Positions 1 to 64,000 of a stretch of DNA of 64,000 nt are shown piece by piece. Position numbers and translations under genes: made by a program. Origin of the DNA: Dichotomocladium elegans (lineage: Eukaryota; Mucoromycota; Mucoromycetes; Mucorales; Lichtheimiaceae). The stretch lies in NCBI GenBank assembly GCA_025716815.1, contig JAIXMN010000006.1, positions 372,001 to 436,000 of the forward strand, written 5' to 3'. How positions within the stretch are numbered: the first letter of the stretch is position 1; every line of letters starts with the position of its first letter. Below the pieces are notes generated by a model. That model ran no database searches, was not told where the DNA came from, and saw nothing but the letters and a program-made list of their open reading frames with translations.

Positions 1-3000
1 AACAATTTAGCGTAATGTTGGAGTCCCTTATCAATCTCGTTTATATCAAGTCCGATCTATCGTCGATATCTCCAGAGCACAGACTTCAGCCTAAACGCCT
101 CTATGTGTGCACGATACTTTCTGCAACAGACATTGTGGAGTTACGGCTGCCTGCTCATTAATACTGCCTATACCGGCACATAATGCCTATATGCGGAGTA
201 CCGGATATCTTGTTTACAAATTTTTTCAATGGTTATTTTCTCTTGTACCAAGAAACCGTATCGATAGGTAAAAAGATTTCGCATCGATGAATGATGCTTC
301 TTCATCTTACTCTCGTGTTCAAGGGAGTTAGCTAGGTACGTGTCATCCATACTCAGTATGTAGAGTTGGAAAAGCAGAAACTCTAGGACAATCAACCGTA
401 AGCGCGGCTAGCCGGCATCCTCTGCACGGAAGGGAGACTAGCAAGAGGTAGCCTAACCTGGGGGCCCGGTACTATATTGCTTTCATTCACGTTCATCACC
501 ACCCCTTCCACTTGGGTTTTATCTCTTGGCCCTTCTCACCTTTTCCATGATGATCATCCGCAAAATATCCTCTGGCGCTAGTTCTACATTTTTCGGGTAA
601 TACAAGGTTTTCACAATCGACGCGGAAACTTGAAACGCCGCGCGCACGGGGTCCACTCTGGCTGGGCTGAGGTAGAAGTGGAGTGGCAGCTTTCAAAGCG
701 GTGAAGTACCAGATATAACACAGACCAACGCCCAAACAGCAGGTATTTAAACCTGAACTATGAGGACGCAAGCAGCTCATTCATTGACATTGTGGCACAC
801 TGGATATGTATGTTCTTTCCCACCTCTGTAATGGGGTTTTATTGGACTCAAACTTGCTTGCACAATTACTTGGCTGAATCTCTGGAACGATGCTGCTTAA
901 TTCAATAGCGTTACGAAGCACGCTGATGTAGGATTAAGAGACGCGCGATCAGTATTTACAATAGTGCAAAACGGAAGACTTCGCTGTTATGTAACTACTG
1001 GACACCTTTGTCGATTACGCTGCGATGAAAACAATTTGTCGCACAATGTAGATCTTGCTGAGAATAAACGTATGGGACAGTAAAGAGGACTGTGGCGGAA
1101 AAAGTTTCTTCTTTTTACACCGGCTGCTTTTCTTTAAGGGACTGAACAATAGTCGACATCTCCTTTCAACATCCCCATTCGACCTGTGCTAATCACTAGC
1201 GAAGCAGACGAAAGGGATGCGAATAAAGTAGTAGTTTCTCAGCTGCCAAAAAAGTTCATGAAAAAATCAAGTCAAAGTTTCCTTGCTTCCCGATAATTAT
1301 CACCATCTCAAGTCAAATCCATTTGTGTTCGCCTCTTAGCCCATCCATTTTTATTTTTCATTTTCATTTTCATTTCCATTTTTCATTTTCGTTTTCGTTT
1401 TCATTTATTCTTAAAAAATCATAGCAGCCCGTCAGTTGAGACTCTTAAAGAGCCCGTAACAAGGATAGCCGCGTGAAGGCCAGCTGCTGTGTATCCCCTC
1501 AAGTTCTTTTCTTATTTTCATTACCCCGAAACAATAAAGAACCCGAAAATGGCACTCGGTTGGGTGGCCAGCCCACCCGAACACCAAAAACAAAAGAAAT
1601 GGAAAAAGGGGATTCCTAATAGAAAGAAGTTGTGGTAAGCAATTTCTAATTTGATTTTGCTTTTCAATTACCCGTTTAAAAGGTAGGCAGCAAGATATCC
1701 AAAAGCTGCAGCTTGAATGAGGGTTCCAAGATCATCGAAAAGGGCCTTTATTTATACCTTTTCGGTTCATGCTCAGACTTGTAATGTGACCCGTGACGTT
1801 CTCCTGCTCAAATGACGACAGGTGTCCCGTGCAGAATTCAAAGCAGGCATGTTTGGCGCATTGTGTATGGCATACTGTCTTCCCACGCCAGGCTCAAAAA
1901 CCCCAGAAATACCTAAAACGAACGTGGAGTGCCACCATTAGAATTAGCATGGAGGAATGCAGCAATGAAGATTACGAGTGGCGCCTATGCGAAGGTGCAA
2001 ATGCTAGGTGGCCAGCTCCAGCTTCAAACAAGAAGATAAGCACGGAATACTGATGCTTAGGTCTGCCGCCAAGATTTGATATCACCCATGAGATTGGGCC
2101 GCGGGAAAAAGCTCGCGTCCACAATCAAACTTCGGTGATAGCCGTGGTAGGCACCTGGCCATCCTATGCCATGACATACATCCTAGTTGTTTCCTCTGCA
2201 TCCTTTTTGTCTTGTGCGCTCATATGTCTCTATTCTGGTTTGCCAAAAACGTAGGAAGCCCATGAACGAACGAGTGTGATTGTAAGAGCATCTGTTATAT
2301 ACTCTGTTCTTTCAGAAAGGAAGTCTCGGCTCGGCTCACGAAAACGTTTATTGTGCTTTAGCACGGTCTTTCTTGACAGGATTCACTAGTAACTCAGTGA
2401 GAAATATTCTTATAGCATTCTCTTTTTGCATGAACCTAGAACGCAATTTTGCACCCTCTTTTGAAGAATCGGTTGATTGCCGCTTATGTACAACTCTTGT
2501 AAAACAGTCGTAAGCGACGGATGATGCTCCACAATGATGCCTTTTCATTAGTCGCATTGTCTGCAGTATATTTGCGCAAGCACAGACTTTCTGAAAAAGG
2601 ACAATGCGGCCAAGAAACCGCCCACCTTCGCTCTAGACACATATCGGGTATACGACCATGGAATCAAGGCCGATGAAGAAGAAATAGCTTGCTTGGAACC
2701 GTCATTATATAGCGTATCGTGGTAGAATAGGGTTATTGACTGGCGGTATTCATCTTTGTATTTCTGTCTGTATCTACTATAATAGGCACTCGGTACAGAA
2801 CAGCTATTCAACCTAAAACCCGTAGTACGTAATACGGAAGTAGGCCGTTATCTTGTCTAGTTCATGATTGAAGGGATTGTACCTTCGACATATGTCCTTT
2901 ATAAATTCCCAGGATTGGCATATAGCTGTAATACTCTTTATGCTCAATGAATTTCTCAGATAGCTAAAGCTCCCGAATATTGGATATTTGCTCATATTGG

Positions 3001-4112
3001 CTTCCTTTGCTTTTTAAGTATATATTATAGTTATCTTTGTAGTATTATCAGATCATTGTTTTCCTCCGTTGAGACAATTCGCTGGACACTTATAAGGACG
3101 AGAGGCGAGTGCTTCGAAATCGCTCAGCTTATGTAATTCATTCGGTGCTGGGATTGAAGTTCTAGCGAGTACTAAGAGAAATAAGCATAACGATATTCTC
3201 GATCCTTGATAGATCCAGTGGTGCGAGCAGACACATTAACCATTATCAAGTACTGTAAATAGTAACTCTCCATACGTTTCTACATAGTTAATCCATTTCA
3301 TCCATTGTAAATATCGTAGCCGTAAGGAAGCTGAGCTGTTAAGGTTCTATTACAGTTTCCCTCTGCTTGCAACTTTTATATTGATCCGCCTCCCCCTTTT
3401 TTCTTAAAAAAAAAAAAACAAAATGGTCCCGTCACGGTCATTTCTCATCAATCGACAGAGCGTCGTTTTGACGATTCCCTTCTTATGCTCTCCATTGAAG
3501 AATCAGTGAACGACACACACACCCATGTTCTATGGCTCTTTGAAAATACTACCGGGGTCTTTATTTTTACACAATGATGACCTGTTTGTGGATGGGAGAT
3601 TCAAGACTTTCTCAGACATCAGCTATCTGTTTACATCGTGTAACTGCTGCGCTTGAGTCCAGATGCTTTCGTGTGAGAGTTACGTACCGTTGTTAGACAT
3701 ATTACATACGCAGGGTATTTTTGCGTGAGGAAACAAAGGGATTGAAACTGGTGGTGATTCCAGATGTTTGGATGTGTGTGGGCAAAGGATCGAGTATTCT
3801 TTTAGAGTTGATGTCGCTTACTGCATTGAACAAAGATGTCGCACAAAGGAGCTTCCGATTTGTACGACGTAACGCGTATGCTGTTGAAATCCCAGGCCTG
3901 CTGATGATGGGGATTTAGCTAGGTGGTGGTAGTGGTGATAGAGGAAGGAGGTGGCCGCCAGTATTCGAAAAGGACGATGAAGCTTCATCTGTTCAATAGA
4001 GACTGTTCATAGAAAATAGTATTGTGTCGTACATGCCCCCTCCAAAAAAAACAGGTCCATTTTAGTCCGTTGATAATCATTTTCTTTCCTTCACTGTATT
4101 AGTTTTTTGGCA
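1..4112. other. gene-poor left flank, no supportable gene
   Basis: About 4.1 kb of AT-rich sequence with only short overlapping reading frames (under 105 codons), none showing a recognisable domain or a splice-joinable conserved protein. It holds low-complexity runs: repeated TTTTCATTTTC-like pyrimidine tracts near 1350-1410 and an A-run near 3409. A small frame at 1793-2053 has several Cys but no family signature. I see no tRNA, tandem array or terminal inverted repeat here. A small lineage-specific gene or a distal promoter cannot be excluded. Confidence 0.6.
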
Positions 4113-4922
4113 ATGAGCAGTAGTAGTCCCCGCTTGCCGACGTCTATTCAAGACTTGGAATCGAAAGAACGCTATGCTTCAGCCCAACATCGTCGGCCAC
4201 AGTGGCTGCGAAGTCGCAACCTTCGTGTCTTCTTTTGCATTGGCCTCATGCTCTTGGCTACATTACTACTCACGGTCCATTACAGTGATCCCCAACGCGT
4301 AGCAGGTTTCATAGGCGAGTCTCAGAATCAAGGCGCTGCCATTGCAGCCATGGATGCCGATGCCGCTCAAGACAATCATCTCTTACAACCAGCAATGGTC
4401 GGAGAGGTGGCAAAACAGCAACAGCAACAGCAGCAGCAGCAACAGTCTCTCGAGGTCGAAATAACATCCATTATCCAGAGTCATCCAGTCGCTGTCTTCT
4501 CAAAAACTTACTGCCCGTTCGTATTTTTCTATCGGAGAAAGAACTCCAATTTTATTTGGCCACAACTCATCTCTTCCCCCCCCGTTCCAGGTACTCGCAG
4601 AAAGCAAAGGCGATCCTCAACGAATATGCCTTGCGAGCGCCATTGTATGTTGTCGAGGTGGACTTGCGAGGTAGATTGAAGATAGCTTATATTATGGGTG
4701 TATACGGTGTTGGCTAAAGTATACGCGACAAACCTAACGTGCGCTTTTATAGAGGACGCACAACAAGTGAAGGACATACTCGGGCAAACCACGGGTCGTT
4801 ACACCTTTCCGAACGTCTTCTTGCAGGGGAATAGTATAGGCGGCGCTGACGAATTGGAACGGCTGCATCGCAATGGTCATCTCAAAGACCTACTTCGGAA
4901 GTATGACGTGCTGGAGGATTAA
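4113..4922 (+). CDS. membrane-anchored dithiol glutaredoxin with polyglutamine linker
   Basis: Glutaredoxin, a glutathione-dependent disulphide reductase. Exons are 4113-4516, 4591-4670 and 4753-4922. The first ATG (4113) opens a basic N-terminus, then one hydrophobic segment (residues about 35-53, FFCIGLMLLATLLLTVHY) typical of a signal anchor, so the domain probably faces the secretory lumen, as in yeast Grx6/Grx7 (inference). A run of about ten Gln (CAG/CAA) separates the anchor from the thioredoxin fold. Joining exons 1 and 2 at an atypical GTTCGT donor rebuilds the active site CPYS after VAVFSKTY. Exon 3 supplies the TFPNVF cis-Pro region and the GG-x-DE glutathione-binding turn. A donor 3 nt later would break the frame, which supports the unusual site. 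It is convergent with FANCL, 170 bp apart. Confidence 0.93.
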
Positions 4923-5091
4923 AGAGACTATTAGGCTTCAATGGATGTAAGCGGACATCATTGTGCTGAATATTAATTCTATTCTTGTTGCTGGATGGGT
5001 TATAATATGGCTTTGATGGTGATTTTCTATATATACATAATGTAGTATGATGCTATTTTAGCGACAAGGCACGAAAACAAAGATGTATCTC

Positions 5092-6509
5092 TCAGTAATA
5101 GGTTGTTACCTCATTGCAATATGGACAATTGCCAAAAAGAACGTTGAAGCTGCGAGTCGTGCTAGGGTTAGAACGAAGCCACTTTTTATGGGGCAAGGGA
5201 ACGAATTAGGGCTCTATAAGTAAATGGTAAGCAGAAAGTGAACGAGACCTACTTCGTATAAGCATATGGGATGAAAACCGCGATTGCATTGCTCATTTGC
5301 GCAGATGATATCGGGATGTTGTTGGCCGTGCTTTTCATGCACTAACTTGTAGGTGTAACAGATGCCACACTCAATGTCTACAGACCGTCCCGCTGCGTTC
5401 TTATCCATATGTGCTCCTTGTGTTTTTGGAACTAATGCATCGCCAAAAATGTGTGTGATGTTTTGATATGGTGTCTTCTCTGGGTCCCTGTAGTTCTCCG
5501 TAAGGCTTGGTAACACCCACATTCGCCTCCCTCCTCACCATTTGGATTGTTGCCACTTCTCCCTCAAGACTTTTGTGTTTTTGTCGTTTCCAAAGAACCG
5601 GACGGTTTTCAATGCGTCTTTGGGCCGGCCCGTCTGAAGCTCAATCTGAAGTGAGCAGTGGTTGAAGAGCGCGATCCGGCGCCAGGTGTCCTTGTACGTG
5701 GGCTTGTCGGGATCGAGCACACGCGTGTAGGCATCCAACTCATCGAGACAGTCGAAGAGTATTTGGTACTTGTTAATGATCATCTGGCACGTATTCAAAG
5801 CATCAGTAAGGCGGGTTGACGAAGATGGTATTTGCTCGGGCAGGTGCACAGTGAATTTTGCGGGCACAAGTGGATACCCTGGAGGGATGCTGGCGTGGAT
5901 ATTATCATGTGTGCGTCCTTTATTATCCGTCAAGGCAAAGTCGATCCCATCCATTGCATCATTAATGGCTCGAATCTTTTCAAATCCAATAGTCATAAGC
6001 TCATTCATAAGAGCGGCTGCTGTGGATGATGATGCATCCAGGGACGTGGTGGTCACTGATTCGGGCGGATCAGCTTCTTCCTTTCATATGGTACACATTA
6101 GCATTTTTTATTTCGCGATGGGAAGCCAGGAAACCCCACCCTCCAAGAGATTGGGAACAGCTTACTAACGAGTATTTGCTTCAGTTCAGAGAGGAGTGGC
6201 CCGATGGCTGTACCACATTGCGCAAGTCGCCGCTGTGTTTTATCGGGATCCCCATTTAAGATTTGGCGACGTAAAGACGGTTCGCAGTAAACAACAGGTG
6301 GTTCATGTTCACTTCCAAGCTGCACTTGAATCAGATACTCCTTATCCTATCAAGCCCAGGGCGCCAAAACTGAGCGACCGTGATCTTTCTGATTTCGAAA
6401 ATGACCGAAAAAAAAACCAAAGGTTGGTTCAGATGCTTACGTGGACGGGTAAAAAACCACGGTATGTCCGGCCTTCGCTGTCAATAGGCGCAAAGAGCGG
6501 AAAGTTCAT
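5092..6509 (-). CDS. FANCL: FANCL-like E3 ubiquitin ligase of the Fanconi anaemia pathway
   Basis: FANCL monoubiquitinates FANCD2/FANCI during interstrand crosslink repair. Exons on the minus strand: 6509-6441, 6346-6170, 6080-5539, 5505-5253 and 5181-5092. The N-terminus matches the ELF fold (FPLFAPIDSEGRTYRGFLP), the middle is the double-RWD/URD region (PPGYPLVPAKFTV), and the C-terminus is the RING: CGICY, an NEQC pair, FHPICLYEW, then CPYC in the last exon. The predicted length of 376 aa is close to the 375 aa of human FANCL. Oddity: exons 3 and 4 lie in one frame interrupted only by a TGA at 5537-5535. I model a 33-nt GT-AG intron (5538-5506), which is extremely short. Readthrough, a sequence error or a recent nonsense mutation are alternatives. 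All zinc ligands are present, so I favour a working gene. Confidence 0.92.
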
Positions 6510-6661
6510 AGTAAGACGAACGCGGGGGAGCGGGAGAGGGTTGCACTCGCGTTCACGAAATTCAATCCAGCAAGCGCGTGTCAACTTTCGCGTGTGACGC
6601 TCTTCCTTTCCCTTTTTCTTTTCTTGACCCCACCCACCAGTGCAACGGACACGACATTGAC
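6510..6661. promoter_or_regulatory. short divergent promoter between FANCL and the SANT/Myb gene
   Basis: Only 152 bp separate the two start codons (6509 on minus, 6662 on plus). The interval must hold both 5' leaders and a shared bidirectional promoter. It is pyrimidine-rich near 6600-6635 on the plus strand. I see no clear TATA box. Confidence 0.5.
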
Positions 6662-7681
6662 ATGGCAAATAACGACTCATTCCAAATTCAGAAACCAAGA
6701 AGTATGACGGCAGGTGCACGTAACGTGCTCCGGACGAACGATTCAGCCAGTCTCTGGAATTGTACTTTGTCACCAGGCACGTATGATTTCCTCGCTCGTA
6801 ACTGCTATCCACTTCACCCACCGCCAAAGAGGGCAAACGTCATTTAACGTAAATGGTCGGTATATAGGCTGGACAGAAGAAGAATCCGAAATCTTGCGCA
6901 AAGCCTTAATCAAGTTTGGCATTGGTAACTGGGCCAAGATCATCGAGAGTGGTTGTCTTCCGGGCAAGACGAACGCGCAGATGAATCTCCAGCTCCAGCG
7001 ACTTCTGGGTCAGCAGAGCACAGCAGGTAATATATAAAGGAATATATGAACCGGGAAACCGCAGCAGCCCAGCCTCATATGAGGAAAATACCTTCTATGC
7101 AATATATAAAAGAGTTTGCGGGCCTGCATATTGATCCCAAGGTGATTGGCGAGCGCAACTCAAAGATCCAAGGCCCTCATATCAAGCGCAAGAACAACTG
7201 TATTGTCAATACCGGTGGAAAACTGTCACGAGAGGAGCTACGACAACGGGTGATGAAGAATAAAGAGATGTAATATAGACAGATTGAATGCCTCCAGCCT
7301 GACATTGACTCGCTCATTTTTTATATACTCATAGGTATGAGATGCCCGAGTCAGATTGGAAAGATATCGAGCTGCCCAAGATCGAAGACGTAAGTCAGCT
7401 CTACATATATCTGTTTTGCGGTGCAGGAGTGAACAAAGATTAAACTCCTGCCCTGAATCATGTAGCCCTTACTCCTCCTTGAATCAAAGAAGGAGGACTT
7501 GAGACGGCTGAAGATAGAACTTGAGAAGGTACAGGCCAAGATACAAAAAATGCGGAATGTGCAACCAGCACGGATGCAGCAGTTAAAGGTATATGGCTTT
7601 AAAAAAAAAAGAGGTAATATCCTGGCTAAGGTTGCTTACGTTATATCACTCGGATAGGACTCTGTATGCAATGAAGCCTGA
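6662..7681 (+). CDS. SANT/Myb-domain protein
   Basis: Six exons: 6662-6713, 6832-7026, 7113-7269, 7335-7389, 7466-7588 and 7658-7681 (about 201 aa). Residues about 25-85 form one SANT/Myb repeat with the expected spaced aromatics: GWTEEESE, then the FGIGNWAKII segment and a recognition-helix region around GKTNAQMNLQLQRLLG. After it comes a conserved-looking stretch (EFAGLHIDPKVIGERNSKIQG, then KRKNNCIVNTGGKL) and a C-terminal coiled-coil-like segment rich in Lys, Glu and Leu (KKEDLRRLKIELEKVQAK). Splices were chosen so that the frame stays open and runs continuously through these blocks. A nuclear DNA- or chromatin-associated role is inferred from the SANT fold only; I do not recognise a named orthologue. 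It shares a 152-bp promoter interval with FANCL. Confidence 0.85.
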
Positions 7682-7850
7682 TACGCTCCGATGTTTTACT
7701 TACATCATTTCTCCCTCACCTCACACGTTCTCTCATATCCTCGTACACAACGCTGCACTTCTCATCAACAGCAAATCCCGGCATGCATTTGATCTTCATA
7801 TTACTGATAAAAATTACTCTTAAAGATATGTTACGTTGTGAGACGCGTGT

Positions 7851-10800
7851 CTACCGACGCGCCTTCCTCGTGAGATAGACAAGTAACTGGAAAAGAATAG
7901 TGTTGAAGGCAAAGAAGGCGATGATAATCCCGAGGTTTCTCCATCGGTGGGATGCATCCCATTGAAATGTCATTGTATAATACTCTTTACCGGACGAATA
8001 CGTGCAATACCGGCATCCGCTTGTGTCATCCGGATTGGCAATATATCCTGTACCGCCGTATGCAAAGAAATTAGCCATGTATTGACCGCAAGTCTGTCCT
8101 GGTGGCGGGTTTAATGTCGTGAAATCTCTGGATTCGCAAATCACCGGCAGGTGCTCGAGCTCATTCACAGACAAGCCTTCGATATAGTAATGAAATGGAT
8201 CTAGCATAGCAGAGCAAGGGATGGATTAAGCAACATCGCCACTGCATGGTTCTACCACCTTTGCATTTCTAACCTATCCAGTACATCCACGACCTCCAAA
8301 ACACCGGCATTGACTGTGGGGGCTGCATGAGACCGGCAAAGAGGATCAGCATTGAGATGAAGAGGGGATTAATGACAGCTATCCATTGAAAGGGGCGGAC
8401 GGACGATCATAGAATATATAAAAATATATATATATATATATATATATTCATTTGAGTAAGAAAGATGTGTGAGTGAATATAAGAGTTTCCTTGTACATAC
8501 ATGCCATGATATACGACGTTGAAATGGCCGCAATCAAAAAACCGAGAGTGACGGCCCAGAAGACGAAGAACATCAACATGAGATAAAAGTAACCGCAATT
8601 CACGGGATGGTTGACAAGACCGGCTGTCCAGTAGAAGCCGCACATGAACGACGCACAGAAGAACATGCAGTACGGAATTTCTACGAGGATGCTCGAGATG
8701 CCGAATGGAAGCCATCCATAGTAGCGGGAGGCGTATTCTCTTCTGAAGTAGAGACGCTCGGTCATGAACTTGGGTTGCGCGAGGATAATCTAAAAGGTTT
8801 CTTAGAACCTGGCGGGTTGTGCTGCGTTATCTACGCCTATATATAAAATTACCAGAGTCTGCGCCATGATGAATGTGGACAGCAAGACGAACACACGATT
8901 CTGCATCTCTGAGCTCGTGTAGGACATCTTCCAATAGGTAAACCCGTTTATCAAGGCGATTGACATGATCGTGAAGAACCGACCGAAATTGTAGTTCGGC
9001 GATCGCCAGTACGCGAGTGCCATACGTCTGTGGACAAGTCTGAATTGCATCCAGAATGATGTTGCGTAGGCCAGGGTCTTACGGTTGGGCTGGGTATTCG
9101 CGTTGTTGTGAATGTCTTCGAGCTCACGGTCAAGGGCTGCTGCTTCGCAAGAATTTTTCCACGTCGTGGCCCAATCAATGCCGTTAGCGGTGGAGGATGC
9201 AACCTCTAGTATGTACTCGGCCGGATTCGTGTCTTGTGAGCACTTGGGGCCGCCGTGAGACTCAAAATAGTCGAGCATAATCCTCGAGTCTTTCCCAATT
9301 GGCCCATAATATGCCATTTTACCGCCGCGGACGAGCAAGAGCAGATGGTCAAAGTGCTCAAAGAGGATCGAGGAGGGTTGATGAATGGTACAGAGGACGG
9401 GCCAACCGGCATCAGCCAATTTCCGAATGAAGCGAATAATGTTATAGGAACTCTGAGCGTCGAGACCCGATGTGGGCTCGTCCAGGAAGAGAAGGCGCGG
9501 TTTTGCAACAAGCTCCATGCCAATCGTCAAGCGTTTGCGCTCTTCGACAGAGATACCCGCGCCATGGTTAATATCGCCGACCTGTGCATCAGCAATGCCC
9601 TCCATTTCCAGCAGAGTGATGATCTGCTCGACGTACGCAATCTTCTCCTTCTTGGATACGTCAGCCGGCTGTCGCAAGAAGGCAGAGAACCGCATGGCCT
9701 CGCGCACGGTCACCGCAGGCTGATGCACGTCCATCTGCTCACAGTATCCCGTAATCCGCTCAAAATCATCCATCAGTATTTCACCGTTGATGTAGACCTC
9801 GCCAGTGACTTTGCCGATCGTCTTGCGGCGCGCGAGAACGTCGAGCAAAGTGGTTTTCCCTGCACCGGACGAACCCATCAGCGCAGTCAAATGACCAGGC
9901 TTGACAATTCCGGACACATCGCTCAGAAGCTGCAGCTGCCCGCCCTGAAATGGCACAACGTAATTCATATTGTGCCAAGAAAAGATTGTCCCGTGCTCGT
10001 CGCTCTTCATCTGATCGGTTACTTGTGCTTGGTTGGCGCGTCGGTGGGATTCTTCTTCGGCAGTCAACGGCTTGGGAGCCTTTCCTGGTAAATAGAGCTT
10101 TGTTGTATACCCGCCTGACTCCGGTGTGAGCACCTCCATCGCACTAGCCGTAAGGAGCGTGAAGAGAAGAAAGTAACCAACAATGACCAGGAAATCGGGT
10201 GCCCATTGCTCAGACGTTTTATAGCTAAAGGTAGTTTCCAGATAGTCGTCGCCAAGTACGAAATTCTCGCCCGGATGGCCACCTTTCATGGTACACACCT
10301 TGTACTGCCAGTCATTATACCCCGGCCCATATGGGACCGCATTGCCAGGACCTTCGCATGAATAGACTTGGCCCTTCATCTCGTTCGTAAGTATGCTCTT
10401 GTAGCCGTATGCTAGCGGATTAAACCAGTATATCCTATCAAGGGTGGTGTATATCCAAATAGGTATGGTACATGTTTCACTTTTTGCTATAGACGATGCA
10501 GACTTACCAAAAGAGCCACGGGTGCATACTGCTATAAGGAATGACATAACCGGTATAGGTAACTGCGTAGGGTGACTGATCAGCTCCGCAAAGTTCCCCC
10601 GCATTGCGCACATATCATACACCCTCCCCCCTTTCGAAGATTTTACCTAGCGAGATGAGGATGATGCCGGATATCTGCGTAGCAATGTAGTAATTAGGAG
10701 ACAGAGCACCAAAGAGGCGGAAGAGACCGTTCATCATCATGTTGACAAAAAAGAGGCAGACAAAGAGCGTAAAGAAGCGCCCAGCATGTAGATTAAGACC

Positions 10801-12961
10801 TGGTTTGCGGCAGCAACAGATGGAATAGATGAGTTTTATGTCATAGTGAAGAAAGACAAAAAGATATTACCCATCATAAAATACGCGCATACCAAGTAAA
10901 GCGCGACTGTATCCGAGAAAAAGAAAAAGACATTTAGCATGGGATACACAGCAATTCCTGTTATAGAAACGAACCTTGAACAAGTGCATAAGGTACGTCC
11001 ATGATGACTTGTGCAATATAAAAAGCGGAAGGACGATACATTGCAAAATGCTTGTGCTTTTCAAGGATTGGACGCCCGGTCATGAATCTCGACAGTTCGG
11101 ACTGCGAGATGAATGAGTTGAATAGGAGTGAAAAGAAGAGGGCGCCACCGCGCGAAAAGGCACCGAGCCCGGTCATTGGCATCTTGAAGAAACAGGATGC
11201 TGTGATCAGACCCTGAATGAGGATGGTACCGTAGCGTGATACCAAGGTTTGACGATCCTTGATGAGCAGATGGTACTGGCGTATGGTGAGCGCCTTGACC
11301 TGCTGATAAAAGCTGGCGGTGTATGGCTTCTTTTTGGTTGCATGCTTCTGATGTTCTGCATACACTGCGGCCGCAAAAGTCTCGGCGGGCTTCTCACGCT
11401 GGATCAGCGCTTCGTAGTCTTGGAGCTCTTGCATGCACTGCTGATAAACAGTGGACTGAAGATATCTCTCCTGGAACTCAGAGGCATGTGTCGGCGCCAG
11501 ATCTTCAAAACCTGGTTGGAACTCACGCTCAAGTGGGTTGCAGAGCCCAGTCAAGAAGTCTGGGATGGATTTACGAGGGGGACAGTAGAAGCCAAGTTGC
11601 TCAAAATAGGTCTTTGCATCCCTGGTCGGCCCAAAATAGACGCAGTACCCCTGGTCAAGCACAAGCACTTTGTCAAAGATGGAGTAGATGCTGTTCGAGG
11701 CCTGATAAAGAGAGGCGATCGTCGTCTGCTTGAAAATATCGGTGAGGATGCGCAAGGACCGGACGTAATCAAGGGCTGAGGCAGCATCAAGGCCGCGTGT
11801 CGAGCAGTCCCAGCAGTTGATTGAGCTGTGAGTGGTCATGACCTCTGCAATCGAGAGGCGTTTACGTTCGCCACCAGAAAGACCTCGGATAAATGCGTTG
11901 CCTACCAAGGTGGGCATTTGTTTTGAGAGGCCGAGCATGTTGCCGAGAACGTACGTAATGTGGTCGACGAAGGTTTTGCGTGTCTCGTCCGGTAGTCGAC
12001 TCCCCGGTGTCTTGCAGCGCAGTGCAAACTGGAGCGTCTGCTTCGTGGTCAGCGTGGGATAGTGCAGGTCCTCTTCCGCATTGTATACCACCTGACCGCG
12101 GAAGCGTTTTGCAAACGTCCTTGCGTCAATGCCACCATAGCTGATGTCACCGTCTACGTCTGTATACGATGCGCGCATGTTGGAGAGTACCTTGAGAAAC
12201 GTTGTACAGCCCGATCCCGGGCGGCCAAGCACAAGGAGCATCTCGCCTTCCTTACAGCACCCGCTCAATCCACGTAGAATTTCACGTTTGGTCTTTTTGG
12301 TACCGATACCAAAGTACTTCCATGGCTGAATGACCTTTGTCACGTCCGTGAGCACAGTTGGAATTGTGTGGGTATCAGCACCCGCACCCTATTGTGGAGT
12401 GGGCAGCAGGAAAGCGTTCAGTTATGGGGCACACACACACACACACAAACCGATCGCTCTCACCTGAACACGGAGATCCTTCCAAATTAAGCCGATATGC
12501 TTAAGTGATTTCCCTGCCGTTTCAAGCCGTCCGCGAACGCCATTGAGGTAATCGTCGAGGTTAAATTCCTCTTCTTCTTCTTCTTCTTCCCTTCCGGGAT
12601 ATGGTATCCGCTGGCCTTCCTCTAGAGTGACGCTCTCACGCCTCCTGCTTCGTTGCTTAGATCTGTGGCTGGCATTAGTCAGCTCGCGTCTCAGTTGGTT
12701 GTACTTGCCAATGGCATCTAAGGTTCGGGATGCGTATCAGATAGAGTGATATTGTGTTACGTCTTGAAAAACATATTCACCATTGACGTCGATTGCATTG
12801 GCGTTGGGCTCTCCAAAATATCCGTGCTGACCAACTTGCTCGACTGCTGTTTCGGCCGATGTGGATGTGCGCGCAGAATATCGATACGACTCAGGATTGC
12901 TTGGATCGTTTAGATTGTCATCATCTGCAGCTAGCGACTGCCGTGATTTCTCGTGGTCCAT
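7851..12961 (-). CDS. PDR-type full-length ABC transporter, copy 1
   Basis: Pleiotropic-drug-resistance (ABCG) efflux pump of the plasma membrane, arranged NBD1-TMD1-NBD2-TMD2. Ten exons: 12961-12781, 12717-12464, 12388-10975, 10906-10871, 10799-10647, 10562-10508, 10434-8853, 8789-8501, 8378-8274, 8200-7851 (1472 aa). NBD1 has a degenerate Walker A (GRPGSGCTT, residue about 200), signature LSGGERKRLSI and Walker B CWDCSTRGLDAA. NBD2 has a canonical Walker A (GSSGAGKTT, residue about 885) and the PDR-type signature EERKRLTIG with FLDEPTSGLDA. This asymmetry is normal for PDR pumps. A Glu run near the N-terminus comes from a (CTT)n tract. The exon 3 donor is the atypical GTTCGT. The next gene is a same-strand paralogue, so this is a tandem duplicate. 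Substrates are not predictable from sequence. Confidence 0.96.
8415..8448. repeat. (TA)n microsatellite in a transporter intron
   Basis: About 25 nt of alternating T and A after AAAAATA, inside the intron between exons 8 and 9 of ABC transporter copy 1 (8500-8379). This intron is absent from copy 2. Confidence 0.85.
12431..12447. repeat. (AC)n microsatellite in a transporter intron
   Basis: A short (AC)n run within the intron 12463-12389 of ABC transporter copy 1, between the N-terminal segment and NBD1. Confidence 0.85.
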
Positions 12962-13234
12962 CAGGTTGAGTCAATAATCAGGAAGATTAAACAAACAAAA
13001 GACGATGGCATGGTATGGTCTCGGAGCAAACGCCTGTTTCATTAGAAAAAAGTCCCTGTCTAAATTGATACCCCGGCCGCCACTAAAGAGAATGCATCTG
13101 TCGTCGAAGGCCCATAATGCGCTTCACTTTTCTATTATGCGATACGTTTAAAGACTATATTATGCAAGTGAATATCCTAATGACTGTATGTGTATATATG
13201 TATAATGAAAGAGACGGTGTAAAATTTATGAGCT
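12962..13234. other. intergenic spacer between tandem transporters
   Basis: 273 bp between the stop of copy 2 and the start of copy 1, both on the minus strand. It must contain the copy 1 promoter and the copy 2 3' end. There is an AT-rich stretch with TATATGTATA near 13192-13202, close to the copy 2 stop codon, that suits a polyadenylation region. I see no defined regulatory element. Confidence 0.4.
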
Positions 13235-16200
13235 CTAGCGTCTTCCCATCCGCTTCCACCAACAGAGGAAGAGAAAGACGCCGACGTTGAAGACAAAGAA
13301 GCAAATCAGAATGCCAAGGTCACGCCACTTGTGGGCTGCATCCCACTGGTACGTAAACGAGTAGAACTCCTCGCCAGACTTGAAAGTACAGTAATCACAC
13401 ATGTCCGTAGCGTTGGGGTTGTTGATATAGCCTGGTCCACCATATTGCTCGAAGAAGGGAGCCATGTACTCGCCACACGTCTGACCCACTGGTGGCGGGA
13501 ACTTCACAAAGTCCTTTTCATTGCATTCAACAGTCAAGTGCTCGAGCTCATTGGTCGCGAGACCTTCGATATAGTAGTGGAAAGGATCGAGCCAATACAT
13601 CCACGAGCTCCAGAACTTGGGCATCGCCGTAGGCGGTTGCATCATACCCGCAAAGAGAATAAGCATCGAGATGATGAGCGGATTGATCACCGACGCCATG
13701 ATAGGCGTCTCGGAGAAGGCGGCAATGACAAAGCCGAGCGTGACAGCCCAGAACACGAAAAAGATGAGCATGAGGTAAAAGTAACCACATGCCTCGGACG
13801 TGTTGTTCAGGCCCGCAGTCCAGTAGAAACCGGCCATAAAAGTAGCACTCAGAAACAGGATGTAGGGAATTTCAACGAGCACGGACGAGAATGCAAACGG
13901 CATCCAGCCGTAAAAACGAGACGCGTACTCGCGGCGGAAGTAAAGACGTTCGGTCATGAACTTGGGCTGCGCGAGGATGATCTATTTTTCATGGTGTTAA
14001 AAAAGTCCCCGATGCACCTATCCCAACACGACATGAACTCGGTGCATACCAGAATGTTAGCCATGATGAAGGTACCAAGCAGAACGAAAAGACGGTTGGT
14101 CATGTCAGATGAGGTCGTTGACATCTTCCAGTATGTAAACCCGTTGATTAAGGCAGTGAACATGAGAGTAATGAAGCGGCCAATATTGTAATCAGGCGAG
14201 CGCCAATAAGCCAGTGCCATGCGCTGGTGGACGAGCTTAAACTGGGTCCAGAAGCCAGTGGCAAAAGTAAGTGCCTCGCGCGAAGGGTTCTTCTCTGCAT
14301 TCTGGTGGATCTGCTCAAGTTCTTCTTCCAGGGCCTGGGCCTCAGCAGAATTAGCCCATACATCAGCCCAGTCGCGTGTGGCCTTTCCAGAGGTCCCGGC
14401 ACCGACGACCTCGAGGATGTACTCGGCTGGGTTGGCATCAGGTGCACACTTCGGACCACCCTTGGACTCAAAGTAATCGATCATAGTGCGGGCATCAGGT
14501 CCGATCTCGCCATAATAGGCTGTTCTACCGCCACGGACGAGAAGGAGCAAGTGATCAAAATGTTCAAACAGAATGGCTGAAGGTTGGTGGATGGTGCAGA
14601 GGACTGGCCAGCCGGCATCGGCCAGCTTGCGGATGAAGCGAATAATATTGAACGAACTCTGGGCATCGAGACCAGAGGTAGGCTCATCTAAGAATAGAAG
14701 CTTCGGCTTGGCCACGAGCTCCATGCCGATGGTTAAGCGCTTGCGTTCTTCGACAGAAATACCAACACCATGGTCCACATCACCAATCTGAGCGTCTCCA
14801 ATATCTTCCATCTCCAGGAGCTGGATTATCTGCTCAACATAAGCATCCTTTTCAGCCTTAGGCACATCAGCGTCTTGGCGAAGATAGGCAGAGAATCGCA
14901 TCGCCTCACGAACGGTGATGGCAGGTTGATGAATATCCATCTGTTCGCAGTAGCCAGTGATTCGTTCAAAATCGGCCATGAGCGCCTCGTTGTTCAGATA
15001 GATGCGGCCGTCGACCTTGCCGATAGTCTTGCGGCGCGCAAGTACATCGAGCAGCGTTGTCTTTCCCGCGCCAGATGAACCCATAAGAGCAGTCAGGTGA
15101 CCGGGTCTTACAATACCGGAAATGTCGTTCAATAGATGGAGTGGACCGCCTTTAAAGGGGACTTCGTAATTGACATGGTGCCAGGAGAAGGTGGTGCCCG
15201 TCGAGATGGAGTCCATGTTGGCAGTGATCTCAGCCTGGCGACGGCGACGCTCATCTTCTTCTTCATCAGTACGAGGTTTGGGAGCTTTGCCGGGGATGTA
15301 GAGCTTGGTCAAATTGCCGCCCTTCTGAGGGCTCCAGAATTCCATCGCGCATGCCGTAATGGCTGTGAAGAGCAGGAAAAACGCAATGACTACAATAAAG
15401 TCGGGCGCCCACTGATGGCTCGGGTTGTAATCGAGATACTCGCGCAGATAGTCTTCACCACGCACGAAGTTTTCGCCCGGTTTGCCGCCCTGCATTGTGC
15501 AGACCTTATGGTTCCAGTCATCGTAGCCAGGACCAAACGGGACAGCGTTGCCAACACCCTCACAAGAGTAAATCTGGCCCTTCATTTCATTGATCAAAAG
15601 TGTCTTGTAGCCGTACGCAAGGGGATTCATCCAGTAGATCCAGAACAGCCAGGGATGCATTGATCTATATGGAATGACATAACCCGTGTAGGTGACTAGA
15701 ATATACATACATACCCCGAGAGAGAAAGAGATTAGCAATCACCCTATGTCCCAAATGATTATCCATATGATTACCAAGAGAGATCAAGATGACACCAGCA
15801 AACTGGGTGGCGAAGAAAAAGCTCGACGTAATGGCGCCGAACATACGGAAACAACCATTCATCATCATGTTAATGAAGAACAAAGTGATAAAGAAGGTAA
15901 AGAAGCGACCGGCATCAAGGTTCAAACCCATCATAAAGTAAGCACAGATCTCAAAAAGCAAAACTAACACGGTGGATTAGCTTTATAAGCCTTATTCCTT
16001 TAATCATCCTCTTTTTGCTTACCTTGCACAACAGCGTATGGGATATCAAGAATAACCTGTGCAATGTAAAATGCTGAGGGACGGAACATGGCGAAATGCT
16101 TCTGCTTCTCAAGGACGGGGCGACCCATCAAAAAGTTGACCAATTCGGTTTGGGAGATGAACGAGTTGAACAGCACGGAGAAGAAGATAGCACCACCACG

Positions 16201-17922
16201 GGAAAAAGCGCCGGTTCCGGTCAATGGGATGTTATAGAAACAGGATGCAGTAATAAGACCTTGTATAAGGATGGTACCATAGCGAGAGATGAGGGATGGA
16301 TAATCTTTGATGAGGAGATAATATTGGCGGATGGTAAGTGCTTTGACTTGTTGGAAAAAGGTTGATGTATAAGGTGCGCTCTTCATCGCATGCTTTTGGT
16401 GTTCGTCGTGAACAGCTTGCATGAACAACTCAGAAGGTTTCTCCGCAGCAACTTCTTGCTCGTATTCGTGAAGTTCATCCATCATACGTCGGTAGATGTC
16501 GGACTCAAAATAGGTCTTTTCGAACTCGGATGCGTGCTGGGGAGCAATCTTTTCGAACCCAGGCTTGATCTCCCGCTCAAGCGGATTGCAAAGGCCAGTC
16601 AAGAAATCCGGCGTCGACTTGCGCGGAGGACAGTAGAAGCCAAGGGCTTCAAAGTAGGGCTTGGCCTCTTCTACGCGGCCAAAGAAAATGCAGTGACCTT
16701 CATCGAGCAAAAGTACTTTGTCATATAGAGCAAATATGCTGTTGGACGCCTGATAAAGGGTGGAAACAGTGGTCTTTTTGAATACGTCGGTCATGATACG
16801 AAGTGAGCGAACATAATCGAGGGCTGATGCGGCGTCGAGGCCACGGGTAGAGCAATCCCAACAATTGATGGAACTCTGGGTAGTCATGACCTCCGCAATC
16901 GACAATCGTTTGCGTTCACCACCCGAAAGTCCACGAACGAAAGCGTTTCCAACTATGGTAGGCATCTGCTTAGTGAGTCCGAGCATGTTACCCAAGAGAT
17001 AGATGATCTTCTCGACGAAATCGTTCTTCGTTTCATCGGGTAGACGCGAACCAGGGGTCTTGCAGCGTAAGGCAAACTGAAGTGTCTGGCGTGTGGTCAA
17101 GGTAGGATAGTGCTGATCTTCTTCGGCGTTATAGATGACTTGGCCACGGAACCGTTTCTCAAATGTTTTATGGTCAATACCGCCATAACTGACGTCTCCA
17201 CCAATATGGGTGTATGATGAACGCATGTTAGCAAGGACCTTTAGGAACGTCGTGCAACCAGCTCCGGGACGGCCGAGGACAAGTAGCATTTCGCCTTCTT
17301 TACAGCAGCCGTTCAGTCCTCGTAGAATGACCTTTCTGCTAGTATTGGCACCAATGCCGAAGTATTTCCAAAACTGAAGGGCGTGGAGGACGCCACTGAT
17401 GACGGTCGGGATGGTATGGGCATCGGCGCCAAGGCCCTACAGGACGGATTATTAAGCGGTTAAGCAGCTGATTTTCAATTTGTAGAGCAGCAACTTTGTG
17501 GTACCTCAACAGTCAAATCTTTCCAGATTAAACCGAGATGTTTCGGTTTATGTCCCGCTTTTTGCGAGTCGGTGGACATGCCGTTCAAGAAATCGTCAAG
17601 ATCAAACTCTTCAACTGCGCCAGCCTCAAGATTGCCGTCATTGCTGGCCTGTCGACTAATGCGTGAGAGCTCACGTTTGAGTTCGTTATATTCTCCAATA
17701 GCGGCTATGTCCCGAAGACATCAATTGAGATCAATATGCTAGTTGTGTCTTCCCTTTGCGTATGGGCCTACCATCAACATCGACAGCATTAGCATCGGCT
17801 TCGCCGAAAGTGCCTTTATTCCCAATCGCCTCGAGGATTGTCTCAGTAGACCCGGCGACGGATCGCGTTGAGTAGACCTCTTTGTGCAGAGGAGGATCCT
17901 GCTGCTCCTTTTCGTGATTCAT
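13235..17922 (-). CDS. PDR-type full-length ABC transporter, copy 2
   Basis: Tandem paralogue of the preceding pump with the same NBD1-TMD1-NBD2-TMD2 order. Six exons: 17922-17772, 17704-17505, 17436-16023, 15963-15775, 15695-14050, 13981-13235 (1448 aa). NBD1 carries GRPGAGCTTFLK, LSGGERKRLSIAE and CWDCSTRGLDAA. NBD2 carries GSSGAGKTTLLD and EERKRLTIG, followed by FLDEPTSGLDAQSS. The large first exon after the N-terminus is exactly 1414 nt in both copies, and shared introns sit at the same codons. Copy 2 lacks four introns present in copy 1. The last exon encodes the complete final membrane domain and the Cys-containing extracellular loop (CNEKDF, CGEYM, CDYC). Only 273 bp separate its stop codon from copy 1's start codon. 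Confidence 0.96.
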
Positions 17923-18373
17923 AAAAGAGGGGATAAGGAATAGAGGAGAAGAAGCGGACCAACGATACAGAATCTGCTAAATTTATAAAACTTTTGACAA
18001 CCCATTTTTCCAGCTCCACCTCTTCCGACGGCTGTTCACGTAATCCGCTACGGAGGCCTTCGGGCCGAATTTCCCAAAGCAAAGAACGTGCCCTGCAGAG
18101 TTACATACAACACGCAGCAAAACATTGAACTATATCGCACATAAAGCAGCTGATCCTCAAAACAAATAATGCTCTACCGCGTAAAATATTTTACTGCTTC
18201 TCTTATTTTACTCGCTTCGTGTACATGATAACTGCCCCAATGAAATTTCTCGAAATTATCGGCCCGAATAAATAAATGTCAGGTCCCCGGGTTGCCAAGC
18301 TTCCGTGCACGGAAACCAGTGAGCTATTTTATTCGTCAACATCCTCCCAAATGCGCTATCGCTATTTCACTAC
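17923..18373. promoter_or_regulatory. upstream region of ABC copy 2
   Basis: About 450 bp between the start of transporter copy 2 and the stop of the BAR gene. It should hold the copy 2 promoter. It contains AT-rich runs around 18175-18275. No clear pleiotropic-drug-response element was recognised by eye. Confidence 0.35.
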
Positions 18374-19581
18374 TTAATAGTTTCCGCAAATAGTCAGTGA
18401 TCTCATCTCTTTTAATACATCATCGGCTCGTCTGTCAGCCGCAAGTTCGCTTTCGGAAGGGAATGCCTGACGGAGCTGGTAAAGTTCTTCATAAGTGGAT
18501 TTGGAAAACTGGAGCTGAGTTTTGACGAGTGCTTCGAAGGAGGGGTCCAAATATGGGACGCGCAGTTCCACCACACGGGGTAAATCATTGATCAGGATCG
18601 TGTTAAGCCCCTCGTACATCTCGCGCGCTAGATCAGCCTCTTGTTCAGCCTACAAAACGCCCCGATTTACCATAGTAAGAGACCAGGATCCTCTACAACA
18701 TGGCCATATCCCTCCCCGATCATTTTTTTCTTTTAGGAAAGTTACCCTCGGCAACCGTGACGGATCCTCGCTAGGCCGGTCGATCAGCTTCCGCACCTTG
18801 GATTGTGCTGAGTCATAATCAAGTAGCTTTTTGTGGCGGCGTTTAACAGCTTCATTGATCTCTGGGAAGTACGCACAGAACCTGGCCAATGGCTCGAGTA
18901 TCGTTAACCTGAATGCCTTATCCTATTTCAAGGTTTTTCAACGCCCATTCACATTATGAAGAAAAGAACCAGCTCTATGGGATGATTTGTTCTTTCTTAC
19001 TATTTCTGTCTTTGTCGTTTCATCGAGATTTTCAATCACTTTAGTGTAGTCTCGTCCCCCTTGGTTCATCGTCACCCAATCGTCGTAGAAGAGTCCAATG
19101 GTATTAGCAATATTTAGTTGAGACTTCGTCATAGCTACAGTCATGCATGAATAAATTGGGGGTACATGCGCATACAGAAACAAAGCCAAACTTATCAACC
19201 TCGCATGGCATCCAAGCACCCCTTTGCTTCCTTGCAGAGCTTGTTTAATTTTTTCTCAAGTCTGGTCAAGCAAAATTTTTAAGGGAAAAGAACAGCTTTG
19301 CTTCATTGCCGACATCGCTTACATCTTCAGTCGTTCATATTCGTCATTGAATTCGCTGTCTTCGGTATGATCCACTGCACCAGCTCGTTGCTTGAGCTAA
19401 TCATTCTCAACCGATTACTTGTCTTCAATATCAGTTCATTCATTTGCGATTGCGCATTTCTTACCGTGGTACCCGCTCTATTAAGGTTTTTCTTGAATCC
19501 ATGACTTAGCGTTCAAAAATGGTTAGCACTTAAAAACGCGTGGCACTATGTATGTGTTTATTTAACATACAGGAAACTCAT
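18374..19581 (-). CDS. RVS161: Rvs161-like BAR-domain protein
   Basis: BAR-domain (amphiphysin-type) membrane-curvature protein acting in endocytosis and actin-patch scission, usually as a heterodimer with an Rvs167-type partner (family knowledge). Seven exons: 19581-19571, 19504-19465, 19396-19323, 19261-19200, 19134-19001, 18922-18746, 18649-18374 (257 aa; yeast Rvs161 is 265 aa). The first exon is only 11 nt (ATGAGTTTCCT, then GTATGT) and joins to the conserved GFKKNLNRAGTT N-terminal helix. The core helices follow: KLCKEAKGCLDAM, SQLNIANTIGLFYD, the DYTKVIENLD region, PLARFCAYFPEINEA and LRVPYLDPSFEALV. The protein ends after the BAR domain with no SH3, which marks the Rvs161 class rather than Rvs167. 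Confidence 0.9.
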
Positions 19582-20052
19582 ATCAACGTAGAAGGCAACG
19601 ACAACGGTGTGTCAAATTCGGTAGCTCTAAAGCATTGCGTCGCCAATTCTCCCCTCTGCAAAGTTTGGCTTTTGTGAAACCCTGTTCGGCCGTCACTGGG
19701 GTTCTAGGGTTCATGATATCCCTATGAATTTGGGGGAGAGGGGGAGAAGGGACAGGAAATGCTTTCATCGGGTTCTTTGACTACTTATCCCATGAGGGTA
19801 GTATTTCATGATGTATACATCTAGAAGCTATGGTATCATGACCAGCACCATGGAGCTTGGGATACTGAATTTCGGGGGGGGGCTTGGTGAACTATCTGCA
19901 GTTTCTCGGGGGAAGCGGAAGAGATGCTCAGCTACAAATAACTCAGAAAAAGTGCCGCGAATCATAACCACCCATAAAAACATATCGGAGAAAAATGGTT
20001 CCATATTCCGGGAGAAAAAATGGATGCCATATGGCCCAAGGACTTAAACGGA
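19582..20052. other. intergenic region upstream of the BAR gene
   Basis: About 470 bp between the start of the BAR gene and the stop of the chitin deacetylase gene (both minus). It includes a G-run near 19876-19882 and a CCCC-rich (minus-strand) purine/pyrimidine patch at 19730-19755. Short frames here look like chance. It presumably carries the BAR promoter. Confidence 0.35.
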
Positions 20053-21627
20053 TTAAGTGAAAACTATGAGAGACATAATCATGAATATCAGATACACAGC
20101 CACTGCCTGACGGAAAGTATTAGATCCATTGGCAGAGCTTCCGAAAGTGTTTGTAGAACGGGTGGCGGCCGATGATGTAGGCTTGCCCTGCTTAGACCCG
20201 CCTGCCGAATGGCCCGAGCTTTCTGAATGCCGAACTGAGTTTGGATGGTCGATTTCCGAAGGCAATGATGGGTTATCAGCTGTTGGGTAAGTCCAAGATT
20301 CCTCCCAGTAGGGATAGGGATCATTAAGACATTGATGAATTGGCATGACGTCGAAAACCTTCTGGATCTCTGGTAGCCAGCGTTCTGACATGGAGACAGT
20401 CGAGTTGCTATTTTCATGTTGCTAAAAGAACGTATTGTTTAGCTAGTTTTTTTAGAGACGACTTCATGTTATTACCAAGGTGATATGACCATGATCATTG
20501 TCTTGCTGATTTGTGCGTTTCAAGATCCAATCCTCAAATCGCCGGTCAATAACCTCAGGTGGTGTCTTCCCTCTGGCTGGGGTCCCATACTATTAAGTAA
20601 TACAGGGTAGTGAGACTCTCAGATTTTTTATCGAGAGACTTCCAATTCAGTGACACAAACAGATTCATGCGCAAACTTACCAAGTTCCAGTCATTCGAGT
20701 CCTGGTCCCAAATAATAGTCCGCATACCCATCTGCCAAGCAATGGCTCTGACACGATCGTCTACGTCACCGTAGGGAGGTCTCCAACATTTGGGTGTTAT
20801 GCCCAACACCTCTTTAATGGCTTTATGGGTCCAGTAGAGCTCGGCAACAACCTCTCCGTCCGTCAATGATGTCATTTGCTGGTGGGACCACGTATGTGCA
20901 CAAATCGTGTGCCCGTCGTTGAGCGCTCGCTGAGCAGCCTCGGGGAATGTTATGACGTTTGATCCAATGACTAAGGATGCATGTACACAGCATTAGTATC
21001 ACCCACCAATCAATATATATTATCTTTATGCTAAGCGAATGAACGTTACTTACAAAAGAGGGTCGCCTTTTGCTTATTGTGCTCAACCATGAAGTTGTAG
21101 AACCGCGGCTCCTCCCACTGTCTCTTTTCCTGGTCGAAGCTCCACACCCGTAATGGGCCATCGTCATAATTGAGTCCCCATTGACCAGCTTTTGGACATG
21201 TATAAATATCCTCAGGTAGATAGTCAAGTTTGGGTTTCTTGCATGTACTGGCAGTCCACCAGCAGTCCGTATCGGTCCGGGGATCGTATCCAGAGGTGTC
21301 CACTAGATAATCTTTGATGGTACGTGGCTGTATCTTAGGTACCTTGGACCAGTCGATATGCTTCATGACCTCCTGTACTTCCGGATGATCGGATGGAGGC
21401 ATTTTGAGCGGTCGGGGGTACGTGCTGATATCTAGCGGGTATGGGCCACCAAGTGGTGCCACCTTGATGTCCTCGTCCTTTGGATATTGCGTCGCAACTG
21501 CATTTGCTGTGGGCGTAGGAACATTGGCCAGCCAGACAGGGGACGTTTGTGCAAGCAACGAGCTGCCTGATGCGTGCGTGATTGTGCCCAGAACCAGGAG
21601 GACCACAGCCGTCGAAGCAGGTTTCAT
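20053..21627 (-). CDS. secreted, probably GPI-anchored chitin deacetylase
   Basis: Carbohydrate esterase family 4 polysaccharide deacetylase that converts chitin to chitosan in the cell wall. Exons: 21627-21054, 20970-20681, 20589-20476, 20421-20053 (448 aa). The first about 20 residues are a signal peptide (TAVVLLVLGTITHASG). The NodB-like domain shows motif 1 as NYDDGP (metal-binding Asp pair present), FFIGSNV, motif 2 HTWSHQ and motif 3 RPPYGDVDDR, then the WDQDSNDW region. The C-terminus is Ser/Thr/Gly/Asn-rich followed by a hydrophobic tail (AVAVYLIFMIMSLIVF), as expected for a GPI signal. Chitosan-rich walls and multiple deacetylases are typical of Mucoromycota. The exon 1 donor lies in the conserved FF-IGSNV strand. 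Confidence 0.95.
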
Positions 21628-21694
21628 GGTCCTTGTGCTTTATGAATGAATGTGTCGGGTTTTATGAAGTAAAAGAGTAAACGGCGATGAATAT

Positions 21695-21706
21695 ACCACT
21701 TTATAT
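21695..21706 (-). promoter_or_regulatory. TATA box of the chitin deacetylase gene
   Basis: On the minus strand a GATATAAAG element lies about 72 nt upstream of the deacetylase ATG at 21627, in otherwise mixed sequence. Its position and match suit a core promoter TATA box. This is by eye only. Confidence 0.45.
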
Positions 21707-22472
21707 CGCGCATCGGTGGAATTTATGGATTGTGTGTTTGTTGCGTCGTCAAAATGCGCCGGTTGACATGATTTGAGAAGGTGGGTCTATAGGTTTGGTA
21801 TAAACCATGCTACATGTTTGCTTGTAGCGTTTTTTTTGCAATATTCAGAGCCCCAGTCAATTACAGAGATAATGCGGTAAAGCAGATCAAGTCGAGATCA
21901 CATGTACCTCTCTGGGAAATCGTGTTAATTATGGCCTTTGTTGAACCAATAATTTTCTTGAAGCTCAGAAGAGGGTGTTTGTCAGGGAAGAGACGACAAC
22001 TCCAACGCTATAGCGCATAGAACCCATGAAATTTATTGACTTGGAAACCTTCATTCATAAACGCATTCCCCTTGTCCTCCTGTCGGTAATGGCCAGGAAC
22101 GATCATATGTGCTAAGCGAAGCATGTGATCTTCGGAAGCACGATATCCATACAAATGCAGAGAATCTTGCACAAATTCATCTTTCCCCACCCCTGTCAGA
22201 TAGCTCCTTTAGCTTATTGTTTCTCATTGCAGGCAAACATCGCCAGTGCTTGTCGGTTTTGTGTGCCCATCGGTAAGCCGCTGATCACCATTTATATCGC
22301 GTACGGGCTTTGAAATTCACGTCATCAAAGGAAAACTACTGGAGCAAAAAGCCGAGCATTGGTTCCCCACCCTCCCATTCTCCTCGCTCCATTAAGGTTC
22401 CTGACATACTAGCGCACCTTCTTATAATTTTTTCCCCTATACATCCCCATCCATTACCGGTGACAGAATACA
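21707..22472. other. divergent intergenic region, deacetylase and ARS2
   Basis: Part of an approximately 845-bp divergent interval between the chitin deacetylase (minus) and ARS2 (plus). Short frames present do not resemble proteins. It likely holds two separate promoters. I see no repeat or RNA gene. Confidence 0.4.
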
Positions 22473-25297
22473 ATGTCAGATCGCAGGAACTACTCACCCA
22501 TCGGGCGGGCAGGTGACACCAGCGGCGGCGGGAGTGCTGGTGGCTATAGAGGCGATTGGTCGGATGACGAATCGTCAATGCCAACCCATGGACGAGAGAA
22601 GTTTCGACAAGAAAGAAGCTTAGAGCGTGATCAAGGCAGCTACTCTCGAAACCCTGACGATTATGATCGATACGATCGTAAGAAAAGGCTTCGGCGCAGC
22701 ATTACACCCCCAGATGGTAGGCTTGAAAACTACAAATTCTTTATTTTTCGCACTCCATTAAACGCGCACACCTGCACATAAATCCTGATATCTTCCTGCT
22801 AGAACGCCGCCACATTAAAAGGCGCGCCTCGCCCCATGCTGGTGACTATGGAAATCTTGGGCGCTCGCGCCATGACAGAGATCCGAGAGATCTAGTATAT
22901 GAACACCACGACGGTGATCATTACATTCCCAATTATGATCGTGACGGCTATGCACCCGCGCCACGCTATAGTAGTGTGTCTGATTCACATAGTGGGGCGC
23001 GCGGCTTTGGTTATCCAATGGTGAATGGTGAGTGAGGGGCAAGACCACAATTAACCGTGCAAGCGCTCAAACAAAGAAAATATTCAGACGTCATGAATAT
23101 GCCAATAATGAGCGGTAGTGCGAGCGGAGGCGGCGGTAGTGGTGCATGGTCATCATCTATGGGAAGGTATGTTTATAGTCAAAGAGAGTAAGACATGACA
23201 CTCAACCATGCTCTGTCATCAAACCCGAAAGAATGCCGCAAGTTGATCTCGATCAACTCGACTACATTGTATCGTTTAAACAATTCTGCGAACACCTTCG
23301 AAGCGTACATTCGCGCAGCCAATTTGACGAGGATGAATTACAAAAGCGTTACCAACATTACAAAGAGAAAGTACAGGCACGGCAGCTAAATAATTTCTTC
23401 AACAGTAACAAGGATAAGCAATGGTTCCTTGAGAAATATCACCCAACCGCATCACGGGAACGACTTGCAGACATGAAAAAACGTCGACAGCAAAATCTCA
23501 AGCAGTTCATGTCAGATTTAAATGAGGGCAAGTACGATGATGTGGATTATGACGCACCTGCAGCAAAAGTGGAGTCGACATCCGCTACAGATAAAGAGCC
23601 CATGGAAGAATTGTCGATGTCAACATCAGCACCGGTAGCGGACAAGCCTACTGGTACATCCTCATCGGGTACTAGTGCTGTTGACCAAGAGTATGAAAAT
23701 CAGCTTGTAATCAAGACGGTGCCGCCAACAATTGCACGACAGCGGATCATTGAGGTCACTTTTTGCATAGGATCATTAGCGTTTGATCGCTGCTAAATTA
23801 AGGCATTTTTAACAGATGTGCAGCGAAGTTGAAGGATTCGAATACCTGGTTTTGTCTGAACCGAGCCCTTCGAAGAAGTTTCACCGTATAGGATGGATTC
23901 ATTTTAAAGAGGGTACAGATATGCAGAAAGCATTAGACGCACTGGATAACCGGAAGGTAGAGAACTCTAGGTCTTATGGGAGTGCGCTCCTATATATCCA
24001 CGATTCACACTCTCGCTCACCATAATTACCTCTACTAGGTGGATGATTTTGTGTTCCATTTGGCAATGAATCCCAAAAATTCACAGCAAAAACGAACTTC
24101 AAAAGTTACATTCGAAGCAGCGTCTACATTGCGACGATTGCAAAAGGATCTCGACCAGGCAAAAGATTTGTCCAACGTCCTAGAATCTGAGCTTGCCAGT
24201 GAGATAAAGGGACTTCAGGCGGTTTGTGACCGCGCAAAACAAGTTATCAGCAAAGGGAAGCCTAATGACAAGGATGTCGAGCATTGGGAAGTTAAGAAGG
24301 AGCTCGACATGGTATTTGCCTACCTCCGAAATGTTCACATGTATTGTTATTATTGTTCAATTGAGTGCGATTCGCTTGAAGAGATCAACAGACGGTGCAC
24401 CGAACCCCACTTCCGCAAGATAAGTGGATCCTCTGAAGAAGCGGATCAGAAGCAAGTGGCTAAGAATGAGAAAGCTGGTATGTTATCGGAGAAATGAATG
24501 CGATAATTTTGGTCTGATAGTTGCCATAGCAACGCAGTGGCTCAAGAACTTAGACCAAAAGATCGCTATGCGGATCCGCAGTCCTGATGATCATGATCTT
24601 GAGAAGTGGGGCGGCAAGATTTTAGACAAGTGCGTTTTTACCCAAAGTAGAATTTATTGTTCATGTGAATCACTCATCTCTCGGCGCCGTTGCTCTTTAG
24701 GGAGATCGATACATTTATCAAGGAACACGTTTTAAAGGAACATGAAGCAAAGTTCAAATGCCGTGTCGGTGACTGCGCAAAGGCATTCAAAGGCTTTGAA
24801 TACGTGGAAAAACACATTATTGCTAAACATCCGGAAGAGATCAATGCGATCAAGGAAGAGACCAAATATTACAACAATTATGTGTGCGATCCAAATCATC
24901 TGGTTCCCATAATCGCTCACGGTAGTGCTTCAAATGCTGGCATGGGTGGGGGAATGCCATTTGGCATGTCATCTTTTGTGCTCCCAGGAATGCGCCCGCC
25001 ATTGTTTCAGGGAGCTATGCCTGGTACTCCTTGGGATCAAATACCACGCATCGGGTTCACCGATGGTAACTGGTCTGCCCGACGCCGCGGCACGCCAAAC
25101 GGTAAAGGTGTCAATGAACGCCTTGGTCGAGGGTTAGTGTATATAAAATAACTGATGTTCGATCATGATACTTACTTATCTATAACACGCGAAGAATGGA
25201 CATTGACGAGCCTATGCCACGTGATCCCCGCCAAGTCAAGTCGTACGTGGACCTTGACGCACCCGCCGAAGGCGAAGCAGACATATCGTTTTATTAG
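22473..25297 (+). CDS. SRRT: ARS2/SERRATE (SRRT) zinc-finger RNA effector
   Basis: Nuclear ARS2/SERRATE scaffold that links the cap-binding complex to RNA processing and decay. Nine exons: 22473-22716, 22803-23027, 23088-23166, 23232-23754, 23816-23956, 24039-24477, 24521-24629, 24701-25132, 25195-25297. The N-terminus is Arg/Ser/Asp/Gly-rich and disordered. The SERRATE/ARS2 N-terminal region contains LDYIVSFKQFCEHLRS and DKQWFLEKYHP. A central RRM-like part and helical core follow, including MYCYYCSIECDS and CTEPHFR. The zinc finger reads FKCRVGDCAKAFKG, then EYVEKHIIAKHPEE (C-x4-C, His pair). The C-terminal tail is Gly/Pro/Met-rich and ends DLDAPAEGEADISFY. The exon 6/7 acceptor is uncertain (24521 or slightly downstream), and the exon 4 donor GTCACT is weak. 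Confidence 0.93.
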
Positions 25298-25647
25298 TGA
25301 TTTCGCAAACATTTCCCCTCTATCATTTCTACTTCATCTCCCTCCCCAAATCTGTCTCTACGTTTCTCCTTTTCTTAAAAAAAAAAAAGAAGGCGAGTTT
25401 CCTCTGAGGCTTGCCGCTCAACACTTTATTTATCTCTTCGTTTGCATTATTTATACTCGCCCTTTCATAAAAGGAGCAAAGTAAGGATAAAAGAATGTTC
25501 TGCATCTCGGGAAAAAAATGGGGAGGGACTTTTTATGTGAGCCGTGTAGTAAAGTGGTATTGGGACACATTGGTGGACGTGTAAAAATGTGTACATGTAT
25601 AATTAGAGTTATGAGAGAGAGGATCATTGTAAGTAAAGAAGGGAAGA
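25298..25647. other. convergent 3' intergenic region
   Basis: About 350 bp between the ARS2 stop and the YND1 stop. It contains a poly-A stretch at 25377-25388 and AT-rich polyadenylation-like sequence. No gene is seen. Confidence 0.45.
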
Positions 25648-27978
25648 TTATAAGTCATTGCCACCACTCGAATTAGCACGATTTGCCAAGTTGATGGCCG
25701 ATGATGAACTTCTTAACGGTAGAAGGCTGTCTTGGGGAAGAAAATGCGGGGATGCATTACTATCACCACTATAGCGCTTCTTCGTCAACATTTTTATATT
25801 CGTGACACTGTGAGATCGCGACCCGGCGTTGAACGCAGATGAGTTGAAGGGTGAAGGGCGTTGCACAGGACTATTGCTGGCACTGGCTGCTGCTGCTGCT
25901 GCTGCTGTGGTGCCTATATCGATCGCAAGAGCGTCCATGCTCAAACCACTGTGCTGCTCCGAAAATGCGTTGATTTCTATGTTGCTAGGTGACGAGAGAG
26001 GTACCATCGAAGAACGAGGCCGAATGATTCTTGATGCCCAGGAGCGCAGTGCAAGAGTCGACCGCGATAGACTTGTCCCGAGGGAATTTGCAAAGGAATA
26101 CGGAGGAGGAAGACCGCTGCTATCATTGCCGCCCAAGAGCCCATCCATCGTGTATCGTTTCCGGCTGAATGCTCTTCGTCTGAAAAGGAACCATAAGACC
26201 AGGAACGCACCAAACATCGCAAATATTAACATGGTTCGGTCGATGGGGGAGGACCATTCCGAGTCGGAAAAGATCTGCTTTGGATTCGTGCTGCTGCTAA
26301 AGGAGTGCGGATCCGGCAATTCGACGCCGTCTGCAATGGGGTGGGGTCCTTCGTCATCGGTGTTATGATACCCGGTACCATCCTCGGTCAACGGGATCTG
26401 ATTAGCGACGTGGAGCACCATGGCTCCTAAAGTCCAGGAAACTTGGATGTCATTAATAGTGTCGATACTTTGAAAGGGTGGGCTCCAGTTTTTAGCCTCG
26501 ATGCTCTCGATTGATTGTTCTAGCATTTCCTGGTCGTCTGCAGCTGCATTCTTATGGGCTGGGTCCACAATGCGCGGGATCTCGATACCATCATGAAGTA
26601 CATTCACGATCCAGGCTGATTTGAAGCACTGCATCTGGTGATGCTGAATATCCACTGCATCGATGTCCTTGTGGTCCTCAAGAATTTGACTCCAGTCGCT
26701 AGCGCAGTATTCGGTCGCCTTCTTCTCATACTCAGTGAAATCATATACGCCACCTAGGCCTAGAATGTCGTGGGAAGAATACCAGTACTCAGAGATACCA
26801 ACGAACTTATTGACCGACCAGTCTATATGCGGGGTATGTACGCCATTGAACAAGCATGGTTTGGTCGGACAGTCTGCGTCCTTGTTGAGGAGAGGAGCGG
26901 TGTAGCGAATGCATTCTGCAAATGATCCTGTGCCATGGAGTGTCAAAGGAACACTAGTAGACTGTGAGTCGGTTATATTGAGATTCATCGGTAGGCAAGG
27001 ATCGTCTAAATGGAGAGTGCGGTGCTCATCAAGAAGATTCTTTCCTTGATTATTCGCATGGGCCTCTTTGATCCGCTCCTCCAGATAGCGTCGTCTTGCC
27101 TCATTGCTACCGTATCCCAGAAAGGTCGTGACAAATACATCGTATTCCACCCGTTTTCCGTCAAGCGTATGCAAATAGATGCGGCTCAGATCATTAAAAT
27201 GTTCCTCACGCTGGTGATGTTCCGGTTCGAACGCAATTTGTGCACTTGCACCTCCCATATCAAGGAATCCGAAAGTATGATGATCGTCCTCTCCTGTAGA
27301 AATTTGGCGTTGAATACTAGAATCGAATCCACCCATCAGATAATTGACAGCGACCCATCCATAGATTCCCTCCAGTTCGCCGGGGATAACACGGATCTGA
27401 TCGTTGCAATTATTCAACTTGAACAGGTATGCATCGCGTATATAATTGCACGTCGCGTTTAGAACTGCATTTCGTTCCTCTTCTGGTAAGAGACGCATGC
27501 CTGCAGTCGCCATGAGGAACACGGGTGTACTTGATTGACTTTCAAGAGGTACGACCTCGGTTGCGAAGTCCAGTAATGGTTTAAGGTGCTCATCACCGAC
27601 TTCTTGCGGGCGACTTCCGTACGAGGAAATACCTGGTATCAGAACCTTAATTCTTAGTTGGATTTGTTGGAGCCCTCCCGCTGCAGTTCATTTTATGCCC
27701 TTCTATTATATACCTGGTTCTTCGCGCCAGGTCCATTTAAGACCGTGCGGATCACCTCGCTCGACGATGGGAACAGCTCCCTTGAGGTCCTCGGGAGATA
27801 GTGTAGCTTTTAAATGATCATAATCTTTCCAAGAGTAGACGTAGACTCGCGAGCCTGACGAACCAGCGTCGATAACGACCCCGTAGCGTCTATTGTCTGC
27901 CCATGCATCACCCGTCTGACTCGGCTGTTGCCGAGGAAGGAATGCAGCTTGTCGTTTTGCTAACAATTGGCCCCGCAT
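25648..27978 (-). CDS. YND1: Golgi apyrase of the GDA1/CD39 family (YND1-like)
   Basis: Nucleoside di/triphosphatase that hydrolyses nucleotide products of glycosyl transfer in the Golgi lumen. Two exons: 27978-27714 and 27632-25648 (749 aa). The apyrase conserved regions appear in order: VIDAGSSGSRVYVYSW (ACR1, residue about 35), VFLMATAGMRLLP (ACR2), IPGELEGIYGWVAVNYL (ACR3), FLDMGGASAQIAFEPE (ACR4) and a final YDFTEYEKKA region. A single membrane segment lies near residue 500 (TMLIFAMFGAFLVLWFLF), followed by a Ser-rich cytosolic tail with an Ala run. This topology matches yeast Ynd1 rather than Gda1, which is anchored at the N-terminus. It is divergent from VTI1. Confidence 0.94.
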
Positions 27979-28357
27979 CCAGCTACGTTATCGTTAAATT
28001 GGTGTATATGTGAACGAGTGTTGTCGTTGATGAGTTACGAGAGACAGACACACGGAATCTTTGATAATAGTAACAAAAAATAAGTGGATGAGATGAGATT
28101 TCTTCTTTACATAGTACGTACGCATAGAGCTTCCCATTACCGTAACGATTGCAACTCGAGTAAGAGATCTGTCTTAGCTTTGGACGGGTCTGGAATTAGG
28201 TTGAGGTCGGAAAAAGAAGGACTTTCTGCAGTTAGGGGAAACAGCAGAAACAAAAAGAGCAACCGAATAACTGCTCTGCACGTGATGTTTCGGAGTTGTC
28301 TGATCATCGGTGAGTCGGTAAGCCCAGGTTTTACTTCGCCTAATTCCTTCAGCAAAA
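27979..28357. promoter_or_regulatory. divergent promoter of YND1 and VTI1
   Basis: A 379-bp interval between the two start codons of two Golgi/endosomal trafficking genes transcribed apart. Shared control is plausible but unproven. No TATA box is obvious. Confidence 0.4.
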
Positions 28358-29395
28358 ATGGCATCAAGCGCAGGAGGGTCTGATCTGTTTGCAAGCTATG
28401 AGCAAGACTTCCAGACGGTCAGCGATAGCATTCGCAGCAAGATTGATCAGCAGATTCCCAATCAGTCTGGGGGTAAAGCCCGATGAAAAAACGGCGAGTG
28501 TAATTGAATTCCTCATCTCTCCTACTCTTCATAGAGCAACGCAAGGCAACCACACGAGCTGCTGAGCGAGAGATTGATGAAGCCGATGAAATTGTAAATT
28601 TCGCTTCTGTTGCCTTCCCTGTCCTTGAATTTGTGCGATTGAACAACGACATCTATCAACGTATATTTATATATATAGATTGGTCAAATGGAAATGGAAA
28701 TCCTGAATATTCCGGCGCCTTCTCGCACTCGCCTGCAAGCCAAGCTACGTCTCTACAAGTCTGAGGCCGAGAAGATGAAGCGTGATTTGGTGAGAAATTG
28801 GCAGCATTTATGATAATGATATCATTGGCTAATGATTTTCTAGAGACGGGCCAATGCATCAGGCCACATGAACAACGCCTCATCAGTTCGGGATGAGCTT
28901 TTCGGCAATTATTCCGATAGCAACGATCTGGATGCGTCAACAATGGATCAGAGACAACGTCTCTTGACCGGCACAGAGCGGTTAGGAGAATCAAGCCGAC
29001 GTTTGGAGGATAGCCACCGCATTGCATTGGAGACGGAAGGCATTGGTGTCAATATATTGAATACGCTCAAGGGCCAGCGTGAGACCATGCTGCGCGCCCG
29101 TGACACAGTAAGATCGTCAAGTAGCTGGATACATTCAAAAGATGAAGAACGGGAGTCTAAATACTAAACGTTCGTAAACTTCCCAGTTGGCTGAAGCGGA
29201 CTCGTACATTGACAAGGCGTCCAAAACACTCAAGGGAATGGCACGCCGGTAAGAGGGGAAAGATACGGTGCGTTTTCCGTCGAGATAATCAACTTATGCC
29301 CATCAAGCATGGCGACGAACAAGATGATCACAGCCATTATTATACTTATTCTTGTTGTATTAATTGCCTTGGTGATTTGGACCAAACTCTTTTGA
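28358..29395 (+). CDS. VTI1: Vti1 Qb-SNARE
   Basis: Qb-SNARE for Golgi-endosome-vacuole fusion. Six exons: 28358-28472, 28535-28593, 28679-28789, 28844-29107, 29187-29248, 29308-29395 (232 aa). The N-terminal three-helix bundle is visible (SYEQDFQTVSDSI, then RKATTRAAEREIDEADEII and EMEILNIPAPSRTRLQAKL). The SNARE motif runs through TERLGESSRRLEDSHRIA and GVNILNTLKGQRETMLRARD, with the zero-layer Gln in LKGQRE. The last exon encodes MITA and a single C-terminal membrane anchor (IIILILVVLIALVIW), ending in WTKLF. Start: the only ATG that gives the conserved N-terminal helix. Confidence 0.96.
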
Positions 29396-29844
29396 GAACT
29401 GCTTACGGGTGGTTGATAACTTCTACACGCCTGGCGGATCGGTCGTACTTCTCTACGTTGCGAGTTCTATACATGGCTTTGATCCGGTGATTTCTATACA
29501 GTTTATACGTGCTCATGTTCATTTAGTCACATTCGCTTTCTCTTGACTTCCACATTCTCTAATCCTCTCTGTGGTCTCTCTTTTTCTCTCGGCGTTCCTT
29601 GCCCACACTATTCATTTGAGCAGTGGAGATAGAGTTGGAATGAACTATTTATGTCCTGTTAAATAAATGTTCCTGACGATGATCCCAATATCCATTCAGA
29701 CGTGGTATTGCTCTTGTAGAAACGGATGAAGTCAGGACCGGGGGCAGCATCAGGGATCGAAGGTCAAAGAACAGAAGCTGAGATGACTGGGCCTAGAGTT
29801 GTGTGCTCATGATGAGAGCGATAAATTAATAAAAAATAAAACTG
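29396..29844. other. convergent 3' intergenic region
   Basis: About 450 bp between the VTI1 and zinc-cluster gene stops. It is pyrimidine-rich in 29540-29610. No gene or repeat is evident. Confidence 0.45.
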
Positions 29845-30982
29845 CTATTGCTCGATCGATGGAGGTGGTGGGCGTGGTGGCGGTGTCAATGGATAAGGAG
29901 GAAATGTAAAAACTGGCGTGTTTCCAAATGTTCTCTTGGAAAGTTGGTCTATAGGATGATATGAGAATCAAAATAAGAAGACCTACGTTAAACATACCCA
30001 TGAGGCTCGGCATACTCGAGAGAGGGATTTCCCATTCTGCAGAGGAGGGTGTGGACATGGACGTGGCGAGTGGCGGCATCATGGGTGATGGTGCGGAAGA
30101 GGTGGTGGAGGACGAAGGGGAAAGGGAAAGATTAAACATGGATGCCGTTAAAGGCTGAGTACTCTGCGCTGAGTTTTGCCGGATCATGGGCGGGGATGGC
30201 ACTGTCCCAGCGCTACCGATGCTCGATGTTGTCGCGATAGTGTCACCATACAACGGGGAAGGAGGAGGTGATAGCCCTTATAGCAGATATATGTGAGTGA
30301 CCAAGTTTTTTTTTTACCCTTCCATATGCAATCCACACCTCTCTTTCTACTCACCGCTAGGCCGTTTCTTTTTGAGGGCATAAGCTGCTCGGAGTTCGGC
30401 CTGCTCTTTTATGGCACAAATGCCCTGCACAGAATGACGATGCCGTCGGGCGGCAGTGGTTGGGGTAGTACGTGCAATGGCTAATGGGCTATTTGTGGAA
30501 GGCGTAAAAGCTGACATTAACTTTTCAATGCGGCGGAGACGATCTTCGATACGGTCCATGGCTTCATGGTCGGCTGAGGATTGCAAGGATGGATGTGCGC
30601 CTCCCACCGCCGCTGCCGCCGCTGCTGCCGCCGCTGCTGCCGCTCTCTTCCGGCGCTCCGAATGGTTTACGCAATCGATACCAGCACCGGCGCAATAGCT
30701 GCATGGGCTTCCACCATCACATTTTGTCTTACGCCTACGGCAAGTCTCGCAGGCCGAGCCGGAGCTTAGACGGCGGGCGCTGCTGGTGGTAAACACGGTA
30801 CGAGGTAGATCCGATACGACGTTGTACACGCAATCGGTTTGGGTATCTGTACAGTGTTTGCAAGGGCGCATCCCGTTGCAAGATCGTTTGTGCCGGCGGC
30901 AGGACTCGCATGTTCGTGCAGACCGGTCGACGTGGAAGTGACGGTTGGGGCGGTTACTGTCTGGAGGGCTAGAGGTAGACAT
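29845..30982 (-). CDS. transcription factor with two tandem Zn2Cys6 clusters
   Basis: Fungal binuclear zinc-cluster protein. Exons: 30982-30355, 30276-29998, 29948-29845 (336 aa). Two complete clusters occur about 50 residues apart, both with spacing C-x2-C-x6-C-x5-C-x2-C-x6-C: CESCRRHKRSCNGMRPCKHC and CETCRRRKTKCDGGSPCSYC. A basic linker with about 13 Ala follows, encoded by a GCC/GCT-type repeat, then a heptad-like helix (MDRIEDRLRRIEKLMSAF) that could dimerise. The C-terminal half is Ser/Thr/Pro-rich and ends in a proline-rich tail, a plausible activation region. No fungal-specific transcription-factor middle homology region is present. Having two clusters in one protein is unusual; most family members have one. 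Confidence 0.9.
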
Positions 30983-32859
30983 ATAGGTACTTGGATAGAT
31001 ATGGAAGAGCGACGATGGTGGTGGACAGCAGGAGGGTCTTTGGGGGTGTCGAGGAGGAATAGAGAAACGGAGAGGAAAGTGGGAGAAAAAGCTGTAGATG
31101 TAGTAGAGAAAAAGGTGAGAGAAAAAGAAAAGGTTACAACCTTGAGAGAAATAGAGAAAGTAAAAGATCGGGCGGCTCTGGGAGTGGTGTCACGTCAGTT
31201 GTCTGCTGCATTCGGACAAGTTCGTCACCCCTGTCACCATGGGGTGAGCCTCTCTCGACCGATGAATAGAATGACATTAGTTGGAAGTGGTGTGCGGGAA
31301 CCGGCAGAACGCCGACGGGGAAGTAAACAATAAACAGCAGAAGGTATAGTGTCTGCGCACTGCAAGCATCTCCCAAGAGCCTGTATTATCCGAAGGTAGT
31401 CTAAAATGGTAGCCGCTCCACTGACCTCATGTTCCACAAGAGCCCAAGCGGAAGTATCCGATTCGGCCCTTGGCACCATCGGCCGGAAATACAAGGCACA
31501 GGCGTAGCGCTTTTGGTTTGATTCTCCAGGATTTCCCATCTCCCGTTGATCGCCTATTTTGAGAGATATTGCATACCTGCGCAGCGAGAAGCAGCTGCAG
31601 CCAATGCCCAACTCTATATCTCTCTCATATCATTAATAATACCAGGCCGCTCGACTAAAGTCGATATCAAGCCACATCATACCCGGAAGGCTCGTCTGAA
31701 TTGCTGGCGGCCACATGCTGAAGTGATGAAAGGAGTTGAATATTTGCTATAGTAATTATCATAAGAACCATGCCTAGCAATGAATACCATCGCTTTAAAT
31801 TTGTGAGACAACAGCATCGGAACAGTCTCGGTATAGGGGAGCAAAATAAACGAAGCATACCCAGGGGTTCATCTTGCAATCGGCAAGCAAAACATCACAT
31901 GAAACATAATACGGCCCGAAAGGGTGGCTACGCTTTCGATCACTGCTAGGTGTATTAAAGCAACCTTCATCTCATTTGATACTGACGTAAAAGACTAAGT
32001 ATCTGTTGATACATAATCTCGCAAAAACTTCAACTTTCAGTATGAATCACTCTTGTATAGATAACCCCATACGGCAATGACTTGAATTAGACGGCTTCAG
32101 CTCATTGCGTATATCACTCATACACACACACACACACACATATCTGTATTATTAATTTGCAGGGCGTAAGTGGCAAACGTGCGCCGAATTAATTCTTAGG
32201 GTCATACAATAATAACTTACTCCGGGATCAATTTAACTAACATTATGACGGCTAGTAACACGGATTCTTGCAAAACCAGCTTTAATGCATGAGTTACCTT
32301 TGTTTTTCTCACAAAAGCGCATCAAGTTTGACGTTTGCTTCTTCGCTGTCAGGAAACAAACATTGAGTACCTCGTGTGCAGGACATACTTAGTCGACATG
32401 CGTGCTACGCACATGCGGACAGGCTAATCGCCACAATTACACGGACGAATTAGGCATCTCCGACGAAGGAGATGGATAGGAGCCACGTTGCGGGTTGCTT
32501 GATCAATGATATTTAAGTAGCACTTTATTGTATACTAACCCACATCTTTGCGGTTATTTTCGTCATTCCTTCTTCTCTCCCTCTCCCTTTCCTTATAAAC
32601 AACCGAACCACTTGCACCCAGTTTCATTCCTTACTGACACTAGATACTCTCAAACAGCAGGCAATTGCCGCAAAGCTCTTCTCCAATTGTAGCTGGTCCT
32701 CTCTACGATTGCTTACATCCTGGCAATAGCTGAGCGAGATCTCATTCCCTGTTGGTGACATCAGCGCAATTTCTCCCACGCAAAGAAGACCAGCAGAGAC
32801 CAACCGCATATATAAAAGCATTCCCCGCGCCTACCACCTTTCTCCTACGATTTCGGCAC
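30983..32859. other. long divergent intergenic region with (CA)n
   Basis: About 1.9 kb between the zinc-cluster gene (minus) and the DYRK kinase (plus). It contains a (CA)n microsatellite at 32123-32140 and a pyrimidine-rich promoter-like tract at 32565-32595 ahead of the kinase. Several short frames (31134-31752) have no domain signature. Likely regulatory, with possible 5' leaders. Confidence 0.45.
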
Positions 32860-35800
32860 ATGCCTTCTCCAGCGTTGTCTGATTCTCAGTTTGGCAGACA
32901 TTGGGCGCATTGGCAACCAAATCACTCGGCGCATACCCAGAGCGCTGGCCCTGATCGAGAAAAGAGCGGGCCAAATGTTCCTGGAGGGAGTGACTGTATA
33001 GAACCAACACACAACAGTTCGTTGAAAGGCGCTCAGACCGTCTTGCGACGAAAAAGTACCAAAGAAAAGATGTATCCAGCCATCACTACCAGCAACTCTG
33101 ATACAAGCAAGTCCATTTCTCGTGAGGCGCCTGGAGCGACCAACTGGGTGGACAACGCAATATCAGGTGATCAGTCAAGGCGCAGACGAAAAAGTTTGTT
33201 CGGTACACTCGGAAAAGTTGGTGGTGGAAACTCAAGCCAGCAGCAACAGCACCGGATGCAACCGACTCCAACACGTAGTCGTTCCATGTTTGGGCGAACA
33301 AAAACGGGCAAAGCGGGTGCAAACGTAGTACTTCCAACAGCGATCTCTTCGAAAGCGACTCCAGCTCCCACTGCAGATCTTCTCGCCTTTGAAGATCCCA
33401 ATCGCCAGCACTATTATTACAATTTGGCAGAAACGACCTCATCACATCCTACGAATTCTTCTCCGTCATCCAGCTTGGACGATCAACAGCTTTCATCAGA
33501 CTCCGGTATTTCAAAAGTCAGCACTTTCGACTCTGCCGCAACATCGGCCGTTTCATCGACACAGGCCTGGCTAAATGCAAAACCAACACCTTCTATTCGG
33601 CGGCGCCAATCGGCGCTCGGATGCCCAGGTAGGGAGCAATCGATTGCGAACCCCAATAAGGACAAAGCGATTGCCTGTATTCGTCCGAAAGCGAAATCAT
33701 TACGCGAGCGCCGTCCAAGCCTTAAGGCTCCACCAAAGGCATCCGATGATGAAAGTAGGGCCAAAGTAAATAGCAGCAATACAAGGGCCCCGCGCACACG
33801 ATCCCGCGTGCTTCGCTCGCCACCACCGCCGCCTTCATCAACTGACAAGGCTACGCCCCCAAGCCTACCAAATGTGGATGTTCAGCAGATCAAAGATGAA
33901 ATCGACCCTCGTTCACACCATTCCGACGGCTCATCACAATACCATCATCGCCAGAAATCTGTACAGAACCCTGCGGATCCAGCCTTAACCGCAAATATCA
34001 TCAACAACGTGAAGCGAAAGCTTAGCATCGGCAAAGACCGCCGGACGAAGAACATTACTCCTGTCGACTCTGACCGCAAGAGTCTACCTGCAAATTTTGC
34101 GTCCCTTAATCACCAATATCAAAAGAAAAACCTCTCGAACCCATCAGGGTTGGATGTGCCGATTGCGAGTGAGGCCAAGAACGTGCCATACACCATCACG
34201 AGTCCCGAACGCCAACAACAAAGCTATATGCGACCCACTATCTCTTTCGGGCAGCGCCTACAACCCGAGTCGAACACATCCTCCTCCGGCTTTTCAAGAT
34301 ATAAATTGCCTAAAGAGGATATGCTGCTTGTACAGGATAACGACAGGCAAATGCGAGGAAACATTCCTCCAGTACCTCCAGTACCGAAACATCATTCCAT
34401 AGTAAGCAACGACAAAAGCAAATTGAACCAGCCCCATTACGCGAATCGATCATCAAGTAGCGGAAGCTCAGTCCATGGAATACTGTCGAATGACGAACCG
34501 TATAACGAACCTTCCCCTGTGGTCCAAACGACGCTTCAACGGCAAGCTAGCTATCCATCGTCCTTCGCGGATACAGAAGACAGCGACAACAATAGTAGCA
34601 TTCGGTCAGGAAAGAGTGATAATGAGAAAATGAATAGCAACAAATCAAAAGCACAGACATCCGCCCAGAACGCGCCACCCAGAGGCCTCCAAAGCCCATC
34701 TTCTGTTCGCAAATATCTTGAAAACAGCAATTCAGATATCACCTACCAAGCAATGGAGGATTATTACTTGGGGAAAACAGACACGTTTTATTCGGATAAC
34801 AAGGCAGCAGTTCCTACTCGCCGCCGTGGAAAGGTTTGTTCCATGATAGTCCAAATTTCGTCAATATTAATCATATATTATGCAAGGGCAGACATTACCC
34901 GGTAGTCTTGCGACACCTCCTCCTGTCCCGGCCGTTCTGATGCCTCCAATGAAACTTGAGCCTATTAAGTTGGAGATACCAGAAAGCAGAGCTCTAAGGG
35001 CCCCAGCAAAGTCGCCATACGGACAGAAATCACTAACGCCGACACGTATACCCATTCTTCGTCCCAATCTCTCGTCTTCAGTATCGTCAACGCCGATAAA
35101 TCCGGGCGGAATGAGTAGCGAAGAAGATATCATCGTTACCGATGGAACCACAAAAACCAGACGGAGGAAGCCTGAGTATCGGCTCAGCAATCAGCACCGT
35201 GCATCACTCAACAAGTCGACTGAATCGACATCATCTTCGACCCGCGCTTCGCCGAAAGGTCGCCCACGCTATACAAGTAACAGTACTAGCACGCGAATTG
35301 GTGAAAATCGATATAAGACATCACTTTCTAGAAGCCACTCACTGAAGAGCTCTTTATCGGACACACAGCAAACACGCGCAGTATCAAAAGTACGTTCATC
35401 GACTACAGTGATGGACGACGACGCTGTGCAGGCTACGTCTAAGAGCCCAAAGACAAATACCTCTGGTGCTATATCCTCCATCACCCGGGCTAGGTCACTT
35501 CACGTGCCTGGTAGCGTCAATCGAAAGAACTCGCTTACATTGACTGATGGAGACGTATCCGGCAAAGGTACTTTATTATGCTTGGTCATGCTGAATGTTG
35601 TTCATTTATGTTTTTGACTCTGCACGAAACTGTAGAACGGATCCGCACAGTGAGTCTCCATGATAAGCTCCAAAGTTTGGTAGCTCAGCATCCAGTTGAA
35701 GGAGACTATTACAATGGCATCAGCGACACAAAGTCGCGCGTAGCGTCTAACCAACTTGATATCAAATTGAGCCGCTCATACGACGACATTTTACCCTCTT

Positions 35801-37612
35801 CCGACACCATGGTAACAAACGACCGTCCTTCGGGAGCCCGTTCTCCAAAAAGCCCGCATACGATGCTCAAGTACTACATCCAGTACCTGTCCCGTTATGA
35901 GCAATCCGAGATTCGAAAATATAAGAATATTTATTTCGTTGGTCCCCATGCGCAAAAAATCAGGGCAGACCCAGATGACGCTACACTCAACTATGGCTAT
36001 GATGATGAACGGGGCGATTATCATCTTGTCATTCAGGACCATCTTGCGTATCGCTACGAGGTGCTAGATACCCTAGGACAGGGATCTTTTGGTCAAGTCG
36101 TAAAATGTTTTGATCACAAGACAGGAGAGACCGTTGCAGTGAAGCTCATCCGGAATAAGAAACGATTCCATGCCCAGGCAATGACCGAAGTCAAAATCCT
36201 GAAGAAATTAGTAGAATGGGTAATGTTTTCTCCACACAATCATATCTACCTGCTTATAATCGTTCTAGGATCCGGAAGATCGATTTCACAATATAAGAAT
36301 GTTGGACTATTTTTATTTTCGAAACCATCTCTGCGTCGCGTTCGAGTGTCTTAGTATAAACCTGTACGAGTTTATCAAGAGCAATAACTTCCAAGGGTTC
36401 AGCCTTAGCCTTATCAGAAGGTAACCTCAGGAGAAACAATGTCAGAGCATATGAACTTTAACCTTTCTATTTAGATTCACCATTCAAATGCTGCAGTCAT
36501 TGTCTCTTCTGTACGAGCACCGCGTTGTCCATTGCGACTTGAAACCAGAAGTAAGATTGGGGTTATACAGGAGCGTCGATAAGAATAAGAAGTGCACACT
36601 TCACTTATGATATTGGGATAGAACATTCTTTTAAAGAGTCCTACAAAGAGCACCATCAAAATAATTGATTTCGGAAGCAGCTGCGTAGAGACCGAAAGAG
36701 GTATTTCTTCGATACGAGCATGTATTTTTCATTAGTCAATATGCTCTTCTAATTCATCAAAAAAATAAGTATACACCTATATTCAAAGCAGGTTCTATCG
36801 TGCTCCGGAAGTCATTTTAGGTATGCTGTTTTAACTTGTGAAGTCAAGCAATTTACGCCACCAACAAATGAAATGTAGGAATGGCGTATGGAACTCCGAT
36901 CGACATGTGGAGTATCGGATGTATACTTGCGGAACTGTACACAGGCATTCCCATCTTCCCCGGCGAAAGCGAGCAGGATCAACTGGCATGCATTATGGAG
37001 ATTCTTGATGCGCCTCCACGATATTTGATAGACCAGAGCAGCCGCCGAAAACTCTTTTTTGGTAAGGATCCAAATGATAAGGAACGATAGTACAAGCCAG
37101 CTAAACCTTTCAAACGTGATGAAAGACTCTGAGGGACTCCCTCGGCCATTCGTTAGTTCACGCGGAAAGGTTAGAAAACCCGGATCCAAATCTGTACCTC
37201 AAGCGCTCCGATGCCATGACATCCTCTTCGTCGACTTTATCGAGAAGTGTTTGCGCTGGGATCCGACTCACCGAATGCGGCCAAACGATGCACTTCGACA
37301 TGAATGGATAGCACAAGGGAGCTGTAACCCCGGAATGCTGAAACCATACCACCCACATACTTGTAGCGATGATACCAGTCCAGTGCATAACCTGGGAATA
37401 ATAAGGTATGCTGGCAGTATGGCACAGATTTTAGGCTCTATGCATTAAGGCGCTCTGGCAATATTAGCACTTATAGTGCTGCGGCTGACAACGTGTCGGC
37501 CCTTGCCAGCTCTGGCTACGGTCGGCTCGAAAGAAAGAAAAGTTCAACGGCACTTGTTGACGACTATTATTATACTGCATCTGGTGTTGGTGTGAACCGC
37601 AGCAGAGTGTAG
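32860..37612 (+). CDS. DYRK-family protein kinase with long disordered N-terminus (Pom1/Dyrk2-like)
   Basis: Dual-specificity tyrosine-regulated kinase, class 2 type. Ten exons: 32860-34833, 34892-35567, 35636-36219, 36269-36420, 36475-36550, 36622-36700, 36770-36820, 36879-37061, 37126-37405, 37450-37612 (1405 aa). Residues 1 to about 950 are low-complexity, Ser/Arg/Pro-rich, with repeated RRxS-type sites. The DYRK-homology box is around [11 protein letters not shown] and [10 protein letters not shown], and the kinase domain runs from about 1023 to 1330: [10 protein letters not shown] (Gly loop), VAVKLIR (Lys), HCDLKPENILL (catalytic loop), DFGSSC, and the activation loop [15 protein letters not shown] with the autophosphorylated YxY. 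These residues predict an active enzyme. A polarity or cell-cycle role as in Pom1 is inference. The last intron (37406-37449) is only 44 nt. Confidence 0.94.
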
Positions 37613-38211
37613 TGATATCTGCTGCAGGAGAAGTGCTCGTTTCAAGCCTGTATATAGCTTCTTTCTTTCTTCATTGTGTCATTTTTTTTATATACTGTGG
37701 ACTCCCACTGGTATTGTATAAAGCACGCCGCTTTACATATAGACGATGAGATGACAGGAAAAGTGTTACCTTTATTCATACGCATAGTATTATCTATTTA
37801 TGATTTGATTCTTTCTATCTCCTTCTATGCCTTAGGATGTTGTAGATATTTATCATCGAGATCGATTATAGCCAGCAAAAATAGTAAAGGAAACCCAAAA
37901 TAATTACTTATTGTTCAAACGGCAAACCCACGATGTGTCGTGCATATATTTTGGCGGTTACACCGTAGCTAATAGTAACGACTCAAGCGTAACAATAGAA
38001 ATAAAGAGTAACGGATAGATGATCTTTATTGTATGGGACTTCTCGGACATTTATACTTTTGCTTTCTAATAATAATCACCGAAAGAGAGAAAAGTGAAAT
38101 AGGCGTGGGCTACACGTCCATCGAGAGGACCGTGAAGAGCGATAAAAATAATGAGGACATTTGATTGGTCGAGCAGTCTGTGCTACGGCAGGTGCCCAAT
38201 TTTCAAAAAGG
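37613..38211. other. intergenic, kinase 3' end to tRNA
   Basis: About 600 bp of AT-rich sequence with polyadenylation-like stretches. No gene seen. Confidence 0.4.
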
Positions 38212-38283
38212 GGGTCGACCGGGATTTGAACCCGGGACCTCTCCGACCCAAACGGAGAATGATAGCCACTACACCATCGACCC
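38212..38283 (-). tRNA. tRNA-Pro(TGG)
   Basis: A 72-nt cloverleaf on the minus strand. The acceptor stem GGGTCGA pairs perfectly with TCGACCC at the 3' end. An A box (TGGTGTAGTGG) and B box (GGTTCAAATCC) are present. The anticodon stem CTCCG/CGGAG encloses the loop TTTGGGT, giving anticodon TGG. There is no intron. A run of five T follows on the minus strand (plus coordinates about 38206-38210), which fits a Pol III terminator. It borders the transposon island. Confidence 0.95.
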
Positions 38284-38524
38284 ATCTTCTTTCACCACAT
38301 GGCATATTTTACATGATAAAACTGAGCTTTCCGGAAAGTCACGTGAGGCGACGCTGTAACGTGGTTATATCAATTTCAGCGAGGCTGCGCCAGGAGTCTA
38401 CATACAAATCTGTATGCTTTTTGTAGCATGCCAACAACAAAGCTATTTCATTGTGATTTCTAGACTACCTTCCATAGCGAGCAGATTTCCTTTTTTTTTT
38501 TCATTGGATTTTCTTGACCGTTTA

Positions 38525-39527
38525 GCTGGTTGAAATTTTACAAGCAATTAGAGACAGGCACACTCCGATAGTCGGTTATTATTGGGGGAACACCGACTAA
38601 AGATGTACCTTGTTCTTCTTTCCAATAATAAAATCCATTCTTATCGAGTCTCGCGAGTCATCATCCCATAAACGCATATCTAGCACCTCTTTTTTTTTTT
38701 TACAGAGTTTGAAGGGGAATTTGCCTGTACTGATTTGGACATTCGCTTGAATATTTGATAGGCTATCAATTAAAACATACACTCTTTTCCAAAACCAAAG
38801 TCGCAGGATGGCAAATCGAATGTCACATGCACGCACGGAAAGATGTCGCACAAAAAAAGCTTGGCAAATCCATTTCTATAAAAATTCATCCTTTTCACTC
38901 TTTCTCTTTTATACACTTTTACAATCTGAAATAAGCAATCTTTTTTTCTACGAAGATGGCCAAGGCCATGTCGTTGATGAGCGTGGCTGTCCTGAACCTA
39001 TGGACTATGTCATTGATGAGGAAATGTACTCACTGCAATCCGTTTGTTCTCACACTGAATATCTGCGTAGCATATCTTCCAAAGATGACTCTGGGCTTGT
39101 TGCTACGCACATTCCCAAACAAAAGGAGACAGACATTCGGATGAAAGAAGCGGGTTTCAAGCGCAGTTACACAGCATACACGGACCAAGACAAGGTCAGA
39201 TTTTTCAAATTGATGTTTGAGGAGGTCTTAAGTGCATCAGCTGCTGCAAAACTGCTAGGAATCCATGTTCGTTCAGCACAGCGATGGGCATTACAGTAAG
39301 AAAAGAACCCTGACAGCATTTTAAGGAACGTAGAAGCAGAGGGCCGATCGTGTAATCTCAATGAAGAGCATTAGAAAGTTACAATACATTTATTGTTCTA
39401 GAATCCAATTGTCGTTTAATATAGCCGTACTCAAAAGAATCCTATATCGAGAAGAGTAAGTTTATTCTTGGAAAGAACAAAGAACTGTCGGAGTGTGCTT
39501 GTCTCTTTTGTCAATGAGCCATTCAGC
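38525..39527 (+). mobile_element. decayed Tc1/mariner-type (DDE) element with inverted ends
   Basis: About 1.0 kb flanked by TA (38523-38524 and 39528-39529) with imperfect terminal inverted repeats. GAGACAGGCACACTCCGATA at 38551 is matched on the opposite strand by GAGACAAGCACACTCCGACA ending at 39505, and similarity continues into a TTCTTTCCAA-ATAA stretch. Inside, 38947-39298 encodes the N-terminal part of a transposase-like protein, including VIDEEMYSLQSV, EAGFKRSYTAYTDQDKVRFF and a helix-turn-helix-like end (ASAAAKLLGIHVRSAQRW). After that the frame breaks with stops near 39297 and 39355. The catalytic DDE part is absent, so this is an internally deleted, non-autonomous copy. Similar N-terminal coding recurs at 57053-57410. 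Confidence 0.75.
38947..39298 (+). pseudogene. transposase N-terminal fragment
   Basis: An open segment with a helix-turn-helix-like region (residues SAAAKLLGIHVRSAQRW) typical of the DNA-binding half of Tc1-type transposases. It has no intact start or catalytic domain and ends at TAA 39297-39299. It is alignable by eye to the fossil at 57053-57410 (both show a DE-G-P-M then V-EE-YSL-SV pattern). Confidence 0.65.
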
Positions 39528-39847
39528 TAGGATATTGTAACGCCGAAGCTGGTTATCAAACGGAATAATGAAGTAATGGCTTTCAGGAGACCACTATGAA
39601 ATTTAATGTTTTCATTGTAATATTCAGAGAAATTATTCATTATGTACCTACACTTCCTGAACGTATGGATAAGGATGACAGCAGTGTCGTGTTTTGTTGT
39701 GTTGTAAGAGACTGAGAAAGTACGAAAAGAAGTACAATCTTCCTACACTACACAAGTGCCGAATTATTCTTGAGATGGTCTCTTGGAATTACTTGTTGGA
39801 ATTGTTTGGGATTTCATTGTTGATTTCAGACCGCCCTCATGTTGATA

Positions 39848-40018
39848 CAGTGGGCGCCCCTTATAGTGATACCCTCGGTTCCAGGAAATCGCATCATTAA
39901 ATGAATTATCACTATAACGAATTGGAATAAGCCCTACCTGGCAATTTTGTTCTTCATAAAGTGTATCGCTATAATGAATTATCATTATAATGAATATCAC
40001 TGTAACGAGCGACCACTG
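39848..40018. mobile_element. 171-bp MITE with TA target duplication (pogo/Tigger-like ends)
   Basis: The left end CAGTGGGCGCCCCTTATAGT and the right end (read on the minus strand) CAGTGGTCGCTCGTTACAGT form a terminal inverted repeat over at least 22 nt with a few mismatches. Both sides are flanked by TA (39846-39847, 40019-40020), the target duplication of Tc1/mariner/pogo elements. The interior is AT-rich with repeated TATAATGAATTATCA-like palindromic units and no coding potential. It lies 245 bp before the Fanzor start codon. Confidence 0.85.
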
Positions 40019-40084
40019 TAAAACCACATTAAGAAACCCAATGGGAAAAAGAGAAACACTGTGGAGATGGATCATTGCTGACAC

Positions 40085-40093
40085 TATAAATAG
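40085..40093 (+). promoter_or_regulatory. TATA box upstream of the Fanzor gene
   Basis: TATAAATAG lies about 170 nt upstream of the Fanzor ATG at 40263 and just outside the right end of the MITE (40018). The match to a core TATA element is good. Its use is inferred. Confidence 0.5.
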
Positions 40094-40262
40094 TGATGCT
40101 CAAGCAAACTGTCCCTTTCCATCATCCACATACAAAACTAGAGCCCATACAGCCTACAGAAAATAACACAGCACCACATTTACGGTTGAAGGTAATACGG
40201 CCGCTTTCATACTCGTCTCTGCGATACTAAGAAATAATATACCCTAGGTCTTCACCCACCAA

Positions 40263-42456
40263 ATGGCCCAACCCCACCGCCCCGTCATTTCCGAAGGCAT
40301 GCGCACTGGCCACAACATTGACCGCACTGGCCGTATAATTGGGGTGAAATCGTCCATACGGGGCATCGGCTGGCGACAGCAGTACCGTGAACGTCTGTAT
40401 CAGTTGGTCGACCTTGTCTACAACACCACAACACAGGCGTACGCGTTCGCCAAATATATTTTCATCAACGAGGCAGCGCGCGATCCAGCTTTTAACATCC
40501 AGGAAAACATCACAGAGAAGTTCTTTTCAGAAGTTTGGCTCTCCATGGTTAACAAAGCCGAACGCCGCACCCAAGGCGAAACCGGCCGCATCCGAGAACT
40601 AATTAATTGCCACAAGGATGAGTGCCTTCGGATATCCGGATACGACAGGCCTGCGTTCCCTTATTCCCAGCAATGTTCTTCTTACGAAGGCACCAAGATT
40701 TATACTGCTTATGTGAATAATATCCACATGCGGTTCGGGCAACACCTTCGGCGTGTCATCAATGTCATACTGAATCTACGTCAGCGAAAAGCCAACCGCA
40801 AGCGAGAGTTAATCGCACAGGGCCTAAGCCCCGATCAGGTACGCCAGGATCTTTATGAAACCATCACCCGGCATGCCACAGGATTCAAGCTAGCAATTGC
40901 CCGTCGAGGTGTTTTGAGGGAAGACATTAACGCCGAACCTGGATTTCTTCGGGAAGCATACGATATCCTACAACCTGTCTTAAACGCTTACCCCCGAAAC
41001 CACCAATTCCAACACCAGAGTATCTATTACGACGCCAAGGCCAATCCTGTTAAGCATTTCAACGCCTTCTTCCAGCTTGCACGTGTTTGTCAACAGAACG
41101 GAATACGCGGATTCTACTGTTTTCCACTTCGTCGCTCGTGGTCACCATGCTACATGGAGATTGATACGAAAATCCTTTGCTACCATATCCTGGGCTGCAA
41201 AATGGAATCCCACACAAGCAATATGGAGTACTGGAGACGTGTTGTAAACCTGAAATCAAGAGCTTTCAAACCCCAAGAATCCGAGCTGCTCCAATTTCGT
41301 GGGACTATTCACACTGACGGCGTCGGTGTTACTGTGTTCAAGAAGACAAATGGCCTTCAATCAGGTTTCGGACAGAGATTTGGCATCCAGAGCGAAGATA
41401 TCGAGTACGTCACCCCGCAGATAGTCCGGAACGAAGACTATAGAGGACAATGGGTCACCATTGATCCTGGCAGAAGGGACCTGTTGTATTGCGTTCATGA
41501 GAACTCGTCACCCGACAACCACCAGACCTTCCGATATACAAAGCAGCTCCAAGATCATACACGGAAGACCAAACGGTATCGCAGACTTCGAGAACGACTC
41601 AAGTTAGAGCGACCCGAGGACGCGTTGGCTGAGCAGAATCTATCTCAATTTCAAAGTCATACGCTTTCCGTGCCCAACTACGACGAATGCCTCGCCGCCA
41701 AGAACAGGGTCTCTGTAGTTCTCAAGTCTTTCTACGCGACAACCACTACGAACCACCCGAACCCACAATTTCTTTTTCGAAAACTTCGCCTGTCAGCGTT
41801 TTACAAGAAGCAGCAAGCAGATGAAAAGCTTCTCGACTCTTTGAATGCGAAGTTTGGCAGTAGGTCCGTTTTCGTGATGGGAAATTGGTCTGCGCCGCAT
41901 ACAAGATATCACGAGCCTATCCGTGGTGTCGGCTTCCGGCGGCTGTTGAAAAAGAACAATTGCAATATTTATTTGATCGACGAGTGCAAGACAAGCAAGT
42001 GCTGCCCTATATGTGACAATGAAAGCCTTGCTACCTATAAAATGGTTCCTAATCCACGCCCATATCGACGACCCGACAATCCGCTCACGATCTGCCATGG
42101 CCTGTTACGGCATGAAGGACGGGCATGTTGTGTTATATTTCCAAAAGATTTTAATATTTTGATGTTTCAATAGATGCACAAATCAAAACTGTACAGCAGG
42201 CATGGCAGAGGGTGTTCGTCAACCAAGGTTATGGAACCGGGATCTGGCGGCGGCTCTTAACATGCATCATATCCTCCGGGGTCTTCGGGAAGATGGTATC
42301 ATCCCAGCAAGGTTCCAGAGAAGAAATGCTGCACAAGCGTCCGCAGCTGGTGGAAGACCACACTCACCTGAACCAGAGCAGCGCAGCGTGAGACCACGAC
42401 GGGCAAGGCCAGGAAGGCCACGAGGTGCACGCTCTGGCGGGTCGAGACGACCGTAA
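40263..42456 (+). CDS. Fanzor (eukaryotic TnpB-like) RNA-guided nuclease
   Basis: Eukaryotic homologue of transposon-encoded TnpB. Family members are RNA-guided DNA nucleases using an omega-RNA. Exons 40263-42109 and 42174-42456 (709 aa), joined by a GC-AG intron (42110-42173). The N-terminal half is the helical, nucleic-acid-binding part. The RuvC-I aspartate is D401 in WVTIDPGRRDLL. A segment RYHEPIRGVGFRRLLKK (E551) and LIDECKTS (D573/E574) covers the RuvC-II region, where Fanzors rearrange the glutamate. The zinc ribbon is CCPIC (581-584), with CHGLLRC (611-617) and C622. The RuvC-III aspartate is D639 in WNRDLAAALNM. The tail is basic and Arg/Pro-rich. Splicing restores the second cysteine pair and RuvC-III; unspliced, the protein stops at 42173 without them. 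615 codons run without a break, so it looks young and possibly active. Confidence 0.94.
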
Positions 42457-42475
42457 CCCCAACCAAGAATTTTCC

Positions 42476-42544
42476 GCGTCAGTTATCGCTGACGCACCCA
42501 GGATAACCACAGCCCTTCGGGGCAAGCCCCCTTCCTTTGGAAGG
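42476..42544 (+). ncRNA. candidate omega-RNA scaffold (three tandem hairpins) 3' of Fanzor
   Basis: Starting 20 nt after the Fanzor stop, three perfect stem-loops lie in a row. 42476-42495 has stem GCGTCAG with loop TTATCG. 42512-42523 is GCCC-TTCG-GGGC, an exceptionally stable UUCG tetraloop. 42530-42544 has stem CCTTCC with loop TTT. In OMEGA systems the guide RNA scaffold is transcribed from the 3' end of the nuclease gene into its downstream flank, and the guide is read from sequence beyond the transposon end. Position and structure density fit that role. No transcript evidence is available here. Confidence 0.55.
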
Positions 42545-43624
42545 ACGGTGTGTTGTAAGTCAACGGGATTGGAGAAGGCGTAATGTTTTCTGCTGACTAA
42601 CAGGGTTTAATCCATGGATGCGAAATCTTTTTACCTATTGATACGACAAATTTATATAATTCTATGCGACATTTTTCTTGTATTTTGCACGACATTATTT
42701 TATCTTGTTTACGACATTTATTTTTGAAAATAAAGTATATGTGCAAATGTGCCATTTGTTCCCTGACGACGCAACCGTAACAAGTTTTGGCTATTGACAT
42801 CCCAGAATGAATAACGAGCTATAACGCATTAACTCGATGCTCGAACGTATAGACATGAGAGGGATTGTAGCAGTAACTGCAGTGACGAGTTGTCCGTTAA
42901 CGGTCGATCAAGGTACTACAAGGATAACGATCATGGGCAAGCCCACATCTCCCGGGGAGGGGGTGGATATTATGTACCCTATTCACTTCCTTGTACGACG
43001 AACCATTGTATCTACCACTGATAACTATATTCTGCTACCGTTACAATATAAGCAATGATGCCCTATGACGCTGTAAATGCCCATGTTGTATTATTATATT
43101 CAGTACTCTTCGCAGCTTCTCCTTGTAAGTGTTCGCACGACGGTGCATGGTATGGATACGTCATGAGCGCAAAACAGTACCATAAAACACATTGTTGACC
43201 AATAAACCTGCCACTTCAATTGTTTTTCTCAAATTGACACTTGTTAGGACTCTCTACCATATCTGGAATGTTTTCCTGTATTCGCGTGTAAGTTGCAAGG
43301 AACCGGATGGTATCATGCTTAATTACACTTTCTACTCTCGATGCAATGCCCAGTGCTGTAGCTACTACCGCTTCACGTGAGGGATACACACTTGAGCCTA
43401 TATTGTGTAGCCTGTTCCTTTGTTCAGGCCATGTCAAAAAATTGACGTGTCCGTAGTAAAATAGGCTACCTTTTTTTTTTTTGGCCGCAAGGCATCGTTG
43501 AAATGATCGTGCATTCATTCCTTCTGTGAAACTTAGTGACTGCCCGACGTGGGGGGGGGGAAAGGCACAAAGTACCACTTTTTTCCACAGGTCTTTCTTT
43601 TCTGGCCTCGCATTTCCCGCCAAC
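42545..43624. other. AT-rich flank between Fanzor and TGT, with short degenerate repeats
   Basis: About 1.1 kb. 42641-42725 contains four loosely spaced copies of a TACGACA/GCGACATT/CACGACATT/TACGACATT motif about 20-25 nt apart, possibly subterminal repeats of the mobile element. The last copy, running into GAAAATAAAGTATA (42726-42739), resembles 59318-59350. There is a GGGG run near 43551-43560. No gene seen. Confidence 0.4.
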
Positions 43625-45159
43625 ATGAAGAGTGCCCTTAAATTCGAAACGCTTGCACGATGCTCAACTACAAAGGCGCGAGCTTCGGTTCTTACGCTGC
43701 CTCATGGTCCCGTCAATACGCCTGTCTTTATGCCTGTGGGAACCCAGGGCACTTTGAAGGGCCTGACACCACGCCAACTCGAAGATCTCAACTGTCAGAT
43801 CATGCTAAACAACACCTATCATTTGGTAAGTTTTCTCGATCGCTAATGTCTCGTGAGAAATAAATGTTCACTCGCGGCTTTACAGGGCTTAAAACCTGGT
43901 CAAGAAACGCTTGATCTTGTCGGTGGGGCACACAAGTTTCAGCAATGGAACCGCAATCTCCTCACGGTAAAATAGATTGTGAAGGGAGGACAGGTCTGGT
44001 AGCTTATACTACGCAGGATAGTGGCGGATTCCAGATGGTTTCTCTCTTGAAGCTTGCCAAGATCACCGAGGTAAAAGAAAAACCATTTAGAAGAACAAAG
44101 AAATTCAGTACTGATTTTGCTGCGATAGGAAGGAGTCCAGTTTGCTTCACCGCATGACGGATCGTTGATGATGCTGACACCGGAGCATTCGATGTCTCTG
44201 CAAAACTCGATTGGTGCGGATATCATGATGCAGCTTGACGATGTGATTTCCTCACTGACAACCGGGCCACGGGTTGAGGAAGCCATGTGGCGATCGATTC
44301 GATGGCTTGATCGTTGCATTGCTGCACATAAGAATCCAGATCGGCAGAACCTTTTTGCAATCATTCAGGGCGGCCTGAACAAGGATTTGCGGAAGAAATG
44401 CGTGGAGGAAATGGTGAAGCGTGACACACCCGGTTACGCAGTTGGTGGACTTAGCGGTGGAGAGGAGAAGGATGTTTTCTGGCAAATGTAAGTTGCGATC
44501 CAATGACGAGGCGATCAAAGACTGATCCCTTATCTATCTCGTTTTAGCGTTACACTCTGTACCGATCTTTTGCCAAAGACCAAACCCATTTACTGTATGG
44601 GTGTAGGGTGAGTAAGGGAGTTAGAGAGCGTTTAAGACACGATTGACGGAGTATTGTACTGTATTAGCTATGCCGAAGACCTGGTGGTGTGCGTTGCACT
44701 AGGTGTAGACATGTTCGATTGTGTTTTCCCTACCCGCACTGCTGTAAGTTCAAATATCTAATACTGAACAAGGTCAAATTTGTGCTAATAGTTTGAGATT
44801 GTTAGCGCTTCGGTAATGCGCTGACAATGAAAGGAACCCTTTCGCTCAAGTCTGGCAAGTTCGCGAATGACTTCGGGCCAATTGAGGAAGGATGCGACTG
44901 CTCAACATGCAAAGACTACACCCGCTCTTACGTTCACCTTGTTACCACCCGTGACACGGTAGGCTGCCATCTTGTCTCCATTCACAACGTAGCCTTCCAG
45001 TTACGATTAATGCGGGAGATGCGAGAAGCCATCATCGCGGACAATTTCCCAGCATGGATCATACAATTCTTTGATGGATACTTTGGAGGTGATAAGAGCC
45101 GATACCCAACGTGGGCTGTTAACGCACTCAAGAGTGTCAATGTGGACCTGATGGCATAA
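43625..45159 (+). CDS. QTRT1: queuine tRNA-ribosyltransferase catalytic subunit (eukaryotic TGT)
   Basis: Exchanges guanine-34 for queuine in tRNAs with GUN anticodons; in eukaryotes it works as a QTRT1/QTRT2 heterodimer. Seven exons: 43625-43825, 43886-43966, 44017-44070, 44129-44487, 44548-44607, 44668-44743, 44806-45159 (394 aa). Substrate and catalytic landmarks are present: [38 protein letters not shown] (catalytic Asp), [31 protein letters not shown], and the nucleophile region [14 protein letters not shown]. Zinc is bound by CDCSTC and a downstream His. All introns are short (about 50-65 nt) and in consistent phase. Queuine is salvaged, not made, by eukaryotes, so the gene implies uptake from diet or bacteria. 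Confidence 0.96.
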
Positions 45160-46139
45160 AATTTAATACTACCCTTGTATCATTTATCAATCATAACCCT
45201 TGCTTACATACTTTCCTTCTTCTGAAAAGCTGGCATATATAGAAACTTTTGTCGCCTGACGACCCACCATTTAATCATAAACAGGTGACTTCCCAATACA
45301 TCCATCAGCTGCATTGTACCACGTGGAGGTAGTCAACTCGTTTTCATTCATCATATACCTCTTTCTGATCTCGCTGCTTACTCTGAAGCGCCTAACTACC
45401 GGCATTAAAGTCATGCGAGATATCGCAATAATACATGTTGGCCAATCAAATGTTCATTCTTCAATTTTGATGGCCCAGCTGCTCGAATTTGTAAGAAAGG
45501 CAAGTGCAGAGGCGCGTGTTTGTCCATAGTAGTTAATATCTTGTAATCAACACCGAGTGAGACAGAGCGGTTATCAGTGATGGGCTATTCAAGCCTCTAG
45601 CAGCACTGGCAGTGTCGGATTTCCCATAACCGCTTAGTAAATTTCTGCGCTTTTCCCTTTTACTGCGCCATATTCTATGTTTGCCTGGTGCATCCGAAGC
45701 ATTAATGATCATCGCGAATTGACCTAGTAAAGATATAGAAAATGCTTCTATTTGGCGTCGACCTATCGAACGTGAAGTATTCACCTGACTTTGAAGTATT
45801 TGTATGTTGACTTAGCTGGTCCTTTGATCAACTTCGTTCTACTTAGTTCGGGTGCTAAGATCGCTGGTTGCTTTATATCCCGAAAACAATGTAATTCGTA
45901 AAACACAAGGAACATCGCGTAAGTTTATACGAAACCGTCATATCAACCATTAAAAAGATTTCTTTAGTCAACAGAAACATGAAGCTCACCCCATACATAT
46001 TAGCTTGCTAACAGGCCGCACCACTCATACCAAGATGTGCACGTGGCTATAATCACGGCGAAGAATAGGTGGTGTGACAGGAATAGGAGCAGGAGCAAGG
46101 ACAAGCATCACCAGAAGCAACGATACGATCGTGAATGTG

Positions 46140-46440
46140 TCACAATGGCGGCAATGAAGCAAGCGAAACGCGGGTCAAAGGCAAATTAGGCCGGTGAGCT
46201 CGGGGACAAGCAGAAGACAGCGTAAAAAGTGGCAGTACCTCGCGAATGGGGAACGCCAGAAGTAGCGGTTCCTCGATAAAAAAAAAAAACGGAAAATACA
46301 TGCCCGAAAGTAGCCAAACCTCGACCCCGGAGTGGGCCGGTATCGGTTTTGAACTTTTTTCCACGGCTCGTAAAGTACAGTTACGATTTGGCAATCTGCA
46401 AGGATAGAACATGTTTGATTCAAATAGAAGTAAGTCGATG
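46140..46440 (-). repeat. solo end fragment of the DDE-element repeat family
   Basis: 46330-46440 (CCACGGCTCGTAAAGTAC, then GGCAATCTGCAAGGATAGAAC and AAGTAAGTCGATG) is visibly similar to 47671-47785 and, inverted, to 58740-58870. The adjoining 46140-46330 is weakly similar to 58870-59200 on the other strand, with common TTGCTTCTGG-type words. It appears to be the tail end of the same repeat family without its transposase portion. Confidence 0.55.
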
Positions 46441-47659
46441 TAAGGGGCGTATATTACGATTATACCTTCTAATCATTACAGAACAATACACTGAATACCT
46501 GGGATAAAACCAACGCCCTGAGCCAGGGCCACCGTTTGCTTTCAAGGTCGAAGCGTCGTCAGAAGTACCAGCCAGTACCCTAGTGCATCCAACTCGGCTG
46601 TTTCCTGAGTAAATCAGACCGACCATCACTTGGGTGATTATAGTAACCTACGGAATTTGATCTATAGCAATGTATGGTAACTCGCGCGGTAGTACGGAGA
46701 TGCGCTGTGCATTGAATATGGGATATTAAATGTCTAAATAGCCTATTATGTGTTAGGCGATTTGCATTAGCCTACGGAGGGGTAGCATCTCTCTATGAAG
46801 CTTAAATATTAACAATCCATTTCGGCATCGTTAATTCTGTTTTCGGCATGGTTGAGGAATTTTGGTTTGCTATCGAGTTATAGCATTGGGATTCGGCTTC
46901 TTTAATAGCGTAGCCTGCGTAAGGTGATAACCTACGGAAGTATGTCTAGGCGTTAGAGCACAGCTTCGTATGATTGTGGATATTGTAATGGAACGGTGCA
47001 AGCGGCTCAATGGGGAAAAGGCATGAAGTGGAATTGGTGTCAAGAGCGATTCCAGCATTAGGTTTTACAGGACAGGGGTAAACATTTGTACTTTGGAAGT
47101 GAAGCTAGATCCAAAAGTGGTTGCAAGATAGTGCCCTCAGTCAATGGAGGAATTAGCAGCTCTTGAGAGCGTTGAATGTTTCCATTGTAAATTTAATGCT
47201 GTTAGAAGATGATGTCTGTGGCAGCAAATCATATAGATTTTGTGAATAGCTTTATCTTCTGGGAAGCGAATGTAAGGTACAATTTACGACAAGTGGAAAT
47301 GAAAAACCGTGTCATAGTTCAATGTCTGTTACTGGTTGTCTACACATCTTCCAATTATTCATGGCTGGGTGCTTAGTGCTTATACGCGTTCTTATGTCTC
47401 GTTATTGTCGGCGCTGCAGAAACATTGACACATATCCGTGTACATACGCATTCACAAACCCTTATTGCTAATTCTATATTTGATTCCAATTACAGGGTTG
47501 AATATTAACAGGTATTTGGAGTAAAAGGAGGCTATTTCCCTCTTCAATCATTATTCAGGATCTCGCTTGCTTCGTTATCCTTTTAAGTTAGGTGTGAGTT
47601 GGAACAATAATTGAAAAAAGTCCGTGCGCAGGGCAGCTTTCATACTACTAACCCACGCA

Positions 47660-48890
47660 ATGCCCCGCCGGATGTTGCGATTCCGTTTCGACCTCTCTTC
47701 CATGGCTCATCAAGTACGGGCACGATCGGTCAATCTACAAAGGACAAACGGTGCTAGATTCGAATACACAAGCAAGTCGATGAAAAGATTCATACCATAA
47801 TCCATGAAAAAGAGAGGCCAAGAATGGATTTTATAAAGGTGAAATATTCGCTCAGAACCTCTATTATTTATGAGAAATCAGTCATCCATGTGATTAACAA
47901 TGCTAAAACAAGTGTTGTGACGTATCTGATGATATCCTCCTTCTGAAGACTTGCATCTACGACTGTTATCGTTGCTATTTCATGATGCTTCTTGTTCATC
48001 ATCCCACAGGTTTTTTGCAGACAAGTTTAAACTGGCCATTTGATTTTTTCGTATTATCGACATGATCAAAATCCATCCCGGTGATGGCTTGGCTACAAGA
48101 CATTACATCAGGGTAATCCAATTTATTAGAATGTGAAAGACGAAGTGACATTGCCTGATTACGAGTCGGTGTTGTGCGCCACGGGCTGCGTATTAAAAGT
48201 TTCATATCAATGAACATGTGTATACACATTATCAATGATAAACAAACATACACTCTATAGAGAACTCGTTCTATACAATCAGACAAATAACCATTCATGC
48301 TACATTCTTGTAGAGTTATTTCTTCGTTTTATCCGAGATCCAATCTCATGCTGCATCACCGCATATAGAAGTAATCCTCTTTAGATCTCAACATATTCAA
48401 AGAAATCTGTGATCCGATATCTTATCGTATTCACTATTTTCCTCCTTTTTTTAACACATTCATATTCATATACGTACCGTGATGGTCTCTGTAGAATTAT
48501 CACAAGTCAGAACATAGTTTTCCCATTACGACAGCTACTCTGAAACCTGTAAGAATGAGAGACGAATCCTTCGACATCACTCAATTTTAAGCTATTCGAT
48601 GCTCCACTAATTCGGGTCATCGGTGTCCCGCTTTCCAAGAACCTATTGTGTTTTACTTTGCTCTTCGCAACCGACCAAGCACTGTTTAATAGGATTGAGT
48701 TCAGATAAATAGTATGAAGATAGGAACATCGATATCCTCGAGACTCGGGATATTTAAAGATGGAAGCCTTTTTTTGATCGACATTTTTCGCCGTGCATGC
48801 GACATTTGCTTTGTCATCACGCGTAAAGATTTCTGGGCAAAATGCGACCACCGAACTAACCAGGCACGACTCGATTTTGGAAAAGAGTGC
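47660..48890 (-). mobile_element. 3' part of a decayed DDE transposon, inverted relative to the 57-59 kb copy
   Basis: On the minus strand 48851-48507 encodes a worn C-terminus of a Tc1-type transposase (ESRGYRCSYL, then LNSAWSVAKSKVKHNRFLES, ISGASNSLKLSDVEGFVSHS), where functional relatives have PPYSPELNPIE before the final DDE residue. That motif is degenerate here. Downstream to about 47660 is a 3' tail closely similar to 57787-58870 on the plus strand, including RNA-like blocks such as TTATCATTGATAATGTGTATAC. The coding homology and tail together make an approximately 1.1-kb inverted repeat pair separated by about 9 kb. Confidence 0.75.
48507..48851 (-). pseudogene. DDE transposase C-terminal fossil
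   Basis: An open but truncated frame. The core NPIE-type catalytic motif is replaced (LNSILLNSAWSV), so the last acidic residue is lost. It has no start and no N-terminal domain. Related sequence occurs at about 57787-57950 on the plus strand. Confidence 0.65.
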
Positions 48891-49133
48891 AGAGCATAGA
48901 TCGTTTACCCCAGCTAAGTGGCGGGAGTAGCAACAGAAACGGACCCTTAGTATGTGGGAATTTGTACGGTTTCAATGTCTATAGCCGCTATAATACACAT
49001 TTTTTGATTAATTGATGAATTGAAGAGAAAGCGAGAGAAAGAGAGAGGTGGGTAAGAACGTCGTGAGTGCGTATGTTCCAAGTGTATCATACAGATGATT
49101 TTTTTCTAGGTGGTGAGGTTCTGTGAATGTCTA

Positions 49134-49880
49134 TTAGTTGTCTATTGGGATATCTGCCTCATCCTCGGCAGGGGCAGATCCGGCAGTAGCACCAGCCGCA
49201 CCACCAGCGCTTGCTTCCATGGCTTGTTGCTAAGTGGATGGGATTAATGAGTATCGTTGACACCTCCCGTTCATGTTGTCGTTGTTTTACCTCAATAGCC
49301 AAGATGTTGACGATAACAGTAAAGACGGGCTCGGGGATAGATTTTTGGTAGATCACGATGAGCTCCATAGGCGCAGGGTAGACCTTGAGCGCCTTGTAGA
49401 AGGGCAGAACAGCCTGCTCATAGAACTCCGGACCTTTCGTGCACAAAGCCTCACCCTCGGCCACCTGGTTCATGAAATACTTTTCTCTCTCCTCGGGCGA
49501 TGTGGGATACGTTTCGCGAGCAGCAGCAACAATGACATTTTCAATCAACTTGATTTTGTTCGCCTTATCCTCCGCCTGGCTTTCCTGGGCTGCTTTGGCG
49601 GCTTGCTTACGTTGGCGTTCTGAATAATGATGAAGAATCGCGCATGTACATGAGTGCGATGAGCGGGAGGGCATTCTTCCTTGCTAGGGCAAGTAGATCG
49701 TTGCAGACATGCGAAATAGTGCCGCAGAGACACACGCATCGTCCGTTAATATACAAACTTACTCAGCTTTTTGCGGAAATCAGGGTCGCTGCGACGGCTG
49801 TAGTCGAAATAGATGATGTAACCGAGACCGAGTGCGGCGATCGCACCTGTCGCCAAAAGGGCCACTTGCTGTGCTCGCAT
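49134..49880 (-). CDS. TOM20: mitochondrial import receptor TOM20
   Basis: Outer-membrane receptor recognising presequences for the TOM complex. Exons 49880-49763, 49619-49291, 49229-49134 (180 aa). The N-terminal anchor (VALLATGAIAALGLGYIIYF) is followed by DYSRRSDPDFRKKL, a charged KRQRKQAAKAAQESQAEDKA segment, and the TPR-like receptor core (EEREKYFMNQVAEGEALCTK, FYEQAVLPFYKALKVYP, PMELIVIYQKSIPEPVFTVI). The C-terminus is short, Ala/Gly-rich and acidic (EDEADIP), as in fungal Tom20. The start codon is the only in-frame ATG ahead of the anchor. Confidence 0.95.
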
Positions 49881-51523
49881 AGCTGAAGGAAAAGAGGAGG
49901 AAATTGTTTTTTTCCCTTCCCACTTTCTGTCGGGGATGCCTTGTTGAATTTTTCTCCATCGACCCCGACATGAGCTATTGGAATTTCCCCCAGCTATTCA
50001 GCCAGTGGAATTTCTCTGTTCGCGGAATATGAAATTGCGTGACATCGCATTGTGTGCTTTCCCCATCATGATTTGTTTGCTTGTTGCTAGTCGCTACGTC
50101 ATCGTTATTCTGACATCAAGAGAGGCATTGAAATCACCGAGTGCTTCAGAACGCATCATTGTCAGCAGCGAGGGCAGTGTTTCTTTGTGCTTCGATGACT
50201 TCTCATTATGTGCTCTGTAAATAGGAATATTGTCAGCCACCATGCCCACACCCCCACAAACAAAGGCTTTCCTTCCATTGATGACGATAGGCGGGTGTTC
50301 CAACGCATGAAGGTCTTCATTGCGTAATACTATACTATACTGCACTTGGGATGGCACTTCACTCATCAGTAGCATATGCTTGACATTCATCTAGGTCATA
50401 TGCTGCTCAACTTGTTGCTTGACGAATGCAGAGGCTATCGGTAGAATTTTTTCGCTGGCAACCTGTTGGCAGGCGAAGGGGATTTAAACATTATATGCGC
50501 TTTGGCTGTATTCCAAAGAAAATCGCAATATGTGGGCTCAAGATCTCTTTGTTAATAATAAACCCATAGGAATGCTTAGCAGAAGGCAAAAGAAGTCACG
50601 AGCGAGTTGCTAGCGCAAAGGCTTCCTCCTGCAAATCCCCTAAAGAACTTTCCTGCCCTGTTATCGCAGGGTTAAGATGCGATAAGCAAGATGCTTGGGC
50701 CACTCTCCACTCGATGGCTGGAGGGGAGGCACCCCATAGGTGAGTCGGACGCGAAGAGAGCAATGCAGCCTGCTGCGTGACAACAATAGGCTCGATCTGC
50801 TACCATCATTTCATTTTATGTTCATCGGCTTATTACACGTATGAATTGGCTCTACTGATGGCCTGATATTCATGATCGCATTGACGCAAACTTGATTGAA
50901 AATAAAAAAAGTACTAAATAATAAAAAAAAATACCTGTTCGGCAATCGGCGGAGTTTTCTTTTTTTTGCTACAATAACCCCTTCAAGTTCATGCATCCCC
51001 TGCTAATTCGATCAATGTGCCTCCATGTTGGGGGGCTCTTCTCGATGTTTTTGTAGATTATATCTCTGTTGAATAATTTTGAATATATCAGAAGCACTAG
51101 TGATTGAAAAATAATATGGAAGAAATCTTACAGTCCGTCATTCTAACACAATCACTGCCTGTCCATTACCGTTTCATTTTTTTTATCAGCAAGTTTTCCG
51201 TGCATAACAAGGACATGTCGACTAGCCGGGCTAGAGGATGAACAACGCCCGCTGACGGGGAAAGTGATTGGTTCACTTGTATGAAGATAGTTACCAAGTT
51301 TGGGGAGCAGTTGCCCTGATGATGGTTTCGCATTACTTGGATACCCCACATTTTCTTAAAACCACCCGTCACTTTTTTCTTTGATATGTATATAAAATGT
51401 GCAGAATTCGCTAGGGGGGTATATGGAGATGCAGAAAAAAAAAAGCACGAACTTGTACTGCATATTTTATTTACCATTACTACGCACTGTGCATCTATTT
51501 TCTCTTTAAAAAAGGCGGGAACT
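49881..51523. other. intergenic region TOM20 to PUT1
   Basis: About 1.6 kb. A 98-codon minus-strand frame (50390-50094) has some protein-like composition (RNEDLHALEHPPIVINGRKA) but no recognised domain and no neighbouring exon I could join. It may be a relic. Poly-A/T runs occur around 50925-50965 and 51436. No RNA gene seen. Confidence 0.35.
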
Positions 51524-53460
51524 ATGCACCGTTTCTTCTTGTCGAAAGTCACACGCTCCTTTGTCCCTTTCCTTCGAGACGCGCAGGTTTCTATTGAATA
51601 TATTCCAAAGAATCATCGTCGACGCACCTGGATGGTTACCGGTGCTGCTTTTGCATGCATGGTGGCGTACGGCGTAACACCACCATCGACTTGTTATGCC
51701 GATCCGCTGTTTTTGCCCCGAACAGCGTATGGCGACGTCGGCGGATCGGTGATCAAGCCGTGGACGGCTGTGACTGAGTTGCTGGACGACAACAGCCGCG
51801 CGGGTGTTCAGATGAAGACGACAGAGGAGCTCCTTGTTGGGATGGTAGTGTACCGCCTCTGCACGCTTCGAGTGCTCGTGGATCTGGCGCCTCACCTCTT
51901 CCGGATGGCCACTGAGCTGCATGTTCAGGGCCCGCTCCACTGGATCACCAAGCGCTCGGTGTTTCGTCAATTTTGTGGCGGTGAGACCCCCGAAGAATGC
52001 GTCGCTTCGATGAACGCACTTGCCCGTTACGGTATCCGGTCGATCCTTGATTTGTCCATCGAGGCCGACCAGACATCCCACTACGACGACCGCAAGTCCG
52101 ACGCTGCAGTGGACATGCTCAAGGAGTGTTGTTACACCGCAGCTAAAAGTCAAGCAGGAAACCTTGCAGCGGTCAAGATCACCGCTTTCGGACCTCCCGA
52201 TCTCCTTCTCAGGCTCAATGCAATTCTTTCGGGCATAGACGCCGCTTTTGAACGGGGAAATACCGTCGACCGGCACGGACTCGAGCAGTTGATCGACGAG
52301 GTGGTGCCGCGCCCGCGCGACGCAGAACAACATGCTGAACGCCAGAAGCTGATCGAAAATGTCCTGAGCAATCGTGAATATGCCACACGCCAAGAAGTGA
52401 CCGAGCTCTTGAGTTTCCATGGCCCGCACCGCGCGGTCTGGTGGTCGCCCGAGGCGGATAACGGTGTCAATCTGGCAGCATACGATCGAATGGTCTGGAG
52501 ACTCGATCAGGTGTGCCAGACAGCACAAGAACATCGCGTGGGGATCATGGTGGACGCAGAGCAGTCGTATTTCCAAGAGGCTATCGACTACATTGCCATG
52601 AACCTCATGGCCAAATACAATCGGTTCTGTGACCGACCTCCGACCGTGTATAACACCTGTATGTATGGATGATGGGGCAACACATAGTATGCCTACCTCT
52701 TCTTCTAACGACCGCTTCCCCACTACCTCCCTCCCCCCCTGGCGAACAATGTTGCATAGATCAAATGTACACCAAGACGGCACAGCGCAAACTCGAACGG
52801 GACGTGGGCCGCGCTCAGGCGGAACAATTCCGGTTTGCAGCAAAACTGGTGCGTGGGGCCTACATGGTCATGGAACGCAAGCGAGCAGCCCAGCTTGGGT
52901 ACGCGTCGCCGATCCATGACACCATTCATGACACGCACCGATCATTCAACGAAGGAGTCCGGTTCCTGCTCGCCAGCCACTCATCCAAGACGCCCCTCGT
53001 GTTCATGGTTGCCACTCATAACAGAGAATCCATTGTCCTGACCGTGAAAGAGATGGACCGCCATAATGTCACGCCGCAGGAAGGCGTCGTACACTTTGGC
53101 CAGCTCTACGGCATGCAAGACCAGATCTCGTACACACTCGGCAAGAACGGTTACTCCATATACAAGTACCTACCCTATGGAAAGATCGACGAAGTCATGC
53201 CCTATCTCTTGCGTCGTGCACAGGAAAACTCGACTGTAGCCAGCGGTGCACAAAAGGAATTGTCGCTCATGTGGAATGAACTCAAGGCACGGTGGACAGG
53301 CAGCAGCAAATCCAATGTAGCCACGCTTCAGCAAGTCATTCCAGCACCAGGATCGTCCAGTCCTGCTGCCGCTGCCGCTGCCGCTGCCGCTGCCGCTGGC
53401 ACAGTTGCTGTTGCAACTTCAGTCGATAATGCAGATACGACGGCCGCGAAATCAAGCTGA
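51524..53460 (+). CDS. PUT1: mitochondrial proline dehydrogenase
   Basis: FAD-dependent oxidation of proline to pyrroline-5-carboxylate at the inner mitochondrial membrane, the first step of proline catabolism. Two exons: 51524-52658 and 52760-53460 (611 aa). The N-terminus is basic and hydrophobic (MHRFFLSKVTRSFVPF, a presequence) with a membrane-like segment VTGAAFACMVAYG. The TIM-barrel landmarks are RSILDLSIEAD, LAAVKITAFG, VGIMVDAEQSYFQ, FAAKLVRGAYM, FMVATHN, QLYGMQDQISY and the final YLPYGKIDEVMPYLLRRAQEN. The C-terminus carries about 12 Ala encoded by a GCTGCC repeat (about 53364-53397). A 445-codon antisense frame over this gene is a coding shadow. Confidence 0.96.
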
Positions 53461-53935
53461 AGCGATAATCCCATCATATTGATGTATACCTTCCCTTCTC
53501 GATTTGCTGTATATGTTCTTTATTGTGTTTTCTTCTTTGTTTGAAATAAATTTTCTTTAAATCTTTCCCACTCCACAGCAAGTGATATCCTATCCATTAA
53601 AAAAAAAAGTAAGTGTGTCGCATACTTTTTGCGTCATCACCACATATTTGGCTTAAGCTACCTCTTTTCCGGGAGCATCGAATACTATCAATGACAAGCC
53701 TTTGCATGAGTAACCTTGATGCCAATAAACATAGTTTCCCTGGGTTTTTTATACCTGCAGTTTCGGTACTGGTTTGATGGGCTCTCCGTACAAGAAGCAT
53801 TTAAAATAATAGATGGAAAAATAATGTGCACTCAATCGTCTCCATAGCAATAAGCACTGGAAAAAGATCGCTCCAAAGGGAATAGGCGAATTCTAGGTAT
53901 GTGAAACCGGTCAATCAAACATGTCCCAGTGGACC
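53461..53935. other. convergent 3' intergenic region
   Basis: About 475 bp between the PUT1 and GPI1 stops. AT-rich with polyadenylation-like sequence near 53545-53560 and an A-run at about 53599. No gene seen. Confidence 0.45.
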
Positions 53936-56603
53936 TCATCCCCATCTACTTGCCCACATCCATAAATATGTGCCATTGCGACTATCGACCGCCTCCTGGT
54001 TAGGCCTAGAAGGGATATTGAACCTGACAGTTTTTTGTTGATGACGGCCACGAGAGGATGATGATCTTTTGCGGTGACGCTGCCGCGTCGACGACGACGC
54101 ATGTCCCGCACCCAAAGTGCCCCAGGCCTTGAGTTTGCGGAAAAAATACCACAGCCGATGGTGCTTTTTCAAGAAGTAGTCTGACTCAAAGATGCTAAAC
54201 TCGAGACCGCCTATATAATTTCTGTCTTTAACTTTCGCGGTTTAATGAGCAGAGACCCATCCAACTTTGGATATCATACCTGGCAGTCGGTCGGGGTCCT
54301 TGATCCGCAACATGATGGCAAAGAGTGGGAAATGATTGAAGAAGGCAAGCAAAGTTTCCATGATAGCCTGCAGGAAAATAACACCGACGCGTCCCTACAA
54401 AGTCATGTCACTTGGTATTATAGATTGTTCGATCACAGCAAGCAGCCAAAACTTACGACGGCAAAGGTTATGTAATAAATGAGGATCGTTGGGAAAAGAA
54501 AGGTAAGCAGGGTGAAGAGACACGTGCCAAGTAAAAGTTGATCTAGATCGTAATCACAAGCATCGATTCGATTGCGGAGCATATTCCGCTTTTTCCCTAT
54601 AAAATATCGCTTCTAGCATCTGTTTTGGCCCGTCTATCACCCTACATCATACGTACCTCGAAAGAGATTAAAGAGAGAATAGAGTGTAATTAGCTGCCAG
54701 TTAAATATACGCGCGGCCACCATGTAGAAACAGTAGACATGTAGCGTCATGAACGCCAAAAGATCGGAAAGAAGCGAAATGACCATCGATACTCCAAATA
54801 TTCCTGAAAGGCCAATCAGATGGATTATCTGAGGCGTATATGGCTTAATTGCCTGCATACACGCTGTAAAAAGCCTTAGTCGCTCGACACTTTCTAACCA
54901 CAAGACAAATATTCTCTCATCCTTACCAGTCCATAATCGAATGAGCCATAGGAAAAGCTCACTCAAAAAGCTTCCTAGCTCGTGGTTCAATTTGAGTCCA
55001 GCAGGTGATTCAAGAAACCAAAGCATCATGGATTGAAGCGATTCTACCGTATACTCCTGTACATACCCCTCATTCAATATGACAGTGACGAAAATTATTC
55101 CCTTCCTTCCTTACGTGTAGCATTTTATGAAGAAGATAAGACATGATGTACCGGTTTGCAGTCAAAAAAGACCCTATTGCCAAACCAATGATGATATCAT
55201 TAGCAACCAGCCACATGCTGTTATAGAAACTGACCAAAAAAAAATAAGATACTTTGTCGCTTTTTCCTTCTGATTCATTTATTAGTTTACCTGATGTAAT
55301 AGGCCCTTGTTTCTGCAGTATTCGCCCAATTTCTTTTCTGGAGCATCGAGTAATGATAGGGCCAAAAATGAAGCTGTTGTAGCCTCAGATCCACCTGCTG
55401 ACCAGCAGTAGAGAGATCTTTGAGGGCCACTGCATTAAGTAGGAACTTGGGAAATCGCAGGTTAAGCAGATACAATGTCACTTCTCCCGCGAAAAGGCAT
55501 GTAAAGAGCAAATATCGGAAAGGAGCCAATGCTGGTTTCTTGAATGCCCGGGCTATCCATTCAAATGGCCGTAAAACCAGCCATTCAAGACAGTCGAGGA
55601 AAAACTTTTGCAGAACGAGGATCCACTTTCTGAGATTGCTCATATTTTCCCGTCGTCGTTCATCGAGTATTTTGTGGATGCCTTTCTCAAGGTAATATGA
55701 CGAGTTAATCTACAGAAATATATATATTCGTTATTACATATCTCTAAAATCGGGTATGTTGATGTGAATACCTGAACAAGAACCGACAGAACGTTATAGG
55801 ATTCGAGGTGTGCGCGACCAGTCATCTGATCACCCCATGCGAGAATTTTATCCACGTTTTTCATGGTTATTTCCTTTTTCTGATCGGGATCGGCCATATC
55901 CTGGGGCGGTTTCTGAGAGATGTCGAGGACGAGGGGGTCGAGAGCAAAAAATTGAAGGCGTTTAGGGTTAGGCTGTCTGTAGAAGAGGATCTCAAACGTA
56001 GACACGTCGAACGCCTTATTATGATAATAGATAGAGCTGTGTGGATCGTGTTAGGAAGGGGAAAAAAGAGGGAGCGGGAAGTAAGGAGTTGCGGCGCATT
56101 AATTTACATTGGCACAGGCACATATCCATCATCGAGCGTGATTGTCATCCATGGGTATGTATGGCTATCTAACGCACGGATAATGGCAAAGTAACGTCCT
56201 CAAAATCTATTATATAGTAACAGGCGGGAACTGAAACTTACCTCGACCTGCCAAACGACGTATTAGACTGGTGTTGTTGGGCTCATTGACTAACGCGCCA
56301 AGGATCCTAGGTGGAACTTTGCACACCTTGCTAATGCACGCGAATTCTGGGTACTCGCCTGGGTCACAAAACTCGGAGAGTATGTGCTGAAGTGTGTTGA
56401 GCTGTTTTTTCAGATAGTTTTGTGTTATGCGCGACGTTTGAAAACGCAATAATAAGCTTCACCTCGATATCAGGTAGAATAGCTGCAACGCATGCAGTGC
56501 CAGGATTGGTCTGCCATCCGACAATGTACCCATTGCGGCGGCGAAAATATGGCGTGCAGACATGGGAAGGCCAGAATAATTTGAGGCCATTGCTCATGGA
56601 CAT
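53936..56603 (-). CDS. GPI1: GPI1/PIG-Q subunit of GPI N-acetylglucosaminyltransferase
   Basis: Subunit of the ER complex that starts GPI-anchor synthesis by transferring GlcNAc to phosphatidylinositol. Ten exons: 56603-56463, 56401-56242, 56198-56108, 56036-55772, 55709-55291, 55217-55115, 55056-54657, 54596-54457, 54367-54280, 54210-53936 (693 aa, phases consistent throughout). Conserved parts include [18 protein letters not shown], the [16 protein letters not shown] region, a run of membrane segments ([41 protein letters not shown]), and the diagnostic [20 protein letters not shown] then RLPGGLEF. The C-terminal tail is basic and Ser-rich. The acceptor of exon 7 could instead be 12 nt upstream (55068). 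Two small frames at 53936-54172 (minus) and 54245-54475 (plus) are an exon and a shadow of this gene. Confidence 0.93.
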
Positions 56604-57052
56604 TGAAAGGATCTGCCCTGAATAGATGTCGAAAAGATCTTTTTTGTATCCTGTACTATTTAGAAGGCAGTGTCTATAATCGAAGCGCGAAGATGCTTCC
56701 TCCCCCTTTTTGCATGTGCTGTCACACACAATATTCCCGAAATGAAGCGCTCCGGATCCGGCTTGTTTGTTATGAATTCTCCTTTTCTGATAACTCTTCT
56801 ATTCGATACACCTTCATTGATAATAACCGCAATGGAGTCCAAAGTCGTGAATACGCGTTTGGTTCGGGCCAGTCCAGCAGTGGAGAATTTATACGCAATC
56901 CCGAAATCACATGCCATCCAATTCAAACGTTGCAGATTGGACGTGAAATCTTGGCTGAAGGTGACAAATCACCTCCATAAGTATACGTCAACCATTTTTT
57001 CAAGTCGGCCGATCCTTCTCTATAAACAATCATTTTCTGGAATGAACGTTTA
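56604..57052. other. GPI1 upstream region with overlapping unassigned frames
   Basis: About 450 bp upstream of GPI1. Overlapping frames of about 88-127 codons occur on both strands (56660-56926 minus; 56670-57053 plus). Neither shows a family motif. Their mutual overlap suggests a degraded insertion or chance. Confidence 0.3.
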
Positions 57053-58870
57053 AATTCTTTACGATGAACAGGGGCCATGCTATGCTGCTGATGAGCATGG
57101 TTACCCTTTTTCTATGTACTGTGTTGTTAACGAAGAAACGTACTCGCTTCGATCTGTTTTTGTATGCGTACAGAGGACCGTCGTAGTCTATGTCGCAAAC
57201 GGAGACTTCTCTAAGCTCGCTGCTGCGCAGATCCCTAACCGAAAGCATATGGCAAGAAGCAGGTTTCAAAAGAGCCCGCGTGCAACTATGGACCCATATG
57301 TATACGCTGACCAAGGTTTCTCAGAGCTCGACGTTTGCGAGGATTTTCAGTGCATCAGCTTCAGCAAAACAGCTAGGAACCAACATGTCCTTTACTAGCA
57401 CAGCAAGGTGAGATTGCGTCATGAAAAGCGAACTGATAGCGCTTATAAGAAACGCAAAACTCACGTATTCTCAATGAAGGACATGCGGATGTCAACGCTA
57501 AACTGTTCATTAGAAGGAGAGGTTTGCCAATTTTAGCCGTAGACAGGAAGAGCGATCCAAGCGCGCCTCAACCTATATGGCATATGTGGCATTGATTTCA
57601 GGAAACATAAAGGCTGAGGTTATTTTTGAATATATCGAAACTCAAAAACGGCGATGTGTGCCTATTGCCGCTTTACTCGTACCAACTCATTCCTATTGAG
57701 TAGATTGCCGAGAGAGCAGCATAAACATACGAATGACTGGAACGTCGTAACTAACTGCTGTCATAGGGAGTTCGATTTTTGATCGATTGTGAAGAGCAGA
57801 GTAAAACGCAATAGGTTCTTGGAAAGCGATACAATGATGACCCGAATCAGTGAAGCATCGAATAGCTTAAAATTGAGCGATGTCGAAGGATTCGTCTCTC
57901 ATTCTTACAGGTTTCAAAGTAGCTGTCGTAATGGGAAAACTATGATCTGACTGGCGATATTTTTACAAAGACCATCAAGGTACGTATATGGATATGAATA
58001 TGTTAAAAAAAGGAGGAAAATAATGAATACGATAAGATATCAGATCACAGACTTCTTTGGATATGTTGAGATCTAGAGAGGATTACTTCTATATGCGGTG
58101 ATGCAGCATAAGATTGGATCTCGAATAAAACGAAGAAATAGCTCTGCAAGTATGTAGCATTAATGGTTATTTGTCTGATCGTATAGAGCAACTCATCGGC
58201 GGAGCAGATAAAGAACTTCTTTATGCAGAGGAAGGGCTGCGAATTCTTTGTAGAGTGCATGTTTGTTTATCATTGATAATATGTATACACATGTTCATTG
58301 ATATGAAACAATAAGTTTGAGGCATTAGTGGTCTAATATGCAGTCCATGGCGCACAACGACACGGACTCTCTTGTTACCTCATAATCAGGCAATGTCACC
58401 TCGTCTGTCATATTCTGATAAATTGGATTACCCCTGATGTAATGTTCTGTAGCTAAGTCATCGCCGGGATGGATTTTGATCATGTCGGTGATACGAAAAA
58501 ATCAAATTACCCGTTTAAACTTGTCTGTAACAAACCTGTGGGCTGATAAACAAGAAGCATTGTGAAATAGCAACGATGAGCGTTGTAGATGCAAGTCTTC
58601 AGAAGGAGGATACATCTGATACGTTGTTTCAGCATTGTCAATCACATGTATGAGTGGTATCGCATAAATAATAGAGGTTCTGAGCGGACTATTTCCTCTT
58701 TATCAAAATCCATCCTTGGCTTCTCTTCCATAGGTTATCCCGTATGAATTTTTTTATCGACTTGTTTGTTATTCGAATCTGGCACCTTCTGTCGTTTACA
58801 GATGAACCAATCGTACATGTACTTGATGAGCCATGGAAGAGAGGTCAAAACGAAATCGCATCATCTGGCG
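57000..58870 (+). mobile_element. decayed DDE transposon, longest copy in the window
   Basis: 57053-57410 resembles the transposase N-terminus at 38947-39298 (shared DE-G-P-M, EE-YSL-SV and QEAGFKR words) but with several frameshifts. 57580-57680 has a fragment (SGNIKAEVIFEYIETQ). 57787-57950 resembles the C-terminal portion at 48690-48507 (SVKSRVKRNRFLES-like, then ASNSLKLSDVEGFVSHSYRF). From 57950 to 58870 the noncoding tail is nearly colinear with 48500-47660 read on the opposite strand, with a few indels. No intact reading frame survives. Confidence 0.75.
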
Positions 58871-59541
58871 GGGCCGCCCCCTTCATTTTTCGCTTCTTGC
58901 GTGCCTGTGCCTTGTCCCTGGCGTCGCTTTGGCGTTATTTCCACCCCCCCAGTGCTCTCAATTTTTTACTGTCGTCTTCCTTTTCTCCCGTTCACCTTGT
59001 GTACGTCTTCCTTTTCTCCCGTTCACCTTCTGTAATTTGCCGCTGGCCCGCCTTTCTCCGGCTTCGTGCCCGCATTATGCCTCCAGTGTGCCCCTGCCAT
59101 TGCTTCTGGCGTTTGCTCGCGCTTTGACCCTGTCGTAGCATCGCCACTGCTCCTGGCGCACCATCAATCCTCCACCATGGTTATCGCCATGTGTACACCT
59201 GGATACGCCTGCCTGCAGCGTGCTGGTTGGTAAGTCAAATTGATTTATGTTGACCAACGAAATCTTTTTGGCTGTTTGATAGGACAATTTCATATGAACA
59301 ACATCGTTTCGTCTCGTATGTCGAAATTTATTTCGAAAATAAAGTATACTTCTTCAGATAGGTTAAGCAGCAAAAAATCCATGTGGTATGTAAGCTTTGA
59401 ACCACGGAAACAAAGTAGGACCTGAGTCAGTTGCGTATGGACCGTCCGAGAAATTATTTTTTTTTTTGTTTATCGTCCCCGCCGGCGTACCTTTTTCCTC
59501 CCTCTACTTGCCTACCCCCATCCTTTCGACGAGGATACACA
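58871..59541. other. C-rich then AT-rich spacer before the T5orf172 gene
   Basis: 58871-59110 is unusually C/T-rich, with a direct repeat of CGTCTTCCTTTTCTCCCGTT (58972 and 59004). It gives overlapping open frames in all three plus frames, a compositional effect. 59240-59420 is AT-rich. 59318-59350 resembles 42705-42739. The T5orf172 promoter must lie here. Confidence 0.45.
58972..59036. repeat. short tandem duplication, about 32-bp unit
   Basis: The block CGTCTTCCTTTTCTCCCGTT followed by CACCTT occurs twice, at 58972 and again 32 nt later. It is likely a local slippage or unequal exchange product in C/T-rich sequence. Confidence 0.7.
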
Positions 59542-60526
59542 ATGTCTTCAGGGCACCGGCTATTTCAAACTCTGCCTTGGTATCTGTGGGCGATGCGCAT
59601 CGTTGTATCAGAAACGTTAGGTCCATTTCGTCGACAACCATTCTCAACAAGCGCATCAACATTGAGATTCAAAAAATCGTCTCTGGTAAAACGGCAGTGC
59701 CGCGGCATTCGGCGATCGGACGGTCTCCGGTGCACACGCATGGTTCAAGCCGATGTTATTTGTACGGACGACACACAGCTCTATTGTAACCATCACCAAC
59801 TGCACCTCGACCGTGGCGGCTTAACGATGTTACCACAGCCCTTCGCGGACCCGATACTGAATGGATGGGACTGTAAGTTTCAACATAAACCCCTCCCCAG
59901 CCATCGCCTGCAAATATGTCCACACCCACACACACCCACACACACGTATATATATATATCTATATATATATGTATATATATGTACATGCATAGTATGGAT
60001 CAACAAAAACATGAGCAAGGCAAAGCAACGAAAGCTCCAAGAGGTGATAAAACAACCATTATCCGAAAAAGAAGAAGCCGGTTACATTTATGGATTTGTT
60101 CTACAGCGTGGGCCACGCGTTTCAACGTATCGATATGCATATTTCAAGATTGGTCGGTCGGTAGACCCTCTTAAGCGCATGTATCAGGTTGCGCACACGT
60201 GTAATTATACACCGGAACTCATCGAAGTTCTGCCAAACATACCCACTTCTGCAAAAACAAAACTTGAGCTGATGAAACTCCCCAAATGCCCTGCTCTCCA
60301 TCGTGTGGAGCATCTCATCCATATCGAGCTGGAAGGCCTTTTCCCCCGCGCAGATTTCAAGTGCAAAGAGTGTGGCGTGTGTCACCGGGAATGGTTCAGA
60401 ATTAAACGCGTAATCAAGCCTGATGGAAACCCCTCGTCAGATCGCGAGTTATGGATGACTCATGTCAGGCCAGTCGTCCTCAAGTGGATTCAGTATGGTA
60501 TGGCTACGTCGATCGCAACACTGTAG
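59542..60526 (+). CDS. T5orf172/MUG113-type (GIY-YIG-like) protein
   Basis: Two exons: 59542-59872 and 59994-60526 (287 aa). The N-terminal part has a small Cys/His cluster (RQCRGIRRSDGLRCTR, ICTDDTQLYCNHHQ) that may bind zinc. The C-terminal part is the T5orf172 (DUF1766) domain, a GIY-YIG-like fold: GYIYGFVLQ, then AYFKIGRSVDPLKRMYQVAHTC (the conserved Lys-Ile-Gly-x-Ser/Thr and Arg), then HRVEHLIHIELEG and a Cys knuckle CKECGVCHREWFRI. The family is frequent and expanded in fungi, including fission yeast mug113, with no firm biochemical role, so none is assigned. The intron (59873-59993) carries a (CACACACC)n and (TA)n tract. The first exon's ATG gives a basic N-terminus. Confidence 0.88.
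59927..59980. repeat. CA-rich plus (TA)n microsatellite in an intron
   Basis: A CACACCCACACACACC tract followed by an alternating TATATATATC run. It lies wholly within the T5orf172 gene intron and is prone to length change. Confidence 0.85.
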
Positions 60527-60831
60527 CAAAAAAATGAAGTCATCATGTTGGAAATATTTTGTATCTATTTATTGTATTTATTTACAGTGACATTCGTCAT
60601 GGTAATTCTAGATATCGTGATGAAACATAAAAATAAACTTTACTGTCAGGGGTAATATGGGAGCCTCATAAACAGCAATGTGATTAGTAAAGATCAAGCG
60701 GGGTAGATACGTGTTAGGAGGATGTTTTGGTTTTGGTTGCATGATGGAATGTTGAACGAATAAAGTAAACGGGAAAAGATTAATAAATACAAAAGAGGAA
60801 CGTCGCCGGATGAAAACGGTAATCAACACGG
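60527..60831. other. convergent 3' intergenic region
   Basis: About 305 bp between the T5orf172 gene and the APP1 stop. AT-rich, with no gene seen. Confidence 0.45.
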
Positions 60832-62911
60832 CTACTGTTCGTCCCATGATTGCCATAAAGCGTCACGGATATCCTCGTCGTCTTTGAGCTTGTCAGCGCT
60901 CTCAAACACAACGATCTCGGTCTTGCACATCTGTCTAGCCTTCCAGAGCCGCACCTGAAGGGGGTCGCTGAAGCTTCTATGCGCTGCGGATTGTTGCTGT
61001 GGCTGCTTTTTAAGGAAAAAGGACGTGGAGCGACGCACCAGTCTGGTCGAGGCCGTGGTTACAGATGATGACGAACACTTGGTGGATACATCTCTGATTA
61101 AGATTTTAATGATGCGAGAGTCGAAATCAGCGGCGATACGTGCATAGATCTCGAGGTCCATTTCTCCCGAGTCCCCTATCAAAATGAATTTACGTTTAGG
61201 AAAGTCGAGGAGGATCCGGATTATTGCGTCCCGTTTGGCTTGGCCAGGTACTTCAACAAGACGTGCAAGGAGGCTTCCATCGGCACGAAGATGCATACTA
61301 CCCGGAGGAAAGTCGTATTTTTTCAAAAAGCCTTGGAGCATCGGCATCAATTGGAAAGGACTGTTCGAGACATAGTGAAATGAGGCACCTTGGGAGTACT
61401 AGTGTATTCATAACACATCGGAATGAGTGGAAAGCTGTGAATGAACGAGGGTGCATCCATTACCCATCGCATGTATGCTTCCGCCATTCCAGGAACCTGA
61501 CGGCAGTCTTTGAAGAACGTGTTCGACAGGACGGTCTTGGCGCCTGCAAGAATCTGAGTATCCTTGATAGTATCATCGATGTCGGAAATGATGGAAATCC
61601 CGATGGGTTCGACTAACGTAACAAGTCCAAGGTTGGGCTTAAAGGTGGAAGCATTTGACTCTAAATGGATAACTCGTGTATCGCAGTGGTCACGTTCGTT
61701 CGCCCATGCGCACATCTGTGAATGTGGTACCACGATCTCACCGGCCATAAAGCCGCGGCTGTCAGTCTTGACGGATACGCTGTATAGCGAAGACTGGACA
61801 GAATGGGTGGAGTATGATGAATCCTCCGAAGAGGTGGACGTTACGGAATGTATTGTCGCATTGTTGTCCTGAAAGAAGTCTAAAATGTCGACATCAGACG
61901 GAGGTCTACCATTGATTGTGTTGATATATTGCTGCTGAGCTTCTGCACGACATGATTGAGCTTTTCCTCGGCGGCCATCCAGGATAGTGGAAAGCGGATT
62001 CCCTGGACGACATGCTAGGAAAGGGTCAATATCCTCAAAATTATCGAAGTACATATTGCACTTCAAGGCTGTTTCGTCTGGTGAAGACTGAAAACCGGAG
62101 TCTGTTGAACTGGCTGAGTATCGGCGGCGCGTTCCAACGGTATCATTATCTTGCATGTAGGGCAATATGGCCTCTACCCCAATGGCGGCGGTAGAGTCAT
62201 CTGCCTGAGGCTGAGGAATAATATATTCATTATGATTTGCTGGAGAGACGTGATTATTGTAATCATCAATGTCACTTAAAGCAGAACACCCAACAGCGTT
62301 TATGATAAACTCCTTGTTAGGTTTGTTCTTAGCGAGGAAGTATCTGAAGCGTTGATGGAATAGATCGGAAGACAATGTTGAGGAGGCGTCGTCTGACCCG
62401 GTAGATCCGATGAGGTTTCGTGTGACGCCTAGCCGAAAACCTCTATATTTAGCTATCCTGTCTCGCCCGGGAGTTTTCCCTTTACCCATTGCGATTTTCT
62501 GTTTGGCCGGAGAGATGCGATGCGATAGTGCCCAGCCTCTAGCCGGAATGAGCCACCGTGAAGGATCTGAGCGAAAAGTAAAATATCATGGGGTCAGAAG
62601 ACCATGCCCAACGGATGATTTTTTCCATTTTTCTCTTCACCATCAGTATCACGCTTTGCATATGTTGGAAATAGGATACATTCACGATCATCAGAAGAGC
62701 CTTTTGTCGACAGGCTTCTTCTTTTTGTTGCCAATGATGTAAAGCTGTCCAAAAGAGCGGAAACATTAAGTGCGTCATGATCGTACATTGTCATAGGATG
62801 GTCAACAAGAGAGGAAGATGCCACGTGTGAGTGAATGGACTCGGTGTACATGGTGGAAAAAGTGGCATATATGGACAGAGGATGAAGGAAGAGAGAAGAC
62901 GGAGGGTCCAT
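60832..62911 (-). CDS. APP1: APP1-type phosphatidate phosphatase
   Basis: Actin-patch-associated, Mg-dependent phosphatidate phosphatase family (DUF2183/App1), converting phosphatidate to diacylglycerol. Exons 62911-62641, 62566-61464, 61398-60832 (646 aa). The exon 1/2 junction restores a GW-containing N-terminal block before KYRGFRLGVTR. The middle is Ser/Asp-rich and disordered. The HAD-like catalytic motif DIDDTIKDTQ lies at residue about 419, followed by the VLSNTFFKDCRQVPGMAEAY segment, then YSQGASFHYVSNSPFQL and FILIGDSGEMDLEIYARIA, which are typical of App1. The C-terminus has a polyglutamine patch. All catalytic Asp residues are visible. A downstream ATG at 62489 would drop the conserved N-terminal block, so 62911 is preferred. 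Confidence 0.92.
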
Positions 62912-63785
62912 TCACCCCTTTATATACACCGGAGTATGTATTTGTAAGTTATTTCCTCAATTGCCAGATCGGTTCCGATGATAGGTGGAGTTAAACAAAT
63001 AAGTATATACTTGCTTTTTACAGGATCTTCGCTTCCATTAAACTCGAAGTCAGAGATTGAATGATAATTCAACTTGCATGGTATTCCACACCGTCCACCC
63101 CCATCCCAGCATGGAATGTTTTGCATGTCACGCGGTTGATGTGCGGAGTTCCTCTTGCTACTGCATCTCCACAAGCTGAAACAGATTAGCAATAACATAT
63201 AGCAACGGCCGGTAAAGCAATTTGCTCCTACTCAACGTAACATATTCGTGGGTCTCCAAGCCTCTTCATTGCACATGTCGTAATTACCATCGAAAGGAAG
63301 CATTTTGCGCTTTTTGTCAGAGGGCACGAATCCGTCTTTCGCTTCCTTCCTGGGCCTTCTGCTATAAAACCATTCCACTTTGCTCGAGAGCTCTAAGTTC
63401 TCTTCTTTAGTCCCGTGAATCCCCAACCCGCCCGGATAAGTTCATATGGGGACGTTCAGGCATCCTAGTCAAAAGAACACAGGCCCCTTGTACGACATCG
63501 GCATGACCCGTGCGTTGCATATGGTGGGACGACCAAGGATGTCTTTACATTACAGTGCATTGCATATCGTCTACAAGGATGGTACTTAGGATTCTATACC
63601 ATTCACTGGGACATAAGTTAGGATATAATAACCGATACAGGCCCTCACAGAATATGTGCAAGTAAAATTTCTTATCCAATTTAGAAGGAATATAGTAATA
63701 TTCGACGGGCCAACAACACCGAATGATACCTGTAACAACAAGCATTAGAGTCAGCATTGGGGTTACAAACTTCGAGTAGATTATT
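62912..63785. other. intergenic region upstream of APP1
   Basis: About 870 bp with several short minus-strand frames (63198-62920, 63426-63232, 63829-63545) that contain Cys/Trp/Tyr-rich, protein-like stretches but no recognised family and no obvious splice joins. It could be a fragmentary or degraded gene, or chance. The APP1 promoter lies at the left end. Confidence 0.3.
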
Positions 63786-64000
63786 ATGACAGTTGATAGG
63801 CCACCAGCCACTTCGTCTACCGATCGCAAACTTCGGAACCTGGTTGAGAACGAAAAACTGTCGTCAAGGCCTGGAAAGCAACAGCCATCTGCTGCAATTC
63901 TGCCTACATCATTAATTGTTTTACAGCGGCTACACGTGTACGTGTCACGTTGGTCATTCTTCCTAGCTATTAGACTCCAACAACAGTACCCGTTCCTCCA
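63786..64000 (+). CDS. possible start of a gene cut by the window edge
   Basis: From ATG 63786 a frame stays open to the window end (about 71 codons): polar, Ser/Pro/Lys-rich at first (DRPPATSSTDRKLRNLVENE), then more hydrophobic (VYVSRWSFFLAIRLQQQYPF). I recognise no domain. A spliced gene or chance are both possible. Confidence 0.3.
   Translation, partial: MTVDRPPATSSTDRKLRNLVENEKLSSRPGKQQPSAAILPTSLIVLQRLHVYVSRWSFFLAIRLQQQYPFL

Follow-up and report, generated by a model that had tools for sequence, protein, structure and literature searches.

Fanzor1 genes have been described in mariner-type elements that are flanked by TA duplications and occur with or without a transposase, and no guide RNA was known for Fanzor1 in 2013, according to the available text of Bao and Jurka (PMC3627910). 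For SpuFz1 of Spizellomyces punctatus, the available text describes a 75-nt scaffold that includes the inverted repeat and ends at the right end of the transposon, with the host flank serving as the guide (PMC10432273). The omega-RNA of the Parasitella parasitica Fanzor1 (PpFz1) is given as 75 nt long, with a 7-bp SL1 and a 4-bp SL2, and introns go unmentioned in the main text as available (PMC11423790). In the accessible portions of both studies (Saito 2023, PMC10432273; Xu 2024, PMC11423790), the words splice, splicing and intron never concern the guide RNA. Transposons engaged in RNA splicing are represented by the bacterial IStrons, which, as far as the source text available goes, undergo group I self-splicing as whole elements (PMC4227781). 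Among the matches listed for Fanzor or TnpB combined with splice or intron, titles and abstract openings indicated no spliced guide RNA; one match treats circular archaeal omega-RNAs and another concerns omega-RNA that TnpB makes from the mRNA encoding it. Searches for Fanzor with Mucoromycota and for Dichotomocladium with transpos gave no literature match. A 2024 report is said to describe a conflict between group I introns and TnpB guide RNAs.

We analyzed a 64-kb stretch of the genome of Dichotomocladium elegans, a member of the Lichtheimiaceae (hereafter, the window), in which no Fanzor was found besides the gene at 40263-42456 (Table 1). The first-pass annotation had read this gene as a Fanzor nuclease with 615 uninterrupted codons followed by one intron, with its RuvC landmarks and zinc-ribbon cysteines in place, and had named a profile search as the check. 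That reading is borne out. The joined exons encode a product of 709 aa, whose best match among PDB sequences in a phmmer search is PpFz1 (9cf0, E 1.5e-115), followed by SpuFz1 (8gkh, E 1.7e-38), the sole further match up to E 1 being a designed filament (E 0.15). The RuvC D-E-D residues are D401 (VTIDPG), E574 (LIDECKTS) and D639 (WNRD), and the spacing of E574, C581 and C584 fits the signature ExxxxxxCxxC, described in the available text of PMC10711439, which places the RuvC E just before the zinc finger. To the four-cysteine zinc ribbon, exon 1 contributes C581/C584 (CPIC) and exon 2 contributes CTNQNC, the second cysteine pair being available only after splicing. Several annotated relatives match this two-exon layout, with exon 2 starting at window position 42172 or later. 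Pfam and NCBIfam searches with the window Fanzor gave no meaningful family; most of the 112 relatives found carry the precomputed Pfam label PF26935. Many of these relatives come from Mucorales, Syncephalis and Coemansia, and Mucorales is the order of both D. elegans and Parasitella parasitica. By homology and active-site residues, the window gene is a genuine Fanzor1, a known kind of protein that is common in the D. elegans genome. PpFz1 is its closest solved relative (PDB 9cf0-9cf3; available text of PMC11423790), and its omega-RNA resembles the scaffold predicted here in having a short SL2 besides the 7-bp SL1. Within its RuvC part, PpFz1 has about 93 residues that find no alignment in the window Fanzor; they are probably its FRI domain.

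Table 1. Coordinates of the features of the Fanzor1 locus and its surroundings in the window.
Feature	Position	Strand	Details
tRNA-Pro (TGG)	38210-38283		just upstream of element
Left TA target-site duplication	38778-38779	.	CA before it at 38776-38777
Whole element	38780-42735	+	3,956 bp; sharp boundaries against other copies; short imperfect inverted repeats
Left part, autonomous-element type	38790-39381	+	N-terminal remnant of DDE transposase; stop at 39299
Fanzor1 exon 1	40263-42109	+	615 codons plus 2 bases; D401, E574, first CXXC
Coding intron	42110-42173	+	GC...AG in window copy
Fanzor1 exon 2	42174-42456	+	second cysteine pair, D639, stop TAA included
Predicted guide-RNA scaffold	42470-42554	+	TTTTCC, SL1 42476-42495 (7 bp, loop TTATCG), SL2 region
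Predicted guide-RNA intron	42555-42735	+	181 nt; acceptor AG 42734-42735 ends on element's last base
Donor GTAAGT	42555-42560	+	predicted 5' splice site
Branch motif TGACTAAC	42594-42601	+	
Right TA target-site duplication	42736-42737	.	
Host flank, predicted guide	42738-42752	+	inferred; length from the 14-15 nt of SpuFz1
TGT (queuine tRNA-ribosyltransferase) exons	43502-45159		directly downstream of element
Transposase fragment	48513-48776	minus	related to L051
Ghost guide-RNA locus, family E	50649-50911	+	donor GTGAGT at 50740, AG at 50910-50911
Transposase fragment	57777-57932	plus	related to L051

The proposal that the Fanzor sits in a transposon is confirmed by a TA-flanked element with sharp ends. 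It has the TA duplication and inverted repeats of Tc1/mariner elements, the repeats being short and imperfect, and its own transposase is reduced to an N-terminal remnant, the DDE_3 domain being found in the related locus L051 (C44), which carries an open 475-aa DDE_3 transposase. The window locus is probably a Tc1/mariner-type transposon carrying Fanzor1, like the elements with or without transposase in the available text of PMC3627910. The left 590 bases of the window element share 95.3% DNA identity with L051, and the same stretch is about 81% identical in the three Fanzor copies where it was separately aligned; because of this difference, the element is, on these alignments, a mosaic whose transposase is a remnant. 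A short inverted-repeat piece lies inside the element upstream of the Fanzor (39848-40022); blastn gaps suggest that L018 and L019 lack it and that at least part of it is missing from L021.

Both ends were found in 21 of 32 examined loci, and in all 21 a TA stands on both sides, YA precedes the left TA, and the right flank is different. The resulting YATA resembles the CATA motif of SpuFz1, and the CATA at the left end of the window element is a candidate target-adjacent motif; since a T also follows the right TA in 19 of the 21 copies, YATA may instead reflect a target preference of the transposase. The likeness to SPu-1/SpuFz1, as described in the available parts of PMC10432273 and PMC3627910, extends to a TA-flanked inverted-repeat Fanzor1 element in many copies with ghost loci.

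A six-frame search of the 39.4-Mb assembly gave 78 stretches matching the Fanzor, a lower bound. Residues 1-638 are covered with an open frame by the window copy and 16 others, 13 of which (L002-L013, L017) are 99.1-99.7% identical to one another and 95.7-96.1% identical to the window copy, which is a diverged outlier. Given this abundance, the window copy is not a lone survivor. The surroundings, described as a transposon island with decayed neighbours, are not dominated by decayed transposons either: besides the tRNA-Pro gene and a few transposase remnants, they contain ORFs read as ABC transporters, proline dehydrogenase, GDA1_CD39, TGT, APP1 and a kinase. At L034 (C57:1658000-1664500), an open 609-aa Fanzor frame is accompanied by a convergent transposase on the opposite strand, a pair that is a candidate self-sufficient element and can be set against those in the available text of PMC3627910.

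Whether the window copy is intact, as first annotated, is a separate matter. The open frame and the landmark residues stand; "intact" becomes uncertain because the coding intron opens with GC, whereas GT stands in 17 of the 18 other copies aligned and AT in the remaining one (L007). In family B, whose protein is 55% identical, the intron appears to have the same position. Unspliced, the frame ends at 42171-42173 and yields a product without D639 and half of the zinc ribbon, and the window copy further carries a Y575C change adjoining E574. We hold it at slightly under an even chance that the window Fanzor is dead, its coding intron being beyond splicing, a reading that concerns this copy and not the family. 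Against it, GC-AG introns can work, and an in-frame GT lies 6 bases upstream of the coding donor, the use of which would cost two residues. Also against it, exon 1 of the window copy carries 18 private changes that are synonymous and 12 that are non-synonymous, which give a dN/dS of 0.19 (0.13 for the pooled core copies) in a comparison of copies picked for open frames. As judged from these substitutions, the lineage of the window copy shows purifying selection, in line with the selection suggested earlier. The activity of this copy thus appears to be the weakest part of the original reading; the copy is doubtful and the Fanzor family sound.

The first-pass annotation had also placed an omega-RNA downstream of the gene, and the region bears a covarying, scaffold-like hairpin at that place. 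The predicted scaffold starts with TTTTCC 13 bases past the Fanzor stop and continues into a 7-bp hairpin with a TTATCG loop. In family B, the same start lies directly 3' of the stop (six bases in L032), and the hairpin keeps the TTATCG loop, with compensatory stem changes. On eight distinct rows, 56 of 56 SL1 cells pair, and two pairs have changed on both sides. A covariance model found more scaffolds in L034, in L035 and at window position 50644 (E about 2e-5 to 1e-2), and the model R1 found no such scaffold behind the Fanzors at L034 and L037. A family D scaffold (L034:1-51 minus, L052) lies beside another Fanzor, with an upstream remnant that reads like WNRD-LAA. Rfam matched nothing between window positions 42000 and 43000 at E values up to 1, and across the whole window a tRNA was the only hit at gathering score.

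The pattern TTTCCN7TTATCG occurs 198 times in the genome, compared with 29 for the reversed pattern. Among the 100 places listed from these hits, 53 have a stem of neither the A nor the B type, and 40 of these 53 were read, one of which (L070) coincides with a place in L042. Pairing at 6 or 7 of 7 positions was seen in 23 of these 40 sites, a degree of pairing expected by chance in about one site in 75 (6/16 per pair). In 28 hand-chosen rows, comprising 22 of the 40 sites and six others, 88.3% of cells are paired, against 64.7% after shuffling and at most 46.9% with slid partners, and two-sided changes occur in 6 of the 7 stem pairs; this choice excluded 12 sites with 4 or fewer of 7 pairs, which look unrelated, and six sites pairing at 7/7 that were taken for repeats, three of which have stems absent from the set. 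Five pattern sites (L062, L080, L083, L089, L092), with the sequence TTTCCTTCTC[CG]GTTATCG, start alike and are unpaired; they look like a different dispersed repeat. The well-paired stems, with their invariant loop, fall into five families (A, B, D, E and F), and C is a decayed fragment. The published PpFz1 layout fits the scaffolds of B and D best; those of A and E are longer and have a larger second domain. The hairpin, as conserved across these families, fits a predicted Fanzor guide-RNA scaffold.

Past the scaffold, families A, B, C and D share one order of motifs: GTAAGT, GACTAA within a branch-like motif, a long AG-free stretch, and finally AAAATAAAG and the TA duplication. Family E has a different right end and shows a parallel order, in which GTGAGN and a motif resembling GCTAAC precede a stretch with almost no AG, and an AG stands before the TA. 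With right-end, donor and branch patterns defined after viewing the sequences, and with family C added to the set by hand, donor and branch motif are present in 45 of 46 loci with a recognized right end; a further 17 of 63 records were broken or without a right end by a pattern that missed at least L011 and L014. An open family-B Fanzor frame, L032, is without donor and branch. In 40 of the 45 loci, no AG occurs from six bases past the branch motif to the terminal AG, the exceptions being L018 with four and L053, L054, L057 and L082 with one each; the omission of these six bases leaves aside an AG that immediately follows the branch motif of families A and D and would need skipping. The spliceosome scans from the branch site to the first usable AG, and splicing to the last base of the element would demand just such an AG-free stretch. 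The distance from branch motif to acceptor, 90-146 nt, is long for a fungal intron.

The depletion is specific to this stretch. In ten hand-picked representatives, which are not independent in that A-D and E make up two right-end groups, AG occurs 4 times between branch and acceptor, compared with 46.0 expected, while GA (54), CT (60) and TC (64) show no depletion there. Nor is AG depleted between donor and branch (38 vs 36.4 expected) or in the scaffold (39 vs 37.9), and it is mildly low in the host flank (42 vs 54.6). This profile bears on the possibility that the guide RNA is left unspliced, with a scaffold of about 265 nt that takes in the inverted repeat and extends as far as the right end, and the flank as guide, as in SpuFz1. 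Such an RNA would accord with the inverted repeat being part of the SpuFz1 scaffold in the available text of PMC10432273, and with families A and B being alignable up to the right end, with about one aligned position in three differing between them there; it leaves the donor, the branch motifs and a depletion of AG confined to the post-branch stretch unexplained, and we regard it as unlikely.

A guide might also be fixed inside the element, directly behind SL2 and identical within each family, a reading first considered because of the large distance between scaffold and right end, and one under which a PpFz1-sized scaffold would stop at that point. The bases behind SL2 agree across families mainly in GTRAG, however, which is the splice-donor consensus, making this reading highly improbable. 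Alternatively, the terminal acceptor might make no guides and serve host genes, by softening insertions, or tidy the Fanzor 3' UTR; introners are described, in the text available, as coming from DNA transposons, and IStrons splice as well. Here the donor is internal and immediately follows a covarying scaffold, both in families that bear a Fanzor and in ghost families, and a role restricted to host genes or the 3' UTR is, in our judgment, decidedly unlikely.

We instead lean towards a guide RNA assembled by the spliceosome, in which the terminal 3' splice site would fuse the scaffold to each new flank. The spliceosome would remove the transposon end and join the scaffold to the host flank, which would become the guide, and this joining would place the guide as in SpuFz1. 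There are two differences from the available descriptions of SpuFz1: the motif is YATA in D. elegans instead of CATA, and the inverted repeat, which in SpuFz1 belongs to the scaffold, seems to be spliced out. The IStrons are similar in that a transposon engages in RNA splicing; there, according to the available text of PMC4227781, a group I intron comprises the whole element, whereas the D. elegans intron appears to be of the spliceosome type and limited to the right end, in agreement with the Rfam result above. One refinement was rejected, namely that the UA of the duplication always closes SL2: compared with the unspliced GU, UA gives the better fold in 7 of 12 exons, an equal one in 2 and a poorer one in 3, which include the window exon. 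A search for related DNA in viral and prokaryotic contigs found no relative.

The window also contains a ghost guide-RNA locus, which keeps the arrangement of scaffold, donor and terminal AG and whose sequence has 43 genome matches, itself and fragments included. A 15-nt inverted arm at 49537-49551 is a possible left end of this ghost, a match for which chance is not excluded.

Taken together, these data support a model that we consider probable as a whole, that of a Fanzor1 transposon with a guide RNA spliced as scaffold, UA and flank. The Fanzor1-carrying element would be moved in trans, probably by a related full-length DDE_3 transposase. One transcript would contain the Fanzor coding region and, just past its stop, the short scaffold, with about 180 nt of transposon right end between the scaffold and the host flank. 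A spliceosomal intron would begin where the scaffold stops and finish precisely on the final base of the element (AG|TA); the mature RNA would then read scaffold, UA and host flank, the flank acting as the guide. The assembled RNP would cleave the insertion site where it is still empty, at YATA plus the flank, and repair of the break would restore the element by copying, as proposed for TnpB, thereby helping to keep the transposon. Ghost elements without a Fanzor would supply extra guides.

What is new in this account is the apparent spliced guide RNA, which rests on comparative sequence evidence. If it is true, the loci of this genome with a Fanzor or a ghost element, well over a hundred in number, could each make their own guide, and the guide RNA would stay short although the DNA transposon keeps the inverted repeat at its end. 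For genome editing, the work contributes a family of Fanzors about 700 aa in length, many of whose open copies are nearly identical. RNA-guided homing would be tied to the splicing machinery, giving Fanzors a testable role for their transposons, in which each copy predicts one junction, one guide and one target.
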